Shown: in pieces, positions 1 through 64,000 of the stretch
How the letters are laid out: each line of letters starts with the position of its first letter
Position numbering within the stretch: the stretch's first letter is position 1
Source of the DNA: Phototrophicus methaneseepsis
GTDB taxonomy: Bacteria; Chloroflexota; Anaerolineae; Aggregatilineales; Phototrophicaceae
Length of the DNA: 64,000 nt
NCBI RefSeq assembly: GCF_015500095.1
Contig: NZ_CP062983.1
Span: 1,178,001-1,242,000 of the forward strand
Direction: 5' to 3'
Translations under genes and position numbers: made by a program
Notes under the pieces: model-generated
Databases searched by the model: none
What the model was told of the DNA's origin: nothing
What the model saw: the letters and a program-made list of their open reading frames with translations, nothing else

Positions 1-3000
1 GAAAGCTTCCCAGAGCATCCTATTTCTCCATTTATGATCGTTGAAGAAAAACAAGCATTTGTGAATAGCTTGAATAAAGATGCTTCAGCAATAGTAGACA
101 TCGTTAATGCGTTGATGAAAGAGGCAAATGCGCCATCATGGGCTGAGACGCTTTTCTTTATCGATCAATTTGAGGAATTGTTCACTTTAGTTTCAGAGGC
201 CGATCGGCCTCAATTCATTGCTGTTTTAGATGCAATTGCAAATTCAAATCGTCTTCGATGCATCGTAACTATGCGCTCTGATTTCTATTCAAGCTGTTTA
301 GAATATCCCTCATTAGTAGCGTTACTAAAAGCTTCGACTTATCCGCTAGCAGCTCCTACAGCTGGTGCTTTAATTGAGATGATCAAACGTCCAGCAGAAC
401 GAGCCGGGTTGACATGGGATGAAGGTTTGCCAGAGCGAATACAGGCAGATACAGGTAGTGACAATGGCGCTTTGGCGGTGATGGCCTATGCATTGGACGA
501 GCTTTATCGTGCTTCTACGAATGATAAACGTCTCAGCTTCGATGCTTATGATGAAATTGGCGGTATAGATGGTGCTATTGGTAAACGTGCAGAGGATACT
601 TTTGATAGCCTGAACCTGCCAAATAAAGAACGGATATTACAGTATGTGTTCCGCGAACTGGTTACGATCGATGACAGAGGTGTGGCTACTCGACAAAGAG
701 CTTCGACAAAGCAATTTGATTCTGAAGCGATGTTACTCGTTCGTTCTTTTGTTGAAGCAAGACTTTTAGTTCGTTTTGAGCAAACTATTGAGGTCGCTCA
801 TGAGGCATTGTTTCGTAGTTGGAAGCGATTGAATACGTGGATCGAAGAAACACGTGAAGATTTGCGTAGTTTGCGTCGTATGCGGCAAGCTGCGCGAGAA
901 TGGGATAATGCGGAAAAATCCACTCTTCTGTTATGGTCTGCAGAGCGACAAATGCCTATCTACGAAATTATAGAGCGTTTGGATATTAATTTAACCGATA
1001 TAGAGCAGCAATTCTTACGACCGGAACAGGAACTCATCCAGGAAGAACTTGCGAATCAATATATGCCTGAACATACCTATCGCACAAAGTTGGATCGTGT
1101 TGAGAAAATTCAAGGTGATATCGTAAAAGCTCAATGTGCAGCTCTTAATAATCCTAATAGACATATCCGCCTGGCAGCGGTCAAGGCTTTGGAGAGTTTG
1201 GAAGCGCAGGTGGCCATTCCTGACTTGCTGTTGCTGCTGAAGGATGAGGATATTGATGTTCGCCTGGCGGCCGTGGCGGCTTTGGAGAGTTTGGAAGCGC
1301 AGGTGGCCATTCCTGACTTGCTGTTGCTGCTGAAGGATGAGGCGTGGCCGGTTCGACAGGCGGCCGTGGAGGCTTTGGAGAGATTGGAAGCGCAGGTGGC
1401 CATTCCTGACTTGCTGTTGCTGCTGAAGGATAAGGATGGGCCGCGACAGGCGGCCGTGGCGGCTTTGGAGAGTTTGGAAGCGCAGGTGGTCATTCCTGAC
1501 TTGCTGTTGCTGCTGAAGGATGAGGATGGGCCGGTTCGACAGGCGGCCGTGGAGGCTTTAGGTCGTTTGGAAGCGCAGGTGGCCATTCCTGACTTGCTGT
1601 TGCTGCTGAAGGATGAGGATTGGCAGGTTCGACAGGCGGCCGTGGCGGTTTTAGGTCGTTTGGAAGCGCAGGTAGCCATTCCTGACTTGCTGTTGCTGCT
1701 GAAGGATGAGGATTGGCCGGTTCGACAGGCGGCCGTGGCGGCTTTGGAGAGTTTGGAAGCGCAGGTGGCCATTCCTGACTTGCTGTTGCTGCTGAAGGAT
1801 GAGGATTGGCCCGTTCGACAGGCGGCCGTGGCGGCTTTGGTGAGATTGGAAGCGCAGGTGGCCATTCCTGACTTGCTGTTGCTGCTGAAGGATGAGGATT
1901 GGCAGGTTCGACAGGCGGCCGTGGAGGCTTTAGGTCGTTTGGAAGCGCAGGTGGCCATTCCTGACTTGTTGTTGCTGCTGAAGGATGAGGATGGGCCGGT
2001 TCGACAGGCGGCCGTGGCGGCTTTGGTGAGTTTGGAAGCGCAGGTGGCCATTCCTGACTTGCTGTTGCTGCTGAAGGATGAGGATATTGATGTTCGACAG
2101 GCGGCCGTGGCGGCTTTGGTGAGTTTGGAAGCGCAGGTGGCCATTCCTGACTTGCTGTTGCTGCTGAAGGATGAGGCGTGGCAGGTTCGACAGGCGGCCG
2201 TGGCGGCTTTAGGTCGTTTGGAAGCGCAGGTGGCCATTCCTAACTTGCTGTTGCTGCTGAAGGATGAGGCGTGGCCCGTTCGACAGGCGGCCGTGGCGGC
2301 TTTGGTGAGATTGGAAGCGCAGGTGGCCATTCCTGACTTGCTGTTGCTGCTGAAGGATGAGATGTGGCAGGTTCGACAGGCGGCCGTGGCGGCTTTGGTG
2401 AGATTGGAAGCGCAGGTGGCCATTCCTGACTTGCTGTTGCTGCTGAAGGATGAGATGTGGCAGGTTCGACAGGCGGCCGTGGCGGCTTTGGAGAGTTTGG
2501 AAGCGCAGGTGGCCATTCCTGACTTGCTGTTGCTGCTGAAGGATGAGGATGGGCCGCGACAGGCGGCCGTGGCGGCTTTGGTGAGTTTGGATGCGCGAGA
2601 ATTTATTCTGGCTCTAGTGGGCCTTCTGCACGATGAGAACAGTTCTGTTCGGTCCTCTGTGCTAGACGTATTAGGAGGTTTAAAAGTACAAGCTGCTGTT
2701 GTTGAGATAATTCAGCATTTAGGTGACTGGAATAGTGCTGTGCGATCTTCAGCAGTAGCAGCTCTTAGAAACTTAAAAGCTCGTGATGCAGTACCTGAAC
2801 TTGTCAGTCGCCTTCAAATTGAGAAATATAGCAAGGTTATCAGCCAGATAGCAATGACCCTTGCTACTCTAGATGATGATTCAGGCTTGGCTGTCCTGCA
2901 AGAGAATGTGAAATCGCTGAATGAGAATCGCCGCCAAGATAGTGCCCTCGGTTTAAGTTTGTTGAGTGCTTTGCCTCTCGATACACCATTGCTAACTGAT

Positions 3001-3192
3001 AAGTCTCTTAATGTAAGATCTATTGCTGCTGTGGGGCTCGTTCTATCGCATGACGTGAATGCGAAGACCATACTACAATCACTTTCTGATAAGGATCTGA
3101 TTGACACACTAATAGGCTGGCTCTCAGATGGTAGCTTTCCTGAATTGCCACGTGCGGCTGTTGCTCAGACGCTGGAGTATATTGGACAGTAG
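1..3192 (+). CDS. nSTAND NTPase with C-terminal HEAT-repeat array (5' partial)
   Basis: The reading frame is open from base 1, so the gene starts upstream; the first ATG seen (34) is probably internal. The visible N-terminal part shows the Walker B stretch LFFIDQFEELFTL and the sensor-like MRSDFYSSC of the nSTAND1 class; the Walker A loop is outside the window. A helical winged region follows (about residues 100-340 from base 34). From base 1198 come 15 almost identical HEAT units built on LEAQVAIPDLLLLLKD, then at least three diverged HEAT units to the C-terminus. STAND proteins are signal-sensing switches: the repeats bind a trigger and the NTPase oligomerises, and many are anti-phage. The effector domain would be at the missing N-terminus. 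It lies upstream of restriction-like genes on the same strand, with a 128 bp gap. The family call is solid; the defence role is inferred. Confidence 0.85.
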   Translation, partial: ESFPEHPISPFMIVEEKQAFVNSLNKDASAIVDIVNALMKEANAPSWAETLFFIDQFEELFTLVSEADRPQFIAVLDAIANSNRLRCIVTMRSDFYSSCLEYPSLVALLKASTYPLAAPTAGALIEMIKRPAERAGLTWDEGLPERIQADTGSDNGALAVMAYALDELYRASTNDKRLSFDAYDEIGGIDGAIGKRAEDTFDSLNLPNKERILQYVFRELVTIDDRGVATRQRASTKQFDSEAMLLVRSFVEARLLVRFEQTIEVAHEALFRSWKRLNTWIEETREDLRSLRRMRQAAREWDNAEKSTLLLWSAERQMPIYEIIERLDINLTDIEQQFLRPEQELIQEELANQYMPEHTYRTKLDRVEKIQGDIVKAQCAALNNPNRHIRLAAVKALESLEAQVAIPDLLLLLKDEDIDVRLAAVAALESLEAQVAIPDLLLLLKDEAWPVRQAAVEALERLEAQVAIPDLLLLLKDKDGPRQAAVAALESLEAQVVIPDLLLLLKDEDGPVRQAAVEALGRLEAQVAIPDLLLLLKDEDWQVRQAAVAVLGRLEAQVAIPDLLLLLKDEDWPVRQAAVAALESLEAQVAIPDLLLLLKDEDWPVRQAAVAALVRLEAQVAIPDLLLLLKDEDWQVRQAAVEALGRLEAQVAIPDLLLLLKDEDGPVRQAAVAALVSLEAQVAIPDLLLLLKDEDIDVRQAAVAALVSLEAQVAIPDLLLLLKDEAWQVRQAAVAALGRLEAQVAIPNLLLLLKDEAWPVRQAAVAALVRLEAQVAIPDLLLLLKDEMWQVRQAAVAALVRLEAQVAIPDLLLLLKDEMWQVRQAAVAALESLEAQVAIPDLLLLLKDEDGPRQAAVAALVSLDAREFILALVGLLHDENSSVRSSVLDVLGGLKVQAAVVEIIQHLGDWNSAVRSSAVAALRNLKARDAVPELVSRLQIEKYSKVISQIAMTLATLDDDSGLAVLQENVKSLNENRRQDSALGLSLLSALPLDTPLLTDKSLNVRSIAAVGLVLSHDVNAKTILQSLSDKDLIDTLIGWLSDGSFPELPRAAVAQTLEYIGQ
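1198..2586 (+). repeat. 15-unit tandem 93-bp repeat (HEAT array)
   Basis: Fifteen head-to-tail units encode a 31-residue HEAT module. Thirteen units are 93 bp; units 3 and 15 are 90 bp because both lack the same GTT (Val) codon after GGGCCG. Identity is near complete at the DNA level, including silent positions. Differences cluster at unit residues 17-20, 27 and 30-31. The flanking HEAT units are strongly diverged, so the homogeneous block is recent or kept uniform by recombination. Confidence 0.95.
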
Positions 3193-3262
3193 AGACGATA
3201 GCAGCTGTTGAGGAATGGAAAGCATTAGACTAAATTAGCTTGGACTGTAGTATGTGAGTTTT

Positions 3263-3291
3263 TTGCTTACTTCATTGAGATACAATAAATT
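3263..3291 (+). promoter_or_regulatory. Putative promoter of the helicase/methyltransferase pair
   Basis: TTGCTT (3263-3268) and TAAATT (3286-3291) are 17 bp apart in a 128 bp AT-rich gap, 30 bp before the helicase ATG. The match to a sigma70-type promoter is moderate. Confidence 0.4.
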
Positions 3292-3320
3292 GTTATAACG
3301 TCTCTGGGAATATCTAACTG

Positions 3321-6300
3321 ATGAATGACCTAACTTTTTTTACGAATGAACCCAATGCGAGTCTGTTGGATCGCTTCAAATCAACCTTAAAAGATGTGCA
3401 ATATTTTGATGTTTTGGTTGGCTATTTCCGAACCAGCGGATTTCATTTGTTGCATGAAGCCTTGGATGATATTGAAAAGATTCGCATCCTTGTCGGTCTG
3501 AGTGTGGATCGCAGAGCATATGAAATTATTGAATCCGCATCAGGTCAGATGGAACTTCAATTTGAAGCCACGAAAGTGACAAAAGAGAAGTTTTCTGGAG
3601 ATGTTGCTGCGGAGATGGAGGTTTCGCCAGATGAATATGTGACGGAACTGAGCGTTCGCAAGTTTATCGAACTAATCCAGCAAGGTAAGCTAGAAATCAA
3701 AGCACATCCGAGCCAGAAGATCCATGCGAAAGTCTACATCAGTCGTTTCCACGAAGATGACCGCGATTTTGGTCGCGTCATTACAGGTTCAAGTAACTTC
3801 AGCTATCCCGGTCTTGTTGGGCAATATGAATTTAACGTCGAGCTGAAAAATCGTACTGATGTTGAATACGCTCTGGATAAATTCAATCTTCTATGGGAAG
3901 AAGCGATTGATATTTCTGAGGAATACATCGACACCATCAATAAACGCACATGGTTGAACGACGAGATTACACCATATCAGATTTATCTCAAGTTTCTCTA
4001 TGAATACTTCAAAGAGGACATCAATCTTGATGAAGAGTTTGATAGCTACCTGCCAGATGGTTTTTTAGAACTCAAGTATCAGAAACAGGCAGTAATTTCT
4101 GCAAAGAAGATTTTGGATAGCTACAACGGTGTGTTCCTATCGGATGTTGTCGGTCTAGGCAAGACCTACATTTCTGCTCTGCTTGCACAGCAACTACCCG
4201 GACGCAAACTCATTATTTGTCCACCCGTTTTGCAAGACTATTGGCGCGAAACATTCTTTGAATTCAATATAGGTGGAACTGTTGTTGAGTCAATGGGTAA
4301 ACTCGACCATATCATCGTCTCTGGTCATGAGAAGTTTGATTATGTGTTTGTGGATGAAGCACACCGATTCCGAAATGAAGGCACACAGGGGTATGAGAAA
4401 CTTCACCAAATTTGTTGGGGAAAGAAGGTCATCCTTGTATCAGCCACACCGTTAAACAACACAATTTCTGATATTCATGCTCAGATCAAGCTGTTTCAGG
4501 CTCCAAAGAAAAGCACGATACCAGGCGTACCGAATCTGGATCGTTTCTTTAGTCGTTTACAGGGACAAATTGATAAAGAAGAAAAAGGGTCAGTTGAATA
4601 TTTTGAGACAGTAAAAGCCGTCGCCAAAGAAGTGCGTGACAAGGTGTTGAAATACATTATGGTACGCCGTACACGCAACGAGATTGTCAATTACTTTGCT
4701 GACGATGTATCAAAACAAGGGCTATTCTTCCCTCAACTTGCCGATCCTCAGCGTATTATCTACGAATTTGATGATACAACTGATGCTGTTTTCAATGAAA
4801 CGATAGAGAAACTCAAAGACTTCAAATATTCGCGTTACATGCCCCTTCTCTATATGAAACGCCAGCTCTCTGCCTTTGAACAGCAGTCACAGCGTAACGT
4901 GGGTGGATTTATGAAAGGCATCCTCGTAAAACGGTTGGAGAGCAGCTTCTATGCTTTCAAAAACACGTTGAGACGCTTCATCGAATCCTACGAAAAGTTC
5001 ATTGATATGTTTGATGATGGAACAATCTACATTAGCAAGCAGGTCGATGTATATGACTTGTTGGAGCGTGACAACGAAAATGAGCTGCTACACCTTGTTG
5101 AAGAAGATAAGGTCACAAAGTACCCATCGAAGGATTTCGCGGCAACTTTCCGCGATCATTTGCTCTTTGACCTTGAACTACTTCGGGAAATACAAGATTT
5201 ATGGTCAGACATAATTGACGATCCCAAACTCAATCAATTTATTGAAGAGTTGCGTCATCACAACCTGCTCAAAGGCAAGAAGGTTATTATCTTCACTGAA
5301 TCCAGTGAAACGGCTGAATATCTGTATGAGAATCTTGAATCAGAGTTCTCAGGTAAGGTACTGGAGTTCTCTAGTAGTGGTGGGATGATGCGGGGTACCT
5401 CAATCAGCAAACCAGTTGCCCGCAGTATGATTCTGGATAACTATGACCCACGCCAGCGCAACAAGAAAAACGATATTCGTATCCTGATTACAACCGATGT
5501 GTTGGCAGAAGGTGTCAACCTACACCGTTCAAACATCGTCATTAATTACGACCTACCCTGGAATCCGACCCGCGTGCTTCAGCGCGTTGGGCGCGTGAAT
5601 CGTGTCGGAACAGATCACCAGAATGTCTACATTTTCAATTTCTTCCCGACAGCCCAATCGAGCCGTCATCTGAACCTTGAAGATAATGTCAAAACGAAGA
5701 TACAGGCCTTCCATGATATGCTCGGTGAGGATGCACGCTATCTGACTGATGAAGAAGCTGTTACACAACATGAGTTGTTTGGGGATCGCCTCTACAAACG
5801 GCTGAACACGAAGGAAACTTACGAAGGGGAAACGGAAGAACGCTCTGAACTAGAGTATTTGCAGGAAATCCGTGACATTCGCGACAAGCATCCTGAGCTA
5901 TTTGAGAAAATTAAACGGTTGCCCAAGAAGGCACGTACTGGGCGAAAATTATCAGAAACAAATACCCGGCTTGAAATCATCGCTCAGGAACAGGTGGTGA
6001 CATTCTTCCGTAAAGGGATGCTCAAGAAGTTCTTTCTGGCAAGCAAACAAGGGACGCTTGAACTACCGTTTCTTGAGGCGGTTGACTTGCTGAAGGTCGA
6101 GGATAAGGGCGAAAAAGAGAACAAGAAGGCGCGGATTGCCGTACCACGACAATTCTATGACTTACTCCAGCAGAATAAAGAGGCTTTCACCAGTGCGGTA
6201 TCCACTGCGGATGACGACCTGAAACCTGCTAAGGGCGGGCGTTCCAACGAAGCCATTGTGATTAAGTTGCTGAAACAGCTTGATCGTACCGAACGACTGA

Positions 6301-6548
6301 CTGATGATGATGAGGCTTATCTGAAAGTTGTCTTGAACGCTTTCGAGATGGGGATTATTCCCTCGAAAACTAGCAAATCCATCAAAGATACGATTGAAAA
6401 GGAACGCACACTCGATGCTGTTCGTATCCTCACGGTCTTGCGGACAACCGTACCGGATAACATCCTGTATGTACAAGCTGACACCAAACAGAGCAATCAA
6501 CCGAACGAAGTCATCCTCTCGGCATACTTACTGGCGCAGAGCGTATAA
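3321..6548 (+). CDS. PLD-nuclease/SNF2-type helicase fusion protein
   Basis: A 1075-residue protein. Residues 1-190 form a phospholipase D-like nuclease domain with a single HxK motif (HAKVYISRF, H near 134) and GSSNFS (about 155). From residue ~250 a superfamily 2 (SNF2/HepA-like) helicase follows: Walker A DVVGLGKTYIS (about 274), DEAH box VDEAHRF (about 344), SATPLNN motif III, and motif VI QRVGRVNRVG (about 753). It likely moves on duplex DNA using ATP and cuts it through the PLD domain. The next gene, an Eco57I-type methyltransferase, starts 17 bp downstream, so the two are co-transcribed and would act as the restriction and modification arms of one system. The HKD aspartate at the usual spacing is not obvious, as is common in helicase-linked PLD domains. 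It does not match the DISARM or BREX gene sets. Confidence 0.85.
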   Translation: MNDLTFFTNEPNASLLDRFKSTLKDVQYFDVLVGYFRTSGFHLLHEALDDIEKIRILVGLSVDRRAYEIIESASGQMELQFEATKVTKEKFSGDVAAEMEVSPDEYVTELSVRKFIELIQQGKLEIKAHPSQKIHAKVYISRFHEDDRDFGRVITGSSNFSYPGLVGQYEFNVELKNRTDVEYALDKFNLLWEEAIDISEEYIDTINKRTWLNDEITPYQIYLKFLYEYFKEDINLDEEFDSYLPDGFLELKYQKQAVISAKKILDSYNGVFLSDVVGLGKTYISALLAQQLPGRKLIICPPVLQDYWRETFFEFNIGGTVVESMGKLDHIIVSGHEKFDYVFVDEAHRFRNEGTQGYEKLHQICWGKKVILVSATPLNNTISDIHAQIKLFQAPKKSTIPGVPNLDRFFSRLQGQIDKEEKGSVEYFETVKAVAKEVRDKVLKYIMVRRTRNEIVNYFADDVSKQGLFFPQLADPQRIIYEFDDTTDAVFNETIEKLKDFKYSRYMPLLYMKRQLSAFEQQSQRNVGGFMKGILVKRLESSFYAFKNTLRRFIESYEKFIDMFDDGTIYISKQVDVYDLLERDNENELLHLVEEDKVTKYPSKDFAATFRDHLLFDLELLREIQDLWSDIIDDPKLNQFIEELRHHNLLKGKKVIIFTESSETAEYLYENLESEFSGKVLEFSSSGGMMRGTSISKPVARSMILDNYDPRQRNKKNDIRILITTDVLAEGVNLHRSNIVINYDLPWNPTRVLQRVGRVNRVGTDHQNVYIFNFFPTAQSSRHLNLEDNVKTKIQAFHDMLGEDARYLTDEEAVTQHELFGDRLYKRLNTKETYEGETEERSELEYLQEIRDIRDKHPELFEKIKRLPKKARTGRKLSETNTRLEIIAQEQVVTFFRKGMLKKFFLASKQGTLELPFLEAVDLLKVEDKGEKENKKARIAVPRQFYDLLQQNKEAFTSAVSTADDDLKPAKGGRSNEAIVIKLLKQLDRTERLTDDDEAYLKVVLNAFEMGIIPSKTSKSIKDTIEKERTLDAVRILTVLRTTVPDNILYVQADTKQSNQPNEVILSAYLLAQSV

Positions 6549-6565
6549 ATCTTTGGAGTAATTGA

Positions 6566-9500
6566 ATGAATAAGCAGCAAGCATCTGTGCTGATCAATGA
6601 AACTTTTGAAAACGCTTTTGACGAAGATCAATATCTTCGCTTCCTGCGCGAGCTATTTAACGGACAAATTGACGAATCCGATGATCGCAAATTCGATTAC
6701 TACGGGCAGTACATCCCTGATTCATTCAAGGATTATGTGCGCCGTTACAAGCGTTTAGGGACATACACCGATTCTGATGGGCATGAAATCGACCTGCTCA
6801 TTGTCATACTAAAACGCGAAAGGTCGCTTGATCAAGCACGGACAATGCAACGCAACTTCGCCGCTTATCACCTCAAGCGCCGCGATAAAGAAACAGCGAT
6901 TATCGCCTATACAACCGAAGAACGAAGCGACTGGCGATTTTCGATGGTGCGCCGTGAACCAGTTGTTGCTTTCAGCGAAAAAGGCAACCTGATTGCCAAA
7001 GATGAGCTGACACCTGTTCGCCGCTATTCCTTCCTTGTGGGACAAAGTGAGCGCAGTCATACCGCCCAACAGCAACTTTTTCCCATTCTACTGGACGACA
7101 AGCATGACCCAACGCTTGATGGTCTGGAAGAAGCCTTCAACATCGAGACGGTAACGAAAGAATTCTTCGAGCGATATAAGGCATTGTTCCTGCAATTAAA
7201 AGAAGAGCTTGATCGTCTAACCACTAAAGATAGTCGTGTACAGGCAGAGTTTAAGGCGAAAGAACTGGATACCGCTAATTTCGCCAAGAAGCTACTGGGT
7301 CAGATTGTCTTCCTGTATTTCTTGCAGAAAAAAGGCTGGCTTGGTGTACGTGAAGGCGACACCTGGGGAACTGGTCCAAAAGACTTCCTGCGCCAGTTAT
7401 TTGACCGCAAATGGGTAAGCTATGACAACTTCTTTGATGATGTACTAGAGCCACTATTCTATGAGGCACTGGCAATTGAACGCGACGACAACATCTATCC
7501 GCGCCTGAAAGCACGTATCCCCTTCCTGAATGGTGGACTGTTCGAGCCAATGAATAACTACAATTGGAAAAACACTGCCATCTTGATTGATAACAAACTA
7601 TTCGAGGACATCTTCGATACCTTCGACCTGTACAACTTCACTGTGCGCGAAGATGAGCCACTGGAAAAAGAAGTCGCTGTTGATCCTGAGATGCTTGGTA
7701 AAGTGTTCGAGAACCTGCTGGAAGTGATTGACCGTAAATCGAAGGGCGCGTTCTATACGCCGCGTGAGATCGTGCATTATATGTGTCAGGAAAGCCTGAT
7801 TAACTATCTCGCCACTGCGATGGGTGATGCTGTACCGCGTGAAGAGTTGGCGACTTTCATCCGTGTGGGCGAGTTGGCAGTGCAGAACGACACAGCAAAA
7901 GAAGCTGGTACCGTTACCTACACCTACCAGATGCCCGAATCCATTCGTACTCACGCTACCAAGCTGGATGCAGCACTGGCAAACATCAAAATCTGCGACC
8001 CTGCTATCGGTTCAGGTGCATTTCCGGTTGGCATGATGCAAGAGATTATCAAGGCGCGAGAGGTGCTGACAATCTACATTGGCAAGAGTAATAGCCGCAC
8101 AACCTACAACTTCAAGCGACAGGCGATTCAAGAAAGTATTTACGGTGTAGACATTGATTCCAGCGCGATTGATATTGCCAAACTGCGCTTGTGGCTCTCG
8201 CTGGTGGTGGATGAAGATGATTACCATCATATCAAGCCACTACCGAACCTCGATTACAAGATTGTCTGTGGTAATTCACTTTTGAGTGTGCAGAAAGACC
8301 TGTTCAATCTCGATTTGTTCCAGAAGCTTGAAAAGCTCAAAACGGCTTATTTCGACCAGACCGACCCCGCCAAGAAGCAAGCGCAGCGTGCCGAGATTGA
8401 TTCTCTGATTGCCAGGCTAACGGGCGGTCACAGCACATTTGACATGCAGATTTACTTCAGTGAAGTGTTTCATGGAAATAGCGGATTCGATGTGGTGATT
8501 GGTAACCCACCCTATGTTAAAGAGTATACCAATCGGCAAGCGTTTGATGGTTTACGCGATTCAAAATACTATCAAGGCAAGATGGATTTATGGTACTTTT
8601 TCGGATGCATTGGCATAGACATTCTCAGATCAACAGGTACTCAGTGTTTTATTGCGCCGAATAATTGGACAACTAATGCAGGTGCTTCGATTTTACGAAA
8701 CAAAATAGTGGGAGATAGCCAAATCATCAACTTTATCGACTTTGGAGATTTTAGAGTTTTCTCAGCGGGTATACAGACCATGGTATTTTTGCTTGAAAAA
8801 AACTCAGATATGCCAACTTATAAACTACAGTATTCTAAATTACTGAATTCTAACGCTGATTTAACTCTCTTGAAGCGTTTTTTGTACTCACACGAAGAGG
8901 ATGATGATTACATCAAGTACCATGCAAAATTTGTTCGTAGCGACTTGAAAGATAGTTTTGTCACGTTTTTGCCAGAGAGCCTAACTGAAATTGTGGATCG
9001 GGTAGAAAGCCATCCATATACTTTGCTGAAACCTGATGAACTCACTCAAGGCATAGTGCCTAACCCAGATGTTGTTACATCCAGAGGTATAAAGAAAATA
9101 CCGCAAACGAAGGTGAAAAAATTATCTTTAGACGTTGGCGATGGGGTATTTGTGATTTCACGGGGTTCACTAGATAGCTTATCAGAACATGAGAAGAAAT
9201 TTCTTCGTCCGCTATATCATCCATCTGACTTGCAACGTTTTTTTCTGCCAGAAATTTTTTATGATGAGATAATATATCTTACAAAAGACAATGCATCTGG
9301 TCAAAAGGCGAAAATCCCCAACCTTTTAGCTCATCTGGAAAAATACCGCGATATCATGGACGATCGACGCGAAAACCAAAACGGCAGATTAGATTTTTAT
9401 CATCTGCATTGGCCGCGAGATGAGAGATTTTTTGAGGAAGGCCCTAAAATTTTAAGTGTAAGGAAATGTGCAATACCAACATTTGTATACACAGAAAAGC

Positions 9501-9880
9501 CGACATATGTCATGATGGCATTTAATGTTGTTAAGACCAAAAGATTCAACTTGAAATTTCTTACTGCTCTTTTGAACTCAAAAGTTGTGACCTTTTGGTT
9601 ACTTCACAAAGGCAAGATGCAGGGGTACAACTTTCAAGTTGACAAAGAGCCTCTACTTGGAATTCCTCTAAAAACTGCGACAAAAGCTATAGAGAACGAC
9701 GTCGAAAAAAAGGTTGATCGATTGATTACTCTATTGGCTAATAACAAAGGCAAGCCAACTCAAGACACAAAGCATATAGAAGATGAACTCGACAAGATTT
9801 TTTATGATCTATATGAGTTGAGTAAATCCGACAGACAAATGATTGAACAAACAATCGCTCAACACATGGCGTTAACATGA
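6566..9880 (+). CDS. Eco57I/TaqI-type N6-adenine DNA methyltransferase (restriction-modification)
   Basis: A 1104-residue protein. Residues 1-200 form a unique N-terminal domain; a helical linker at about 230-265 (AKKLLGQIVFLYFLQKKGW) leads to GAFYTPREIVHYM (about 393). The gamma-class methyltransferase core follows: AdoMet motif I DPAIGSGAFPVGM (about 478), YGVDIDSSAIDIAKLRLWLS, and catalytic NPPY (VVIGNPPYVK, about 646). The last ~400 residues resemble the TaqI-like C-terminal target recognition domain. It probably methylates adenine in a specific site to mark self DNA. No separate nuclease domain is evident, so cleavage would come from the PLD-helicase encoded 17 bp upstream. A weak site (TTGGAGTAATTGAATG) precedes the ATG. 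Confidence 0.88.
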   Translation: MNKQQASVLINETFENAFDEDQYLRFLRELFNGQIDESDDRKFDYYGQYIPDSFKDYVRRYKRLGTYTDSDGHEIDLLIVILKRERSLDQARTMQRNFAAYHLKRRDKETAIIAYTTEERSDWRFSMVRREPVVAFSEKGNLIAKDELTPVRRYSFLVGQSERSHTAQQQLFPILLDDKHDPTLDGLEEAFNIETVTKEFFERYKALFLQLKEELDRLTTKDSRVQAEFKAKELDTANFAKKLLGQIVFLYFLQKKGWLGVREGDTWGTGPKDFLRQLFDRKWVSYDNFFDDVLEPLFYEALAIERDDNIYPRLKARIPFLNGGLFEPMNNYNWKNTAILIDNKLFEDIFDTFDLYNFTVREDEPLEKEVAVDPEMLGKVFENLLEVIDRKSKGAFYTPREIVHYMCQESLINYLATAMGDAVPREELATFIRVGELAVQNDTAKEAGTVTYTYQMPESIRTHATKLDAALANIKICDPAIGSGAFPVGMMQEIIKAREVLTIYIGKSNSRTTYNFKRQAIQESIYGVDIDSSAIDIAKLRLWLSLVVDEDDYHHIKPLPNLDYKIVCGNSLLSVQKDLFNLDLFQKLEKLKTAYFDQTDPAKKQAQRAEIDSLIARLTGGHSTFDMQIYFSEVFHGNSGFDVVIGNPPYVKEYTNRQAFDGLRDSKYYQGKMDLWYFFGCIGIDILRSTGTQCFIAPNNWTTNAGASILRNKIVGDSQIINFIDFGDFRVFSAGIQTMVFLLEKNSDMPTYKLQYSKLLNSNADLTLLKRFLYSHEEDDDYIKYHAKFVRSDLKDSFVTFLPESLTEIVDRVESHPYTLLKPDELTQGIVPNPDVVTSRGIKKIPQTKVKKLSLDVGDGVFVISRGSLDSLSEHEKKFLRPLYHPSDLQRFFLPEIFYDEIIYLTKDNASGQKAKIPNLLAHLEKYRDIMDDRRENQNGRLDFYHLHWPRDERFFEEGPKILSVRKCAIPTFVYTEKPTYVMMAFNVVKTKRFNLKFLTALLNSKVVTFWLLHKGKMQGYNFQVDKEPLLGIPLKTATKAIENDVEKKVDRLITLLANNKGKPTQDTKHIEDELDKIFYDLYELSKSDRQMIEQTIAQHMALT

Positions 9881-9895
9881 GGCAAGATATTCTGA

Positions 9896-10023
9896 ATGAA
9901 ACGTGAAGCCAAATTACTGCTTGACAAAGCCATCAACTCGCTACTGCTCAGTGTAGATCACTTCAATAAAGCCTCTGATGTCGGGCGAGTTGAGGCGTTT
10001 TGATTTTCCTTGACCACTTTGTA
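9896..10023 (+). pseudogene. Truncated, frameshifted DUF3644 gene remnant
   Basis: The ATG at 9896 opens a 35-codon frame starting MKREAKLLLDKAINSLLLS and ending GRVEAF at a TGA (10001-10003). Reading on one base back gives LIFLDHF at once, so one T was lost from a T run (GCGTTTTGATTT). Joined, the peptide matches my memory of the N-terminus of DUF3644 proteins, which are about 300-350 residues and often sit beside restriction-like genes. Similarity fades after ~42 residues and the prophage begins here. The rest of the gene is absent from the window. DUF3644 function is not known to me. Confidence 0.65.
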
Positions 10024-10146
10024 AAACAACTTGCCCATCTTGCTGAACCCATCGTCTACAATAAGCTTAGAATACACTGCCGCTAGTGAAAATCTTCCCT
10101 GGCGGCGCTGGACTTTAATGCATATTGTTATTCAACTGGGCCGGAT

Positions 10147-10380
10147 ATGTTAGCGACATCACCTTTCAGCGAACTCATCCTCAATCGCATTGTCGAGATT
10201 CAGCACCGCACCGGACGACCTGTTAAAACCACGACCCTCAGCACCCATCTGAACAAACCACCCCGAACGATGCGTTGGCATTTGCGCAATCTGGAAGAAG
10301 CGGGTTTGCTGGCGCGACCGGCTGGCCCAAAGTCGGGCTATGCCATTTGCTCACCCGGATATGCTTTCAGCTATGCCTAA
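10147..10380 (+). CDS. Small winged-helix DNA-binding protein (phage regulator)
   Basis: A 77-residue protein that is almost all one winged helix-turn-helix: a helix-turn-helix around TTTLSTHLNKPPRTMRWHLR followed by a wing (LEEAGLLARPAGPKSGYAI). It is a MarR/ArsR-like or LexA-N-like fold by pattern. It is the first intact gene of the prophage and its stop overlaps the next gene's start (ATGCCTAA). It may control the rightward operon. No effector domain is present. Confidence 0.6.
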   Translation: MLATSPFSELILNRIVEIQHRTGRPVKTTTLSTHLNKPPRTMRWHLRNLEEAGLLARPAGPKSGYAICSPGYAFSYA

Positions 10381-11038
10381 TATTCATATACCTAACACCT
10401 GCATGCCGGATACGAGTGTGCCGGATCACACCTCAGATGCCTATACTGCCTGGTTGGCATCGCCTTTTGGGCAGGTGCATGTACAGGCCGAAGCTGCCGC
10501 CGCTGCGCGTCCTTTTGTTGAGGCAGCCCAGACGCAGGCATACTTCATACAACATCCAAAACTGGCTGAAGGCATCGACGTTGCAGCCCGATGTGAACCA
10601 GACTGGTGGGATCGTATCCGAGGCGGGAGCGTGAATAAAGATATTCTTTCGCCTGGACCCTTGGATACAATCACAGGTGACGCCCTCGTGAGCAAGCCGC
10701 ATAATACCTTCTATTGGGACCGCGACCAGTTCATCGGACACATTCAGGTTTGCACGCTACCGCATGAGCCGCGACCGCTAGATAAGGTTGTCCAGTCAGC
10801 GCCGATCTCCTGGGATGAAGAAGCCCTTGTGCGCCTGGCAAACAGTTATCTACTGGAACACCAGCGACGTGTGCAAGCCGGGAGACGTCCCCTACGGATG
10901 GGGGCGGCACTGTACCAGCATCTCAACCGGCAGATGAAACAACGCAAAGCCGACTCGACAGTATTCTGGGTAGAAGGCACCCTAAAGCGTCTGGGCATCG
11001 TCGTCACAGAGCCTGATACCGCCTTCAGTCTGTCGTAG
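10373..11038 (+). CDS. Hypothetical prophage protein
   Basis: A 221-residue protein with no family I recognise. It is rich in Ala, Pro and Trp, with PDWWDRIRGGS near the middle and a basic helix (NRQMKQRKADST) towards the end. The start at 10373 is chosen because its ATG overlaps the previous stop, a usual coupling; an earlier in-frame ATG lies at 10340. It sits between the wHTH and the putative late leader. A regulatory role is a guess from position only. Confidence 0.45.
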   Translation: MPNIHIPNTCMPDTSVPDHTSDAYTAWLASPFGQVHVQAEAAAAARPFVEAAQTQAYFIQHPKLAEGIDVAARCEPDWWDRIRGGSVNKDILSPGPLDTITGDALVSKPHNTFYWDRDQFIGHIQVCTLPHEPRPLDKVVQSAPISWDEEALVRLANSYLLEHQRRVQAGRRPLRMGAALYQHLNRQMKQRKADSTVFWVEGTLKRLGIVVTEPDTAFSLS

Positions 11039-11082
11039 CATGCCAATATAGGCAAGATGGGCAAGCCGTCGGGGCAAAATGC

Positions 11083-11110
11083 TTGACTTCATGAAAAGCC
11101 GTTTTATCTT
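11083..11110 (+). promoter_or_regulatory. Putative prophage late promoter
   Basis: TTGACT (11083-11088) and TATCTT (11105-11110) are separated by 16 bp. They head a 145 bp untranslated leader before the ParB-methyltransferase gene and the packaging/morphogenesis genes. Confidence 0.45.
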
Positions 11111-11120
11111 AAGCTCAGAG

Positions 11121-11146
11121 GAAGTTACACAAAGAAGTTACACAAA
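11121..11146 (+). repeat. Perfect tandem 13-mer in the late leader
   Basis: GAAGTTACACAAA is repeated twice without mismatch, directly after the putative promoter. It could be a binding site for the prophage regulator or simply one of the many short tandem duplications in this window. Confidence 0.8.
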
Positions 11147-11188
11147 ATTGATTTGGCAGCGGCCCCAAGTCAGGCCGCATAGGAATCA

Positions 11189-11212
11189 GGGAGCCGAAAG
11201 GCTCCCTTTGCA
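11189..11212 (+). terminator. Hairpin terminator/attenuator in the late leader
   Basis: A GGGAGCC-GAAA-GGCTCCC stem-loop with a stable GNRA-type loop is followed by TTTGCATTT. It lies between the putative promoter at 11083 and the first codon at 11255, so it would act as an early terminator or attenuator. The U-run is short. Confidence 0.6.
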
Positions 11213-11254
11213 TTTCCCTCCTAGCCATAACCAGGGCAACAACCAGGACAGTCT

Positions 11255-12541
11255 ATGACACAAGACGTAATACCCGCTATCAACTGGCGCAGCCGGATCG
11301 TGCGAACTGGCAGTATCCGCGCCGGGGATGTGAAACCGCATCCACTCAATCCAAAACAGCATCCGCACAAGCAACAGCAGGCGGTCAGCAACAGCCTGGA
11401 TGTGTTGGGTGAACTGAAGCGGATTGTCATCAACGCTAATAACGGCTACCTTGTCGACGGTGAGCAGCGCTGGCAGATCGCCCTCAGCCAGGGGGAAGAT
11501 ACGCCGCTGGCATGTGACTGGGTCGACCTGAGTGACGATGAGCATGAATTAGCGCTACAAATTCTCGACCCGCTGGCCGCGCTTTCCAAAGTCGACGTTG
11601 ACCGTTTCGAGCAGCTACTGGCGAATGTGGCCGAGCATGAACTGGTAGCGGAGGGGCCGATCTTCGACCTACTCAGCGACCTGGCAAAAGAGAGCGGGCT
11701 GTCCTTTGGTGAGGCCGAGGCAGCAGCCGACGCACCGGAGGCCCAGATCGACAAGGCCGAGGAACTGCTCGAAAAATGGCAGGTGCAGCCGGGGGATGTG
11801 TGGGTGATTCCGAGTACCCATGGCGGCGAGCACCGGCTGATGTGCGGCGACAGCACGCGCGAGACGGATGTACAGCAGCTTATCACAGGCCTGACCACTT
11901 GGCTGATGGTGACAGATCCACCTTATGGCATTCAGTACGATCAGGACTGGCGCTCTCACAACCGCACCGGCAAGGTAACCAACGATGATAACGCAGACTG
12001 GCGAGCTGCCTATGCATTGTCTCCAGCAGATGTGGCTTATGTCTGGCATGCCAGCCGATTCGCCTCCCTTGTTCAAGATGGGCTGGAAGCTGTGGGCTTC
12101 GAGCTGCGCGCGCAGATCATCTGGGTCAAGAATCGGGCCGTGTTCAGCCAGGGCCATTATCACTGGCAGCATGAACCCTGCTGGTATGGGGTGCGCAAGG
12201 GATCGACCGCCAACTGGGCAGGCGACCGCACACAGAAGACGGTATGGGCTATCGATGGGGATGCCGATGCACCTGGCAATCATGGCACACAAAAACCAGT
12301 CGAGTGTATGGCGCGGGCCATCCGCAACCACGAGGGGCATGTCTACGATCCCTTCGGCGGCAGTGGGACCACGATGTTGGCCTGCGAGCAGTTGGGCAGG
12401 TTGTGCCGGATGATGGAGATCGAACCCAAATACTGCGCCGTCATCCTCGAGCGCATGCGTGATATGGGCCTCTCGCCCAGGCTTGAAACCAGGCAAGAAA
12501 CCCCTGAAAAGCCCGATTTGACTTCTACCAAGGACTTCTAA
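11255..12541 (+). CDS. ParB/Srx-N domain fused to a beta-class DNA methyltransferase
   Basis: A 428-residue protein. Residues ~15-120 are a ParB/sulfiredoxin-like N-domain (VKPHPLNPK, then LVDGEQRWQIA). A helical linker leads to a DNA methyltransferase of the N4-cytosine/N6-adenine beta class, in which catalytic motif IV (TDPPYGIQYD, about 221) precedes AdoMet motif I (YDPFGGSGTTML, about 365); HGTQKPVE lies between. This fusion is common in phages, just ahead of terminase, and modifies phage DNA, probably against host restriction. It heads the packaging genes, with the terminase small subunit 37 bp downstream. The target base cannot be told from sequence. Confidence 0.85.
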   Translation: MTQDVIPAINWRSRIVRTGSIRAGDVKPHPLNPKQHPHKQQQAVSNSLDVLGELKRIVINANNGYLVDGEQRWQIALSQGEDTPLACDWVDLSDDEHELALQILDPLAALSKVDVDRFEQLLANVAEHELVAEGPIFDLLSDLAKESGLSFGEAEAAADAPEAQIDKAEELLEKWQVQPGDVWVIPSTHGGEHRLMCGDSTRETDVQQLITGLTTWLMVTDPPYGIQYDQDWRSHNRTGKVTNDDNADWRAAYALSPADVAYVWHASRFASLVQDGLEAVGFELRAQIIWVKNRAVFSQGHYHWQHEPCWYGVRKGSTANWAGDRTQKTVWAIDGDADAPGNHGTQKPVECMARAIRNHEGHVYDPFGGSGTTMLACEQLGRLCRMMEIEPKYCAVILERMRDMGLSPRLETRQETPEKPDLTSTKDF

Positions 12542-12578
12542 AGCAGCTCATCAACACATTTTTTGAGCAGAGCAACAG

Positions 12579-13085
12579 ATGGCAAAAAAACGGACAACCC
12601 ACCAACGTGAGGCGGATCTGGCGCTCATCAACCGCTGGTACATCGCAGGTTGGACGCAGCAGCAGATCGCCGACGAGCTTGACGGTATGCGACCGTATAA
12701 CGTGTCGCAGAAGACAATCTCCAACGATCTGCAGGCGCTGCAGACGCGCTGGCAGGAACAGACGGCGCGTGAGCTTGGCGAAGCGAAAGCTGAGGAGTTG
12801 GCGCGCATTGACCAGCTGGAGCGGGAATACTGGACGCAGTACGAGCTGTCGAAGCAGGACCAGGAGACCGTGACCAAAAAGGCCAGAGATACCGGTGGCA
12901 AAGGCAAAGGCTACGAGGTCATCACCCGCACCGAGACGCGCACCGGCAACCCGGCCTATCTGCAGGGGATCGAGCGCTGCATCAAACTGCGGATGGATCT
13001 GCTGGGCCTTGGCGACGAAAAAGCCGACGATCGGGGGTCGATCCAGGTCATCTTCCAGACCGGCATGAACATGGACGATTTGTAG
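12579..13085 (+). CDS. Terminase small subunit (putative)
   Basis: A 168-residue protein with an N-terminal helix-turn-helix (INRWYIAGWTQQQIADEL, then VSQKTISNDL), a coiled-coil middle and a helical C-terminal part. The HTH, the size and the position just before the large subunit fit a terminase small subunit, which recognises the packaging site on phage DNA and hands it to the ATPase/nuclease. The call rests mainly on context. Confidence 0.7.
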   Translation: MAKKRTTHQREADLALINRWYIAGWTQQQIADELDGMRPYNVSQKTISNDLQALQTRWQEQTARELGEAKAEELARIDQLEREYWTQYELSKQDQETVTKKARDTGGKGKGYEVITRTETRTGNPAYLQGIERCIKLRMDLLGLGDEKADDRGSIQVIFQTGMNMDDL

Positions 13086-13111
13086 GGATGAGGGTCAATA
13101 GGATGGACTAG

Positions 13112-14458
13112 ATGGTAGCCGTTCGTGCGATTCACAAGCTGGAGACGGGGCCGAGGCTGTATGGACCCGCCGCCGACTTCTGGTCGTACAAGGGGCATGA
13201 GGCCATCCTGTCGGGGCCGTTTGAAACCGGCAAAACTTTCGCCGCCCTGATGAAACTACACGCGCTGCTGGTGAAGTATCCGGGCACACGGGCGCTCATG
13301 ACACGGCGCACATATAAGTCGCTTTTAACCAGTGCAGTCGTGACCTATGAGAAGCTGCTGCCATTTGATCCGGGTAAGAAGGATGCGCCGGTGCGGCGTA
13401 TCGGCGGCACCAAGCCATCGCAGTACCGATATGCCAACGGCAGTGTGCTGGTGCTGGCCGGGTTAGATAAGCCCGGCGACGAGTTGTCGGCAGAATATGA
13501 CTATATCTACGTCAACCAGGCTGAAGAGATTGACCTCAATGCCTGGGAAACGCTGGTAGGTCGCTCAACGGGCCGTGCCAATAATGCGCCGTATCCACTC
13601 ATCTTCGGCGATTGTAACCCAGGCCCACCCAATCACTGGATTAAGACGCGCAAATCGCTGCGCATCTTCACGCAGGTTCATAAATATAATCCGCTGCTCT
13701 ACGATCAGGTCACCGGCAAGCTGACGGCCCAGGGCAAGCGGTCGATGGCGATCCTCAACACCCTGACCGGCATCCGCTATAAACGCGGCGTGCTAGGGCT
13801 ATGGGTCGCGAATGAGGGCCAGGTCTATGAATCTTTCGACCCAGATATTCACGTCATTGAGCCGTTTGATATCCCACCCAGTTGGCTGCGCTATCGGTCG
13901 ATCGACTTCGGCTACACCAACCCCTTCGTCTGCCAATGGTGGGCCAAAGATCATGATGGCAGGTTGTATCTCTATCGAGAGATTTACATGTCGCAGCGCA
14001 CCGTCCGTGCTCATGCCGAGCACATCAAAGCGTTGAGTGGCATCGAGCGCTTCACCTTCACGGTAGCGGATCACGATGCCGAGGACCGGGCCACGCTGCA
14101 CGAGAACGGCATCCGCACAATCCCGGCCAAGAAAGCGATTACCAGGGGCATCCAGACGGTTGAGGAATATCTGAAGCCAGCCGGAGACGGCAAGCCGAGG
14201 CTGTTCATCTTCAACGATGCGCTTGTCGACCCCGATCCCACTCTGTACCGCGAAGTGCCCGGCGATCTGCATCCGGTATCGACCGAGCAGGAATTCACGA
14301 GCTACCTCTGGCCGGAAGGGCAGGATGGCAAGCCAACGCGCAAAGAGGTGCCTGTCGATGCCTACAATCACGGCATGGATGCCATGCGCTATATGGTGAT
14401 GGCACTCAACAAGCGCAAAATTCTGCGGACGCTGGATGTCTCCGACCGGCTGACGTAA
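13112..14458 (+). CDS. terL: Terminase large subunit
   Basis: A 448-residue protein with ATPase and RNase H-like nuclease domains. Walker A is GPFETGKT (35-42); the Walker B-like strand is YDYIYVNQAEE with its catalytic glutamate; the coupling motif is FGDCNPGPPNHW. The nuclease domain starts at RSIDFGYTNPF, with a second acidic motif VADHDAEDR and a late acidic motif near DAYNHGMDAMRY. It pumps DNA into the prohead and cuts the concatemer. The size and motif order suit the PBSX/T4-like terminase group. It lies 26 bp after the small subunit and is intact. Confidence 0.9.
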   Translation: MVAVRAIHKLETGPRLYGPAADFWSYKGHEAILSGPFETGKTFAALMKLHALLVKYPGTRALMTRRTYKSLLTSAVVTYEKLLPFDPGKKDAPVRRIGGTKPSQYRYANGSVLVLAGLDKPGDELSAEYDYIYVNQAEEIDLNAWETLVGRSTGRANNAPYPLIFGDCNPGPPNHWIKTRKSLRIFTQVHKYNPLLYDQVTGKLTAQGKRSMAILNTLTGIRYKRGVLGLWVANEGQVYESFDPDIHVIEPFDIPPSWLRYRSIDFGYTNPFVCQWWAKDHDGRLYLYREIYMSQRTVRAHAEHIKALSGIERFTFTVADHDAEDRATLHENGIRTIPAKKAITRGIQTVEEYLKPAGDGKPRLFIFNDALVDPDPTLYREVPGDLHPVSTEQEFTSYLWPEGQDGKPTRKEVPVDAYNHGMDAMRYMVMALNKRKILRTLDVSDRLT

Positions 14459-14517
14459 GCCTGGAGTATCCGTCCTCGCAAGTCGCAGTTAACGCCGTTA
14501 TAAGGTGAGTGGTTCAT

Positions 14518-16146
14518 ATGAGTATGTTAGGACGTATCTGGATGGCGACAAAAGCGAGCTATGTGGCTTTCATCCAAACTTTTAATCAGGACAGCCTGCT
14601 GGCTGACAGCCACTTCCAGTGGGACAGCTATCAGGCGCGGCAGTTCCGCTACTGGTTGAATGCCCGCTATTACGATGACACCATGTACCTGGCACTTGCG
14701 CAGTTCGCCGAATCGCTAAAGGAAGAGCAGAATCTCTACGATAAGATTCGCTCGCTGCGCAATCCTGTGACGCGCCTCGTGAAGCTGGAGGCGGCCAAAG
14801 TCTTTGGCGGCAGCCTGAATTATTTTGATATGACTCAGGGTGTGATGCCACTCCAATTCACATCGACATCAGGGACTGTTGACCAGGAAACGTTGACAGC
14901 CGCCATCCGGCAGGTGTGGCAGTGGTCGGCGATGGAAAAATTCAAAAACACACTGCCGCTGCAGGGTGGTAAGTTTGGCGATAGCTTTATCAACGTGGTT
15001 GATGACCGCGCCAGGCGCAAGGTGTATATGCAATGGCTCGACCCGCGCCGGGTGTATGACATGACGGTCGATCACATGGGCAACATCAAAGAGATCGACA
15101 TCCGCTATATCCGCGACGAGATCGACCCCGACACCGGCAAGAAGCTCAAAGAGTATGAGTATCAGTTGCTGATCGATAGCGACAGTTTCCGCTACTTCAA
15201 AGACAAAGAGCCCTTCGATTACGTCAACAACATCAAGGATGGCCCACAAGCTGCTTACCGCAACGAGTATGGTTTCGTGCCGATCCGACATATCGCCCAC
15301 GTCGACAGCGCCCAGAAATTTGGCCAGACCAGCTTCGCTGAGAGCATCAACAAGATCAACAATCTGAATGACCTTGTCAGCTTGTTGCATGACAATATTC
15401 GCAAAGTTGTGCAATCTCGGCATGCGCTCTTCAGTGACGGCGATCCGGAAGAGAGCAAAGGCGAGATTCAGGTCACGACCGAGCATCGCGATCAATCGCC
15501 ATATATCATCATGGGGCAGGGTGATCGCATCGAGCCGATTATCAACCCGATTCCCATCCTGGAGACGCTCGAAGCGGCCCGCGACCAGCAGCGTGAGATC
15601 GATGCTGATATGCCACAATTGGCATTGCAGAAAATCCGTCAGACTGATCAGAGCATGAGCGGCGTTGCCATTCAGAACTTATATGGCGATGCCATTGACC
15701 TCACACAGGCGGTGCAGGGGAACTATATCGCTGGCATTGTCGCCGCCACCCAGATGGCGATCTCTATCGGCGCTCTCAACCGCTACGACAACATGACCGC
15801 CTATAGCCTCGACAGCTACCAGGACGGCGCGACCCTGTTTGCCATTCAGCCCAAGCCGATCTTCCAGGACAATATGACCCAGAAGGATAAGCTTGATCTG
15901 GTCGTCCGGACGCTAGGCGACAAAGCCTGGAAGATTGTGCTCCAGGAGACCGGCCACATCGACCACATTCAGGATATTGAAGCCATGATGACCCGCCAGC
16001 AGGCTGAAGCAACGGCCAGCGCTGCACGTGGGATTATGCAGGCTTTAGGCATGGGAACCAATAACACAGCAACCCATAACACAGGAGCTGACAATGGCGA
16101 CGACGACGAAGCTGAAGAAGAAGCTGAAGCGGCAGCAATTGCCTAA
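14518..16146 (+). CDS. Phage portal protein (SPP1 gp6-like)
   Basis: About 542 residues. Its position directly after terminase, its size and the internal pattern (VDSAQKFGQTSFAESI, then a wing/stem region and a Gln-rich crown helix around RQTDQSMSGVAIQNLYG) fit the SPP1-type portal family, which forms the 12-subunit ring through which DNA enters the head. The C-terminus is very acidic (DDDEAEEEAEAAA). The ATG at 14518 is preferred over the GTG at 14509 because AAGGTGAG ends 8 bp before it. Its end overlaps the next gene by 53 bp. Confidence 0.82.
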   Translation: MSMLGRIWMATKASYVAFIQTFNQDSLLADSHFQWDSYQARQFRYWLNARYYDDTMYLALAQFAESLKEEQNLYDKIRSLRNPVTRLVKLEAAKVFGGSLNYFDMTQGVMPLQFTSTSGTVDQETLTAAIRQVWQWSAMEKFKNTLPLQGGKFGDSFINVVDDRARRKVYMQWLDPRRVYDMTVDHMGNIKEIDIRYIRDEIDPDTGKKLKEYEYQLLIDSDSFRYFKDKEPFDYVNNIKDGPQAAYRNEYGFVPIRHIAHVDSAQKFGQTSFAESINKINNLNDLVSLLHDNIRKVVQSRHALFSDGDPEESKGEIQVTTEHRDQSPYIIMGQGDRIEPIINPIPILETLEAARDQQREIDADMPQLALQKIRQTDQSMSGVAIQNLYGDAIDLTQAVQGNYIAGIVAATQMAISIGALNRYDNMTAYSLDSYQDGATLFAIQPKPIFQDNMTQKDKLDLVVRTLGDKAWKIVLQETGHIDHIQDIEAMMTRQQAEATASAARGIMQALGMGTNNTATHNTGADNGDDDEAEEEAEAAAIA

Positions 16147-16441
16147 ACTAACTCCGGCGCAGCTCAACCACGCCCTGGCCTTATTGGAACAGACAGGGCT
16201 GGATGCCACCAGCAAGAGGGCCTTGGCGAATGCCTTCACTGAGATGGCCGATTCAGAAGCCGCCGCGACTGTCCAATTCTTGCTCCGGCTGCCGGAAGAT
16301 CACCAGGCCCTGATCGCGGCGCATGCTCAGAATCTGCAAAAGTTGCGCGGCCAGACGCTGAGTCGCGCTTCAAGCGAGCTGCTGACGATGAGCGATGAAG
16401 AATGGGACGCATTGGTTAACGAGGCAGATAATGGCGCGTAA
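16094..16441 (+). CDS. Small prophage head-region protein
   Basis: A 115-residue protein with a lysine-rich start (TTKLKKKLKRQQLPK) and an otherwise helical body. It starts inside the portal gene in another frame with a good ribosome site (CAGGAGCTGACAATG), and its end overlaps the next gene, so translation is coupled. No family is recognised. A role in head assembly is likely from position only. Confidence 0.6.
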   Translation: MATTTKLKKKLKRQQLPKLTPAQLNHALALLEQTGLDATSKRALANAFTEMADSEAAATVQFLLRLPEDHQALIAAHAQNLQKLRGQTLSRASSELLTMSDEEWDALVNEADNGA

Positions 16442-17060
16442 TCGGGTAACGGAGGTGATCAGCTTCATCTATCGCATGCAAGATGGTGAGGTTGATGAGC
16501 TAGCTAGAGAAATCGAGCGCTCGCGGGTTGAAACCTGGCGCACCGTTTTGCGTCAACGCGCATCTGAACATGGCGTCTCAAACGCTCAGCCGCGCGATCC
16601 GTCGGGTGTTGATCTTCAGGAAATCCGGCGTATGAGCCGGGAGGATGCTCGCAGCATCGCCAATACCTGGGCACGCGATGTCGAACGCCAACTGGACAAG
16701 CTCTATGAGACCAATCCGCGTGGCAATCGTGTTTACTACGCCAGCAACATGGAAACCTGGGCCAATGAGCGTGAGCAATGGAAGTCGAGGCAGATCTCTC
16801 GGTACACCTACCAATCGACTGAGTTCTACACCTCCGATCGCTTCAGGCAGCAGAATGGCCTGCGCGGTCAGAAGTACGTCTATGTTGGCGGGCTGGTGCC
16901 AAACTCATCAGCCGGTTGTATTGAACGCACGGCGGCGGGCCTCGTCGATGAGGCTTACGTCCAGACGCATCCAACGCCCAACCATCCGAACTGCCCACAT
17001 GTATGGGAAGCTGTCAATCCAATTCTCGTGGATGAGCCCACAGAAATATGGATTGGATAG
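16431..17060 (+). CDS. Phage minor head protein (Mu gpF/SPP1 gp7-like)
   Basis: A 209-residue protein. The C-terminal half has the Cys/His pattern of phage head morphogenesis proteins (SAGCIERTAAG, then HPTPNHPNCPHVW). These bind the portal inside the prohead and help DNA ejection. The ATG at 16431 overlaps the end of the preceding gene; a longer start at 16395 exists but would overlap more. It is the last gene before a terminator. Confidence 0.72.
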   Translation: MARNRVTEVISFIYRMQDGEVDELAREIERSRVETWRTVLRQRASEHGVSNAQPRDPSGVDLQEIRRMSREDARSIANTWARDVERQLDKLYETNPRGNRVYYASNMETWANEREQWKSRQISRYTYQSTEFYTSDRFRQQNGLRGQKYVYVGGLVPNSSAGCIERTAAGLVDEAYVQTHPTPNHPNCPHVWEAVNPILVDEPTEIWIG

Positions 17061-17112
17061 CCTTTGCGGGTATCATCTCACACAGTATCACTGCACAAAT
17101 TGAATTCTTCTT

Positions 17113-17147
17113 CCCATAGGGTATTCGTCTCCTAAGCGACCCTATGG
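17113..17147 (+). other. Long-loop hairpin after the minor head gene
   Basis: CCATAGGGT (17114-17122) pairs perfectly with ACCCTATGG (17139-17147) across a 16-base loop. No U-run follows; it may be an RNA-stability or processing element just before the true terminator. Confidence 0.5.
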
Positions 17148-17160
17148 CTGTTTCAGACTT

Positions 17161-17195
17161 GCCGGATAGGCTGACCCCTATCCGGCGTTTTATTT
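17161..17195 (+). terminator. Rho-independent terminator
   Basis: A perfect 10-bp stem GCCGGATAGG/CCTATCCGGC with loop CTGACC is followed by GTTTTATTTC. It ends the packaging/portal transcript before the scaffold and capsid genes. Confidence 0.9.
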
Positions 17196-17283
17196 CCCTA
17201 TAAATTGAAAAATCTTATTCCAAGGGCGCATCAGCGCTTTTTTTATTTGACGTGACTGGTACGGAAAACCAGGGAGACAACCC

Positions 17284-18045
17284 ATGACAATGCCAGATCC
17301 AAACGCAGCCACAAACCCAACAACAAATGCAGCAACAAATGAATCATCTTTACCTGAAACGCAGATGCCGGATCCGTCGCTTACACAGGCTACGGTGTCA
17401 CCGAACACAGCGTCACAGAGCACGGTCAATCAGCCCGCGAACCAACCTAACTCGCAGGGTCAAGACGAGGACAAAACATTCTCGCAGGCTGATCTTGAGT
17501 TTCATGTCAAGGACCGGCTTCGCCATGCGCGCAGCGCCTGGGATGAAGCACTGCTCACCGATCTGGGCGTTGAAAGCCTGGATGAGGTGAAGGTCCTTCT
17601 GAAAGATAAGCGCGATCAGGCTGAGGCCGAGAAGACCGAGCTTGAGCGTGAGACCACACGGGCAACCAAGCTTGAGGGCGAGCTGAAGGCGGCAAATGAG
17701 CGCATTGCTCAAATGCAGTTGGATGCTAAGAAAACGAAGCTCGATGCAGAAATCGAGCGTGAAGCCAGGGACGCCAAAAACGTCCACGAGGTGATCACGC
17801 TGATTCGTGCCGATCAAGCCATGCTCACAACGTTGGAATCTGCCTATCAGGAAGAGGGGCAAGTGAAGTCGGATGTGGTGAAGAAGCTCGTCGATGACTT
17901 TCGTCAATCTCGTCCACATCACTTTGGGTCTGGCAATCCAGGAAATCCTGCTCATGAAGATGGCAGGCATTCCGAAATTGATCAGAAGGCTCTCAAAGCA
18001 GCGATGGAAGCGGATATGCTGCGACTACGCGGCACTCACTTCTAA
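17284..18045 (+). CDS. Capsid scaffolding protein (putative)
   Basis: A 253-residue protein. It has a disordered Asn/Thr/Pro-rich head (residues 1-60), a long charged coiled coil (about 95-165), and a short basic-hydrophobic tail (MEADMLRLRGTHF) of the kind that binds capsid protein. The position between the minor head protein and the decoration and capsid genes is classic for a scaffold, which is lost or cleaved after prohead assembly. No protease gene is seen. A ribosome site (GGGAGACAACCC) precedes the ATG. Confidence 0.75.
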   Translation: MTMPDPNAATNPTTNAATNESSLPETQMPDPSLTQATVSPNTASQSTVNQPANQPNSQGQDEDKTFSQADLEFHVKDRLRHARSAWDEALLTDLGVESLDEVKVLLKDKRDQAEAEKTELERETTRATKLEGELKAANERIAQMQLDAKKTKLDAEIEREARDAKNVHEVITLIRADQAMLTTLESAYQEEGQVKSDVVKKLVDDFRQSRPHHFGSGNPGNPAHEDGRHSEIDQKALKAAMEADMLRLRGTHF

Positions 18046-18060
18046 TCCTCACTTCTAACC
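18035..18060 (+). repeat. Tandem 13-mer spanning the scaffold stop codon
   Basis: CTCACTTCTAATC and CTCACTTCTAACC lie side by side; each carries a TAA, and the first TAA is the gene's stop. Confidence 0.85.
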
Positions 18061-18110
18061 CTGTAGTAGGGCCTTCCGATTTTTTGTCCACATAGCATGA
18101 GGTTCTTGAG

Positions 18111-18545
18111 ATGCCTAATTTAAGCATCAGTAAGGTCCGGCTCGTTGAAAAAGGCGAGCTGATGACCTGGGCCGCTGCTGAAACATTGGTCGAAGGCAAC
18201 ATCGCTCGCCTGGATGCCAATGGGAAAGCAACTGGCGCCAATGCCACGACAGCAGCCGAAGGCACCTGGGCCGGTATCGTCACAGATGATACACAGCCAG
18301 GTGTTGTCGAAGTTGCTGGCGATGGTTGCTTACTCTATCTGGAAAAAAGCGACGGGACAAATGCCCTCGCGGATATGAACCCAGGGGATCATGTGTACCT
18401 GAGTGACACTGATAAGACCCTGGCCGATGCCACTGGAACGGAAACAATTACAGTCGGCGAAGTGTCGTTCCTGCAGACCTACGGTGGTGGCACAAAGCTC
18501 TTCCGTGTTCGTCGTCAGGTCATTGATCGAGTAGGGGGTGCATAA
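18111..18545 (+). CDS. Head decoration protein (DUF2190-like)
   Basis: A 144-residue, beta-rich protein with LVEGNIARLDANGKATGA, WAGIVTDDTQPG and NPGDHVYLSD, the pattern of small capsid decoration/cement proteins that sit beside the major capsid gene. It would stabilise the expanded head. A ribosome site (GAGG) lies 7 bp before the ATG, and its stop overlaps the capsid start (TAATG). Confidence 0.65.
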   Translation: MPNLSISKVRLVEKGELMTWAAAETLVEGNIARLDANGKATGANATTAAEGTWAGIVTDDTQPGVVEVAGDGCLLYLEKSDGTNALADMNPGDHVYLSDTDKTLADATGTETITVGEVSFLQTYGGGTKLFRVRRQVIDRVGGA

Positions 18546-19648
18546 TGCCTGCAATGATTGGTAATGGTGTCGCTCCGGGCTTCTACAATCTGGAAGATCG
18601 GATGAGCGATACGCTGCAGAGCTTCGGCTATGGCAATGGCTGGAATCTGCTTCAAACCAGCGCGCAAATCCACACGAAGACGATCAATGAAATGTTCCGC
18701 ACCAGCGTCGATCGCGTGACCTGGGCTAAGAATCGGATCCGCGTTGCCGGTGGACGTAAGCCACAGCACCTGGGGCAGAACGACAATCCCAAGCCCCAAC
18801 GCTCAAAAATCACCTATGAAGTGGGGTTACCGCTTCGCATCATCGGTGACAGCCTGGGTGACAATATGTGGTCTCGTGCAGAAACAACCCTTGCGGATCT
18901 GAATGCGGATTACATGGAAATCCAGATGGGCATGGATCAGTGGATGTTCGACAATTTCTTGTCAGCCCTCTTCACAAATTCTTCGTGGGATTATGAAGAC
19001 GACAACGACAAGATTGGGACCGTCAAGGTGATGCCGCTGGCGAATGGTGACAATCAGCTTTACCCGAATACAACGGGTGGTACCGATCAGGCAGATCACT
19101 TTCTCGCTCAGCCGGACGCGATTGATGACGATCACAATCCGTTTGCCGGCGCAGAGGGTATCTACAGTACGCTGAAGGCCCATCCGATCAATGCCGGGGC
19201 GACGATCGTCGTGAAGGTCGCTAAGAATCTTGTCGAGAGCATCAAGCAGCTGGGTGGCTTCAAGGAAAAAGCCGAACTGTACACGATGTATGGGGCTAAC
19301 ACCGATCTGGCATCGAGCATTATTGATGCCTTTGTGGGTTGGGGCAACGAAGCGGTTGGTGTCGTCGATAACTGTGTGATCGTGCGCGCGGATAAGCTGC
19401 CGGATAACTACATGGTTGCTGAAGCCATCGGCGGTACGGTCAAGGCGGTTGCCATGCGTGAACCGAGTAACGCACAGCTGCGCGGCCTGGAAGTCAAACC
19501 GCCGTTCCGCGTATCCTCCAACCTGGAGCAGGTCGATTTCTATCTGCGCTGCGGCTTTGGCGTACAGAATCGCGTCGGTGCTGTGGTGATGCTGATCGGT
19601 GCTGAGTCATACACCCCACCGATTGATTTTAACGGCCCCGTCGTTTAA
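18545..19648 (+). CDS. Major capsid protein (HK97-fold, putative)
   Basis: A 367-residue protein directly after the decoration protein. It has an N-terminal helical arm, the central run FDNFLSALFTNSSWDYED, and a C-terminal beta-rich part (FRVSSNLEQVDFYLRCGFG). Size, position and the lack of any other capsid candidate support the call; sequence alone does not name the subfamily. Translation is coupled to the gene before by TAATG. It is followed by a 115 bp spacer made of tandem duplications. Confidence 0.8.
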   Translation: MPAMIGNGVAPGFYNLEDRMSDTLQSFGYGNGWNLLQTSAQIHTKTINEMFRTSVDRVTWAKNRIRVAGGRKPQHLGQNDNPKPQRSKITYEVGLPLRIIGDSLGDNMWSRAETTLADLNADYMEIQMGMDQWMFDNFLSALFTNSSWDYEDDNDKIGTVKVMPLANGDNQLYPNTTGGTDQADHFLAQPDAIDDDHNPFAGAEGIYSTLKAHPINAGATIVVKVAKNLVESIKQLGGFKEKAELYTMYGANTDLASSIIDAFVGWGNEAVGVVDNCVIVRADKLPDNYMVAEAIGGTVKAVAMREPSNAQLRGLEVKPPFRVSSNLEQVDFYLRCGFGVQNRVGAVVMLIGAESYTPPIDFNGPVV

Positions 19649-19656
19649 GCAATCCG

Positions 19657-19741
19657 GCTAACGATTAAGCTAACGATTAAAGTGAAATATCTAAAGTGAG
19701 TGGTCTCTGATGGCTGCTCACTTTTGATGGCTACTCACTTT
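19657..19741 (+). repeat. Spacer built from successive tandem duplications
   Basis: GCTAACGATTAA occurs twice in tandem (19657-19680, perfect). A looser TAAAGTGA pair follows, then TGATGGCTGCTCACTTT/TGATGGCTACTCACTTT (19708-19741, 16 of 17 match). Almost the whole gap after the capsid gene is made of such pairs and is dense in stop codons. Confidence 0.9.
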
Positions 19742-19763
19742 TGAATCACACAGGAGGTTTTAT

Positions 19764-20228
19764 ATGGCATCTAAAGACGCCATTGCAAAAACAGTCACTC
19801 GTTCGCTGACACGCTTGACTCATGACTGCCAGGTCGTCTCTGAGCACCTGGGGGTTGATATGCCCACGATTCCCATCCATCCACGTTATGGCATTGACCA
19901 CCTGCGCTCAAAACAACTCGAAGCGCTGGCTGACTGGTTGGAGGGCGTTCGAGTCAAGCTGATAGGTGACTCTTACGACATCACACCAGGGGCACAGACG
20001 GCCATGGATGAGCATGGCTTAACCGCCGAGCAGGTCCAGCCGGAGGGTGGCAAGATCACCAAGCGTGACGTCGATGCCTATCTGGAGGCCCACGCTGAAG
20101 CCAATCCGATCGTCGACGATGACTCTGACGATGACTCTAAAGAGGCCGATGAGCTGGCCGATGACGAGTTCGTAGCATCTGAGGACGATGAACCCTCGGA
20201 AGACGTGTCTGAAGAAGGCGAGGAGTAA
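19764..20228 (+). CDS. Prophage head-tail region protein with acidic tail
   Basis: A 154-residue protein. The front two thirds are helical with some basic residues; the last 40 residues are nearly all Asp/Glu/Ser, including a perfect DDDSDDDS duplication (12 bp tandem at DNA level). It has a very strong ribosome site (CAGGAGGTTTTATATG). It lies 115 bp after the capsid gene; a role at the head-tail junction is likely from position. No family is recognised. Confidence 0.6.
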   Translation: MASKDAIAKTVTRSLTRLTHDCQVVSEHLGVDMPTIPIHPRYGIDHLRSKQLEALADWLEGVRVKLIGDSYDITPGAQTAMDEHGLTAEQVQPEGGKITKRDVDAYLEAHAEANPIVDDDSDDDSKEADELADDEFVASEDDEPSEDVSEEGEE

Positions 20229-20234
20229 CCGATT

Positions 20235-20657
20235 ATGGCGCTGGATGGACCCCAACTCAAGCGGGTACGGCGGCTGATCGGGGATCTCTCATTGAGTACC
20301 ACCGTCTATGACGAGGACGGTCTACCGTTAGAGGTGCAGACCGAGCAGGACTTCAGCGATGAAGAGATTCAAGCCGAACACGTCCTACACAACGAAGTTG
20401 TCTCGCTGACGATTGTCCATCTGCTGCGCCAGAGGCGGGGCATGTACTCACATCTGGTTGATCATGCAAGTGATGCCGCTAGCAACTCCGCCAATCAGAA
20501 GTTCCGCAATATCACTGAGCTATTGAAGGCAGCCGAGCGTGCAGCAGTAGCAGAAGGGGTGCTGTCACCGAGCGAGATGACGACCGAATCAAACTCAAGG
20601 ACGCGCATCCGTTCCGGCACCTTCAATTGGGGCATTGATAGTCGTCGCCGTAAATAA
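20235..20657 (+). CDS. Putative head-tail connector protein
   Basis: A 140-residue, mainly helical protein (EEIQAEHVLHNEVVSLTIV, then ITELLKAAERAAVAEG) with an Arg/Ser-rich end. It starts 6 bp after the preceding stop. Size and order (after capsid, before the gp10-like protein) suit a gp6/gp15-type connector. The evidence is positional. Confidence 0.5.
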   Translation: MALDGPQLKRVRRLIGDLSLSTTVYDEDGLPLEVQTEQDFSDEEIQAEHVLHNEVVSLTIVHLLRQRRGMYSHLVDHASDAASNSANQKFRNITELLKAAERAAVAEGVLSPSEMTTESNSRTRIRSGTFNWGIDSRRRK

Positions 20658-20688
20658 GGTCGCCGTAAATAAGGTTGCCTTAAATAAG
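20644..20688 (+). repeat. Three tandem 15-mers repeating a gene's 3' end and stop
   Basis: GTCGCCGTAAATAAG is present twice perfectly, then GTTGCCTTAAATAAG. The first copy holds the last codons and TAA stop of the upstream gene; the other two copies repeat that stop in the same frame because the period is 15. Confidence 0.95.
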
Positions 20689-20722
20689 GCTTCAGTAACG
20701 AGATGAAATGTCGAGGTGAAAT

Positions 20723-21199
20723 ATGGCAGGGCCTTCCATCGTGGTGGGTGGCGACATCGACGCTCTCAACAAGAAATTGAATCAAATCAAGGCCATCGCA
20801 AAAAGGCCACATGAACATGTGAAGCCGGAGACCCGGAAGAAATTCCTTGTGCGCGTGCGTTACACCATTGGCCGATATCCCGGCGCCGTTCGTTATCCCA
20901 TTGAATGGGACAGCGAGAAGCAGCGCCGCGCTTATTTCGCCAGTAATGGCTTTGGTGGTGGCATTCCCTATCGCCGGTCGCGCAACTTTGACCGGCAGTG
21001 GGCCGAAGAAGCCAAGGACAGCACCTTTACTTTCAAGAACAGAAGCCCAAGATCCAGCTTCATCGTCGGTGAGGATCAGCAGCCCTTCCACGCCAACACG
21101 GGGTGGGTGACGGCAGCAGATAAAGAGCCAGAGTTGATCGATACGTTTACTCAAATGGCAGGCGACGATGTCTTTGAGGCGATCCGCACGGAGTTTTAG
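20723..21199 (+). CDS. Putative head-tail joining protein (HK97 gp10-like)
   Basis: A 158-residue, basic protein. It carries the pattern YPIEWDSEKQRRAYFASNG and GGGIPYRRSRNFDRQW, seen in gp10-like phage tail-completion proteins. It probably caps the tail or joins it to the head. It is placed between connector and tail terminator candidates. Both the pattern and the context support the role. Confidence 0.65.
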   Translation: MAGPSIVVGGDIDALNKKLNQIKAIAKRPHEHVKPETRKKFLVRVRYTIGRYPGAVRYPIEWDSEKQRRAYFASNGFGGGIPYRRSRNFDRQWAEEAKDSTFTFKNRSPRSSFIVGEDQQPFHANTGWVTAADKEPELIDTFTQMAGDDVFEAIRTEF

Positions 21200-21214
21200 A
21201 GCAGAGTTTGAACT

Positions 21215-21691
21215 ATGTCACAGAATGCAACATCAGATGACATCACGAAGCGCCTGGCCGCTGTGGCGGGAGAGGTCGAAGGCATCAAAGCGGGCATCAT
21301 TGGTGAGCCAAAAGGGGCACTCCCAGACGACTTGCTGCCTTGTCTGCTCGTTCATCCCCGCGATGAAAAAGTGAGTGGTTTCACATTTCGAGTGGATCAG
21401 CGGATCACGCCTTTTTATTTGGACATCCTCATCCTGCGCGTGACGCATACCAGCGCTGCGCTCGTCTCAGATGAGCTTGCGCTTGTGCTGCCTTATCGAG
21501 AGCGCGTCATCAGCTACTTTAGAAGCAATCCCAAACTGAAGAAAGCCGACACAGGCGTCGTGTATACATTCCGGCTCACCAACGGCGGCCAGCCTGGGCA
21601 TAAGACTGTGACGCGCAGCGACAAAAACGAACAGTATCTTGGCTTACGCTTCGAAGCCGAAGCCGTTACTTATCACACGAGGTCATCATGA
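21215..21691 (+). CDS. Putative tail terminator/completion protein
   Basis: A 158-residue alpha/beta protein (LLVHPRDEKVSGFTFRVDQR, then ILILRVTHTSAALVSDELAL and a C-terminal FRLTNGG...FEAEAVTYH). The mix of an N-terminal helix and beta strands, and the position just before the tail tube gene block, fit a tail terminator that stops tube growth. Its TGA overlaps the next ATG (ATGA). Confidence 0.5.
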   Translation: MSQNATSDDITKRLAAVAGEVEGIKAGIIGEPKGALPDDLLPCLLVHPRDEKVSGFTFRVDQRITPFYLDILILRVTHTSAALVSDELALVLPYRERVISYFRSNPKLKKADTGVVYTFRLTNGGQPGHKTVTRSDKNEQYLGLRFEAEAVTYHTRSS

Positions 21692-22332
21692 AAGTAGAAC
21701 ATGCACCCTGGTATCGGTTGCAGAAGAATATCATCGCGTCCACATACATCCCCGGCATTCGGCGCGTGAATCAGCGGCGTTGGGCCGGTGACCTGGTGCC
21801 GGATCAATGGTTCGCACAGTGCCAGCCCTATGAGTTCGACTATCTGCTCCTGAGCGAAGAACAGCAGGGCGCTGGCGTCATGGTGCCCACAGATCCCACA
21901 CCCGACGAATTAGAAGTTTTGTATCTGCTGTTTCCGGCGGCTTTCGATGTGCCACCCCAGGCGGGTGACAAGCAGTATGCACGCGCCAACTGGATCAAGG
22001 TGCACCAGAGCTTCTACCTACCGACAACAATTGACGGTATCGGCATGCAGGGAGACCTTGTTGAAGCGCCTGAGAATGGCTTCCGAATTGTGCCGGGACG
22101 GTATCTTGAAGCGATCGGGGATACGGCTTATATGCTGGCGCAAACGAGCCGGTGGGGTCTATTTGAAGAGACGACGCTCCCCACACAGCGCCAGCAGGAG
22201 CTTCTGCAAATCTGGCCGACAGCCCTGGGTGAATCTTCACTGGGTGAATCCTCATCCGACAGTGTCACAGCTTTTGAAGCGGCTCAGCCTGAATCCGAAG
22301 AACTTCTATCTGAGGACGGCTCGGACGTCTAA
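21688..22332 (+). CDS. Hypothetical prophage tail-region protein
   Basis: A 214-residue protein, translationally coupled to the gene before (ATGA). It is aromatic-rich (WYRLQKNIIASTYIPGIRR) with a Ser/Glu-rich tail containing a tandem GESSLGESS (15 bp DNA duplication near 22229-22258). No family is recognised. It is conserved in place between the tail terminator and tail tube candidates. Confidence 0.5.
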   Translation: MKVEHAPWYRLQKNIIASTYIPGIRRVNQRRWAGDLVPDQWFAQCQPYEFDYLLLSEEQQGAGVMVPTDPTPDELEVLYLLFPAAFDVPPQAGDKQYARANWIKVHQSFYLPTTIDGIGMQGDLVEAPENGFRIVPGRYLEAIGDTAYMLAQTSRWGLFEETTLPTQRQQELLQIWPTALGESSLGESSSDSVTAFEAAQPESEELLSEDGSDV

Positions 22333-22360
22333 GGGCGAACGCTGAATAGAATCATTCAAT

Positions 22361-22384
22361 ATGGCGAACAGAATGGAGAACAGA
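22361..22384 (+). repeat. Tandem 12-mer carrying the ribosome site of the tail tube gene
   Basis: ATGGCGAACAGA and ATGGAGAACAGA adjoin (11 of 12 match). The second copy supplies the GGAG in front of the ATG at 22386. Confidence 0.75.
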
Positions 22385-22385
22385 A

Positions 22386-22841
22386 ATGCCTACGATTGAG
22401 TTTACTTCGCAAGATGAGGTCATCATCGAACTTGAGAATGCCAGTGGCCTCATGATCGATGTCAGCGATTCTGTGGGGGCTTGCCGCATCAATGTGAGCA
22501 ACAGCGTCGGACGAAATGCTGTCTTTGGGCGGCGTCTCAGCCCGACGACAGAAGGCACAAGCACGATGAGCGGCTCGCTGACGGCCTACGAGAGCATTTA
22601 CACAAACAGCGCGCACAACATCCTCATGGATTGGCTTGTGAGCGACCTGACAAAGAAACCCGGCCTGCGGGACATCACGTTCTATTCACCCAACCAGGAT
22701 ATCGGCAGCTTCCGACATGATGTCTCGATGCGCGGCACATCATATGACCTGCTGAGTAAGACAGCAGGCGGCGACGGAACCGCCCCAGGGCATGAACTGT
22801 CCTTGGAAGTCCACGATTACAGCTACGCAATTATTACTTAG
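22386..22841 (+). CDS. Putative major tail tube protein
   Basis: A 151-residue, beta-rich protein (IEFTSQDEVIIELENASGL at the start, HELSLEVHDYSYAI at the end) with the small two-sheet look of tail tube subunits. It lies upstream of the chaperone and tape measure genes, where the tube gene is expected. Ribosome site GGAGAACAGAAATG. No direct family match is recalled. Confidence 0.55.
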   Translation: MPTIEFTSQDEVIIELENASGLMIDVSDSVGACRINVSNSVGRNAVFGRRLSPTTEGTSTMSGSLTAYESIYTNSAHNILMDWLVSDLTKKPGLRDITFYSPNQDIGSFRHDVSMRGTSYDLLSKTAGGDGTAPGHELSLEVHDYSYAIIT

Positions 22842-22851
22842 GGGTGTTGTC

Positions 22852-23256
22852 ATGACTGCAATCACTGTGGGTACCGTCCAGGCGGGTCTTGGCGCAAGGG
22901 TCAGCCATGCGCGCAATGGCGAGGCTGTCGCAGCCGGCAAAGCGATCTATCTGGATGCGACGGATATGAACCGGGCCAAGCTTGCCGATCCGGCTGCCGA
23001 AGCCTCCGCACAACTGGCAGGCTTCACCGTCGCCGGTGGGGCAGATGAAGGTTACTGCGCGTATGTGTCAGAAGGCGTTGTCATCTTCAGTGGCAGCCCA
23101 CTGACAAAAGGCACCTGGTATGCCCTCAGCCCGACACCCGGTGGCATTGGGCCGCTGAGCGATCTGGATACAGGCGATTACCCGACGCTGTGCGGTTACG
23201 CCCTGGATAGTGACCGGCTCTACGTGCGCCGGGTGATCCCGACCGTCAGCCTGTAA
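22852..23256 (+). CDS. Decoration-like protein within the tail module
   Basis: A 134-residue, Gly/Ala-rich beta protein: GEAVAAGKAIYLDATDMNRAK, EGVVIFSGSPLTKGTWYALS, CGYALDSDRLYVRRVIP. It resembles the DUF2190-type capsid cement fold, like the product at 18111, yet sits between tail tube and chaperone. The ATG at 22852 is chosen (GGGGTGTTGTCATG) over an earlier in-frame ATG at 22792. It may decorate the tail tube or act with the head from a distance. Confidence 0.5.
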   Translation: MTAITVGTVQAGLGARVSHARNGEAVAAGKAIYLDATDMNRAKLADPAAEASAQLAGFTVAGGADEGYCAYVSEGVVIFSGSPLTKGTWYALSPTPGGIGPLSDLDTGDYPTLCGYALDSDRLYVRRVIPTVSL

Positions 23257-23344
23257 TTCAACTTCTAATTCGTTCACCTGAATACACAAACCAGTCTATT
23301 CCACCAGTTCATTTCAATCGTCCATTCCAAAGGAATCACGCATT

Positions 23345-23887
23345 ATGCAGCTGACACTCGGCAGCCTGAAGGCTTCGACCTTCACGGCACGCATTACTTA
23401 TCCAGATGGCACGCCCTTGCTCTATGACAAGGGCCAGCCGGTCGAATACATCACATTGGGGTCACTCTCATGGATCGAATGGGAAGAAGCCGCCATCGGG
23501 GTCGAGCGGCCTAAACCGCCGACAATCAAGCGGATGGTGAATAACAAGCCGACGAACATGGAAGACAAAGACGACCCGCAATATCGTCACGAGCTGTCGT
23601 TATACAACGACCGCATCGCCATGAACCGGCTGGCACTGGCAATGGCAAAAGAAGGCAGCAGCTTCTGCGAGCTGATGAGCACCCTGACGCCCAAGCAGCG
23701 CGTGGACATGCTGCTGCAATCGGATCGGGCGGTGGTGCAGGGGCTTTTCAATGCCCTGGCGACGTATACGCTCGGCCCGCGTGCCGTCGTCGGCGTTGAG
23801 GAGGAAGCTCGTCAGGCTGCTGAGGCCTTTCAACGCGTACCAGAAACGACTGGCGCGGATTTTGTTCCGTTGGAAACTGACGCTTAA
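23345..23887 (+). CDS. Tail assembly chaperone, short form (gpG-like)
   Basis: A 180-residue protein located right before the tape measure gene. It has an N-terminal beta part (LTLGSLKASTFTARITYPDG) and a helical body (EWEEAAIGVERPKPPTIKR). Siphovirus tail chaperones at this spot are made as a short form and a frameshifted long form. Here a second open frame (+1, equal to -2) overlaps its 3' end from 23676 and runs to 24056. The ribosome site is AAAGGAATCACGCATTATG. Confidence 0.65.
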   Translation: MQLTLGSLKASTFTARITYPDGTPLLYDKGQPVEYITLGSLSWIEWEEAAIGVERPKPPTIKRMVNNKPTNMEDKDDPQYRHELSLYNDRIAMNRLALAMAKEGSSFCELMSTLTPKQRVDMLLQSDRAVVQGLFNALATYTLGPRAVVGVEEEARQAAEAFQRVPETTGADFVPLETDA

Positions 23888-24056
23888 GGATTGGCAGCAG
23901 CTCAGCGCGGAGGACAAGCTGTTTTACTTCGGCGCGGATTACCACATACAGAGCCAGCTCGATGTGCTCTACAACCGCACCCTGAAAGCCCATCGAGAAG
24001 GCAAGTTGAACATCGGCACGCGAGATGCCCTGATGGCGCTTGGCTACTACTTTTAG
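23751..24056 (+). CDS. Frameshift extension of the tail chaperone (gpGT-like C-part)
   Basis: This frame is +1 (or -2) to the gene at 23345 and stop-free from 23676 to 24056. The convincing protein part begins near 23850 (FRWKLTLKDWQQLSAEDKLF, FGADYHIQSQLDVLYNRTL, GTRDALMALGYYF). No ATG with a ribosome site precedes that part; the ATG at 23751 lies deep in the upstream gene. It is therefore most likely made only by ribosomal frameshifting, as the long chaperone form that recruits tape measure protein. An internal Shine-Dalgarno-like GAGGAGGAA (23798-23806) lies in the overlap and could stimulate the shift. The exact slip site is not clear. Confidence 0.6.
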   Translation: MPWRRIRSARVPSSALRRKLVRLLRPFNAYQKRLARILFRWKLTLKDWQQLSAEDKLFYFGADYHIQSQLDVLYNRTLKAHREGKLNIGTRDALMALGYYF

Positions 24057-24069
24057 TTCGACTTCTCGT

Positions 24070-24165
24070 TTGAGTGAAGTTCGCTGTTGAGTGCAGTTCG
24101 CTGCCTTCAATTGCTTGCACTTCTAATCCGACTTCTCGTTCCGACTTCTCATTTGACTTCTCGTT
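24070..24165 (+). repeat. Two blocks of short tandem repeats before the tape measure gene
   Basis: TTGAGTGAAGTTCGCTG/TTGAGTGCAGTTCGCTG (24070-24103, 16 of 17) is followed by CCGACTTCTCGTT, CCGACTTCTCATT and TGACTTCTCGTT (24128-24165). The related ACTTCTCGTT also follows the stop codon at 24054-24056. The 121 bp gap is nearly all repeats. Confidence 0.9.
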
Positions 24166-24177
24166 AGGACGTTTCCT

Positions 24178-26604
24178 GTGGCTGAATACGTGATAGATAT
24201 CGTCATCAAAGGGCAAGATGGCATATCCAAAGAGATGAGTAACGTCCAACGGCAGATCCAGAGCCTGAGCAGCAACGCCCAAGCCGGTACGCCCAAGGTG
24301 CGTGGCTTCACATCTGCTCAGGAAGATCTGTCCCTGAAGAGCCGCTTCCTGGGGATGGATGTCGGCATGGCCGCCAGCGCGGTCACGGGCTTCGTCGGGG
24401 GTCTGGCCGCCAACAAGGTGATTGAGTGGACATCCCGGATGAATGAAATGGGGATGTCGGCGCGGGCAACAGACAATATCTACCAGGAGCTCGTCGCCAA
24501 TACGGAGAGCTACACCGAGAGCGCTGACGAGCTCATGATGCGTTTGCGAGACACCACGCGCGGCATCGTGGATGACACAAGCTTGCAGGCCGGTGCCAAT
24601 AAGATGATCCAGATGGGGCTTGCGCAGAATGAGGACGAGCTGCAGCGCCTGATCGGGATGGCTGTCGATCTGCGCGATGCCGAAACCAGCGCGAGCGATG
24701 CCATCAATGACTTCTCCCTGATGCTCTCCAACCAGAGCATTCAACGCCTGGATAACTTCGGCATCAGCAGCGCCAGGGTCCGCGACCGCATCGAAGAGCT
24801 TCTCGCCTCCGGAGAAGCGCTGGATCGCTCGCAAGCCTTTACGATGGCCGTGATGGAAGAAGGTCAGGTGGCTGTCGATCGGTTGGGAACGGCGCTGGAT
24901 GACAACGCGACGGCTGTCGAGCGGTGGGGTGTGCGCTTCCAGAATGTCACATCGTCGATTGCTGTCGGCATCAGCGATGTGATCGAAGGGGTTGCCGGGA
25001 CCACAGAAGCCATCCTGGGCTTGAATCGCATCCAGGCCAATCCACAGATTCAGGCCAGCGTCGAAAGCGGCCTGACGAATCTGGCATATGACAATCCGCT
25101 CATCACAGACGACATCGCTTACAACCTGACGAAGATGATGCAGGACGACCCGCAGCGCCTGGAAGCCTTCGCGCGCATGTGGTCGCAGAGCAGTGACGAA
25201 CTGCAACGGCGCATCATTGATCAGTCCGATCCTTATGTGAATGACTTCTTGTCGGATCTGTTCGGCAGTGTGCTCTATACAGGCCATTTCAACGGGGATG
25301 TCACCGAGCTATTCGATGTCGCCATGCAGCCCATCATCACAAAACAGCAGGCTCAGGATGCGACCGAAGCGGCAGAAGCGGCAGAACGTCACCAGCGCGC
25401 TGTGGAGCGCATGCAGGCCGTCATGTCCGGCGCGCATGGCCTCGTCGATGGGGCCAGGCTCATCGCGATTGCCTTCTCAGATGCGGCCCTCGAAGCGCGC
25501 GACGTCGCCTTGCAAACTGAGAGCTTCAACAGCAGCTATGAAAGCTTCATCGGGACGCTGTCCAATGCGCCGGAGATACAATCCATCGCCGGTCAGGCGA
25601 TCTTCGATCCGTCTGCGGTTGGGCCGATTGAAGCGAGCGTTGAAGCGCTTGAGCGGCGCTATGAGCGCATGCAGCAGCTGGCTGAAGAGACGGACTATAT
25701 CTCAGATGACGACCTGGAGACGATGCAGCGCCTCGTCGAGCAGGCGCAAGCCTACCGCGACAATGTGCAGGATGCCGCCAATACCTTTGCCAACATGAAT
25801 CTGTCGCAGATCTTCGGCCAGACGAATGGGGGCCGCCAGGGCGAATTCTGGGACATGATCCTTGAAGACATCCAAGGCTATGGCGATGAAGACCTTTACA
25901 ACTCGGCGCTGGATCAGGCCAATCTGGCAACAGGCCGCGAGACGGAAGCCAGCCGCGCCTTTGAGGATGAACTGAGCGACATCATCGCCAAAATCTATGA
26001 GGAGCAGGGCTTCGAAGCGGCTGCCGATGCGGAAGAGCGGACACGGCTGGCTTATGAGCAGGGCCTCCTGGCGGGCATGAGCGTCGGCGATGCGACCGAA
26101 GCCGCACGGCAGGCAGTGGGCTATCGCCTGGGTGGAGGGGGCGGCGGGACTTTCACAATCAATCCGGGCGATGTGCCGGGTCAGGTGGCGGCAGAAAATG
26201 GCCTCACAATTGATCAACTGCTGGGCCTCACCGGGGCACAGAGCGCCTATACCCTGCCAACGGGCACGTTTAATCTGCCCGGTGGCGAGCTGGTGCCGCT
26301 TGAAGACCTGGAGATCGGCGTCGAGCACACCGATGAGATGGCGGCCAACTTTGGTGAGATGGCCGAGACCGATATGGCCCCGCTGGCAACGCGCTTTGAT
26401 GAGATCGACGAGAAGGCTTCAAACATCTATGACACGATCGCCGAGCTGGATGGCCTGGAAGTCACACCGGTGATCAAGTTCAAGATGGATACGAGCAATC
26501 TGAATGACTGGATGCGCTATCTCCTGATGAATGCCGTCACGGATAACGGCGGTGTGGTCCCTGGCGAAGATCCGCGCCGACGCGTCACGGTTAATGGACG
26601 TTAG
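24178..26604 (+). CDS. Tail tape measure protein
   Basis: An 808-residue protein starting at GTG. It is long, helical and Ala/Glu/Gln-rich, starting with YVIDIVIKGQDGISKEMSNV, a typical tape measure opening, with a hydrophobic segment near 62-80 (MAASAVTGFVGGLAANKV) and coiled-coil stretches through residue ~600. A glycine-rich hinge (RLGGGGGGTFT) follows. It sets tail length and is ejected with DNA. With the rule of about 0.15 nm per residue the tail would be about 120 nm, an inference. It follows the chaperone genes as usual in siphoviruses. Confidence 0.82.
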   Translation: MAEYVIDIVIKGQDGISKEMSNVQRQIQSLSSNAQAGTPKVRGFTSAQEDLSLKSRFLGMDVGMAASAVTGFVGGLAANKVIEWTSRMNEMGMSARATDNIYQELVANTESYTESADELMMRLRDTTRGIVDDTSLQAGANKMIQMGLAQNEDELQRLIGMAVDLRDAETSASDAINDFSLMLSNQSIQRLDNFGISSARVRDRIEELLASGEALDRSQAFTMAVMEEGQVAVDRLGTALDDNATAVERWGVRFQNVTSSIAVGISDVIEGVAGTTEAILGLNRIQANPQIQASVESGLTNLAYDNPLITDDIAYNLTKMMQDDPQRLEAFARMWSQSSDELQRRIIDQSDPYVNDFLSDLFGSVLYTGHFNGDVTELFDVAMQPIITKQQAQDATEAAEAAERHQRAVERMQAVMSGAHGLVDGARLIAIAFSDAALEARDVALQTESFNSSYESFIGTLSNAPEIQSIAGQAIFDPSAVGPIEASVEALERRYERMQQLAEETDYISDDDLETMQRLVEQAQAYRDNVQDAANTFANMNLSQIFGQTNGGRQGEFWDMILEDIQGYGDEDLYNSALDQANLATGRETEASRAFEDELSDIIAKIYEEQGFEAAADAEERTRLAYEQGLLAGMSVGDATEAARQAVGYRLGGGGGGTFTINPGDVPGQVAAENGLTIDQLLGLTGAQSAYTLPTGTFNLPGGELVPLEDLEIGVEHTDEMAANFGEMAETDMAPLATRFDEIDEKASNIYDTIAELDGLEVTPVIKFKMDTSNLNDWMRYLLMNAVTDNGGVVPGEDPRRRVTVNGR

Positions 26605-26616
26605 TCGTCATAGGTC

Positions 26617-26648
26617 GTGATCTGCTTGGTGAGTGGTGATCTGCTTGG
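26617..26648 (+). repeat. Repeated 13-mer after the tape measure stop
   Basis: GTGATCTGCTTGG occurs at 26617-26629 and 26636-26648, perfect copies with a period of 19. Confidence 0.8.
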
Positions 26649-26666
26649 AAATCTGAAAGGGAACGT

Positions 26667-28625
26667 ATGACCCTCGATTTTTATGAAGTCAAAATTGACA
26701 TGTATCACAACAATTCATATTCACATCCAGCGGCAGACATCACCGAGCGCGTGCAGTTCGCGGGCACGACCTGGGAGACTGGCGTCATGGATGCGGAGCA
26801 GCGCCTGGGGCGACCCACGCGCCTGAATCTTGCCATCAGCAATGACGATGGGGCCTTCTTCAAGAAGGACGTCGAACAGCTGGTTAACAACGCCTTTGAG
26901 ACCTGGACTGGGCCGCTCGTCCCGGATGGTTGGTCACAGAATGGCGTTCGAACTGCGACGACCTCTATCAACAGCGAAGACAGCTTCGGCGTCACGCTGG
27001 CTCATTTCGTCACAAATGGGGCCGATATCGGCTTATCTCAGACGGTGCTGACGGTGGGCGAAGAGTATACGGTGACGGTTCAGTGTAGCAATCGCCTCAA
27101 TGGATCGCTCCGGGTGGGGGATAGCGTGAACCCAACGGCAGCCGGGAGCATCAACGGGACCGGGCTTTACGTCATGCATTTCAAAGCTCACTCCGAAACC
27201 TTCCAGATCGTCACATCCGGCGCGACGGATATGACACTCCAATTCGTTGAGCTGCGTCCACGCTATCCATATGGCTCGATCACAAAGAATATGAATATTC
27301 GGATTCGGATGCGGGCCAGCGCTGCGGATGCCTTTCAGCCTGTCTGGTATGGCAAAATTCAATCGGTGACGAAAGACTGGTGGACCTATTCGACAAATCC
27401 AGCCGTCCAGCTCACCGCCTCGGATCCGCGCGCCTTGCTGGATCGGCAGACTGTTGAGATCCCGCTGCAGCAGGCTGTGCGTTCAGACCAGATCATCAAG
27501 CTCGTCATGGACGATGCCCCCACACCCTGGCCGTATCAATCCGATTACGCCGTCTTTGACGATATATCGACATTTCAAGGCAATCTGTACTTCTTCGATG
27601 CGTCCTTATATTACGAAGGTGAGCCGGGGCAGTTTACAGCGCCCTGGGTGCCGGATGTGCAGGACATGGGACGCGGCATCCCACCGCTGAAGCTCATCGA
27701 GCAGGCTGTTGAAGCCGAGCAGGGCCGCTTCTATTGGGATGCCCATCGCGCCAAATTCATATTCCACAATCGCTACCATGACTTCGATGCTCCGCTGGCG
27801 TATACATTCAACGAGGATCACATCCATGATGTGGTGTTGAGCGAGATGGAAGACGTTATCAACCAGCAGGAAGTCCAGTATTATCCGCGCCGAACAGGCG
27901 GCAAGGGCATGTCGATATACACCGCGACGAATCTGCCGATCCGCATCAGCGCGGGGCAGGAGCGCGTGATCACGGCAGCCTATACCGACACAGGCGAGCC
28001 GGATGCCCGACTGACGGCCATCGGCCCGATTGTTGTGCGCTTTTCGGCAAACACAAAAGAAGATGGCAGCGGCCTGGATGGTGCCGGGCATCTGATCCAG
28101 ATCGTTGAGACATCTCCCAACCGGGCACGGATCACCTATTGGAATCCCTCCGGTGAAGATGTCTACATCACCTATCTGCAGGTCTTTGGCGATGCCTTAT
28201 ATACCTATTCGCCGGTCTCTGTGGTGGGTTATAACGCCGAGAGTGCCCATATTCACGATATGCAGCCAGGGACCTTGATGACGCTCGATCTTGTGGATAA
28301 CGAGACGGATGCTCAGATCATCGCCGATTCGATTGTGGCGCGCTATGGCACCCAGGCCGAGCGCGTCAAACAAATCTCAGTCAGCCTCACAGAAGATGAC
28401 GTCGTCTTTGCCAGGGATATGCTGGCGCTGCGCGTGGGCAATCGGGTCCGCATCCAGAACAGCGTGGCGCACCACGACCGCCATTACATCATCCAGGGGA
28501 TTCGTCATACCCCCATGCCGGATCAGCACGTGATGACATTCATCCTCATGGATAACGACCGCTACCCGGTCGCCAAGTTCGATGACGTGACGGACTTCTC
28601 AGACACGTACTACTTCGCGCCTTAA
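26667..28625 (+). CDS. Tail tip/baseplate hub protein
   Basis: A 652-residue protein following the tape measure. Residues 1-75 resemble the start of distal tail/hub proteins (YEVKIDMYHNNSYSHPAADI). Residues ~80-200 form a beta-sandwich insert with carbohydrate-binding-like features (TNGADIGLSQTVLTVGEEYT). The rest resembles tail-hub proteins (WYGKIQSVTKDWW, SDPRALLDRQT, and LRVGNRVRIQNSVAHHDRHY at the end). It likely forms the tip that contacts the host surface and closes the tube. No peptidase motif is visible. Ribosome site AAAGGGAACGTATG. Confidence 0.65.
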   Translation: MTLDFYEVKIDMYHNNSYSHPAADITERVQFAGTTWETGVMDAEQRLGRPTRLNLAISNDDGAFFKKDVEQLVNNAFETWTGPLVPDGWSQNGVRTATTSINSEDSFGVTLAHFVTNGADIGLSQTVLTVGEEYTVTVQCSNRLNGSLRVGDSVNPTAAGSINGTGLYVMHFKAHSETFQIVTSGATDMTLQFVELRPRYPYGSITKNMNIRIRMRASAADAFQPVWYGKIQSVTKDWWTYSTNPAVQLTASDPRALLDRQTVEIPLQQAVRSDQIIKLVMDDAPTPWPYQSDYAVFDDISTFQGNLYFFDASLYYEGEPGQFTAPWVPDVQDMGRGIPPLKLIEQAVEAEQGRFYWDAHRAKFIFHNRYHDFDAPLAYTFNEDHIHDVVLSEMEDVINQQEVQYYPRRTGGKGMSIYTATNLPIRISAGQERVITAAYTDTGEPDARLTAIGPIVVRFSANTKEDGSGLDGAGHLIQIVETSPNRARITYWNPSGEDVYITYLQVFGDALYTYSPVSVVGYNAESAHIHDMQPGTLMTLDLVDNETDAQIIADSIVARYGTQAERVKQISVSLTEDDVVFARDMLALRVGNRVRIQNSVAHHDRHYIIQGIRHTPMPDQHVMTFILMDNDRYPVAKFDDVTDFSDTYYFAP

Positions 28626-28671
28626 TCCTTCGCGTCTTACCTTTGCGCTTTAGTCCTTTGTGCTAAATGGT
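28614..28671 (+). repeat. Four diverging tandem copies of a gene's 3' end
   Basis: CTTCGCGCCTTAATC (containing the stop TAA of the tail tip gene) is followed by CTTCGCGTCTTACC, TTTGCGCTTTAGTC and CTTTGTGCTAAATGG, in decreasing similarity. Confidence 0.9.
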
Positions 28672-28704
28672 CTCATTCAAACAAAAACAGAGAGGTAAAA
28701 GCAT

Positions 28705-29280
28705 ATGGCTATTACGGCCTTTTCAGCGCCACCTGTGGTATCGCCGGGTGACAAGCTGAATATCAATTATGCCAACAACGCGATCCGGGCCAGCCTTGTT
28801 CATCTGCGCGATGTCAACCAGAGCTGGTGCCAGCTCCGTTACATCGCACCCAATGGCGTCGGCGGCGGCACGGCCCTGGCGAATAACTGGGTTCGGCGGC
28901 CACTGAATCAACACCTGGGGAATGCGGCCAACTTCGTGGGCCTCGATGTCCCAAGCAGCCGCTTCACGCTGCAACCGGGCGTCTGGCATCTGCGGGCTGC
29001 CGCCGCGACGCATTATTCCGGCGATTCCAAACTGCGCCTGTATAACGTCTCAGATGGCATGGTCCAGGACATCAGCATGTCCGGCGGGGTTTCGTCGCTG
29101 TCGGCGCTGCCGCTCATCCTGGAAACACGCTTCGGCATTGCGTCTTCCAAAGTGTTCCAGCTTGAGTTGTGGTGCTCGAAGACGCAGGAAGTCACGGGTA
29201 TGGGGAAGCCGAGCAACTCCGGCCAAAACGAACTTTACACAATCATCACGCTGGACCTTGAAGGAGGATACAGTGGCTAG
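28705..29280 (+). CDS. Putative tail accessory or receptor-binding protein
   Basis: A 191-residue protein. After an N-terminal stretch that could attach to the tip (FSAPPVVSPGDKLNINYANN), residues ~70-190 look like a C1q/TNF-like jelly roll found in fibre heads (FTLQPGVWHLRAAAATHYSG, SKLRLYNVSDG, then KVFQLELWCSKTQ). This would bind the host surface. It follows the tail tip gene; good ribosome site (AGAGAGGTAAAAGCATATG). It overlaps the next gene by 8 bp. Confidence 0.5.
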   Translation: MAITAFSAPPVVSPGDKLNINYANNAIRASLVHLRDVNQSWCQLRYIAPNGVGGGTALANNWVRRPLNQHLGNAANFVGLDVPSSRFTLQPGVWHLRAAAATHYSGDSKLRLYNVSDGMVQDISMSGGVSSLSALPLILETRFGIASSKVFQLELWCSKTQEVTGMGKPSNSGQNELYTIITLDLEGGYSG

Positions 29281-29860
29281 TGAAACGCAAATTCCGCGCG
29301 GGCAATTCTTTGCAGCGCTCATGGCTTATGACGCTGAGACGTACAAGGATGGCATCTTCAATTCGGAAGATAACTATGCTGAGTTCGCGGCAGGCTGGAT
29401 CGGGCCTGCGCTGCCGAGTGAATCCCAATTGCTGATCGCCTATAACGCCTATCTGGATCAGGTATCTATCGAAGATCCTGCAAAACAGCGGATCACGACC
29501 AGGATTGAGGGGATGTACGAGGATCTGTCTCAGTACAGCATCGGCTACTTCGACTATTTTATGTCGATGGCGCGTGCCCTGATCAGTCGGCGCTTCTACT
29601 ACAAGGAAATCCGCACAGGGGCCGGATTGACGAGCACCGATATCGACAATTTGTATACCCAACTCAAGAGCTATATCGATAGCAATGCCGAACTCAAAGC
29701 CGACTTTGAAGCGCGCTATTTCATGCGGGTGGGCATCTTGCCGCCTGAGCCACCGTCCACAGCTCAGAAAATGACGTGGATCTCGATTGTTGTCGATATG
29801 GTCGCTGAAGTGCTGCCAGCCCTGACGATAAGCGGCTACATCAACAAAATTACGAAATAG
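29273..29860 (+). CDS. Hypothetical prophage tail-end protein
   Basis: A 195-residue protein with no family I recognise. It is helical and rich in Tyr/Asp (FFAALMAYDAETYKDGIFNS) with a hydrophobic C-terminal helix (MTWISIVVDMVAEVLPALTI). The GTG start at 29273 is supported by AAGGAGGA 8 bp upstream and overlaps the previous stop; the much longer upstream frame is a shadow of the neighbour. Position suggests a tail fibre chaperone or a lysis accessory. Confidence 0.55.
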   Translation: MASETQIPRGQFFAALMAYDAETYKDGIFNSEDNYAEFAAGWIGPALPSESQLLIAYNAYLDQVSIEDPAKQRITTRIEGMYEDLSQYSIGYFDYFMSMARALISRRFYYKEIRTGAGLTSTDIDNLYTQLKSYIDSNAELKADFEARYFMRVGILPPEPPSTAQKMTWISIVVDMVAEVLPALTISGYINKITK

Positions 29861-29889
29861 GGCACGAAGTAAGCCATGCGAAGTAAGCC
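29852..29889 (+). repeat. Three tandem copies over a stop codon
   Basis: ACGAAATAGGGC, ACGAAGTAAGCC and ATGCGAAGTAAGCC follow each other; the first holds the TAG stop, the others a TAA at the same place. Confidence 0.9.
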
Positions 29890-29950
29890 TAGGCTGCGCG
29901 AAGCAGCTTCGTTTTAGACCTGCACCTGCACAAAGAAGAGAGGGGTTTAT

Positions 29951-30448
29951 ATGACAGCGGTCACTGGGTTTATCTCCCTGTTCATTTCGCCGATCTTGAC
30001 GCCGACAATCTCATTTGTGCGGCATTGGTTCGCTCAGCTAACCTATGAGGATAAGTTCGGCTACTACCAACTGGTTGCAGGTCTTTTCACATTCTTGCAG
30101 CCCACACGGGGTGTGGCCTGGTTTATTGAGAGCCAGTTGCCATTCATCAGCGCCAGACAGTTCGGCGCGCTGATGATGCTTGCCGGAGGCGTCACCATCG
30201 CCCTATCTTTCTATACCGACCTGAGTCCACGTCGGCAGTTCGAATACAAGCGCTGGCCGATCTTCGTCTGGTTCTTGTATATCATGATTGCCATCATTGC
30301 AGCGCTGCGGCCCTTCGATGCGCCCCCAGATCGTGAGCCGGACACGATTCTGTTACCTGGAACTGTGCTGATTATCTACGTGTTCACAGCAGATATCCTC
30401 ATCAGTCAGCTCATAAGGTTACGTGATTATGCCATTCAAAAATCTTAA
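29951..30448 (+). CDS. Prophage membrane protein, possibly lysis-related
   Basis: A 165-residue protein with about four hydrophobic helices (near residues 5-25, 70-90, 105-122 and 135-155) linked by short charged loops. It lies after the tail genes, where holins are found, and overlaps the next membrane gene by 20 bp. Ribosome site GAGAGGGGTTTATATG. It fits no named holin family that I recall. Confidence 0.5.
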   Translation: MTAVTGFISLFISPILTPTISFVRHWFAQLTYEDKFGYYQLVAGLFTFLQPTRGVAWFIESQLPFISARQFGALMMLAGGVTIALSFYTDLSPRRQFEYKRWPIFVWFLYIMIAIIAALRPFDAPPDREPDTILLPGTVLIIYVFTADILISQLIRLRDYAIQKS

Positions 30449-30776
30449 CTGGTGGCGCAATGCCATTCTCATTGGGCCAATCGTCGCTTATATGGTCGTT
30501 GGGGTCGCTCAGGCAGGCATGGAAGGCGACCAGCTCATCAATGCCGGTCTTGTCATTGGCGCGGCTGTCGTCGGGGCGCTGCTCATCCTGGGTGGCGTCA
30601 ATCTGCCATCTGATGATACGACTCTGGCGGCCACCAACGTCCCGACGCCAGAAAGCACCTATCTGGATACGATCCGGCGTCTGGAAGCCGAGAATGCGCA
30701 GCTGCGCGGCCAGAACAATGCCTTGCTCGAAATCTTCCGCTATCTCAAGCTGGATGTCGAACTCGTCCGCGATTAG
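30429..30776 (+). CDS. Holin-like two-helix membrane protein
   Basis: A 115-residue protein with two predicted membrane helices (ILIGPIVAYMVVGVAQAG and NAGLVIGAAVVGALLILGG) followed by a heptad-like helix (LDTIRRLEAENAQLRGQNNA). Two helices plus a soluble tail fit class II holins, which open the membrane at lysis, but no endolysin is recognised nearby. The ATG at 30429 is preferred, with AAGG 9 bp before it, over GTG 30423. Confidence 0.5.
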   Translation: MPFKNLNWWRNAILIGPIVAYMVVGVAQAGMEGDQLINAGLVIGAAVVGALLILGGVNLPSDDTTLAATNVPTPESTYLDTIRRLEAENAQLRGQNNALLEIFRYLKLDVELVRD

Positions 30777-30809
30777 CTCAAACAGTTGAGCTCAATCTTC
30801 AGTTATATG

Positions 30810-30836
30810 GACCGCCTATGGGGTGGTCTTTTTGTT
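30810..30836 (+). terminator. Rho-independent terminator
   Basis: GACCGCC and GGTGGTC pair (one G-U) around TATGG, followed by TTTTTGTTTT. It separates the holin-like gene from the gene at 30880. Confidence 0.8.
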
Positions 30837-30879
30837 TTCCAAATTCACAGCTTAAATTCACATCTATGGAGAGAAACAC

Positions 30880-31470
30880 ATGAAGGTCTCAAAGTTTATG
30901 CAGTTCATGCTCATCACCGGTCTGCTGCTCGTGCTGGCCGCCGGTGCGGTATCGGCACAGGATGTGCCCATTGAACCTGAACTTATCTCGATTCCGACAT
31001 CCATCGTCTATATGGTTGTCGGGATTTTCTGCGGCGTGCTGGCTTTCCTTCTCGGCCTTGTCGTTTACCTGGCGCGCATCAATGGCTTTAGCGTGCCAAA
31101 AGATGTCGTGAACCAGCTCGCGGATCAGATCAAGCAGGTCGTTGAAACGATGCTGACGCATGCCAAAGAAGAAGCGCCAAAGACAGAATCGCCATTTGAT
31201 GACATGCTCGCCAGCGGCGGCGAGGCGATCTGGAAGTTCATCCTGCCACGTCTCAATGATCTGCTACAAACGGCCACCAGCGATAGCCCGATTGAAACCG
31301 TCGATGTCGACCCCCAGACGCAGGCCATGACCGTGAAATATAAGGATGGCTCGCAGGTGAAGGTGACGAAGATCACTGAGGCTGGGACTGCGACAAACTT
31401 ATCGGCCACCACATCGCCAAACGCACAAGATACTGTCAAAGGTCCGCAGCCTGTCCACAGCCAGGGATAG
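30880..31470 (+). CDS. Prophage secreted/membrane protein
   Basis: A 196-residue protein with a clear signal peptide (MKVSKFMQFMLITGLLLVLA, cleavage likely after VSAQ), then a membrane helix (about 46-68, IVYMVVGIFCGVLAFLLGLV) and a soluble domain with amphipathic helices. A signal plus anchor could place it in the envelope as a spanin-like or lysis-control factor. That is inference; no family is recognised. It follows a terminator, so it probably has its own promoter. Confidence 0.5.
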   Translation: MKVSKFMQFMLITGLLLVLAAGAVSAQDVPIEPELISIPTSIVYMVVGIFCGVLAFLLGLVVYLARINGFSVPKDVVNQLADQIKQVVETMLTHAKEEAPKTESPFDDMLASGGEAIWKFILPRLNDLLQTATSDSPIETVDVDPQTQAMTVKYKDGSQVKVTKITEAGTATNLSATTSPNAQDTVKGPQPVHSQG

Positions 31471-31489
31471 GCTCGTGAGGGATAAGCCC

Positions 31490-32917
31490 ATGAGCGACAT
31501 ATATATCGCACCGGGTGCGCTCTATGACCTGGGTCCCTTCTTCGGAGGGGATCAGGGTCTTTTGGGGTATCAGGTCGGCAGTGAGCAAATCCAGATTGTG
31601 CAGGCCACTGAGGACGATGGCATTGGCCGCTTCCTGATGCGTAAAAATCACTTCGCGGAACAGTTGGCGATTGGCAAAGGCTGGATCTGCCGGGGCGATG
31701 ATATGTCGCCCGACATGGCGACCTATTACCAGACCCATACGCGCACAAGCTCCGGCGATCTGCTGACAGGCCACGTATGGTTTCCGCGTTATGCCTCGAT
31801 GGGGAGCTGGTTCATCTCGCGCGCGCTTGTCCAATTCTTCTCGAAGGGCAGTTGGAAGAGCCAGACGCATGGTACTGTCGTCAACAGCGCTTCGCCTGCC
31901 GGGACCCCGCAAGGGCTGCCTTTTGAAAGCACATGGAAGATCCAGTTTGTCAATTACTTCAGCGTGATTCAGCCCGTTATCGACGGCCACGACTATCCAT
32001 CCAGGATGGATGTGGTCAGCCTGGATGGTTCTGTCTGGAATGGGCAGACATGGGCGTTGCAAGAAACGTGGTATTTCCAGAAGGGCTACGGTTTGATTGG
32101 TTGGACGCGCTATGACGCGGCAGGGAAGCGAGCCGCCTTTAACTGGTTTGAGGCTGACTTGAGCGAGCCGCCGACTATGGATATTTATGTGCCGCCGACC
32201 GGCTGGCGCAAGATCGCTGTCAAGAGCCTGGAGGCTGAAATGGATGCTCATCTATCGACAACGCCGGAGCAGCTCCCTGATGGTGAGAATCTGGATGATG
32301 CCAATCTGGATGAGTCCGGTCTGCCGGAAGGTTTCCAGAGCTATCTCATGCAGTTGCAGACCGATGATGGCGCGGCGCTGCGGATCCGGGCAGAAGCGAA
32401 CACGGTCAGCAAGACGTTGGGATATATCCCATACAGCGATGCCTGGCGGGCGATCTCGCTTAAGCCGGACGAGTTGATCACGGCAAATGGCTATGTCTGG
32501 ATGCAAGTCATCTTCGAGGGCTTAAAAGGATGGGCGGCTTATCGCTGGCTGAATAGCGCCAGGGCAGATAACCGCCTCTTTGTGACCAATCCGGCGCTCG
32601 ACGTCGATGAAACAGACATCGATGAGTCGGATCCGGTGGTGCCAGATGGATCGCCAGAAGAGGATGATCCGGAAGAGGCACCTGTTGACGACTCGCAGCC
32701 GCCAGCTGGTCAGGGTGAGATCTGGGTGCGGCTGGATGATTACGATTACAACCAGCTGGAGACGAGTATTCACATCAATCTCGCCCTGGTGCTGGCGATG
32801 ATGGGCGTTCGGTATGAAGAATTCAACGCCACGCAGGCGTATGACGTGCTGCGAGCGGCAGCCGACGCGGCACAGGCAGAAGCGGATGCTGAAGTCACTG
32901 CGCTGGCACAAAATTAG
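31490..32917 (+). CDS. SH3b-domain prophage protein
   Basis: About 475 residues. Residues 1-230 are an unrecognised, aromatic-rich domain (FPRYASMGSWFISRALVQFF, QETWYFQKGYGLIGWTRYDA). Residues ~290-360 are a bacterial SH3 domain (GAALRIRAEANTVSKTLGYI, then GWAAYRWL), which binds cell wall. A very acidic linker follows (DETDIDESDPVVPDG...), then a helical tail. As the last rightward gene with a wall-binding domain it could be the lytic enzyme or a particle-wall adhesin, but no amidase, lysozyme or peptidase motif is visible. The ATG at 31490 has GAGGG 8 bp upstream. Confidence 0.55.
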   Translation: MSDIYIAPGALYDLGPFFGGDQGLLGYQVGSEQIQIVQATEDDGIGRFLMRKNHFAEQLAIGKGWICRGDDMSPDMATYYQTHTRTSSGDLLTGHVWFPRYASMGSWFISRALVQFFSKGSWKSQTHGTVVNSASPAGTPQGLPFESTWKIQFVNYFSVIQPVIDGHDYPSRMDVVSLDGSVWNGQTWALQETWYFQKGYGLIGWTRYDAAGKRAAFNWFEADLSEPPTMDIYVPPTGWRKIAVKSLEAEMDAHLSTTPEQLPDGENLDDANLDESGLPEGFQSYLMQLQTDDGAALRIRAEANTVSKTLGYIPYSDAWRAISLKPDELITANGYVWMQVIFEGLKGWAAYRWLNSARADNRLFVTNPALDVDETDIDESDPVVPDGSPEEDDPEEAPVDDSQPPAGQGEIWVRLDDYDYNQLETSIHINLALVLAMMGVRYEEFNATQAYDVLRAAADAAQAEADAEVTALAQN

Positions 32918-32960
32918 TTTTCCCCGCTGCTAACGCGGCGTGAGACAATTCCCTCACGCG

Positions 32961-32992
32961 AAAGCCCCCAGGTTCACCTGGGGGCTTTTTTT
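32961..32992 (+). terminator. Strong terminator ending the rightward prophage genes
   Basis: AAAGCCCCCAGG-TTCA-CCTGGGGGCTTTTTTT is a 12-bp perfect stem. A second hairpin (GCGTGAG/CTCACGC, 32938-32959) lies just before. It faces the convergent leftward genes. Confidence 0.95.
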
Positions 32993-33026
32993 ATTTTTAT
33001 GTGGTGTATCAATACTCATCCACAGT

Positions 33027-33845
33027 TTAGCTTTTCAATTCATCAAGCCGGGTGAGGCTTTCGAGTTGATCGGCAGCCTTACGATGAAGCTCTGCCAGGT
33101 GGCGAATCTGGTTGATGTTATATTTTGTTTTCGCTAGCTTGAGAGAGTCCTGTATTTCCTTCTCCAGCGCGCTAACGTTCCGCTGGAAGGGTGAGGGCTT
33201 TAGGGTATCGGGTGATATGAGGGCCTTCACTTCTGCGCGCAGTGCCTTCGACGAGAGACCTTCCAATAATGCGCGGCGCATAAGTTCGTCCTGGGTCTCA
33301 GGACGTAAGGCCTTAATGGCGTCATAATGGCTCATCGTGAGGGGTTCGACATCCGGCTTCATCCGCGATACTTCGGCAAGAATATAACGGCGCCGTGATA
33401 ATTCGACACTTGTACAGACGTATTTCATGTTGCGAATTGTGGCTGGTTCGTAGCCGAAAAAGTCCGCTATTTCATCAGCGTAGCCATACTTGAGACTCTC
33501 AAAAGCTGCCAGCGCGTCACCGATCCAGAGATTGATACGGTCACGGATTTTGAACATGACCGTGAAGAATGTCTCAAAGTCGGCGGCAGTAGCATCTTCC
33601 GGCACCTCGAGACCATAGCCGGACATGATGAATTTGCCGATTGAGAGTGTGCCGTCGTCGCGGCTGACAATGGCATCCTGGGGGATCTGCTGGATGGCGT
33701 TGCGTGTACGCCGGGGCACAGGGGCGCGGATGATCGGCTCTGATGTGCCGGTGCCGAGCACCTCATCGGCGGTGGGGACACGCTTCAGGCGCTTGGTGAG
33801 TGTATCATTGATGCTGCTGGTGGTGGGAGTGACTTTCTTGGTCAT
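33027..33845 (-). CDS. Putative ParB-like partition protein
   Basis: A 272-residue protein encoded right after ParA with a 4 bp start/stop overlap, the usual parAB layout. A central helix-turn-helix is likely around YADEIADFFGYEPATIRNMKY, and a dimerisation-like C-terminal helix pair follows (RNVSALEKEIQDSLKLAKTK). It lacks an obvious ParB-N nuclease-like domain, so it would be a plasmid/phage-type centromere-binding protein. The role rests on gene order plus HTH. Confidence 0.55.
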   Translation of the reverse strand: MTKKVTPTTSSINDTLTKRLKRVPTADEVLGTGTSEPIIRAPVPRRTRNAIQQIPQDAIVSRDDGTLSIGKFIMSGYGLEVPEDATAADFETFFTVMFKIRDRINLWIGDALAAFESLKYGYADEIADFFGYEPATIRNMKYVCTSVELSRRRYILAEVSRMKPDVEPLTMSHYDAIKALRPETQDELMRRALLEGLSSKALRAEVKALISPDTLKPSPFQRNVSALEKEIQDSLKLAKTKYNINQIRHLAELHRKAADQLESLTRLDELKS

Positions 33846-34663
33846 ACGGCGACCCTTTCTGCGGAAGCATTTTGTAAGGCGATAGCGGCTGCAACCAGCG
33901 GCTGGAACTGCTTACGAGCGCGTCCGGCGTGTGAGCCAGCCATCTGGTAGATAGAGACCTGTTCCGTGCTGGCATATTCCCAGACAGCGAGGTTCTGAAT
34001 CGGCTCCAGGATGGGGGCCTGCCGCTCGTACATGCCGCTGATGTAGCCGAGCAGCCGATGCTGGATGCGATGCCGGGCATCGAAGCGGTTAGGTTGGATG
34101 CCAAGCACCTCAGCCACCGGCAGCTCGCTGGCGCTGCGGGCCTGATCCAGATAGGTGAACATGCGCTGCACGGACTGGATGCTCTTGCTCTCGACGAGTG
34201 TGGGCAGGATGATGTGGCTGGCGGCGTAATAGAGGCCGATGTGCGTCTCTGCCAGGTTGGGGCCAGCATCAATGATGACGTAATCGTAGAAGCCTTTTAA
34301 CTCCTCGATGCGCTCGACGATGCGGATGCTGGTGTCCGGGTTACGCTCGACGTTGAGCTGAGCATCGTGGGCGCGCAGAATCCACAGGTCGAGGCCGTCA
34401 CCGGCGAAGGCATCAGGGACCGGCTGGAGGACGTCGCTCCATTCGGCATCATCCATAATGAGGCTGTAAAAATCGTTGGCGTAGGACATCCCGACGCTGA
34501 AGGTACTGTCGCCCTGACCGTCTGTTTCGATGAGGGCGACCCGGAAGCCCTGCCGGGCCAGCGCGGCGGCGAGGTTGGTGGCGATGGTGGTTTTGCCGAT
34601 GCCGCCTTTTCTGCCGAGGACGGCGATGATGATGGTGTTGAGTACAGCTTCTATGAGTGACAT
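33842..34663 (-). CDS. parA: ParA-family partition ATPase
   Basis: A 273-residue protein. It has a deviant Walker A (GRKGGIGKTTIATNLAAALA, near residues 17-36), a DxxGQGDST switch (ETDGQGDST) and Walker B (YVIIDAGPNLAE). There is no N-terminal HTH, so it belongs to the short type Ib-like ParA group. With the ParB-like gene it would segregate a low-copy replicon, meaning the prophage can be kept as a plasmid. The ribosome site is AAAGGATCACCATG. A pair of 14-mer repeats lies just upstream and may be part of the centromere. Confidence 0.9.
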   Translation of the reverse strand: MSLIEAVLNTIIIAVLGRKGGIGKTTIATNLAAALARQGFRVALIETDGQGDSTFSVGMSYANDFYSLIMDDAEWSDVLQPVPDAFAGDGLDLWILRAHDAQLNVERNPDTSIRIVERIEELKGFYDYVIIDAGPNLAETHIGLYYAASHIILPTLVESKSIQSVQRMFTYLDQARSASELPVAEVLGIQPNRFDARHRIQHRLLGYISGMYERQAPILEPIQNLAVWEYASTEQVSIYQMAGSHAGRARKQFQPLVAAAIALQNASAERVAV

Positions 34664-34693
34664 GGTGATCCTTTCCGATCTGGGTCAATAAAT

Positions 34694-34721
34694 GATTAGT
34701 CGTTAGTGATTCGTCGTTAGC
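34694..34721 (-). repeat. Tandem 14-mer between the exonuclease gene and parA
   Basis: GATTAGTCGTTAGT and GATTCGTCGTTAGC adjoin (12 of 14 match). They overlap the stop of the exonuclease gene and lie about 30 bp before parA, so they fit both the stop-duplication pattern and a possible ParB binding site. Confidence 0.75.
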
Positions 34722-35931
34722 TGCTGGCAGCTTCTTGGGTTGGCTGATCGGCGGCGGCGATGGCTTTGACGAGAGCCAAGGTTGTCCGGCAGTCTGTCAG
34801 CGCGTTGTGCTGGTTGCCGTCGCCCAGGTCGATGTCAAACTGCTGAATGGCATAGGCCAGTTTGGGCCAGCGCCAATTGCCGAAGTAATCGTTCCATTCA
34901 CCGCGATAAGCCGCGTACTGAAGCATGGCGCATTCTTCGTTCAGGCGATCGATGCGATTTAAACCATGCATTTTGCAGACCTGATCAATGACGCCAGCAT
35001 CGAACTGGGCATTGAAAATGACCCAGGTCTGGCCCCAGATATGTTTTCTCAGATCCATGTAAATGTCGGCAAAACCAGGGGCATCCGAAACCATGTCATC
35101 GGTGATGCCATGAACCTTACTCGCCGCAGCGGGGATGGGCTTTGTTGGCTTGACAAGTGTGTTCATGAGCGCTTCGCCAGTGGAAGACAGCACGCCGATC
35201 TGCACAATCTCAGCATCTCGATCTAAGCCAGTTGTTTCCAGGTCGATGACGACGAAACCGGCATCGCGGGCAAGCAACTTTTTTGCCCAGGCGATGGCCC
35301 CTGCACGTGCTTGTTGCGCGTGCTCAAAGCTGCCTTCTTCTGGCTCGTCGTCTTCTAGAGCGTCGATGTCATCCTGTTCTTCGCGCTGCCAGAGATCGGC
35401 CTCAAAGGGCACCTCTTCACCGCTTGGCTGTGGCGTGCGCTGGTAACGCCATTCAGCGCGCAGGTCATCCAGCAGCCGATCGACAGCGACCAGGTCATCT
35501 TCGGTGATGCCGTCTCGGTTAAGCTGAAAGTCTGACATGATGAATCGATAGGCTTCTGTGACTTCCACGAGCCAGAAGCGGATTTTGCCTGTATTCCAGG
35601 ATGGCAGGTCCGGCTGAGCGTGGGCGAGCTGGATCACGGCAATTTCTCGTGCCCAATGTCGAGCCATGTACTGGACCTCATCCTGGAACGCGAGATAAAA
35701 ATTATTCAGCGTGACCCAGGCGTCGACCTGTTTGCCTTCGGCGATGACTTCGCCAATTTCGGACAGCAGATCACTATCTGGGGCGATGATTTCGACATCT
35801 GGTGCGACGGGGTAGCCGTGCTCATCCCATTGCAGCCCGGTGGTTTGAAGCGTCCAGGTGCCATCGCCGTAGTAGGGATAGCCTGCCGTTATTGTCTTGC
35901 GGAACACGATTTTGGTTTCTGGTTGTTGCAT
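34717..35931 (-). CDS. DEDDh 3'-5' exonuclease (DnaQ-like) with extra N-domain
   Basis: About 404 residues. The C-terminal 180 residues are a DnaQ-type exonuclease: ExoI VVIDLETTGL (Asp ~230, Glu ~232), ExoII IFNAQFDAG, ExoIII HNALTDCRTT with the His of the DEDDh class. Residues 1-225 form an unrecognised domain ending in an acidic linker (DDIDALEDDEPEEG). It would proofread or trim DNA ends during prophage replication. The ATG at 35931 sits 11 bp after AGGAG; the in-frame GTG 35943 overlaps that site. Confidence 0.8.
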   Translation of the reverse strand: MQQPETKIVFRKTITAGYPYYGDGTWTLQTTGLQWDEHGYPVAPDVEIIAPDSDLLSEIGEVIAEGKQVDAWVTLNNFYLAFQDEVQYMARHWAREIAVIQLAHAQPDLPSWNTGKIRFWLVEVTEAYRFIMSDFQLNRDGITEDDLVAVDRLLDDLRAEWRYQRTPQPSGEEVPFEADLWQREEQDDIDALEDDEPEEGSFEHAQQARAGAIAWAKKLLARDAGFVVIDLETTGLDRDAEIVQIGVLSSTGEALMNTLVKPTKPIPAAASKVHGITDDMVSDAPGFADIYMDLRKHIWGQTWVIFNAQFDAGVIDQVCKMHGLNRIDRLNEECAMLQYAAYRGEWNDYFGNWRWPKLAYAIQQFDIDLGDGNQHNALTDCRTTLALVKAIAAADQPTQEAASS

Positions 35932-35965
35932 GATTTTATTCACTCCTGATTGATTACGTAGCGAG

Positions 35966-36538
35966 TTAAGTCTCTGACCTGGCTTGTGCGTCTTTCACAG
36001 CGTCTTCAACGGTGTCAAATGCACCAACCAATGGTCCCGTCTGGGTTTCGATACCAACACGTCGGACCGGCTCGTAAGCCAGCTTGTTGGAGTTAAGGCG
36101 GTAGACCCGGATGTAGTAGTGCGTGAAATCCTCTTTGCCACCGCCGACTGTGACGATATTCGTTGGATCCCAAGAGGTGATCTGACTGTAGTAATCGGTG
36201 GCGTCATACTCGACAAGCTTGATGCCTTCACGCTGTTGCCGAGTTAGGGCGTCGTACCAAGCCCGTGCACGATTTGGAATGACGCGCAGCACCAACTCGT
36301 TAGCATCCCACTTGTGATGTCCAAGCCACTGCTGATTGTGATCTTGGTGGTCATCGCAGTAGGGATACCACTCAGCCTGATCAACCCAATGAATCTGAGT
36401 AGCCGGTTGATCGCAGTCGGCGCAGGTGCAGATCCCGGCCTGGATCAGGCTGTAAAGTTTGCGCTTTGCCTGGTAAAAGCTGTCGACCTTGACGATGACC
36501 TTGAGGCCGATCTGTTTCGTTTGGCTTGGCTTTTGCAT
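35966..36538 (-). CDS. Hypothetical prophage protein with Cys/His cluster
   Basis: About 190 residues. A zinc-finger-like cluster (CTCADCDQPATQIHW, then YCDDHQDH) lies near residues 35-70, and an alpha/beta C-terminal half follows. It may bind zinc and nucleic acid. The ATG at 36538 lies 10 bp after AGGAG. Its leader is nearly the same as that of the downstream exonuclease gene, so the two are probably co-expressed. Confidence 0.55.
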   Translation of the reverse strand: MQKPSQTKQIGLKVIVKVDSFYQAKRKLYSLIQAGICTCADCDQPATQIHWVDQAEWYPYCDDHQDHNQQWLGHHKWDANELVLRVIPNRARAWYDALTRQQREGIKLVEYDATDYYSQITSWDPTNIVTVGGGKEDFTHYYIRVYRLNSNKLAYEPVRRVGIETQTGPLVGAFDTVEDAVKDAQARSET

Positions 36539-36561
36539 AACGTCATTCACTCCTGATCAAT

Positions 36562-37959
36562 TCAATTGACGGCGGCGTGATTGCCGCGTCGTGATGCACT
36601 TTCCAGGATGAGGATTTTGTTATGGCGACGCTGCAATGCGCTTTGAAAGTACGTCAGGCGGTCAACGTAGCGCGTTTTGCCGGACTCATAGGCGTTGACG
36701 GTGGCGGTGAATGCGTCCTTGATGACATCGGTGTCATAACGGCGGTCGATCTCCTGGAGGGCGGCAACCTGGGAGGCTGATGGCCCACCCCATTTGGCGA
36801 CCCACATGGCGAGCGTCGGGTAGCGAGGCGGTTTGTCGTTTTTTGAATCCGGCTCATCCTGATTTTGAATAAAATTATTCACAACAGCGGCGGGTGCTGG
36901 TGGGGGTTGTGTGTTGGCTGCCTCGTGCGCGGGCGCATGCGTCTGGTTTTTATTTATATCTGGTGATTTATTAGACGTCTGGTTAGGTGGGCCTGTGAGG
37001 GCCATTTTATCCCCTGAAAATGGTTCTGTCTGAGCTACTTTATCGTCCGAAAAGGGTTCTGTGGGGGCCACTTTATCATTATGTGGCTCTGGTAGAGCTA
37101 CTTTAGCGCCTGAAAATGGTTCTGTCTGAGCTACTTTATCGTCCGAATGTGGTTCTGTCTGAGCTACTTTATCGTCCGAATGTGGTTCTGTCTGAGCTAC
37201 TTTATTGGGAACTTGCGTGGGTTTTGGCAGCGAGTTGAGTGCGAGTTGTTCCGCTGTCGCAGCCGCAACTTCAGCGCCGCAAACTGCGACCGCTAGCCTG
37301 CCTGCCAAGTGGTAAGTGTTGGCGTTGCCTCGCCCACGACCTGGCACAACGGCGAGATGCCCAGCTGCGACAAGTTTGGGAATTTCTCGCTTAATCTGGC
37401 TGTCACTGATACCTGATAAGGTTTCGAGGTCTTTATAACTGGCGATCAGCGTGTTGGTCTTACGGATGATGTGGCGAATGATCTTGACCAGGAGCCATCC
37501 GCACTGAGGATCAAGTGTGTCAATGATGGCTTCCGGCACGCGAGCAAAGTAATGCCAGCCATCTGCCAGATTATCTTTTCGATCTGGCTCGTTTCCTTCG
37601 TTGTCTGACTGTGGTTCTGACTGTGGCTCCGGCGCCTGTGGAAGGCGCTGCAGGAACCTGGACAACGGGTTGTCGTCCGCGATGGGTTCGCCATCTGGTT
37701 GATTGGTGCTTTCTTTGGATTTAGTCTCAAAGATCAGCTCGCAGGCTTCGCCGGAGACGTCGCTCAGGATGCGTCGAATATTGCGGTAGAGCCGCTGCTG
37801 GCACACATCGCGGGCATAATCGTTGGGAACTTCAATGCGATAAATGCCTTCTTTGCAGTCGATGAATGCCGCGTCTCGCAGCCAGGTTTCAAAGCTGGCG
37901 CGATCCAATTGCAATGCCAGTTGGTGATGGGCTGCGGTCCAGGCGTCTTGCGGTGTCAT
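36562..37959 (-). CDS. Prophage replication initiator with DnaA-N-like domain
   Basis: A 465-residue protein. Residues 1-80 resemble the DnaA N-terminal domain (AWTAAHHQLALQLDRASFE, TWLRDA, then a YRIEVPNDYARDV strand-helix), which recruits helicase. Residues ~135-220 are a winged helix (IASYKDLETLSGISDSQIKR) for DNA binding. Residues ~250-330 hold seven 10-11-residue repeats of DKVAQTEPFSD type. A helical C-terminal domain follows. The layout resembles phage initiators such as lambda O, whose gene also contains the origin. It likely loads the host replisome. The next small gene upstream overlaps its start by 4 bp. Confidence 0.7.
   Translation of the reverse strand: MTPQDAWTAAHHQLALQLDRASFETWLRDAAFIDCKEGIYRIEVPNDYARDVCQQRLYRNIRRILSDVSGEACELIFETKSKESTNQPDGEPIADDNPLSRFLQRLPQAPEPQSEPQSDNEGNEPDRKDNLADGWHYFARVPEAIIDTLDPQCGWLLVKIIRHIIRKTNTLIASYKDLETLSGISDSQIKREIPKLVAAGHLAVVPGRGRGNANTYHLAGRLAVAVCGAEVAAATAEQLALNSLPKPTQVPNKVAQTEPHSDDKVAQTEPHSDDKVAQTEPFSGAKVALPEPHNDKVAPTEPFSDDKVAQTEPFSGDKMALTGPPNQTSNKSPDINKNQTHAPAHEAANTQPPPAPAAVVNNFIQNQDEPDSKNDKPPRYPTLAMWVAKWGGPSASQVAALQEIDRRYDTDVIKDAFTATVNAYESGKTRYVDRLTYFQSALQRRHNKILILESASRRGNHAAVN
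36946..37203 (-). repeat. Intragenic 33-bp iterons next to an AT-rich stretch: candidate origin
   Basis: Units start at 37009, 37042, 37075 (30 bp), 37105, 37138 and 37171, with a weaker one at 36977. The units 37138-37170 and 37171-37203 are identical. On one side lies an AT-rich run (36946-36976, including TTTTTATTTATATCT). Iterons plus a neighbouring AT-rich element inside an initiator gene is the arrangement of the lambdoid origin. Confidence 0.6.
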
Positions 37960-38165
37960 TGTGCTTGCTTCTTTCTATCGATAGATATATTCATTGCTTT
38001 TGCTTCTTTCTTCTTCATCCTTCGCTGTGCGTTTGACATCGGGAGTAATGTCCCGGTGTCAATTCGATATATTTCTTTGTAATGCGCCTCAATTCGTGCA
38101 TAATGCCTTTCACCTTCACATCCTCCCATTGCATTGTTGACATCAAACTGATTGAGGATTCTCAT
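37956..38165 (-). CDS. Small basic prophage protein, first gene of the leftward operon
   Basis: A 69-residue, Lys/Arg-rich protein (AQRRMKKKEAKAMN near the end). It has a perfect Shine-Dalgarno AAAGGAGGTACC 6 bp before the ATG, which argues for real translation, and overlaps the initiator start (ATGA). Its ATG shares a CATG with the start of the divergent integrase. It could be an excisionase- or Cro-like factor from size, charge and place, but no fold is evident. Confidence 0.6.
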   Translation of the reverse strand: MRILNQFDVNNAMGGCEGERHYARIEAHYKEIYRIDTGTLLPMSNAQRRMKKKEAKAMNISIDRKKQAQ

Positions 38166-39123
38166 GTCTCAGGTACCTCCTTTCATCTCCTTCGGAGATG
38201 CAACCGATTTGTTTTTAATGGCGACGTCCTATAGCCCTGCCACGAAGAAAAATTTCGGTATTTTTCTACGACAAACCATGACGAGCTATTTCTCTGCTAT
38301 GCGGCCTCTTACCGATTTCACACATAGTGATCTGGTCCGTTTTATCTCGTACTGTGAAAATGAACGGGGTGTCAGCCGTGCTTCGCTACGGCAATACACA
38401 GCGTTCTTGCGGGCCTTCTTCAAGTGGTGTAATCAATCTGGATATACAGAGGTTGATCCGGCTAAGAGCTTGATGTCGCCAAAAGTGACTCAGCGGCCAG
38501 ACCCTGTACGCGGTATTCCGACACACCATTTGAGGAAGATGCTGGATTACACAGAACAGTGCAATTTGCGTAACTATGCTTTGCTGCTGTTTATGTCAGT
38601 GACTGGGTGTCGGGTGAGTGCTGCGAGCAAGCTGGAGTGGTCTAGATTGAATTTGGAAACCTATCGAGCACAAGTATTCGAGAAAGGGCAGCGGTGGGTC
38701 TACTACGAATTCGATAGCTATACGGCGGATGTCCTAGCGCATTGGTTGCAATCACGCCCGGCAGTGGACCATGATTATGTCTGGACAAGCGAGAGACAAC
38801 CTTATGGGCCGATTAAGCCAGCTTCAATTCGCCAAATGCTGCAGAAAGTCTGCGACCATCTCAAAATCCCGCGCTACACGCCGCATCAAATTCGCCATAG
38901 TGTTGGCGAAATGTTGGCTAGTCACTATCATAGTGAATTAGCCGTCGCCAGCGCGCTGAATCATCAGGATTTGAAGAGTGCCCGTCATTATATGCCGCGC
39001 CGTCTTCAAGAGACCTATCAGCTACGTCAAGAAATCGTAGCGACGATCTATCCTGATCGGGAATGTGGTCCTACGATCGAGGGTCGTAAGACGATAGTCC
39101 CATATCTAAGGATTGTGGATTGA
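38164..39123 (+). CDS. Tyrosine integrase (XerC/phage type)
   Basis: A 319-residue protein. Residues ~10-105 form a SAM-like core-binding domain (SYSPATKKNFGIFLRQ). The catalytic domain has Arg150 (TGCRVSAASKLEW), His241-x-x-Arg244 (PHQIRHSVGEMLA), His267 (LNHQDLKSARHY) and the nucleophile Tyr276. It cuts and joins attachment sites for prophage entry and exit. It is the last gene of the prophage at the right side. The ATG at 38164 has GAGG 7 bp upstream. No att core was found. Confidence 0.92.
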   Translation: MSQVPPFISFGDATDLFLMATSYSPATKKNFGIFLRQTMTSYFSAMRPLTDFTHSDLVRFISYCENERGVSRASLRQYTAFLRAFFKWCNQSGYTEVDPAKSLMSPKVTQRPDPVRGIPTHHLRKMLDYTEQCNLRNYALLLFMSVTGCRVSAASKLEWSRLNLETYRAQVFEKGQRWVYYEFDSYTADVLAHWLQSRPAVDHDYVWTSERQPYGPIKPASIRQMLQKVCDHLKIPRYTPHQIRHSVGEMLASHYHSELAVASALNHQDLKSARHYMPRRLQETYQLRQEIVATIYPDRECGPTIEGRKTIVPYLRIVD

Positions 39124-39159
39124 GCTCACATTCGTAAAGATTTCTAAGTGATGTACACT

Positions 39160-39171
39160 ATAGGGTATAAT
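39160..39171 (+). promoter_or_regulatory. Putative -10 region of the PBP1A gene
   Basis: TAGGGTATAAT lies 75 bp before the ATG; TATAAT is at 39166-39171. The -35 is poor (TTTCTA at 39141, 19 bp away). The same GGTATAAT element appears upstream of two other host genes. Confidence 0.5.
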
Positions 39172-39245
39172 GATTTTGCAATAACCAAATTGAAACCTGA
39201 CTGTCAACAGAGCCACACCAGCACAGCACAAGTGGGATAGCCTTT

Positions 39246-42200
39246 ATGTCTGATCGTCCATTGAGCAGTTCTGATGAGCAACCGGAAAATAGCGGCGTCT
39301 GGCGCGCCCCCAGCAAGGCCAGTTTATGGCATGAGGTTGGGAAACCTGCCGAAGAATCCGCTGAATGGCGTGTCGTTACAGCCTTGCCGGAAGAAGTGCC
39401 CCAGGAAGCTGAAGAATCCGGCGGGTGGCATCTGCCTCGCCCGGAAGATACGCTCTATGAAGAGGGCCAGACGATCGAACTGCGCCCCATTGTGGATGTT
39501 GGCCCACAGCGGCCAGAAGATATCATCGCCAGCTTAGTGGAGCAGCGCGAAGAACCTCAGCCAGAAGAAGAAGAACCGCCCCAACGCCCAGAAGATATGG
39601 TGAGCTGGCCGGAATTAATGGCCCTGCGCTCTATGGAAGGCGGCGCTCAGCGGACGACCACAAGCGAAACAGAAGCTGTTGAAGATGATCTCTCAGCGGC
39701 TGAGAAGGTCGTTATTACTCAGGCGATGGAAGCCGTTTCGCCAGAGGATGTGGCAGAGACAGAAGAAGGCGAAGAAGGCCCCCAGGGTCAGAGTTCCAGC
39801 TATATAGCGGAACAGATCGCCAAATTACAGGAAGATGCGGCGGCTGTCGAAGAAGATGCCGAAGCAATTGGCGAGCAAACCGCCGCCAATATGGATTTTT
39901 ATCAACAGCAGATTGCGGCCCTACAAGGCCAGGATCAGGATATTGCTGAGGGCTACACGCCTGTACCACAGGGTACAGAGCCTGTCGTAAGCGCACCCGG
40001 CAGTGGCATCGAACAGCAGCAGCCCTCCACACCACCACTCAATCCCGCCGATGTAGAGCTTGCCAAACGCTTCCGAGAGACGCAGCAAGCGGTGATTAAC
40101 CTGCGCCGTCAGTTTGACCAGGGCCTCATTACATATGATCAGCTGCAGCAGCGCGTGAGCACGTATGCCATCCTCGATAATGACCAGGTATGGTGGCAGT
40201 ATGGCGCGGATAACCGCCAGTGGTACCGCTATGACAACGCCAGCCAGCAGTGGGTGGTCGATACCCCACCCGTCCCGCTGACGCTCGGCGCGCCGGCGAC
40301 TGAAACAGGCCAGCTTGATCCAAATGATGTGCTAGCCGGGTCATTACCTTACCTGCCGGATAGTCAGCAAGCAGAGGTCAGCACCGGGCAGCTCGATCCT
40401 TATGGCGGTAGTGGGACGCCTGTTCCTAATCCCAACCAGCCCGTCTATGACAGCGACTATACCATGGTGGGGGCGACGTTTGACCGGGATGAAATCCCCG
40501 GAGCTGCGCCGACTATCCCGAATATGAATGCTGTCGATGCCGATCTTAATGCGACAGTGTTGTCGCCATCTGTGCAAGATGAACTGGCGCGCGATTCGTT
40601 CATTGAGCGGCCTTATGATGAGCGAGCAGACATCGCGCCGGAATACGCGGGTTATGACGACAGCCCTACTTATAAGGAATTGGAGGCTGAGCGTCAGTCC
40701 GCGCTAATGCGTACAGTGCTCATTCTGGGTGCGATTGTGGCAGCTTGTGGCCTTGTTTCGCTCATCGGGGCCGGGGTTGGCATCATGATGTGGTACAACA
40801 ACATGGTCGACCCATATATCACGAGCATTGATAATCTCGTCGCTTATGAGCCGGAGTTCTTCACGGCGCGCATCATGGATGCCAATGGTGAACTCATCGC
40901 GGAACTCAACAGCGGCGAAGGCGGCGCGCGAGACCAGATTTCGCTTGACCAGATGTCGCCGTTCTTGGTTCATGCTGTTGTGAGTACGGAAAACCGCACA
41001 TTCTACGAAGACCCTGGCTTCGATATTGGCCGTGTGATCAGTGCATTCTTGAATAACCTCTCCGCTGGTGAGATCGTCAGCGGTGCCAGTACGATTACGC
41101 AGCAGGTGGCGCGCAACCTCGTGCTGCAAGAGAGCGATGTTTCAGCGGATCGTAAAGTTAGAGAAATTCTGGTCGCGATGGAGATTTCTCGTCGCTATGA
41201 TAAGAATTTCATCCTGGAACTCTATCTGAACGAAGTCTTCTTCGGCAATCAGAGCTATGGTGTAGAAGCCGCCAGCCAGTTCTACTTTGATAAACCAGCT
41301 GCGGATGTCAATATGGCGGAAGCGGCTCTGTTGGCAGGGTTAATCAGCGCGCCTTCTGCCAATGATCCCGTCATCAACCTGGAACAGGCTAAGCGTGCCA
41401 CGCGTAACAGCATCCGCTTGATGCTAGAAGCAGGCTGTCTGGACTTCCAACATGGGCAATGGGCAGCTGAAGGCGTTGAATTCTGCATTATCCCCAATCA
41501 GTCGACCATTGATGTGGATGGCAGCCAGCAAACCCTGGTCCGTGCCAATTCCGATGGCAGTTATGGGGGCGTGCTGGCTGTGCAGCTTGCCCGCCTTGAG
41601 ACGCGCTCTTACCTCCCGCGTGAGGCCACACTGCGGTATCCGCATTTTGTGAATTACGTGCAGGCACAGATCGAAGCCCAATTTGGCAGTACCGATGTGA
41701 TGTTCCAGCGTGGCTTTACGATCTATACCACCTTGAACCCGCGCATCCAGCAAGTGGCTGAGGATGCCTTACAGCGCCGCGTGGATCAATTGGTGAACAA
41801 TGGCGTCGAGACAGGCTCAGTCATGGTGACGGACCCGCAAACGGGGGCTATCCGTGCCATGGTTGGCAGCCCGGATTTCAACGACGAGTCAATTAACGGC
41901 CAGTTCGATAATACGCGCAGTTGGCAGCAGCCCGGCAGCGCGATTAAGCCCTTTGTTTATGCCGCGGCGATTAGCGGCGTGCCCAATGGCTATCTGACGC
42001 CAGCCAGCATCGTCTGGGATGTGCCAACAGAATATCCTATTCAGGGCGGGTCGCCATATATCCCGACGAACTTCGGCAATGCGACCCCACAGGGGCCGAT
42101 GCCGTTGCGTTTCGCGCTGCAAAACAGCATCAACATTCCGGCTGTACGCACGCTGGAATTCGTTGGTCTGAGCCAGTTCGAAACGTTCGCCAACAATATG

Positions 42201-43517
42201 CAAATTCAGTTCTACCCGGATATTCCGCTCTCGCTAGCTACAGCGTTGGGTGCCAATGAAGTCCGTATGATCGACATGATGAAGGGGTATGGCATCTTCG
42301 CCAACAACGGCATTTATGCACCGCTCTATGTCATCGAGCGCATTACGGAAGAAGATAACATTGAAGTCCCGCTGCCGGATCGCCCAGAGCCGCAGCAGGT
42401 TATCAGCCCGCAGGTGGCTTATTTGATGCAGAACATCCTCAGTGATGATGGCAGCCGTCAGCAGCAGTTTGGCCTCAACACGAACCTGACGCTGGTCAAT
42501 GCAGGCATCCCGGCGACGGGTTATGTGGGTGCCAAGACGGGGACCAGTAATGAAGGCCGTGATTTGTGGACGATGGGCTTTACGAATAATGCAGTCGTCG
42601 GTGTCTGGTTGGGTACGGTACAGGATACCAGCCAGACAGTCGGTGTGACCGGCTTTACGGCAGCCTCACCTGTCTGGAATGAAGTTATGCGTTCTGCAAT
42701 CCAGGGCCGCGCCCCGCGTGCCTTCGGTAACCCTGGTGGGGTTGTGCAGGTGACGGTCTGTCGTGAGACAGGCACCCTGGCCGAAGGATCGACAGTTTGC
42801 CCGACGCGCATCACCGATATCGCGATCCAGGGCCAACTGCCCCCAACATCGAATAATGGCCTAATCCAGACGCTGAATATCGACAGTTGGACGGGCTTGC
42901 TGGCGAACCAATGGTGCAGCGAATATGTGGTTCAGCGCACCTACGCCAATACGCAGGATGCCGCTGTAATTAACTGGATCAATAACACCGCTGTGGGCCA
43001 GCAGTACGCAAGCCTGATTGGCCTGCCGCTGCCTTTGAACCCACCGCCGACCCAATCGTGCCAGCAGGGTGCGCTGCCGACGGTCATCCTCAATAACCCG
43101 CAGGATGGCCAGACCGCGCAAGAGACCCTGACCATTACGGGTGTCGCCAGTGGGCCGAACTTCAGCCATTATCAGTTGTTCTATGCGCCGACCAGCGATC
43201 CGACCAACTTCCGCGAGATCACGACCCAGATTACGCAGCAGTTCACCAGCGCAGGCAGTGAGTTGGGCACATGGGATACGCGTACCGTTGCCAATGGGCA
43301 ATATATCATTCGTCTCCATGCCGAAAGCACATCGGGTGGCTTCATCAACGTCGATCATACGATCAACATCCAGAATACGCAGCCGACGCCCACGCCGACA
43401 GTGCCAGTGCCGACGGTGCCATCCTTCCCAACGGTGCCAACACTACCACCGAGCGGCTTTACGCCGATTCCGTTCGATCCTGTGAACCCGACTCCGACGC
43501 CAACCCTGGCGCTATAG
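39246..43517 (+). CDS. Bifunctional penicillin-binding protein 1A with extended N-terminus
   Basis: A 1423-residue protein, against about 650-850 for usual PBP1A. Residues 1-485 are cytoplasmic, acidic and low-complexity, with repeated W-R/H-x-P and QRPEDxxxS motifs. A single membrane helix covers ~490-518. A GT51 glycosyltransferase follows (STENRTFYEDPGFDIGRV with Glu ~581, then GASTITQQVARNL). The transpeptidase has SAIK (Ser898), SIN (961-963) and KTGTS (Lys1097). The C-terminal end holds a beta domain (PTVILNNPQDGQTAQETLTI) and a Pro/Thr tail. It polymerises and cross-links peptidoglycan at the membrane. First host gene after the integrase. Confidence 0.93.
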   Translation: MSDRPLSSSDEQPENSGVWRAPSKASLWHEVGKPAEESAEWRVVTALPEEVPQEAEESGGWHLPRPEDTLYEEGQTIELRPIVDVGPQRPEDIIASLVEQREEPQPEEEEPPQRPEDMVSWPELMALRSMEGGAQRTTTSETEAVEDDLSAAEKVVITQAMEAVSPEDVAETEEGEEGPQGQSSSYIAEQIAKLQEDAAAVEEDAEAIGEQTAANMDFYQQQIAALQGQDQDIAEGYTPVPQGTEPVVSAPGSGIEQQQPSTPPLNPADVELAKRFRETQQAVINLRRQFDQGLITYDQLQQRVSTYAILDNDQVWWQYGADNRQWYRYDNASQQWVVDTPPVPLTLGAPATETGQLDPNDVLAGSLPYLPDSQQAEVSTGQLDPYGGSGTPVPNPNQPVYDSDYTMVGATFDRDEIPGAAPTIPNMNAVDADLNATVLSPSVQDELARDSFIERPYDERADIAPEYAGYDDSPTYKELEAERQSALMRTVLILGAIVAACGLVSLIGAGVGIMMWYNNMVDPYITSIDNLVAYEPEFFTARIMDANGELIAELNSGEGGARDQISLDQMSPFLVHAVVSTENRTFYEDPGFDIGRVISAFLNNLSAGEIVSGASTITQQVARNLVLQESDVSADRKVREILVAMEISRRYDKNFILELYLNEVFFGNQSYGVEAASQFYFDKPAADVNMAEAALLAGLISAPSANDPVINLEQAKRATRNSIRLMLEAGCLDFQHGQWAAEGVEFCIIPNQSTIDVDGSQQTLVRANSDGSYGGVLAVQLARLETRSYLPREATLRYPHFVNYVQAQIEAQFGSTDVMFQRGFTIYTTLNPRIQQVAEDALQRRVDQLVNNGVETGSVMVTDPQTGAIRAMVGSPDFNDESINGQFDNTRSWQQPGSAIKPFVYAAAISGVPNGYLTPASIVWDVPTEYPIQGGSPYIPTNFGNATPQGPMPLRFALQNSINIPAVRTLEFVGLSQFETFANNMQIQFYPDIPLSLATALGANEVRMIDMMKGYGIFANNGIYAPLYVIERITEEDNIEVPLPDRPEPQQVISPQVAYLMQNILSDDGSRQQQFGLNTNLTLVNAGIPATGYVGAKTGTSNEGRDLWTMGFTNNAVVGVWLGTVQDTSQTVGVTGFTAASPVWNEVMRSAIQGRAPRAFGNPGGVVQVTVCRETGTLAEGSTVCPTRITDIAIQGQLPPTSNNGLIQTLNIDSWTGLLANQWCSEYVVQRTYANTQDAAVINWINNTAVGQQYASLIGLPLPLNPPPTQSCQQGALPTVILNNPQDGQTAQETLTITGVASGPNFSHYQLFYAPTSDPTNFREITTQITQQFTSAGSELGTWDTRTVANGQYIIRLHAESTSGGFINVDHTINIQNTQPTPTPTVPVPTVPSFPTVPTLPPSGFTPIPFDPVNPTPTPTLAL

Positions 43518-43534
43518 GGTCATCCTCAGTAAAC

Positions 43535-43564
43535 AAAAAGGCCGACTATATAGTCGGCCTTTTT
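43535..43564. terminator. Bidirectional terminator
   Basis: A perfect palindrome, AAAAAGGCCGACTA against TAGTCGGCCTTTTT, lies between the convergent PBP1A and permease genes and has T-runs on both strands. Confidence 0.95.
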
Positions 43565-43610
43565 GAGTGTGATGCTCTGTTTTTTTGTGCTCTGCGTTAA
43601 ACCGTGTGTA

Positions 43611-44585
43611 TTACGCCTCGTCGAAGCGTGTGCCGAGCGCGCGCGGTGGGTCGCTGCGTAAGAGGGAGCGCAGCCGATGCTGCATTGAGGTCGGCAGAAT
43701 GCGTAAGAGCCGCTCAATGCCGCCGCTGCTAACGACAAGCAGGGTCGCAATCATCAGCAGCCAGGGCAGCCCGTTCAGGATAGTGACGGGGATGGCAATA
43801 TCGGTGCTCTGAATAGCCCCCGCCACAGCCCGCAACCCGGCGAACAGATACGCCCCTGCCATCACACGGGCCGGGTGCCACCCGCCGAAGATCACAATTG
43901 CCAGTGCAATCCAGCCATCACCGAGCATACTCGGTGGTGTCGTCCAGCCGACGCGCACACTGAGCGAATAAGATGCCCCCGCCAGCCCGATCAGTGCGCC
44001 CCCTACGATCACGTAAATATAACGCTGGAAGTTCACGCGGGTGCCACGGGCATAAGCGGCTTCTGGGCGTTCGCCAATGGCGCGATGTGCCAGCCCCGCC
44101 CGTGTGCGGAACAGCCAGAACCATGTGCCAATTACCAGGAGATAGCTGAAGTAAACGAGCGCGTTATGGTCGAAGAAGATACGGCCAATAATAGGAATAT
44201 CGCTGAGGATAGGGAGCGGCCAGTATGGGACCCCATTGACACGCTGCCCCGCAATAGGCACACCGAGGAACTCCGCCAGGTCCGCTGCGAGCAGGGTCAG
44301 CACAAAGCCAATCGCCACCTGATCAAGGCGCAGTTCAATGCTGGCGATGGCGATAATCGCCGCCACCAATGCCCCTACAATCATCGCCGCCAGGATACCT
44401 GCTTCCGGGCTGCCTGTTGCCAAGGCCGCCGCGAAGCCAGCCATCGCTGCCAGTGCCAGGGAGCCATCCAGCGAGAGGTTAATCACGCCCGCTCGTTCGG
44501 TGATCGTCTCACCAATGGCTGCGATTGTCAGCGGCGTGGCGCTCAGGACCAGCGTTCGCAAGATATTGATTAATTGATCATCCAT
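43611..44585 (-). CDS. ABC transporter permease, nucleoside/simple-sugar type (YufQ-like)
   Basis: A 324-residue membrane protein with about eight to nine hydrophobic helices. Its start (ITERAGVINLSLDGSLAL) carries the hallmark of the BPD_transp_2 permeases that move nucleosides with BmpA-type receptors (YufQ/NupQ, RbsC relatives); GALIGLAGASYSLSV is the coupling-helix area. It is the second of two permeases, one bp after its partner. No ATPase or binding protein is encoded nearby. Confidence 0.87.
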   Translation of the reverse strand: MDDQLINILRTLVLSATPLTIAAIGETITERAGVINLSLDGSLALAAMAGFAAALATGSPEAGILAAMIVGALVAAIIAIASIELRLDQVAIGFVLTLLAADLAEFLGVPIAGQRVNGVPYWPLPILSDIPIIGRIFFDHNALVYFSYLLVIGTWFWLFRTRAGLAHRAIGERPEAAYARGTRVNFQRYIYVIVGGALIGLAGASYSLSVRVGWTTPPSMLGDGWIALAIVIFGGWHPARVMAGAYLFAGLRAVAGAIQSTDIAIPVTILNGLPWLLMIATLLVVSSGGIERLLRILPTSMQHRLRSLLRSDPPRALGTRFDEA

Positions 44586-44586
44586 A

Positions 44587-45711
44587 TTAGTCGGCTCCTT
44601 CTATCAGCGGAGAGGCAGCAGTTGAGGCAGCAGGCTGTGTTTCTTTTGGTTTGCGCATATTTTGCTGCAAACGGTCTCGGATACCCGTCGAGAGCATGAC
44701 GACCAGGACCAACACGCCTTGCAGCACGCCCGTCAGGGAGCTATCGAGTTGGATGAACTGTAATTGTGTCCCGGCATTGAGGATGATCGTAAAGAGGAGG
44801 GCTACCAGCGGCACCCAACCACCCCGCATGCCGACCAGCAGCACGACGAGCAGGCCGATAAAGCCAATCCCGCCGCTGAATTGGCCCGTTACCAGGCCCT
44901 CAGTGAAGATAATACGGTGCGCCCCGCCGATCCCGGCCAGCGCCCCACAGATAGCCATTGCCCCCAGTGCAGATGCCGTCACAGGCACGCCCAGCAGCAG
45001 CGCAGACCGTCCATTGCGGCCCGTTGCCTTCAGGTTCAGGCCCCAGCGTGTGCCATTCAGCGCCAGCACCACCAGCACAACGGCTGCAATCGCTATGAGG
45101 AGCGCCAGTAGGCTCACATCAAAATCGCGCGCAATCGGGGGCAGCATAGCAGCCTCAGGAATATCGCGGCTGTACTGGGCTTTATCGCTTGCGCCCGGTT
45201 TCCATGCCCCGGCGATGAGTTGCAATGTGATCTGGTTGGCGAGGGCGTTCAGTGCCACCCCGCCGAAGATCTCATTCACGCCGAAGCTCGTCTTGAGGAT
45301 GCCAGCGACCAGTGCCCAGAAGGCTCCACCGACCATAGCGGCAATCAGACACAGCGGGATGAGGATGAGCGGATTGTCGCTGGGTTGGGCAAACGCAACC
45401 CCGGAGGCGAACAAGCCACCCATGACCATTTGTCCCTCAATGCCGATATTCCATAAACCAGCCCTGAACGTCACGACAAGCCCCATGCTGACGAGCACCA
45501 GCGGAATCCAGAACTCAACGACATTGGCAATTTTGCGCGTGCTCAGGGTGCTCTGGCTGCTGAGTGATTTCCAGAAGGCTTCCAGCACTTCGGCGGGGCC
45601 AGCTTCCAGGTCTGTAAATGCCTGCAGCAGGATCAGCATCAATGTGATGACGAGGAGCGCCGCCACAATCGGCAGCAGAACCCAGGCTGTCTGACGGAGG
45701 ACCTTTGTCAT
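44587..45711 (-). CDS. ABC transporter permease, nucleoside/simple-sugar type (YufP-like)
   Basis: About 374 residues with an N-terminal hydrophobic anchor, a periplasmic stretch (FTDLEAGPAEVLEAFWKSLS) and a permease core holding FRAGLWNIGIEGQMVMGG, the YufP/NupP signature. It would pair with the next gene product to form the channel of a nucleoside-like importer. The ATG at 45711 has AAAGGAGA 8 bp upstream and overlaps the stop of the MOSC gene. The frame reaches further upstream but that part overlaps the neighbour. Confidence 0.87.
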   Translation of the reverse strand: MTKVLRQTAWVLLPIVAALLVITLMLILLQAFTDLEAGPAEVLEAFWKSLSSQSTLSTRKIANVVEFWIPLVLVSMGLVVTFRAGLWNIGIEGQMVMGGLFASGVAFAQPSDNPLILIPLCLIAAMVGGAFWALVAGILKTSFGVNEIFGGVALNALANQITLQLIAGAWKPGASDKAQYSRDIPEAAMLPPIARDFDVSLLALLIAIAAVVLVVLALNGTRWGLNLKATGRNGRSALLLGVPVTASALGAMAICGALAGIGGAHRIIFTEGLVTGQFSGGIGFIGLLVVLLVGMRGGWVPLVALLFTIILNAGTQLQFIQLDSSLTGVLQGVLVLVVMLSTGIRDRLQQNMRKPKETQPAASTAASPLIEGAD

Positions 45712-46391
45712 AAGCCTGTCTCCTTTTGTGCCATGCTCGCCTGTGCGTATCGGGCAAATCGTTCGCGCCATTCCGGCGTCATGGCCTCTACCTGGCTGAT
45801 GGCGATACAGAGATCCGCATCAACCAGGCGCTTAGATACGATGTCGTTCAACGTGGCGATTGTGAAATCTGGGTAGCTACGTTCAATCAGCGTATAGGTA
45901 TCGCCCGCCTGTACAGGACCTGTCGCCAGCACGCGATGATACCAGCCACCCCAACCCCGTTGTTCAACAAGAGACGTCAGCTCTTTAATGCCATTGCGGC
46001 GGGCTAACTTCCAGCAGGGGTAACGCGGCTGAGAAACCTGCACGCGTACATCGCCAATCGCATAAATATCGCCCAGGCAGACGGTCGCTTCCGTCAGGCT
46101 GCTGACCGTGAGATTCTCGCCGAAACTGCCATAAGCCAGTTCTGGCCGATGGAGTTCTTCTCTCCAGATAGGGTAATGATCGGCGGCGTAAGCGAGCACA
46201 GCCCGATATGGGCCGCCGTGGTTTTTAAGGTCGTGTTGTCCGTCGCCATTGAGGTTCAGCGTATCCAGCCAGACCGAGCCAGAAACCTGTTCTTTAAAAA
46301 TGCCGGATTCCCAGGGCTTATCAGAGATCGTATCCGGACCGTGGCGAGCGGGTTTTCCTACTTGTATGGATAATATCGTTGGCTGCGTCAT
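45708..46391 (-). CDS. MOSC domain protein (YiiM-like)
   Basis: About 227 residues. It has the MOSC beta-barrel with the conserved cysteine in QPRYPCWKLARR (typical PRxPCxKL), GDGQHDLKNHGG near the start and YGSFGENLTV, plus a C-terminal three-helix part as in YiiM. MOSC proteins bind molybdenum cofactor or carry sulfur; YiiM-like ones reduce N-hydroxylated bases such as 6-hydroxylaminopurine. It is first in a run with two nucleoside-type permeases, which suits a base/nucleoside link. The ATG at 46391 follows GGGGGC. Confidence 0.85.
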   Translation of the reverse strand: MTQPTILSIQVGKPARHGPDTISDKPWESGIFKEQVSGSVWLDTLNLNGDGQHDLKNHGGPYRAVLAYAADHYPIWREELHRPELAYGSFGENLTVSSLTEATVCLGDIYAIGDVRVQVSQPRYPCWKLARRNGIKELTSLVEQRGWGGWYHRVLATGPVQAGDTYTLIERSYPDFTIATLNDIVSKRLVDADLCIAISQVEAMTPEWRERFARYAQASMAQKETGL

Positions 46392-46429
46392 ATCGTGATG
46401 CCCCCTGCAAAGAAAAGCCATGGTTGGGC

Positions 46430-46438
46430 ATTATACCG
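46430..46438 (-). promoter_or_regulatory. Putative -10 region of the MOSC/permease operon
   Basis: On the minus strand CACGGTATAAT places TATAAT at 46435-46430, about 40 bp before the MOSC start. No clear -35 box. Confidence 0.5.
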
Positions 46439-46773
46439 TGCAACCTGCACAATGGGCTAAAACTGTGACAAAACCGCCCATGCACGCCTGGAGAATGTGA
46501 CAGATGGCTGAAAGCAGGGCTGACCGCGCAGGCCGCAAAAGTGGACAGGCCACATGACTTGCTAAATATGCAAAAAGCCTGTTTAATAGGTCTAGAACAA
46601 ATGTTTTAATCGGGGCGCTTGAATAAGTCTTTTCGTTCATCACTTCTTCAAAAGACTGAGCAAATAATTAAAAGACTAAGAAAAGTGTAAAGATTGGGGC
46701 ACAAAATGGAACTTTCTGACCCGTTTTTACGTTTAATAAGATAGTCACACGTATTCAAGTTGTTCTGGGAGTT

Positions 46774-46803
46774 GCAGCAACAACACTATTTACGGGGGCA
46801 TAT
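46774..46803 (+). promoter_or_regulatory. Upstream region and ribosome site of the 40-residue membrane peptide
   Basis: CAACAACACTATTTACGGGGGCATATC precedes the ATG at 46805; GGGGGC serves as the ribosome site. A GTTGTT...AACAAC inverted repeat lies at about 46757-46782. Farther upstream (46640-46700) AAAAGACT is repeated in an AT-rich stretch. Nothing else is seen in this 410 bp gap. Confidence 0.35.
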
Positions 46804-46804
46804 C

Positions 46805-46927
46805 ATGACCATTTTCATTGTTCTTATTGTCGCGGTGTTCCTGGGCCTGTTTGTGCTGATGTCATTGCCGATCAGCACAGAATCATCCCTATCGGAAAAC
46901 ACAGATACCAAGCTGCCAGAGTCGTAA
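46805..46927 (+). CDS. 40-residue single-helix membrane peptide
   Basis: The frame encodes a 20-residue hydrophobic helix right at the start (TIFIVLIVAVFLGLFVLMS) and a polar tail (STESSLSENTDTKLPES). A GGGGG ribosome site lies 7 bp upstream. Small single-helix peptides often adjust larger membrane complexes. The gene stands alone between a leftward operon and a convergent glycosyltransferase. Its reality is inferred from composition and ribosome site only. Confidence 0.5.
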   Translation: MTIFIVLIVAVFLGLFVLMSLPISTESSLSENTDTKLPES

Positions 46928-46980
46928 GAAAAGGCCAGTTAGCAGAACCTTTATTTAACACGCCATCAAGTGAGCTGCTT

Positions 46981-48879
46981 TCACGGTTGAACGGTTACGA
47001 CGCCTAACACAACCACATCGCTGCCGTCCGTCCTCAGGAGACGTGTATTCGATTGCGAGTTGTAGACCCCTACGATGAGGTCATAATCGCCCTGGGGCAT
47101 ATCCTCCGGCAGCACCAATGACCATGCTTGAACAATCACATCATTTGTTTGCCAGACGTGGCTCGGATACGGTTCGCACAATCGTAAATCTGACTGCGCC
47201 CATAGGCGTCCACCCTCTAATGGCGAAGGCGTGCCCCATACCTGGACGAAGCTGTTGTAATCTGCGTCCAGGGTATGCCCTGCCTGGAAGGCGATTGTCA
47301 CGGTCAATGTATCGCCGGGGCTGGCTTGCTGGTTGCTGAGCTGGCCCCGGAGCGTGATTGCATCGCCAAAGGTGGTTGCGGGCTGCTGCATCAGGGCTGG
47401 ATCGGCTTGTGTTTGCATGAGGGCGAAACGGCCATCGGGGTCCGTATAGGCGAGTTCAGAGAGGCCGCGCTGGGCCAGGATTTGCTGATGGGCCTGGATG
47501 TAAGGGGGGAGCAGCGCTGTGAGTACAGGCTGATCGGCATCATAGACGATGCAGTATTCAGGCCGATAAGCTATCAGCCGATGTCCGCTCATATCTCCCG
47601 CGCGGAACGTTGGGATAGGGTAGTCTTCATCGAAGGGGGTAAAGGCAATAGGCTGTCCCGCCTGGGCGATGTCACTTTGGGATAGATAGTCAATGGCCGC
47701 CATGGTGTAATATTCACCCGGCAAGAAGGTATCCCAGGACTCAGCCACGGTGGTGAAGGCCGTATAAGTATTCAAGGCTGCCCAGGCCAGCAGCAGCGTG
47801 ACGAAGCCATAGCCCCAACGCGGCAGGGCATAGACTAGCCATGCCGCCCCACTGCCCAGTAAAATCGCCAGCGGCACCACAGCCCCATAACTGCGCAGCA
47901 TATGCGGATTATCAATGCTCAGCAGAGCCGGGGCCAATGACCCCAGCAAGAGCAGCACCAGAAGCCCGATGTGCCAGCGCCTGGCCCACTTCCATAACCC
48001 GATGATGCCAAAAAGTGCCAATAACCCTGTCGGTACGTCGAAGATTGGGCGACCAGGGGCATTATGCGTCATATAGCCATCGCCCTGATAAAACCATGCA
48101 TTCAACCACAGACGCATGTTTTCCAGCAAATCCCCTACAGATTCAATCGCCACCTGGGTTGTACGCGTGCCGCCATCATCATGGATGAGCAGATATAAGG
48201 CCAGCGGCAGCATCACAATGCCAGCGACGGCCAGCGCCAGGAGCGCGCCTCGCCGCTGGGCGGGTTGCCAGATCAACCATGCCAGGAGCAGGATAACCCC
48301 CAGTCCGACCCAGACGCGCGCAGCAATATAAGTGTAGAACAGCAAGCCCAGCAAAAAACCCGCCATGGCCCATCGCCTGAGCTGGTTGAGACGATAGGCG
48401 TGGAGCAGAGCCGCAAAGCTTATTGCTCCTATGAGCGGATAGAGCGCCGCTCTAAAGCCGATATGGCCCAGGTGCGTGGGCCAGTAAAAGACAGCCATCG
48501 CCGCGATGACCCACAGGGCATGCTCCTTGCCGATGATTTCCCGGCCCAGGCGATAGACCGCAGCTAAGGTCAGCAGGCTGGCAAAGACCGCCACAATGCG
48601 CAGGGTAAAGGGTTGTACGCCGATGGTGGCTAAAGCGGGTGCCAGCATGTACATCCACAAGCCTTCGCGGCCATTATTAGCTTCAAAGTAGGGCGTGAGG
48701 CGGGGGCTTTGTATCAAAGAGAGCGCGTCAGCCCCATAAGCGGCTTCATCATAGAGGATGGTGCTGTTCATACGGCCCAGCCCATGGACGCGCAGTGCAA
48801 ACGCCATCAACAGGGCTATGAGGATGATAAGCCAGCTTTTCCGGCGCAGCACAGCGCCCCCTTTACGGAATGTAACCAT
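46981..48879 (-). CDS. GT-C family glycosyltransferase (PMT/ArnT-like membrane protein)
   Basis: A 632-residue protein. It has about 11-12 membrane helices over residues 15-420, with the catalytic acidic pair in the first outer loop (ILYDEAAYGADALS, near 42-55) and NGREGLWMYML afterwards, as in PMT_2/ArnT proteins. A soluble beta domain follows (residues ~490-630; FGDAITLRGQLSNQQ...DTLTVTIAFQAG). It likely transfers a sugar from a polyprenyl-phosphate donor to a surface acceptor on the outer face of the membrane. Frequent in Chloroflexota. Donor and acceptor unknown. Confidence 0.8.
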   Translation of the reverse strand: MVTFRKGGAVLRRKSWLIILIALLMAFALRVHGLGRMNSTILYDEAAYGADALSLIQSPRLTPYFEANNGREGLWMYMLAPALATIGVQPFTLRIVAVFASLLTLAAVYRLGREIIGKEHALWVIAAMAVFYWPTHLGHIGFRAALYPLIGAISFAALLHAYRLNQLRRWAMAGFLLGLLFYTYIAARVWVGLGVILLLAWLIWQPAQRRGALLALAVAGIVMLPLALYLLIHDDGGTRTTQVAIESVGDLLENMRLWLNAWFYQGDGYMTHNAPGRPIFDVPTGLLALFGIIGLWKWARRWHIGLLVLLLLGSLAPALLSIDNPHMLRSYGAVVPLAILLGSGAAWLVYALPRWGYGFVTLLLAWAALNTYTAFTTVAESWDTFLPGEYYTMAAIDYLSQSDIAQAGQPIAFTPFDEDYPIPTFRAGDMSGHRLIAYRPEYCIVYDADQPVLTALLPPYIQAHQQILAQRGLSELAYTDPDGRFALMQTQADPALMQQPATTFGDAITLRGQLSNQQASPGDTLTVTIAFQAGHTLDADYNSFVQVWGTPSPLEGGRLWAQSDLRLCEPYPSHVWQTNDVIVQAWSLVLPEDMPQGDYDLIVGVYNSQSNTRLLRTDGSDVVVLGVVTVQP

Positions 48880-48890
48880 GCGAACAAAAC

Positions 48891-48918
48891 GAAGGCATTA
48901 TAAAGAAGGCATTGTAAA
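48891..48918. repeat. Tandem 14-mer before the GT-C gene
   Basis: GAAGGCATTATAAA and GAAGGCATTGTAAA adjoin (13 of 14). They lie 12 bp upstream of the GT-C start on its 5' side. Confidence 0.85.
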
Positions 48919-48958
48919 GCAGGTCTCAAGAATTGTCAGTTGGGGGTTCAGCTTAGAA

Positions 48959-48990
48959 AAAGCAATGGGCGGGTAAAAGGCCCGCCCATT
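48959..48990 (-). terminator. Rho-independent terminator of the Arg-rich peptide gene
   Basis: On the minus strand AATGGGCGGG-CCTTTTA-CCCGCCCATT forms a 10-bp perfect stem followed by GCTTTTTC. It lies 84 bp after the micro-gene's stop and before the GT-C start. Confidence 0.85.
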
Positions 48991-49073
48991 ATGCTGATCG
49001 TGTATCTATATCATTTTGCAAAAAGTCTTATCGAAACAAATGCCGCTTTCAAAAAATTGTTGTGTATAGCTGC

Positions 49074-49166
49074 TTAGCGATGGCTGCGTCGGCGGCTGCG
49101 CAGTACGGACCGGCGACGTGTACGACGACGCGTCTTCTGCCGTAAACGACGTAGAAAACCGAACAT
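49074..49166 (-). CDS. 30-residue arginine-rich peptide
   Basis: The peptide begins MFGFLRRLRQKTRRRTRRRS and has 14 Arg in 30 residues, plus one Lys and one His. Its ATG has an excellent ribosome site (TTTGGAGGTGAACTATG). A 17-base palindrome lies 24 bp upstream and an intrinsic terminator 84 bp downstream, so it looks like a complete monocistronic gene. Such a charge suggests binding to RNA, ribosomes or DNA; it is reminiscent of tiny basic ribosomal proteins in size and charge but matches none that I know. Confidence 0.65.
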   Translation of the reverse strand: MFGFLRRLRQKTRRRTRRRSVLRSRRRSHR

Positions 49167-49189
49167 AGTTCACCTCCAAATCTATTCGA

Positions 49190-49206
49190 CTGGATGTTAC
49201 ATCCAG
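49190..49206 (-). promoter_or_regulatory. Palindromic operator-like site before the Arg-rich peptide gene
   Basis: CTGGATGT-T-ACATCCAG is a perfect inverted repeat with 8-bp arms. On the minus strand it is preceded by TATGAT, a possible -10, so a bound protein would block transcription start. In RNA it could not form a normal hairpin because the loop is one base. Confidence 0.55.
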
Positions 49207-49318
49207 ATCATACGCCCACCTTGTGCTCCAAGTGTGTTAGAAATGTAAACGGTCTGTCGTATCAATAATCACTTTTGCCCTATGGCTGTATTCTTTTGCC
49301 GTTGTGTCGCGACTTGGT

Positions 49319-50149
49319 TTAGCGTTGTTGGCGCAGCCGCTCGATTTCCTCATAATAAGCGATTTCTTCTTCTGTCAGGTCATCAGGCAGCTCGCCATCA
49401 TCCCCCACCTGGAAGCGATACGTAGCCTGCTGCTGTGGTGTGGTCTGTGAATATTCTTCTTCGTAGTGGAATTTACGCTTTTCGCCTGTCTCGCGCATGA
49501 CGTCCATCAGCTCCTCATCTTCGGAATTCCCAAGCCGCAAGCGCATAAAGTGGTAGAGGAGGAAGACGCCCCAGACAGTCGTGCCGATCAGATAGCGATA
49601 GAAATAGGTGTTTGTATACGCGGGATTATTGCCATAGCCATCCTGCCAATAACCTGTCATGAGCAAGAGCAGGAAGATAGCGGCCCAACCCAAGAAGGCG
49701 AATAAGTGCGTCAGGAAGAAGCGACGGCGGCCATGCGCACGGCGTACCAGACGGTAGCGCTCAGCCTGTTGGGCATTGGCAAATTCAGGCTCTGGGCCGA
49801 TGAATACATAGCGGTAAAGGCGAAACGGCAAAGAGGCTGTCCAGACTACCGCGAGCCAACTGCTGTGCGCGGCCCATTTTGTCACGTTCCAACTCTGACG
49901 GGCGACCCATTTGGTGGCATCCCAGATATTGCGTGCTGTCCATCGGGTGGCACCCCAGATATTGCGCGCCGTCCATTTTGTCGCATCCCAGGTATTGCGT
50001 GCCATCCATTTGAGGATGCCCCAGCTACCCCGTGCCAGGAAGACCGTTGGCGCGGCAATCAGCCAGTAAAACAGCATCCCCAGGATATCCCAGAGCGAGC
50101 GATATGGGCGTTCATCGTTTTTGCGTTTGATCTTGCCATTGTAGATCAT
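49319..50149 (-). CDS. 2TM-domain membrane protein with Trp undecapeptide repeats
   Basis: A 276-residue protein. A first hydrophobic helix covers ~20-40. Residues 41-106 are six 11-residue repeats of NxWDATKWxAR type with Trp at positions 3 and 8 of each unit and basic residues between. A 2TM domain follows (~145-205; FFLTHLFAFLGWAAIFLLLL and FYRYLIGTTVWGVFLLYHFM), then an acidic coiled-coil tail. The repeats would form an amphipathic, Trp-lined helix at the membrane surface. Function unknown. The minus-strand ribosome site GAGGGGATG precedes the ATG. Confidence 0.7.
   Translation of the reverse strand: MIYNGKIKRKNDERPYRSLWDILGMLFYWLIAAPTVFLARGSWGILKWMARNTWDATKWTARNIWGATRWTARNIWDATKWVARQSWNVTKWAAHSSWLAVVWTASLPFRLYRYVFIGPEPEFANAQQAERYRLVRRAHGRRRFFLTHLFAFLGWAAIFLLLLMTGYWQDGYGNNPAYTNTYFYRYLIGTTVWGVFLLYHFMRLRLGNSEDEELMDVMRETGEKRKFHYEEEYSQTTPQQQATYRFQVGDDGELPDDLTEEEIAYYEEIERLRQQR
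49832..50029 (-). repeat. Six 33-bp repeats encoding Trp-rich undecapeptides
   Basis: Six in-frame 33-bp units, the middle ones closely alike on the plus strand (for example CCATTTGGTGGCATCCCAG and CCATCGGGTGGCACCCCAG). Conservation drops at both ends of the array. Confidence 0.85.
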
Positions 50150-50475
50150 AGGCGCATCCCCTCTTTATCGTCTCTTACGAAACAATTATACGTCAGGTTG
50201 CAAGCCAAAGGGTGATTCTCATCTAACTTCAGCAATCTCCTGGCTGATATTGGGCGATGAGCTTCTTAAATCTTGGCAATGCATGTCAGGAATCGCTTAT
50301 GCACAGGGAGTGTCGGCTTGCAGAAGACGAGATGTTCTTCAACACCTGGATACGATAGGGCAAACTGCGTAAACAACATGGTGTAAACAGCGTAGAGAGT
50401 CGGTCGTTTACATAGGCATATGGGGGTAGTGCGAAAGACACTACCCGTTGATGGCGTTGAGTGAGTTGATTTTTC
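50150..50475. other. Intergenic gap with one hairpin
   Basis: Three hundred bases without a gene. GGGTAGTG/CACTACCC (50424-50446, loop CGAAAGA) lies just past the end of the SDR gene and may end its transcript, although no U-run follows. The rest probably holds the promoter of the 2TM gene; no clear boxes are seen. Confidence 0.5.
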
Positions 50476-51429
50476 TTAGTTGATTGTCTTGCCCGTGAAG
50501 AACTTCGTCAGGGCTTGCCCTGCGGAGGCTTCGCGCAAGTAGGTGATGTGCTTGCCTGCAAAGGGAATAGGATCCATAAGGAACACATTCATCAGGGCAT
50601 TATCCGGGACGGTATTGGGCACAGCGAGCAGGTCCAGCAAGCTGGTTGAGACGGGCGAACCGGGGAGCACATTCTGCATGATCGCGACGACCGGGCGCAG
50701 TAAGCCCACAGGGGCGGGGACCAGAATGCGCGATGTATCCAGCGTCTTGATGATGCGCCGCTCAATCGCGCCCAGCGTCAGCACTTCTGGCCCGCCTAAG
50801 GCGAGTTCCTGGCCGATTGTTTTGTTGTCGTCCAGGGAACGCGCAATCGCTTCTGCGACATCATAGATGCTCACAGGCTGGAACTCAGCCTTGCCGCCGC
50901 CGATCAATGGGAAGACAATCGGCGTCAGGCGCAGTAAACGCGCGAAGGTATTAAAGAACTCATCCTGGGGGCCGAAGATGGCTGATGGCCGTACGGCTGT
51001 CCATTGTAAATCGGTCGCGGCAACGTATTCCTGTGCGCGGCCTTTACTCGCCAAAAAGCGATACGGCAGCGAACTATCTGCGCCGTTCTGACTGACGTTG
51101 ATAAAGCGCGGCACTCCCGCTTCGCGCGCAGCATCAACGACGTTGATTGTGCCCTGATAGTTGACTTCTTCGTAAGTGGCCCCGCCTTTTTCCATGCTGA
51201 TGGCAACAGTATGGACCACAGCAGAGCAGCCTTCAAAGTGTGCCTTGATGCCATGGCGATCCGTGACATCGCCCCGCACAATCTCGATATCGCCGCTCAC
51301 ATTGCCCAGGCGTTTTTGTGCTTTTTCTGGGTGGCGTACCATGGCACGCACGGGTTTACCCTGCTCGACAAGCTTACGAATGACGTTGTTACCAACGAAA
51401 CCAGCACCACCGGTGACCAATATCGTCAT
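50476..51429 (-). CDS. NAD(P)-binding SDR, NDUFA9-like/atypical
   Basis: About 317 residues. It starts with a Rossmann motif (ILVTGGAGFVGNNVIRKL), then GDVTDRHGI, VVHTVAIS and NVSQNGADSSLPYRFLASKG; the usual YxxxK is replaced by an R-x4-S-K arrangement typical of atypical SDRs (complex I NDUFA9-like). These bind NAD(P)H and may act on quinone or sugar derivatives or be structural. The ATG at 51429 sits 9 bp after AGAGG; ATG 51438 is too close to it. Confidence 0.82.
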   Translation of the reverse strand: MTILVTGGAGFVGNNVIRKLVEQGKPVRAMVRHPEKAQKRLGNVSGDIEIVRGDVTDRHGIKAHFEGCSAVVHTVAISMEKGGATYEEVNYQGTINVVDAAREAGVPRFINVSQNGADSSLPYRFLASKGRAQEYVAATDLQWTAVRPSAIFGPQDEFFNTFARLLRLTPIVFPLIGGGKAEFQPVSIYDVAEAIARSLDDNKTIGQELALGGPEVLTLGAIERRIIKTLDTSRILVPAPVGLLRPVVAIMQNVLPGSPVSTSLLDLLAVPNTVPDNALMNVFLMDPIPFAGKHITYLREASAGQALTKFFTGKTIN

Positions 51430-51443
51430 AAGTGACATCCTCT

Positions 51444-51482
51444 GAATGATGCGTTTGAATGATGCGTTTGAATGATGTGTTT
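51444..51482. repeat. Three tandem 13-mers upstream of the SDR gene
   Basis: GAATGATGCGTTT, GAATGATGCGTTT and GAATGATGTGTTT follow directly (38 of 39 match), only 15 bp before the SDR start. They could alter its leader or be neutral slippage products. Confidence 0.95.
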
Positions 51483-51697
51483 TTTTGTAATATGTTGTTG
51501 AATGGGCTGTAAGTTATCATGATGCTAGCGGGTGACGATGAGCACATGATGAGCCTCAGTTTATGGGTGCGTAACCAGAATTGAGCAGTTTTTGATGCGT
51601 TATATCCGGTATCTATGGGCGCTGGCGGATGAATTAGGCCGCCTGGGCGATGTGATAAACAGAATAAAGCGTTATTTTAACAAGAAGATTACATCGA

Positions 51698-51708
51698 TAT
51701 GCTACAAT
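51698..51708 (+). promoter_or_regulatory. Putative extended -10 before ppk
   Basis: TATGCTACAAT carries a TGn extension and a good -10 (TACAAT, 51703-51708), about 40 bp before the ppk ATG. The 300 bp between the SDR and ppk starts hold this and the 13-mer repeats. Confidence 0.45.
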
Positions 51709-51747
51709 AACGCGCCAAGTGACAGGACGAGGGAAGAAGCAAGCCGC

Positions 51748-53928
51748 ATGTCAACGCACGATATGTTGAATGAAGATAGCCGCACACCGCACCCGCCGCT
51801 GCCAGAGCTAACGCCGGAGACGTATATCAATCGTGAGCTGAGCTTGATTGACTTTCAACGTCGTGTGCTGGAACTGGCGAAGGATGAGAGCATCCCGCTT
51901 TTGGAGCGCGTTAAGTTCTTGGCTATTGTGGGCAATAATATCGACGAGTTCTTCATGGTGCGCGTACCAGGCTATATCCAGAAGGTCAAACTGGGGATTG
52001 TGCGTACCCGGCCTGATGGCATCCCCCCGCAGACGCTCATGCAGATGATTCACAAAGAAATCTCTGATTTGATCCAGCAGCAGCGCGAGACGATGAGCCG
52101 CCTCTTCACCCTGTTAAAGCAGGAAAATATCGCCATCCTCAGCTTTAGCGATCTGGATGCAGACGAGCGCCGCGCCGTCCGTGAATATTTTAAAACAGAA
52201 GTATTCCCTATTCTGACGCCGTTGGCCGTTGATCACGCGCGACCCTTCCCGTTTATTTCCAACCTCAGCCTAAACCTGGGCGTTCATCTGGAACGCTATT
52301 CAGAAGAGAATGATGAAATTGAGACGGAATTTGCGCGCATCAAGGTGCCTGTGCAGGATAGCTTACCGCGCCTGGTAAGCCTGAATCAGGTCCTGACCCG
52401 CTACGGCGCAGACCCCATCGACGGGCATAAGTTCCTGTGGATTGAAGATATTATCATCGACAGCCTGGATGTGCTCTTCCCCGGTATGACGATTGCGGAA
52501 GCCTTCCCGTTCCGTGTGCTGCGCAATAGTGATATTGATTACGAGATGGAACAGGAAGACGACGAAATCCTGGATGTGGCCGCTATCATCGAACATGGTG
52601 TGCGGGAACGTCGCTTTGGCTTTGTGGCACGGGTGAGCGTCCCCAATACAATCAGCGAGCGGATGCTGACACACTTGCTCAACGGCCTTGAAGTACGAGA
52701 AGAAACAGGCGTCTATCTCATTGATGGGCATCTGGGCAGCGCGAATTTATTTGAACTGGCTGCTGTTGATCGCCCTGACCTCAAGTATCCGGCTTATGTG
52801 CCACGTTACCCGGATGCCTTCCAGCCAGATGGCAATATCTTCGAGTCGATTCGCCGTCAGGATATCCTCGTTCATCATCCCTATGATTCATTTACGCCCG
52901 TTGAAGAATTCTTTAAGCAGGCGGCACACGACCCGGATGTGGTCGCTATCAAGGCGACGCTTTATCGCGTGGGTAAGAATTCGCCCATTGTGCAGCAGTT
53001 GATGGAAGCACGCGACAACGATAAGCAGGTGACGGTTCTCGTTGAACTGAAAGCGCGCTTTGACGAAGAGAATAACCTGGAATGGGCGCGCCAGATGGAA
53101 GCGAAGGGCGTCCATGTGCTCTATGGTGTGGAAGAACTACCCGTCAAGACCCATGCGAAAGTTTCCCTGGTCGTCCGGCGAGAAGGCGCAGGCATCCGCC
53201 GCTATGTGCACCTGGGCACAGGCAACTACAATGCTTCTACGGCGCGTCTCTATACGGACCTGGGCTTGCTCACCTGCAATCCTGAATTAGCTGATGATGC
53301 CAGCCGCCTCTTCAATCGCCTGACAGGTTATGGACCGGAGACGCATTACAACCGCCTGTTGGTCGCGCCGGAGTATTTAACCAATACGCTGATTGCCCTG
53401 ATTGATAATGAGATCGAAGCGGCCAGAGCAGGCAAGGACGCGGGCCTCGTCTTTAAGATGAACCAGCTTGAAGAAGATGTCATGATCCAGAAGCTGTACG
53501 AGGCCTCTCAGGCAGGGGTACAGATTGATTTGATCGTACGGGGTATTTGCTGCTTGCGTCCAGGCTTGCCAGGGATCAGCGAAAATATCCGCCTCAGGAG
53601 CATTGTTGGGCGCTTTTTGGAGCACAGCCGCATTTACTACTTCCAGAATGCGCCGTTGGAGCAGCAATTTTTGCTGGGTAGTGCGGATCTGATGCGGCGT
53701 AATCTCTACAATCGCGTTGAGGTCGTTTTCCCTATCTTCGACCAGCGCCTGCGAGAAAAGCTTCTGCGTCTGTTGGCGACGAGCCTGCGCGATAATACCA
53801 ATACCTGGGAACTGCGCGCCGATGGCAAGTATTATCGCTTACAGCCGGATAACGCTACTGTGAACTCTCAAGAGATCTTCACACGGCGCAGTTTTGGCTT
53901 ATTGATGCCCAACCAGGACAACGAGTAA
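51748..53928 (+). CDS. ppk1: Polyphosphate kinase 1
   Basis: A 726-residue protein, the usual PPK1 length. The N-domain starts YINRELSLIDFQRRVLELA and FFMVRVPGY. The catalytic C-domains hold His469 (PVKTHAKVSLVVRRE, the phospho-histidine) and His626 (LEHSRIYYF); their spacing of 157 equals that of E. coli His435/His592. It makes polyphosphate from ATP, reversibly. The ATG at 51748 is chosen since homology starts soon after; an in-frame extension to 51592 adds 52 residues unlike PPK. No ppx gene is adjacent. Confidence 0.95.
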   Translation: MSTHDMLNEDSRTPHPPLPELTPETYINRELSLIDFQRRVLELAKDESIPLLERVKFLAIVGNNIDEFFMVRVPGYIQKVKLGIVRTRPDGIPPQTLMQMIHKEISDLIQQQRETMSRLFTLLKQENIAILSFSDLDADERRAVREYFKTEVFPILTPLAVDHARPFPFISNLSLNLGVHLERYSEENDEIETEFARIKVPVQDSLPRLVSLNQVLTRYGADPIDGHKFLWIEDIIIDSLDVLFPGMTIAEAFPFRVLRNSDIDYEMEQEDDEILDVAAIIEHGVRERRFGFVARVSVPNTISERMLTHLLNGLEVREETGVYLIDGHLGSANLFELAAVDRPDLKYPAYVPRYPDAFQPDGNIFESIRRQDILVHHPYDSFTPVEEFFKQAAHDPDVVAIKATLYRVGKNSPIVQQLMEARDNDKQVTVLVELKARFDEENNLEWARQMEAKGVHVLYGVEELPVKTHAKVSLVVRREGAGIRRYVHLGTGNYNASTARLYTDLGLLTCNPELADDASRLFNRLTGYGPETHYNRLLVAPEYLTNTLIALIDNEIEAARAGKDAGLVFKMNQLEEDVMIQKLYEASQAGVQIDLIVRGICCLRPGLPGISENIRLRSIVGRFLEHSRIYYFQNAPLEQQFLLGSADLMRRNLYNRVEVVFPIFDQRLREKLLRLLATSLRDNTNTWELRADGKYYRLQPDNATVNSQEIFTRRSFGLLMPNQDNE

Positions 53929-54044
53929 CAGACGTTAATGGGCATACATAAGGGCCTTTTTTGTGATATGAGTGATAAAATAATGGCCTGAGATGGGGTT
54001 CACTCATATTGGAATCACACTTTTACTACCACCATACCGAACAC

Positions 54045-54055
54045 CCCGGTATAAT
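54045..54055 (+). promoter_or_regulatory. Putative -10 region of the phosphoesterase/regulator operon
   Basis: CCCCGGTATAAT has TATAAT at 54050-54055, 95 bp before the start at 54150. A 10-bp inverted repeat ATATGAGTGA/TCACTCATAT (53966-53975, 54000-54009) lies just upstream and might be a terminator for ppk or an operator. Confidence 0.5.
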
Positions 54056-54149
54056 GTGCAATAATGTATGTTGATTTGATTTTCTACAGGTCCCTCTGTG
54101 GTCCTGTTTTCATTGCCAGTTCCAGGTCGCCACTAAGGACGATAAACCC

Positions 54150-54881
54150 ATGCGTATTCTTGTTATTTCTGATATTCATGCCAACCTGACCGCCTTCGAA
54201 ACGGTGCTCAAAGACGCCAGGGGCGATTGGGAGTATGTGTGGTGCCTGGGGGATGTCGTCGGCTATGGGCCAGACCCGAATGAATGCGTTGAACTGCTTA
54301 AGTCGATGCCTCACCTGTGCCTCGCGGGCAACCATGACTGGGCTGCCCTGGGTCGGCTGGACATCCGCACGTTTAACCCGGATGCTCGCCGCGCGGTAGA
54401 ATGGACCCAGGAGACATTAAAGCCGGAGAACGTCGCCTATCTGGAAGACCTCCCCGTGACCTTCGTCATTGGTGAATACACGCTTGTGCATGCCAGCCCG
54501 CGCGAACCAGTCTGGGAATATATCCTGGAGCCGCTGGTCGCCGCGCTGAACTTCCCGCATTTTGAGACGCCTTTCTGCTTTGTCGGCCATACGCACCAGC
54601 CCGTGATCTATGAACTCGTTAGCGATAATGGCGACACGCGCGAACGCGCCCCCCGTTATCGTCAGGCCCATAAGCTCAACGGCCAGCGCCAGATCATCAA
54701 CCCGGGCAGCATCGGCCAACCGCGTGACCAGAACCCGGATGCCGCCTATGGCATCCTGGATACAGAAACGGGTGTCTTTGAACATCGTCGCATTCCCTAT
54801 GACATCGCCGCCACGCAAAAACGCATGCGCCAGTACGGCCTGCCGGAGCGTCTGGTCAATCGCCTGGAACATGGCTGGTAA
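54150..54881 (+). CDS. Calcineurin-like metallophosphoesterase (YfcE/MJ0936 type)
   Basis: A 243-residue protein with all the metal motifs: SDIHANL (D-x-H), GDVVGYGPDP, GNHDW, HASPREP and GHTHQP. These bind two metal ions to cleave phosphodiesters. The small size and lack of other domains match the YfcE/MJ0936 single-domain group; the substrate is unknown. It is followed 15 bp on by a DtxR-like regulator, so the two are likely one operon. Confidence 0.88.
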   Translation: MRILVISDIHANLTAFETVLKDARGDWEYVWCLGDVVGYGPDPNECVELLKSMPHLCLAGNHDWAALGRLDIRTFNPDARRAVEWTQETLKPENVAYLEDLPVTFVIGEYTLVHASPREPVWEYILEPLVAALNFPHFETPFCFVGHTHQPVIYELVSDNGDTRERAPRYRQAHKLNGQRQIINPGSIGQPRDQNPDAAYGILDTETGVFEHRRIPYDIAATQKRMRQYGLPERLVNRLEHGW

Positions 54882-54896
54882 GTGAGGCCGATACCC

Positions 54897-55568
54897 ATGA
54901 ACGACGAACTCAGCACCAAGATGCGTGCCTATCTGGCGGAAATTTATAACCTGGCAGATAGCGAAGCAGACGCCAATGGCTACATCAGCACATCCACAGT
55001 CGCAGACATCCTCAACGTCAGCGCCCCGGCTGTGAACCGCATGGTTAACCGCCTCAAAGAATTGGGGATGCTGCTGCATGAACCTTATCAGGGCATTAAA
55101 CTGACGCCAGATGGCGAGCGCGAAGCCTTAAAGCAGCTCCGCAGCCAGCGCATTACGGAATCATTCCTGGTGAAGGTGATGGGTTTTCAGTGGGATGATA
55201 TTCACGAAGACGCTCAGCAGATCAGCAGTGCCGCAGGTGAGACGATCCTGACGCGCATGGCTGAGATGGCAGGCAATCCGACGCACTCACCCCATGGTGA
55301 GCCTATCCCCAGCCTTGAAGGTACGCTCCCGGCAACCAACGATAAACCGCTATCCAGCACAGAAGCGGGGGATACGGTCATCGTTACACGCCTGCGCACG
55401 CGCGAAGCAGATCGTCTGAACTATATTGCGGCACTGGGCCTGATCCCTGGCGTGCAATTTGACGTGCTGCATATCGCGCCTTTCAGCGGGCCAATGCAGC
55501 TTAAAGTTGGCGATGAGTACCGCATCATCGGGCATAACCTAGCGGAACTCATCTATGTGCGTTCGTAA
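54897..55568 (+). CDS. DtxR/MntR-like regulator lacking the usual metal ligands
   Basis: A 223-residue protein. It has an N-terminal winged helix (YISTSTVADILNVSAPAVNR), a dimerisation domain and a C-terminal SH3/FeoA-like domain (DRLNYIAALGLIPGVQFDVL). In DtxR the metal ligands lie in HDEACRWEH; here the same place reads HEDAQQISS, so Cys, Glu and His of the primary site are Gln, Ser and Ser. The wing domain and order are otherwise normal. It may be metal-independent or sense another signal. The ATG at 54897 is preceded by GTGAGG. Confidence 0.82.
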   Translation: MNDELSTKMRAYLAEIYNLADSEADANGYISTSTVADILNVSAPAVNRMVNRLKELGMLLHEPYQGIKLTPDGEREALKQLRSQRITESFLVKVMGFQWDDIHEDAQQISSAAGETILTRMAEMAGNPTHSPHGEPIPSLEGTLPATNDKPLSSTEAGDTVIVTRLRTREADRLNYIAALGLIPGVQFDVLHIAPFSGPMQLKVGDEYRIIGHNLAELIYVRS

Positions 55569-55591
55569 GAAACCTTCGCGTTGAGGCTGCC

Positions 55592-55879
55592 TTAGCGCTG
55601 ATATTTTTCAATCTTCTTGCCAACGGCATTTTCAAACAATGTGAGGATTTCGCCTTCTGCCGGGAAGCGCTTCTCATCTGCTTTTGAGAAGACCATCTGA
55701 CCATCAACCTTGATATCAAAGATGCCTTTGCTGCCCATAATGAGCGTCAGCTTGTCAATCAAGTGTTGATAGTCGCGCGTTAATTCCCCAACGACTGTTA
55801 AGGCTTGCTCGCTGTAATCGCAGGGCGCGCAATATTCGACGGTGACAGTGTACTTCTTCTCATCAAGTGGGGTGCTCAT
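55592..55879 (-). CDS. SelT/SelW/SelH (Rdx) family protein, cysteine form
   Basis: About 95 residues with a thioredoxin-like fold and an N-terminal redox motif (VEYCAPCDYSEQ, Cys-x-x-Cys in place of the Cys-x-x-Sec of animal SelW). FDIKVDGQMVFSKADEKRFP is the family's second hallmark. It is a likely thiol oxidoreductase. Of three consecutive ATGs, the third (55879) has the best spacing to AGGA. It converges on the DtxR-like gene, and no terminator is evident between. Confidence 0.85.
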   Translation of the reverse strand: MSTPLDEKKYTVTVEYCAPCDYSEQALTVVGELTRDYQHLIDKLTLIMGSKGIFDIKVDGQMVFSKADEKRFPAEGEILTLFENAVGKKIEKYQR

Positions 55880-55984
55880 CATCATATCCTATAACTTGTG
55901 ATCTATTTTGTACAATTCACCTTCATTGTAACGCATCGGCTGTGCCCTGATCATCGAATGGACTGATGGCCTGGACCCACACAA

Positions 55985-56013
55985 TAAAAAAGGGCACATG
56001 CTCATGTGCCCTT
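55985..56013 (-). terminator. Rho-independent terminator
   Basis: AAGGGCACATG-AG-CATGTGCCCTT on the minus strand is followed by TTTTTATTG. It ends the nucleotidyltransferase transcript. Confidence 0.9.
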
Positions 56014-56047
56014 ATAAAAGGTCGCCTATATTTAGCAGGGTGCCTTT

Positions 56048-56833
56048 TTAAAGATCATCAATGGGGCTTTCCCCGTGCATCCACGTGATTTCACTATCTT
56101 GCAGGAACTGATTCGGCCAGCCTGTGGGCGGCTTTTCCCAGTCACGGAATTCATTCACCGTGTCGAAGAATGCATTGATATTCGCCTGAGAAGGGTCTTG
56201 CAGGGCTGTATCAATGCGCGCCATCAGGTTTTCTGGCTTCGCCGGCACATGTTCCAGCACGCGCAGGAACCACTTATGATATGGATAAAGCTGCTCATTA
56301 TGTGCCAGGATCATGCGCCCGCCAAAGAGCACCAATTTGCTAACAGCCGTGTTCAGCAAGTAGCGATTGTTATGCTTATGGGCTTCTGTCGTAAACCAAT
56401 GCCACCCTTCGAACTGGGCATAAAAGCGCTGAATGCGATTCGTTTTCTCTTCCACAGGGTAGCGGGTGATCTCACTGAGGAGTTGCTCCAGGTTATCAAT
56501 TTTGGAGAAGACAATCTTTGCATCCGCAAAGGCGAAGCGTGCTGGATCGCTGCCGGATTCCGCCACGTGCTGCATAAACCCGACGCTGACGATTTTGCCG
56601 TCCGCGTAGCCGCCTTCATAGGTGCATAAATCGGGATTATAAAACGTCAGGCGAGATTCCGCGGTGCGCTGTGCATAATCCTCATCCGTGACGACGATCG
56701 CAATATCGACATCGGAGTTTTCTTTTGCAAACCCATGAGCAATAGACCCCGTGAGCATTAATGCCTGCACAGCGGGATCATCCGAAAAATAGCGTGCAAT
56801 CCGTTCTAAGGATTCTTGATGGTGTGCGTACAT
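56048..56833 (-). CDS. Nucleotidyltransferase-fold protein
   Basis: A 261-residue protein. The N-terminal Pol-beta-like domain has GSIAHGFAKENSDVDIAIV, with the G-S and D-x-D that bind metal and NTP. A helical C-terminal domain (WHWFTTEAHKHNNRYLLN) follows. Similar proteins transfer AMP to antibiotics (ANT family) or act as toxin-like MNT partners; there is no HEPN gene beside it. The substrate is unknown, and an antibiotic role should not be assumed. Confidence 0.75.
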   Translation of the reverse strand: MYAHHQESLERIARYFSDDPAVQALMLTGSIAHGFAKENSDVDIAIVVTDEDYAQRTAESRLTFYNPDLCTYEGGYADGKIVSVGFMQHVAESGSDPARFAFADAKIVFSKIDNLEQLLSEITRYPVEEKTNRIQRFYAQFEGWHWFTTEAHKHNNRYLLNTAVSKLVLFGGRMILAHNEQLYPYHKWFLRVLEHVPAKPENLMARIDTALQDPSQANINAFFDTVNEFRDWEKPPTGWPNQFLQDSEITWMHGESPIDDL

Positions 56834-56930
56834 GTAACGTACCTATTACGTTGCTCAAATCAATAAACGGTGCCAACGTCGAGAAGTGACAATCGCCTCA
56901 TTTAAGATAGCGTATTTTAAGCTAGTGCAT

Positions 56931-58754
56931 CTATGTGGGTATAGGGAGACTCCGTGGCATTTGTGTATCCAGGAAATCTTCTGGCAGCCGGTGCAGGTTG
57001 GTAAAGGCGATGACTTTATGCGTTGGCAGCAAGCGCGGCGGGTTATCAACCGTCCAGATGAGCAGTTCCCGATCTTCCGTCAGCACGAAAAGCGGCAGCA
57101 CATCGGCTGTGTTCTGGAACAAGTTGGCGGAAATCGTCGTGATCTGCGCCCCACTCATGTACTGTGTTTGCAAATAGTCATAGGTGGTATCCGAATGGAA
57201 CAGAGGCGTGCCGCCGATATTAGGACTGATGCCGCCGCGACGGTCGCGCTCTGGACGGGGTAACTCATAGGTGTTGCGATGCCCGAAGACGTTTTCAAAG
57301 TGCTCTGCTGCCAGCGCGTTGACTTCGCTGTTGGGCGTCATCGCTACCAACCGCCCTAATCCGCTCAGGTCGATTTCATCCAGTGCCATTTCAGAGATCA
57401 CGCTGCCCAGGTAAGTTTCGAGGCCATGGGCACTTGCCTGATCTATATTGGATTGGTTGGTATCCGTTAGCAGCACGCGGATGCCCATTGAACGGATTTG
57501 CAGCGCGATCTGCTGGACCCATTCACTGGCCCCTACAATCAGCAAGCCCTGCGGGTTACTCTCCGAGAGGCCCAAGCGCCGTGCGACGACCCCGCTGGAA
57601 AGGCTGTAAACGATGACTGTGCCAATGATGACAGCAAATGTATACGGCACCAACAGTTCAGCACCGGGGTATTCCAGCTCGACCAGTTCCAGGGCGAAGA
57701 TAGACGCCACGGAAGCGGCCACAATCCCACGCGGTGCCATCCAGCCGATAAAAAGACGCTCTCGCCATGTTAAGTCGCTGCCTATTGTCGAGATGAAAGC
57801 TGCCAGAGGCCGCTCAATGAAGATGATGATTGCCACAAAGAGCAAGGTCTCCAGGCTGGCAATCTGTGTGAGTGCGCCGCGTGGCATCCGTGCAGAGAGC
57901 ATGATGAACAGGGCACCCAATAACAGCACTTGCAGGGATTCTTTAAACTCGATGACATGCTGGAAGTTAAAGCGTTTCTGGTTTGCCATGACGATACCCA
58001 TCACGGTGACCGTCAGCAAACCGGCTTCCGCCTGTAGGAAGTTACTCAGGGCGAAGGCTGCAATGACAAACATGAGTGTTCCCGCGTTTTGCAAGTTATC
58101 CGGCACCCAGTAACGTCGGTACAGCTCGATGATGATATTGCCCGTGATAATGCCGATGATGATGCCAATCAAGAGCGTGCGAACCAGCGTCACGGCTGCC
58201 AGCGCTAACCCCTGCTGTAAATTGGTGACGAAGATTTCTTCGAAGACGAGCAGGGCCAGGATAGCGCCAACTGGGTCAATGATGATGCCTTCCCACCGTA
58301 GAATAGAACTCACACGGCCAGAAGGGCGTATCTGGTTCAAGAGTGGGATGATGACCGTTGGCCCTGTGACGACCAGCGTCGCGCCCAGCAGCAGCGACAT
58401 CGCCACATTCAGGCCAAGCAAGAAATAGGCCGCGACGCCCGTAATGGCCCACGTCACCAGGACGCCAATTGTGACCAGGTTACGCACCACACCTTCTGTA
58501 CCGCGCAGGTCCTTCAGGCGCAGGCTCAACCCGCCTTCAAACAAGATAATGGCAACAGAAACAGATACAAATGGGAAGAGAAGCTCGCCCATCGTTTCGT
58601 TGATATGCAGGATTCCTGTTATGGGTCCGACGAGAATACCCGTCACAAGCAGGAAGAGTATCGAAGGTAGGCGCAGTCGCCAGGATGCCCACTGGGCGAC
58701 AATACCTAACACAATAATTAACGCGCCTTCAAACAAGATCGTCTCAGTATGCAA
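56931..58754 (-). CDS. CPA1-type Na+(K+)/H+ antiporter with TrkA-N domain
   Basis: A 607-residue protein. About 12 membrane helices occupy residues 5-400, with the ion-binding-type region IIIDPVGAILALLVFEE and LFEGGLSLRLKDLRG. From ~405 a Rossmann TrkA-N domain follows (LLIVGASEWVQQIALQI), which binds NAD(H), and a short C-part. It exchanges cations for protons and is likely gated by nucleotide. The minus-strand ribosome site AAAGGGGG precedes the ATG. It stands alone. Confidence 0.88.
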   Translation of the reverse strand: MHTETILFEGALIIVLGIVAQWASWRLRLPSILFLLVTGILVGPITGILHINETMGELLFPFVSVSVAIILFEGGLSLRLKDLRGTEGVVRNLVTIGVLVTWAITGVAAYFLLGLNVAMSLLLGATLVVTGPTVIIPLLNQIRPSGRVSSILRWEGIIIDPVGAILALLVFEEIFVTNLQQGLALAAVTLVRTLLIGIIIGIITGNIIIELYRRYWVPDNLQNAGTLMFVIAAFALSNFLQAEAGLLTVTVMGIVMANQKRFNFQHVIEFKESLQVLLLGALFIMLSARMPRGALTQIASLETLLFVAIIIFIERPLAAFISTIGSDLTWRERLFIGWMAPRGIVAASVASIFALELVELEYPGAELLVPYTFAVIIGTVIVYSLSSGVVARRLGLSESNPQGLLIVGASEWVQQIALQIRSMGIRVLLTDTNQSNIDQASAHGLETYLGSVISEMALDEIDLSGLGRLVAMTPNSEVNALAAEHFENVFGHRNTYELPRPERDRRGGISPNIGGTPLFHSDTTYDYLQTQYMSGAQITTISANLFQNTADVLPLFVLTEDRELLIWTVDNPPRLLPTHKVIAFTNLHRLPEDFLDTQMPRSLPIPT

Positions 58755-59137
58755 GGCGTGCCCCCTTTATGATTATGCTGTCGCGCAATGCACACGATAT
58801 ATTGCTGTATGAATGCTTTATTCTACTGTATCCACGCAAACATTGTCTCAATCTAATAAAAGTTCATCGGGCCACTCACGGAATGCTCAGATTCCTATGC
58901 CACTCTCAGGAAGAAATCATCTTAATGAAAGACGCTGCAACATCCCTGACCATGCAACGTATACGTTATAAGATGTGCGACAAGTTGCAAAATCATCTCG
59001 TTTAATGGCAAAGTCGCCTGAATAACGAGAAAGTAGTCACCCCAGGATGATAATGGTGGCATGATCATGGCGGCATGACGCCGCCGATTGAATGAAGACA
59101 TTGTCCTCGCCGCGACGACCTGATGCGTGAGGGCTTT
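58755..59137. other. Intergenic gap between divergent genes
   Basis: 380 bp between the antiporter and the EcsC-like gene. The minus-strand CATAAT near 58770 could be a -10 of the antiporter. No ORF, repeat or hairpin of note is seen. Confidence 0.4.
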
Positions 59138-60001
59138 ATGACAAAATTGGAGACCATTATGGGCATACAAGAGCAAATTGCAGAAGCCATCACCAGTGCC
59201 TTTGATGAACTGGGTGGCGACCCGAACAGCGCTGTTCAGGCAGCGCTTCGTCATAACCGTGTTGATGATTGGGTCCAGCAAGAAACAGCTAAAATCGCCG
59301 TTGCGGGTGGTGTTGAGATGGCCGTCCCAGGTTTGCATGCTCTGACAATCCCGGCGGGTATCACCTTTTTGTTGCATAAAATGGCGACGATTAGCTGGGG
59401 GATTGGGGCGCTGAAAGGGGCTTATATTGTCGAGACAGCGCAATATTCAGACCTGCGCAATATCCTGACGTTATGGGCGAATTCCTCTTACTATACGCCC
59501 CACGTCATGGATTACGTGGCGATCAAGATGGATTTGTTCGCGTATGTGTGCACCGTGGAAGGCTATCAAAAGCTGGAAGTAGCCATCGCCAATACGGATG
59601 CCAAGGACATCGATAACGTCATCGTCAATACGCTGCATGTGCTTAAGTCACTCGCGGATGAACTGGCGGAAGATGAGCGCGCCAAGCTCATGGTGAATAC
59701 CATCGCCGGGGAAGATGTAGCCCATCGGGCCATCGCTGCCTCTGAGGGGCGCTTGCCGCAACAGCCTGCGCGTATCGTCTCTACGGAGAAGAGCCGCCGC
59801 ATCAGTACGCGATTGGCGACCAAGCTGGCTTCCAGCATAGGCGCACGCGTCCCGGCACGCTTCTTGATGGGTTTCATCCCGCTGGCTGGTCCCATTGTGA
59901 ACGGCTTTTTCAATGCGCAGACCCTAGGCGAGATGGCCGAGACAGCGAAAAAATACTACGATCACCCCTTCACGATTAAGCAGTTAGACGACCTCACCTA
60001 G
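59138..60001 (+). CDS. EcsC-like protein (tentative)
   Basis: About 287 residues. A helical, Ala-rich protein with a central hydrophobic hairpin (VEMAVPGLHALTIPAGITF) and a later GFIPLAGPIVNGFFNAQTL, which resembles EcsC-family proteins of unknown function. The start is uncertain: ATG 59138 (GAGGG) and ATG 59159 (GGAG) both have ribosome sites; 59123 has none. It is a single gene between divergent and convergent neighbours. Confidence 0.5.
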   Translation: MTKLETIMGIQEQIAEAITSAFDELGGDPNSAVQAALRHNRVDDWVQQETAKIAVAGGVEMAVPGLHALTIPAGITFLLHKMATISWGIGALKGAYIVETAQYSDLRNILTLWANSSYYTPHVMDYVAIKMDLFAYVCTVEGYQKLEVAIANTDAKDIDNVIVNTLHVLKSLADELAEDERAKLMVNTIAGEDVAHRAIAASEGRLPQQPARIVSTEKSRRISTRLATKLASSIGARVPARFLMGFIPLAGPIVNGFFNAQTLGEMAETAKKYYDHPFTIKQLDDLT

Positions 60002-60043
60002 TACCCCGCATCTCTGGCTCAAGGGCCCCTTTCTATAAACCAA

Positions 60044-60067
60044 AAGGGCACGACATATCGTGCCCTT
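60044..60067. terminator. Bidirectional hairpin terminator
   Basis: AAGGGCACGA-CATA-TCGTGCCCTT lies between convergent genes, with T-rich runs on both sides (CTTTTC on the plus strand, TTTTGGTTT on the minus). Confidence 0.85.
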
Positions 60068-60130
60068 ACGCTTTTCTCTGCGCCTCTGTGCCTCTGTGTT
60101 GATTTTTAGATGTACAGTCTAAAAATTACC

Positions 60131-62005
60131 CTATGAACTGTTCAGGCGGCTGTCACCGGGTGCCACTTCATAGATGGCGGCCCATGGCAGATAATGTGTA
60201 TAGGCGTAATCGTCCATCATCAGTTCGCCATCCAGCGTATACACACGCCGATACACCGTCACGTCCGCACCTTCAGCCGCATAATCGACCTGGACAGCCT
60301 GCCCTGGCTGCAAATCGTTGTTCGCTTCATAGAGCGTGGGCTTAGCGGGTTCAATATTCTTCACAATGGCATCATCGACTTCGACACGGAAGTACGGCGT
60401 GCTATAAAACCGGAATTGCAGCGCGTCCTGGTCCGGGAAGATCGATGTTTCGATCAAGATGTGATAAGGCGTGTTGTTCTGGAATTTAAAGTCTCGCTCT
60501 GGCTGCCAGATAGCTGCATCCAACCCTGGCGGCTGACCATTTAGCTCGTAATATCCCACGCGATAACCATGTGAGTTGCGCTCCGTGATGGCAAATCCAC
60601 CTGTGAACGCAGCCCGGAAGACGGTTGTGCTCACCTGGCAGACGCCACCACCGACGCCGGAAGTCGTCCGCCCGCCGAAGATAACCTTGCCTTCAACGAA
60701 GCTGTTTTCTTCTGCGATTTCGCCTACCAGGGCGTTAAAGGAGAATTCTTCGCCCGGTGCGATGACGACGCCATCAAGCCGACTGGCGGCGACAGCGATA
60801 TTCGTCCGGCGGTTTTGGCTGCTGCCCATAAAGTATGACGTGCTCTCAGAGACCAATTCCGTAATGCCCAGTTCCGCCGCTGTGATCTGATTGTGGAAGC
60901 GCGGCAGAGTGTAATCAAACGCCACGGGTACCACGCGGTAATCCGCATCAAAGACGGCTTCTTGCAAGCGTGTCAACGTCTGTGCGACGTTCAGTTCGCG
61001 CCCACTAGTCGAGCGCTGGATGACTTCCAACTGGCGCGACACCGGATCAAAATGAAAGCGTCCATCATGCGGCGCGGCGATTAACCCCGGTGCCAACGAT
61101 CCCACCGATGATTCAAACGCATTCATATCAATATCAACCACGTAGCTGGAGGTGCCATCGGCCTCGATAACCTGCTCGACATGCAGCAGGGAGGCAATCT
61201 GCTCGACGCTGGCCGTCCAGGGGCCGAGCGCGTTCCCCGCTTCATCTGTGGCCGTCAGGATGACGGGGCCACTCAAGGCGATGCGGATCTTTTCGGCGGC
61301 TTCTTGCAGGTGAGCTGCATCGACTGCCGCTTCTCGGATGACAAGATCAATTTCCGCGCCTGTTTGCAGGGACGTTAAGTAGGCTTCCAGGTTCGCCAGC
61401 GTGGCCGGGACATCCATCACGCGCCCGGTCTGGCCCTCATTAACGAGCACCTCTGTCCCATTAATCGCCAGAGAAGGCATCTGCACGCCCTGGTCAATCT
61501 CCGCGCTGATGGCGGCGAGCTTGGCCTGTGCCACGCTCTGGTCATAGATGATGATCGGTGAGATGCTGACCCCGTTGAACCATGCATTGGCCGCCTGTGC
61601 CAGATCATTAACCGGATTCTGATGGTGCCCAATGGCGAAAGCCTGCGAGACTGTCGCCTCTGCATCCAGCGCGACGCCCAGGTCAGCAGCGCTCATCTGC
61701 CAGGCGCGCTCACCATCGCGGAATGTGAAGACAGTTTCCTCAGCATAGGGGAAAGCGGCATCCAATGCAGCTTGCGCTTCTGATGGCGACAGGCCGCCCA
61801 CAGTCACCGCGCCGACGCGCACGCCAGGGTAGATGCGGTCACTGTGATAAGACTGGTAGGCCATCACACTTGCGAAGATCAACAGAGCCAGCAGCAGCCC
61901 ACCGCCGAACATCAGCAGCGGCACGCGGATTAGCCAGGCTCCCAGGCCATCGGATTCTGTTTCCATATAAGGCGGTGGCATTGTCGATTGGGGCGCGGTG
62001 GTCAT
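60131..62005 (-). CDS. VanW family protein with peptidoglycan-binding-like repeats
   Basis: A 624-residue protein. It has a short cytoplasmic Pro-rich head, one membrane helix (~28-50) and an outer part starting YPGVRVGAVTVGGLSPSEAQ, the PG_binding_4 pattern found before VanW. The VanW domain (~380-500) has GVVIAPGEEFSFNALVG and GGGVCQVSTTVFRAAF. The last 100 residues include a G5-like stretch (GQAVQVDYAAEGADVTVYRR). VanW is found in glycopeptide-resistance clusters but is common in wall proteins; its reaction is unknown. No van genes lie nearby. Confidence 0.88.
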   Translation of the reverse strand: MTTAPQSTMPPPYMETESDGLGAWLIRVPLLMFGGGLLLALLIFASVMAYQSYHSDRIYPGVRVGAVTVGGLSPSEAQAALDAAFPYAEETVFTFRDGERAWQMSAADLGVALDAEATVSQAFAIGHHQNPVNDLAQAANAWFNGVSISPIIIYDQSVAQAKLAAISAEIDQGVQMPSLAINGTEVLVNEGQTGRVMDVPATLANLEAYLTSLQTGAEIDLVIREAAVDAAHLQEAAEKIRIALSGPVILTATDEAGNALGPWTASVEQIASLLHVEQVIEADGTSSYVVDIDMNAFESSVGSLAPGLIAAPHDGRFHFDPVSRQLEVIQRSTSGRELNVAQTLTRLQEAVFDADYRVVPVAFDYTLPRFHNQITAAELGITELVSESTSYFMGSSQNRRTNIAVAASRLDGVVIAPGEEFSFNALVGEIAEENSFVEGKVIFGGRTTSGVGGGVCQVSTTVFRAAFTGGFAITERNSHGYRVGYYELNGQPPGLDAAIWQPERDFKFQNNTPYHILIETSIFPDQDALQFRFYSTPYFRVEVDDAIVKNIEPAKPTLYEANNDLQPGQAVQVDYAAEGADVTVYRRVYTLDGELMMDDYAYTHYLPWAAIYEVAPGDSRLNSS

Positions 62006-62276
62006 CAGTGATTTGTACTCTCGTTAGCCAACAATAGAAGCATACCAGGAAAATCATACCCACAATGATGAAATCTTAAAAAGTTTACAGGTAAATTACG
62101 TGCCTGTGAATTGCCCTTCTTCTGTTTGCTGCACGTCTATCGCAGGTATGCACCACATACCTTGAGGTGTCAATGCTTCGGATTTAGAACATAAGTCCGC
62201 TCTCATGCGTAAGAAAAGTTGTGGTTAATGGCAGACCACAAGATCGGTTAGCAAAGATGTGTTGAGAGGGGAAAAG

Positions 62277-62765
62277 ATGTATCGTTGGATTGTATTTTTG
62301 CATATCGTGAGCGCGTTTGCTTTTTTTATGGCACATGGCGCATCAGCAGTGATGGCGTTCCGGCTACAACAAGAAAAAGACCCGGAGCGGATACGCACTA
62401 TCCTGGATTTATCGTCAGCGGCTGTGCCTGTGGCTTACTTCGCCCTGATGATCCTGGTCCTTGCAGGCATTATCGCCGGGGTAATGGGCAACTGGTTCTC
62501 TCAGGGCTGGATATGGGTCTCGCTGGGGCTGCTGATTGTGCTCTGGTTTGGCATGGTGATGTATGCAGGCCGTTACTATAGCCCGGTGCGTAAAGCGGCT
62601 GGCTTGCCTTATCATGACCGGGAAGGTGAGCATCCGGCAGGGCCATCCGCCAGTTCGGAAGAGATTATCAAGTTGGCCCAGGCCTCGAATCCGCGCCTGT
62701 TGCTCGGCCTCTCTTTTGGGCTGGTGGCTGTCATCATCTGGCTGATGATGTTCAAGCCCTTTTAA
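62277..62765 (+). CDS. DUF2269-like integral membrane protein
   Basis: A 162-residue protein with four hydrophobic helices (near 2-22, 50-70, 78-97 and 140-160). It begins MYRWIVFLHIVSAFAFFMAH, with a His in the first helix and another polar loop, similar to DUF2269/CopD-like small membrane proteins. The ATG at 62277 is preceded by GAGAGGGG. Function unknown. Confidence 0.65.
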   Translation: MYRWIVFLHIVSAFAFFMAHGASAVMAFRLQQEKDPERIRTILDLSSAAVPVAYFALMILVLAGIIAGVMGNWFSQGWIWVSLGLLIVLWFGMVMYAGRYYSPVRKAAGLPYHDREGEHPAGPSASSEEIIKLAQASNPRLLLGLSFGLVAVIIWLMMFKPF

Positions 62766-62822
62766 GGTCACGCATTTAGGATTGTTTTCAGAGATATTCC
62801 GTCAGGCACCACTGGCAGTATA

Positions 62823-62847
62823 GGGCACAGCCTGCTATGCTGTGCCC
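62823..62847 (+). promoter_or_regulatory. Hairpin abutting the start codon of the GT4 gene
   Basis: GGGCACAGC-CTGCTAT-GCTGTGCCC is a perfect 9-bp stem whose last base is directly followed by the ATG at 62848. No ribosome site lies between, and no U-run follows. It may block or govern initiation, or the true start may lie downstream. Confidence 0.6.
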
Positions 62848-64000
62848 ATGTCACAATCATCGGAAATGCCCCCTGTTCTCTGGCTCAGCAGCACACGCTA
62901 TCATGCCCCCCTGCCTGAGAATTTAGCACGCAAATGGCAGGCGCTTGCCGTGGGCCTACAGCGCCCGATCCACGTGATTGGTTTTGCCACAGCCTGGCGA
63001 CCAGGCCATTTTCATGAATATGTCGATTTTTACTTGATGCCGCAGCCCGCCCAGGCGATTTTGCGCTATGGTGTGATCTTCATCTGGGGGACGGTGTTGG
63101 CATTGTGGTTGGCATGGCGGCACAATTGCCGTCTGATAGTGGCACAAAGCCCCTTTGAAGGCGCGATTGGCGCTTTTGTGAAGCAGATATTCGGCCTTTT
63201 TGGCCAGCAGATGGCGCTGATCGTTGAGAGCCATAACGATTTTGAAGGGGCGCTCTTTATGCAGCGCCAGATCGGGGCCAGGGGAATTTATCAGCGCTTG
63301 ATGCGTGCCGTGGCAGGCTATGCTCTGAGCCACGCTGATGCTCTGCGCCCGGTCAGCAGCAGCGCCGCTGAACAACTCAGACAATATGCGCCTCATACGC
63401 CCCAGTGCAACTTTATGGCCTGGGTCGATGTGGCGAGCTTTACCCAGGCCCAGCGAACAGTGCCGGTCAATGCCTCGCAGGAACTGGTCTATGCGGGTGT
63501 ATTGATCCCGCGTAAGGGCATTCATCACCTGCTAGCAGCCTTCGCCCAATTGGCACACCCACATGCGACGCTCACATTAGCGGGGCCGCCAGATAACCCG
63601 GCTTATGCTGCTGATCTACACGAACAGGCCCAACAATTGGGCATTGCTGACCGTGTGACCTTTGCCGGGGGCCTTTCTCAGGTGGCCTTAGCGGCGGTCT
63701 TTGCGCGGTCCCGCGCACTGGTCTTGCCGTCTCTATCAGAAGGGCTGCCGCGTGTGATTGTCGAAGCGATGTATGCTGGCCTGCCCATTGTGGCGACCAA
63801 CGTCAGCGGCATTCCTGATATTATCACTGATGGCGAACAGGGCTATCTCGTAGAGCCGGAAGATGTGCCTGCGCTAACAAACGCCCTGGACCACATCCTG
63901 CGCGATGATGTGACGCAGATGGGCGCGGCGGCGGCAACGAAGGCGCGGGCGTTCTTCTCGACGGAGACATTTGTGCAGGGATACCGTGATTTATTGACTT
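62848..64000 (+). CDS. GT4-type glycosyltransferase (3' partial)
   Basis: The frame runs open to the window's end (384 codons). The C-terminal half is a GT-B donor domain: ELVYAGVLIPRKGIHHLLAA, then ADRVTFAGGLSQ, LVLPSLSEGLPRVIVEAMYA (E-x7-E nucleotide-sugar site) and GLPIVATNVSGIPDII. The N-terminal half is the acceptor domain (PPVLWLSSTRYHAPLPENLA). It would add a sugar from a nucleotide donor in the cytoplasm for surface glycans. The start is uncertain since the ATG at 62848 has a hairpin right before it. Confidence 0.85.
   Translation, partial: MSQSSEMPPVLWLSSTRYHAPLPENLARKWQALAVGLQRPIHVIGFATAWRPGHFHEYVDFYLMPQPAQAILRYGVIFIWGTVLALWLAWRHNCRLIVAQSPFEGAIGAFVKQIFGLFGQQMALIVESHNDFEGALFMQRQIGARGIYQRLMRAVAGYALSHADALRPVSSSAAEQLRQYAPHTPQCNFMAWVDVASFTQAQRTVPVNASQELVYAGVLIPRKGIHHLLAAFAQLAHPHATLTLAGPPDNPAYAADLHEQAQQLGIADRVTFAGGLSQVALAAVFARSRALVLPSLSEGLPRVIVEAMYAGLPIVATNVSGIPDIITDGEQGYLVEPEDVPALTNALDHILRDDVTQMGAAAATKARAFFSTETFVQGYRDLLT

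What the first reader, a model, noticed from the sequence alone, without database searches (positions are those of the whole stretch)
48959..49206. Free-standing gene for a 30-residue peptide with 14 arginines
It has a model ribosome site (GGAGGTGAACTATG), a 17-bp perfect palindrome just upstream and an intrinsic terminator just downstream. Such a complete setting argues for a true regulated gene that automatic annotation would miss. It may bind RNA or the ribosome, or shield DNA.
Basis: partly seen in the sequence, partly recalled or inferred. Interest (0 to 1): 0.65.

Follow-up and report, generated by a model that had tools for sequence, protein, structure and literature searches.

The report
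Overlooked polybasic peptide gene
A deep-sea Chloroflexota bacterium has a very short gene for a strongly positively charged 30-residue peptide; a sister species keeps it in the same place behind a membrane-protein gene, so it is very probably real, but what it does is not known.

Summary
Minus-strand ORF 49166-49074 encodes MFGFLRRLRQKTRRRTRRRSVLRSRRRSHR (14 Arg of 30), with GGAGGT five bases before ATG, an 8+1+8 palindrome at 49190-49206 and an intrinsic terminator at 48991-48963. The genome is Phototrophicus methaneseepsis ZRK33. The one held genome of the same genus (MAG NAT117) has a counterpart, MFGFLGRLFRRKKIHKVTRQKRRRDRRHA, with the same GGAGGT-N5-ATG, 14 nt behind a pair of 2TM-family genes (the first is the orthologue of the window's upstream gene) and before a terminator-like hairpin. 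Of 39 codon-aligned base differences, 21 are at third positions. The neighbouring glycosyltransferase-like gene lies elsewhere there; the peptide stays with the 2TM-family gene. So it is very probably a true gene, but not free-standing: it looks like the last cistron of a 2TM-family unit. The palindrome is not conserved. Pfam, NCBIfam and PDB sequence searches gave nothing; searches of limited sensitivity in 396 genomes sampled from the class showed no third copy. Preferred mechanism (inferred): a basic helix that pairs with the acidic tail of the 2TM-family protein. RNA or ribosome binding is the main rival. A sound gene find; function open.

The parts
49074..49166 (-). Coding sequence of the 30-residue polybasic peptide (stop codon included)
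   Evidence: counterpart L039:9208-9297
49171..49177 (-). Shine-Dalgarno GGAGGTG; GGAGGT stands five bases before ATG, the same GGAGGT-N5-ATG in the sister genome
49190..49206 (.). 17-bp palindrome (8-bp arms, one central base); on the minus strand a predicted 7-bp RNA hairpin with UAA loop; not conserved in the sister genome
   Evidence: absent from the 14-nt gap in L039
48953..48991 (-). Intrinsic terminator (11 pairs) and T-rich tail, about 80 nt behind the stop codon
   Evidence: sister hairpin L039:9332-9358
49319..50149 (-). P0001, 276-aa protein of a 2TM-domain-like membrane family with acidic C-terminal tail; upstream gene of the inferred unit
   Evidence: P0001 itself has no Pfam match; 3 of 8 family members match PF13239

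Best explanation
A real, very short protein-coding gene, the last cistron of a small unit that begins with a 2TM-family membrane protein (P0001) and ends at an intrinsic terminator. The product is a probably helical polybasic peptide (+15 here, +12 in the sister genome, counting R+K minus D+E) whose conserved start MFGFLxRL is its main hydrophobic part. Most likely mechanism: the peptide stays in the cytoplasm, rests on the membrane or the 2TM-family protein by its hydrophobic end and binds the strongly acidic C-terminal tail of P0001, acting as an accessory or regulatory subunit. Shown: ORF, SD, terminator-like hairpin, syntenic counterpart, third-position-biased change, acidity of the tail. 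Inferred: translation, co-transcription, helix, partner and effect.
For: Syntenic counterpart behind the P0001 orthologue (52-54% identical) and a paralogue in G001. GGAGGT-N5-ATG and a terminator-like hairpin kept. From the SD to codon 8, 26 of 35 bases are identical without gaps; over 27 aligned codons the differences are 10, 8 and 21 at positions 1, 2 and 3, Fisher p = 0.00016 (the alignment was made on protein, which favours this result; in the gap-free first 8 codons they are 1, 0 and 4, p = 0.028). The glycosyltransferase-like gene P0002 lies downstream and codirectional in the window, but upstream and divergent in G001, while the peptide is with P0001 in both. No sigma-70-like site between P0001 and the peptide. 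AF2 gives one helix 3-29 (mean pLDDT 69.5, pTM 0.22). Acidic tail: last 75 residues net -11 in P0001 and -16 in its orthologue, against -3 to -7 in five homologues from other genera, in whose surroundings no such peptide was found.
Against: Only two genomes, so conservation is thin. The surroundings of the five peptide-less homologues were not equally long: one has only about 500 bp downstream. The charge contrast is two sequences against five, and the two are close relatives; the paralogue that stands right before the G001 peptide has a net tail of only -3. No interaction, transcript or translation data. A polybasic peptide can bind any anion, so charge does not name the partner. The terminator-like count at the sister locus is no higher than in shuffles (3 found, 2.7 expected). 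The palindrome in the 152-nt spacer leaves room for a separate promoter or processing.
Confidence: 0.42

Rival explanations
1. Real gene, but the product is a nucleic-acid binder: a small RNA- or ribosome-associated basic protein working like CcaF1 (DUF1127) or like the tiny basic ribosomal proteins.
For: 47% Arg, helical prediction. Strong SD suggests high output (inference). Arg-rich small proteins bind RNA in other bacteria (abstract of PMC10253847; passages of PMC12501420).
Against: No Pfam, NCBIfam or PDB sequence match. No COX24_C/bS22-type match at E up to 1 in the genome, this ORF included (that search rang in 3 of 14 control genomes, so it is not a strong test). A ribosomal protein would not be expected to be restricted to one genus or to sit in a 2TM-family unit. 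The hydrophobic start MFGFL is its best conserved part.
Confidence: 0.3
2. Real gene for a membrane-active peptide: a small toxin or bacteriocin-like cationic amphipathic helix.
For: Cationic, with a hydrophobic end; hydrophobic moment of the first 11 residues 0.52 and 0.78.
Against: The hydrophobic part is only about six residues; it stands as last cistron behind a membrane-protein gene. Nothing in the ORF list around it or in Rfam at gathering scores suggested a partner antitoxin, but I ran no search made for toxin-antitoxin or bacteriocin genes.
Confidence: 0.08
3. Not a protein gene: a chance frame in the spacer or the 3' end of a P0001 transcript, where the structured RNA or the terminator is what counts.
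For: Only two genomes. Arg-rich frames are common by chance (tblastn and profile searches return many weak hits). No protein evidence.
Against: Same SD, start, length class and first residues in the sister genome, with third-position-biased change. 1 of 3146 small ORFs in the sample combines SD, basicity and a place between large ORFs. No Rfam match in the window at gathering scores.
Confidence: 0.08

Closest known systems
DUF1127 (Pfam PF06568, number recalled) small Arg-rich proteins: CcaF1, YjiS and the Agrobacterium SDPs
   Same: Very short, Arg-rich, positively charged; reported to bind RNA (CcaF1) or a membrane sensor kinase (PhoR) - the same two choices as here.
   Different: No Pfam match. 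47% Arg here against an average of 14% reported for DUF1127 (PMC12501420, passage). DUF1127 is described there as primarily alpha- and gammaproteobacterial.
Tiny basic ribosomal proteins (bS22 / COX24_C PF08213; bTHX)
   Same: About 25-35 residues and extremely basic (recalled).
   Different: No PF08213 match in the genome; no PDB sequence match at E up to 10; seen in one genus only; begins with a conserved hydrophobic MFGFL.
2TM domain proteins (PF13239)
   Same: P0001, the upstream gene, belongs to this neighbourhood: 3 of 8 members of its alignment match PF13239, best E 2.9e-5.
   Different: P0001 itself has no Pfam match. The peptide is not part of the domain; of the homologues in 6 genomes of other genera, 5 had their surroundings read and the sixth, on a short contig piece: no such peptide.

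Membership tests
Protein-coding gene (as opposed to chance ORF) | Conserved start, frame and SD in a relative at the same place | tested here: met
   G001 counterpart; one relative only
Protein-coding gene (as opposed to chance ORF) | Substitutions biased to third codon positions | tested here: met
   10/8/21 in 27 codons, p = 0.00016 on a protein-guided alignment; gap-free first 8 codons 1/0/4, p = 0.028
Protein-coding gene (as opposed to chance ORF) | Translated product detected | not testable with these tools
   RNA-seq reads for ZRK33 are said to be deposited (PMC8941918, passage) but cannot be read here; the word 'proteom' occurs 0 times in that text
DUF1127 (PF06568) | Match to the Pfam profile | tested here: not met
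   no Pfam family at E up to 1 for either peptide (filters drop most matches above 0.1)
COX24_C / bS22 (PF08213) | Match to the Pfam profile | tested here: not met
   0 matches at E up to 1 in the whole genome; none
Operon with 2TM-family gene | Same strand, directly behind the 2TM-family gene(s), in both genomes although the next gene differs | tested here: met
   co-transcription itself not shown
Operon with 2TM-family gene | No promoter between P0001 and the peptide | tested here: inconclusive
   none found by a sigma-70 consensus scan, but promoters of this phylum may differ

The most novel reading that the evidence does not exclude
In this genus a basic anchor that other members of the 2TM family carry as a short tail (homologues in four other genomes end in KRR, KRKRG, KRRQRYT and KPKRR) has become a separate polybasic micro-gene in trans, translated at a high rate and binding a more acidic tail of its partner: a micro-subunit split off from, or standing in for, a piece of its membrane partner, able to tune it.
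Probability: 0.07. Interest if true: 0.65.

Novelty: new member of a known kind. Interest (0 to 1): 0.33.

Why it matters
It adds a well-bounded, probably real 30-residue protein, at the length cut-offs of gene finders and databases that sORFdb describes (30, 38, 60 aa; PMC11796252, passage), in a cultured member of a little-studied class. It comes with a named candidate partner, which makes a simple pull-down worthwhile. It also shows that synteny plus a start-anchored pattern finds a counterpart that tblastn misses for such a peptide.

Tried and rejected
Homology by sequence alone failed: tblastn in 61 genomes (the own one and 60 relatives) gave 12 genomes with matches at E <= 10, none but the window's own below 0.17, and the hit in G001 was not the counterpart. 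The counterpart was found by synteny through P0001.

Wider search: start-anchored pattern MFGFLxRL in 98 family genomes hit 6 genomes (7 places, all read), and only the two of this genus have a short basic frame with an SD. Pattern with SD in 396 genomes sampled from the class hit 6 (6 places, all read), again only these two. Profile of the two peptides in the same 396 genomes: 50 genomes, 57 places at E <= 0.5; beside these two the best is G418 at 0.0015. I read 12 of the other 55 places; none begins like MFGFL or resembles the peptides end to end. One of the 12 (L067) has an in-frame ATG opening a 59-residue basic frame with a weak SD-like AAGG; I take it for chance but did not pursue it. 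GTG and TTG starts in these frames were not weighed. These searches need the MFGFL start or the basic run, so a diverged copy could be missed.

Surroundings of 2TM-family homologues: 36 loci were scanned, namely 30 of the 57 places plus 6 loci that cover genes already among the 30. Apart from the two peptides, four frame starts passed the filter (20-60 aa, R+K at least 35%, SD at least 4): two starts of one frame antisense inside the P0001 orthologue of G001 (L117), and one 20-residue frame each in L127 and L136, on the same strand as the 2TM-like stretch and overlapping it in another frame. A looser scan of the first eight fetched loci listed further basic frames, for instance L042:6888-6980 (30 aa, 43% R+K), about 2.4 kb downstream and inside a 988-aa ORF; none begins with MFGFL, and I did not count them.

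Regulon idea for the palindrome: dropped, since no other perfect or one-mismatch copy exists in the genome. Leader-peptide idea: dropped, because a terminator follows before the next gene. Rfam: nothing in the window at gathering scores. A paralogue remnant in the 152-nt spacer: three frames read by eye, no clear similarity. The scan for P0001 in the GTDB r220 contigs found one locus, the same sister MAG; it used two exact peptide patterns, so it reaches close relatives only. AF2 of P0001: long helices, pLDDT 73.7, pTM 0.39; no fold search was run, because of the low confidence.

Full report
What was checked. The minus-strand ORF 49166-49074 reads MFGFLRRLRQKTRRRTRRRSVLRSRRRSHR, 30 residues with 14 Arg. 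GGAGGT stands five bases before its ATG. The palindrome lies at 49190-49206 and the terminator hairpin at 48991-48963 with a T-rich tail.

Against chance. In a 464-kb sample of the same genome (window plus 20 stretches of 20 kb), 3146 ATG ORFs of 20-60 aa were counted; 2 have at least 40% Arg+Lys, 99 have an SD match of at least 5 bases, and only this ORF has both and lies between large ORFs. In the same sample 16 of 183 large ATG ORFs have an SD match of 6-7 bases, so this ribosome site is among the stronger ones; first-ATG starts are not verified starts. The palindrome is reached in 17 of 5000 shuffles of the spacer. The consensus scan finds 3 terminator-like sites in 1.7 kb where shuffles give 1.3 (sd 1.0), so the count is no proof, but this stem is the longest. 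Arg codons are CGT 6, CGC 5, CGG 2, CGA 1, no AGA or AGG; the sample's large ORFs use CGC 44%, CGT 27%, CGG 13%, CGA 9%, AGG 4%, AGA 3%.

Which organism. The window's genome is one contig of 5,631,885 bases. The paper on Phototrophicus methaneseepsis ZRK33 gives exactly that size (passage of PMC8941918). The only other genome of the genus held is G001. Its contig 24 has the length (158,717) and the place of match of PABP01000010.1, a record titled Anaerolineaceae bacterium isolate NAT117 (MAG), found in the named collection.

The sister locus. The gene upstream of the peptide, P0001, has a 52% identical orthologue in G001 at C24:7559-8341. Next comes a 279-aa ORF with two further stretches similar to P0001, and 14 nt behind its stop codon a 29-residue ORF, MFGFLGRLFRRKKIHKVTRQKRRRDRRHA, with GGAGGT-N5-ATG, then a terminator-like hairpin of 12 pairs 34 nt behind the stop (3 such sites in 2.4 kb, 2.7 expected). 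From the SD through codon 8 the two loci share 26 of 35 bases without a gap. Over 27 aligned codons, differences at positions 1, 2, 3 are 10, 8, 21 (Fisher p = 0.00016). Because the alignment was made on protein, the gap-free first 8 codons are the fairer test: 1, 0, 4 (p = 0.028). The start-anchored patterns occur once in each of these two genomes, at these places.

Rearrangement as a test. In the window the glycosyltransferase-like gene P0002 (PMT_2 at 19.6 bits, below the curated 26.1) follows the peptide on the same strand. In G001 its orthologue lies about 2.6 kb upstream of P0001 and points away from it. The peptide and a terminator-like hairpin are with P0001 in both. So the peptide goes with the 2TM-family gene, and 'free-standing' is not the right description. 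Co-transcription is not shown; a simple promoter scan found nothing between P0001 and the peptide.

The partner. P0001 has no Pfam match of its own, but 3 of 8 members of its family alignment match the 2TM domain PF13239. A profile of the family found matches in 33 of 154 genomes of the order. The last 75 residues are net -11 in P0001 and -16 in the orthologue; in five homologues from other genera they are -3 to -7, and in the G001 paralogue, the very neighbour of the peptide there, only -3. Four of those five homologues end in a short basic run that P0001 and its orthologue lack (alignment). In the surroundings of the five I saw no comparable gene with this start (one of them with only about 500 bp downstream; looser frames are told under Tried and rejected). 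This pattern suggested the preferred mechanism; it rests on few and related sequences.

The peptide itself. AlphaFold2 from the two-sequence alignment gives one helix, residues 3-29, pLDDT 69.5, which for a lone charged peptide means little. Neither peptide matches Pfam or NCBIfam; the window's peptide and a profile of both match no PDB sequence. The genome has no PF08213 match.

Known relatives in kind. Small Arg-rich proteins are known: DUF1127 proteins act through contact with the sensor kinase PhoR (abstract and passages of PMC12501420) or bind RNA (abstract of PMC10253847). These are precedents for the two leading mechanisms, not relatives. A search for papers with 'small proteins', 'arginine-rich' and 'Chloroflexi' found none, nor one with '2TM domain' and 'Chloroflexota'; both cover only the held library.

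Judgement. That this is a real protein gene I put at about 0.9. That it forms one unit with the 2TM-family gene, about 0.8. That it acts by binding that protein's acidic tail, about 0.4. It is an ordinary kind of discovery - an orphan small protein - in an unusually clean setting.

Noticed in passing
window 49907-50012 (inside P0001): A 33-base tandem repeat, 3.2 copies, gives an 11-residue Trp-rich repeat (W-x-A-R-N-x-W-x-A-T-K) in the long N-terminal helix predicted for P0001; the sister orthologue has fewer copies.
   Followed up: partly
L039:8354-9193: The sister genome carries an extra 279-aa ORF with two stretches similar to P0001 between P0001 and the peptide; the window has a 152-nt spacer with the palindrome there instead.
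   Followed up: partly
L039:6674-7426: Two adjacent frames on the minus strand look by eye like one methyltransferase-like gene split in two (frameshift or assembly error).
   Followed up: no
window 51443-51482: Short tandem repeat, period 13, 3.1 copies, just before the start of a 320-aa gene that looks by eye like an NAD-dependent epimerase.
   Followed up: no
G000:C1:5208046-5208429 (outside the window): A second 2TM-like stretch in the same genome, in a 154-aa frame; the peptide search found no second copy of the peptide in this genome.
   Followed up: no
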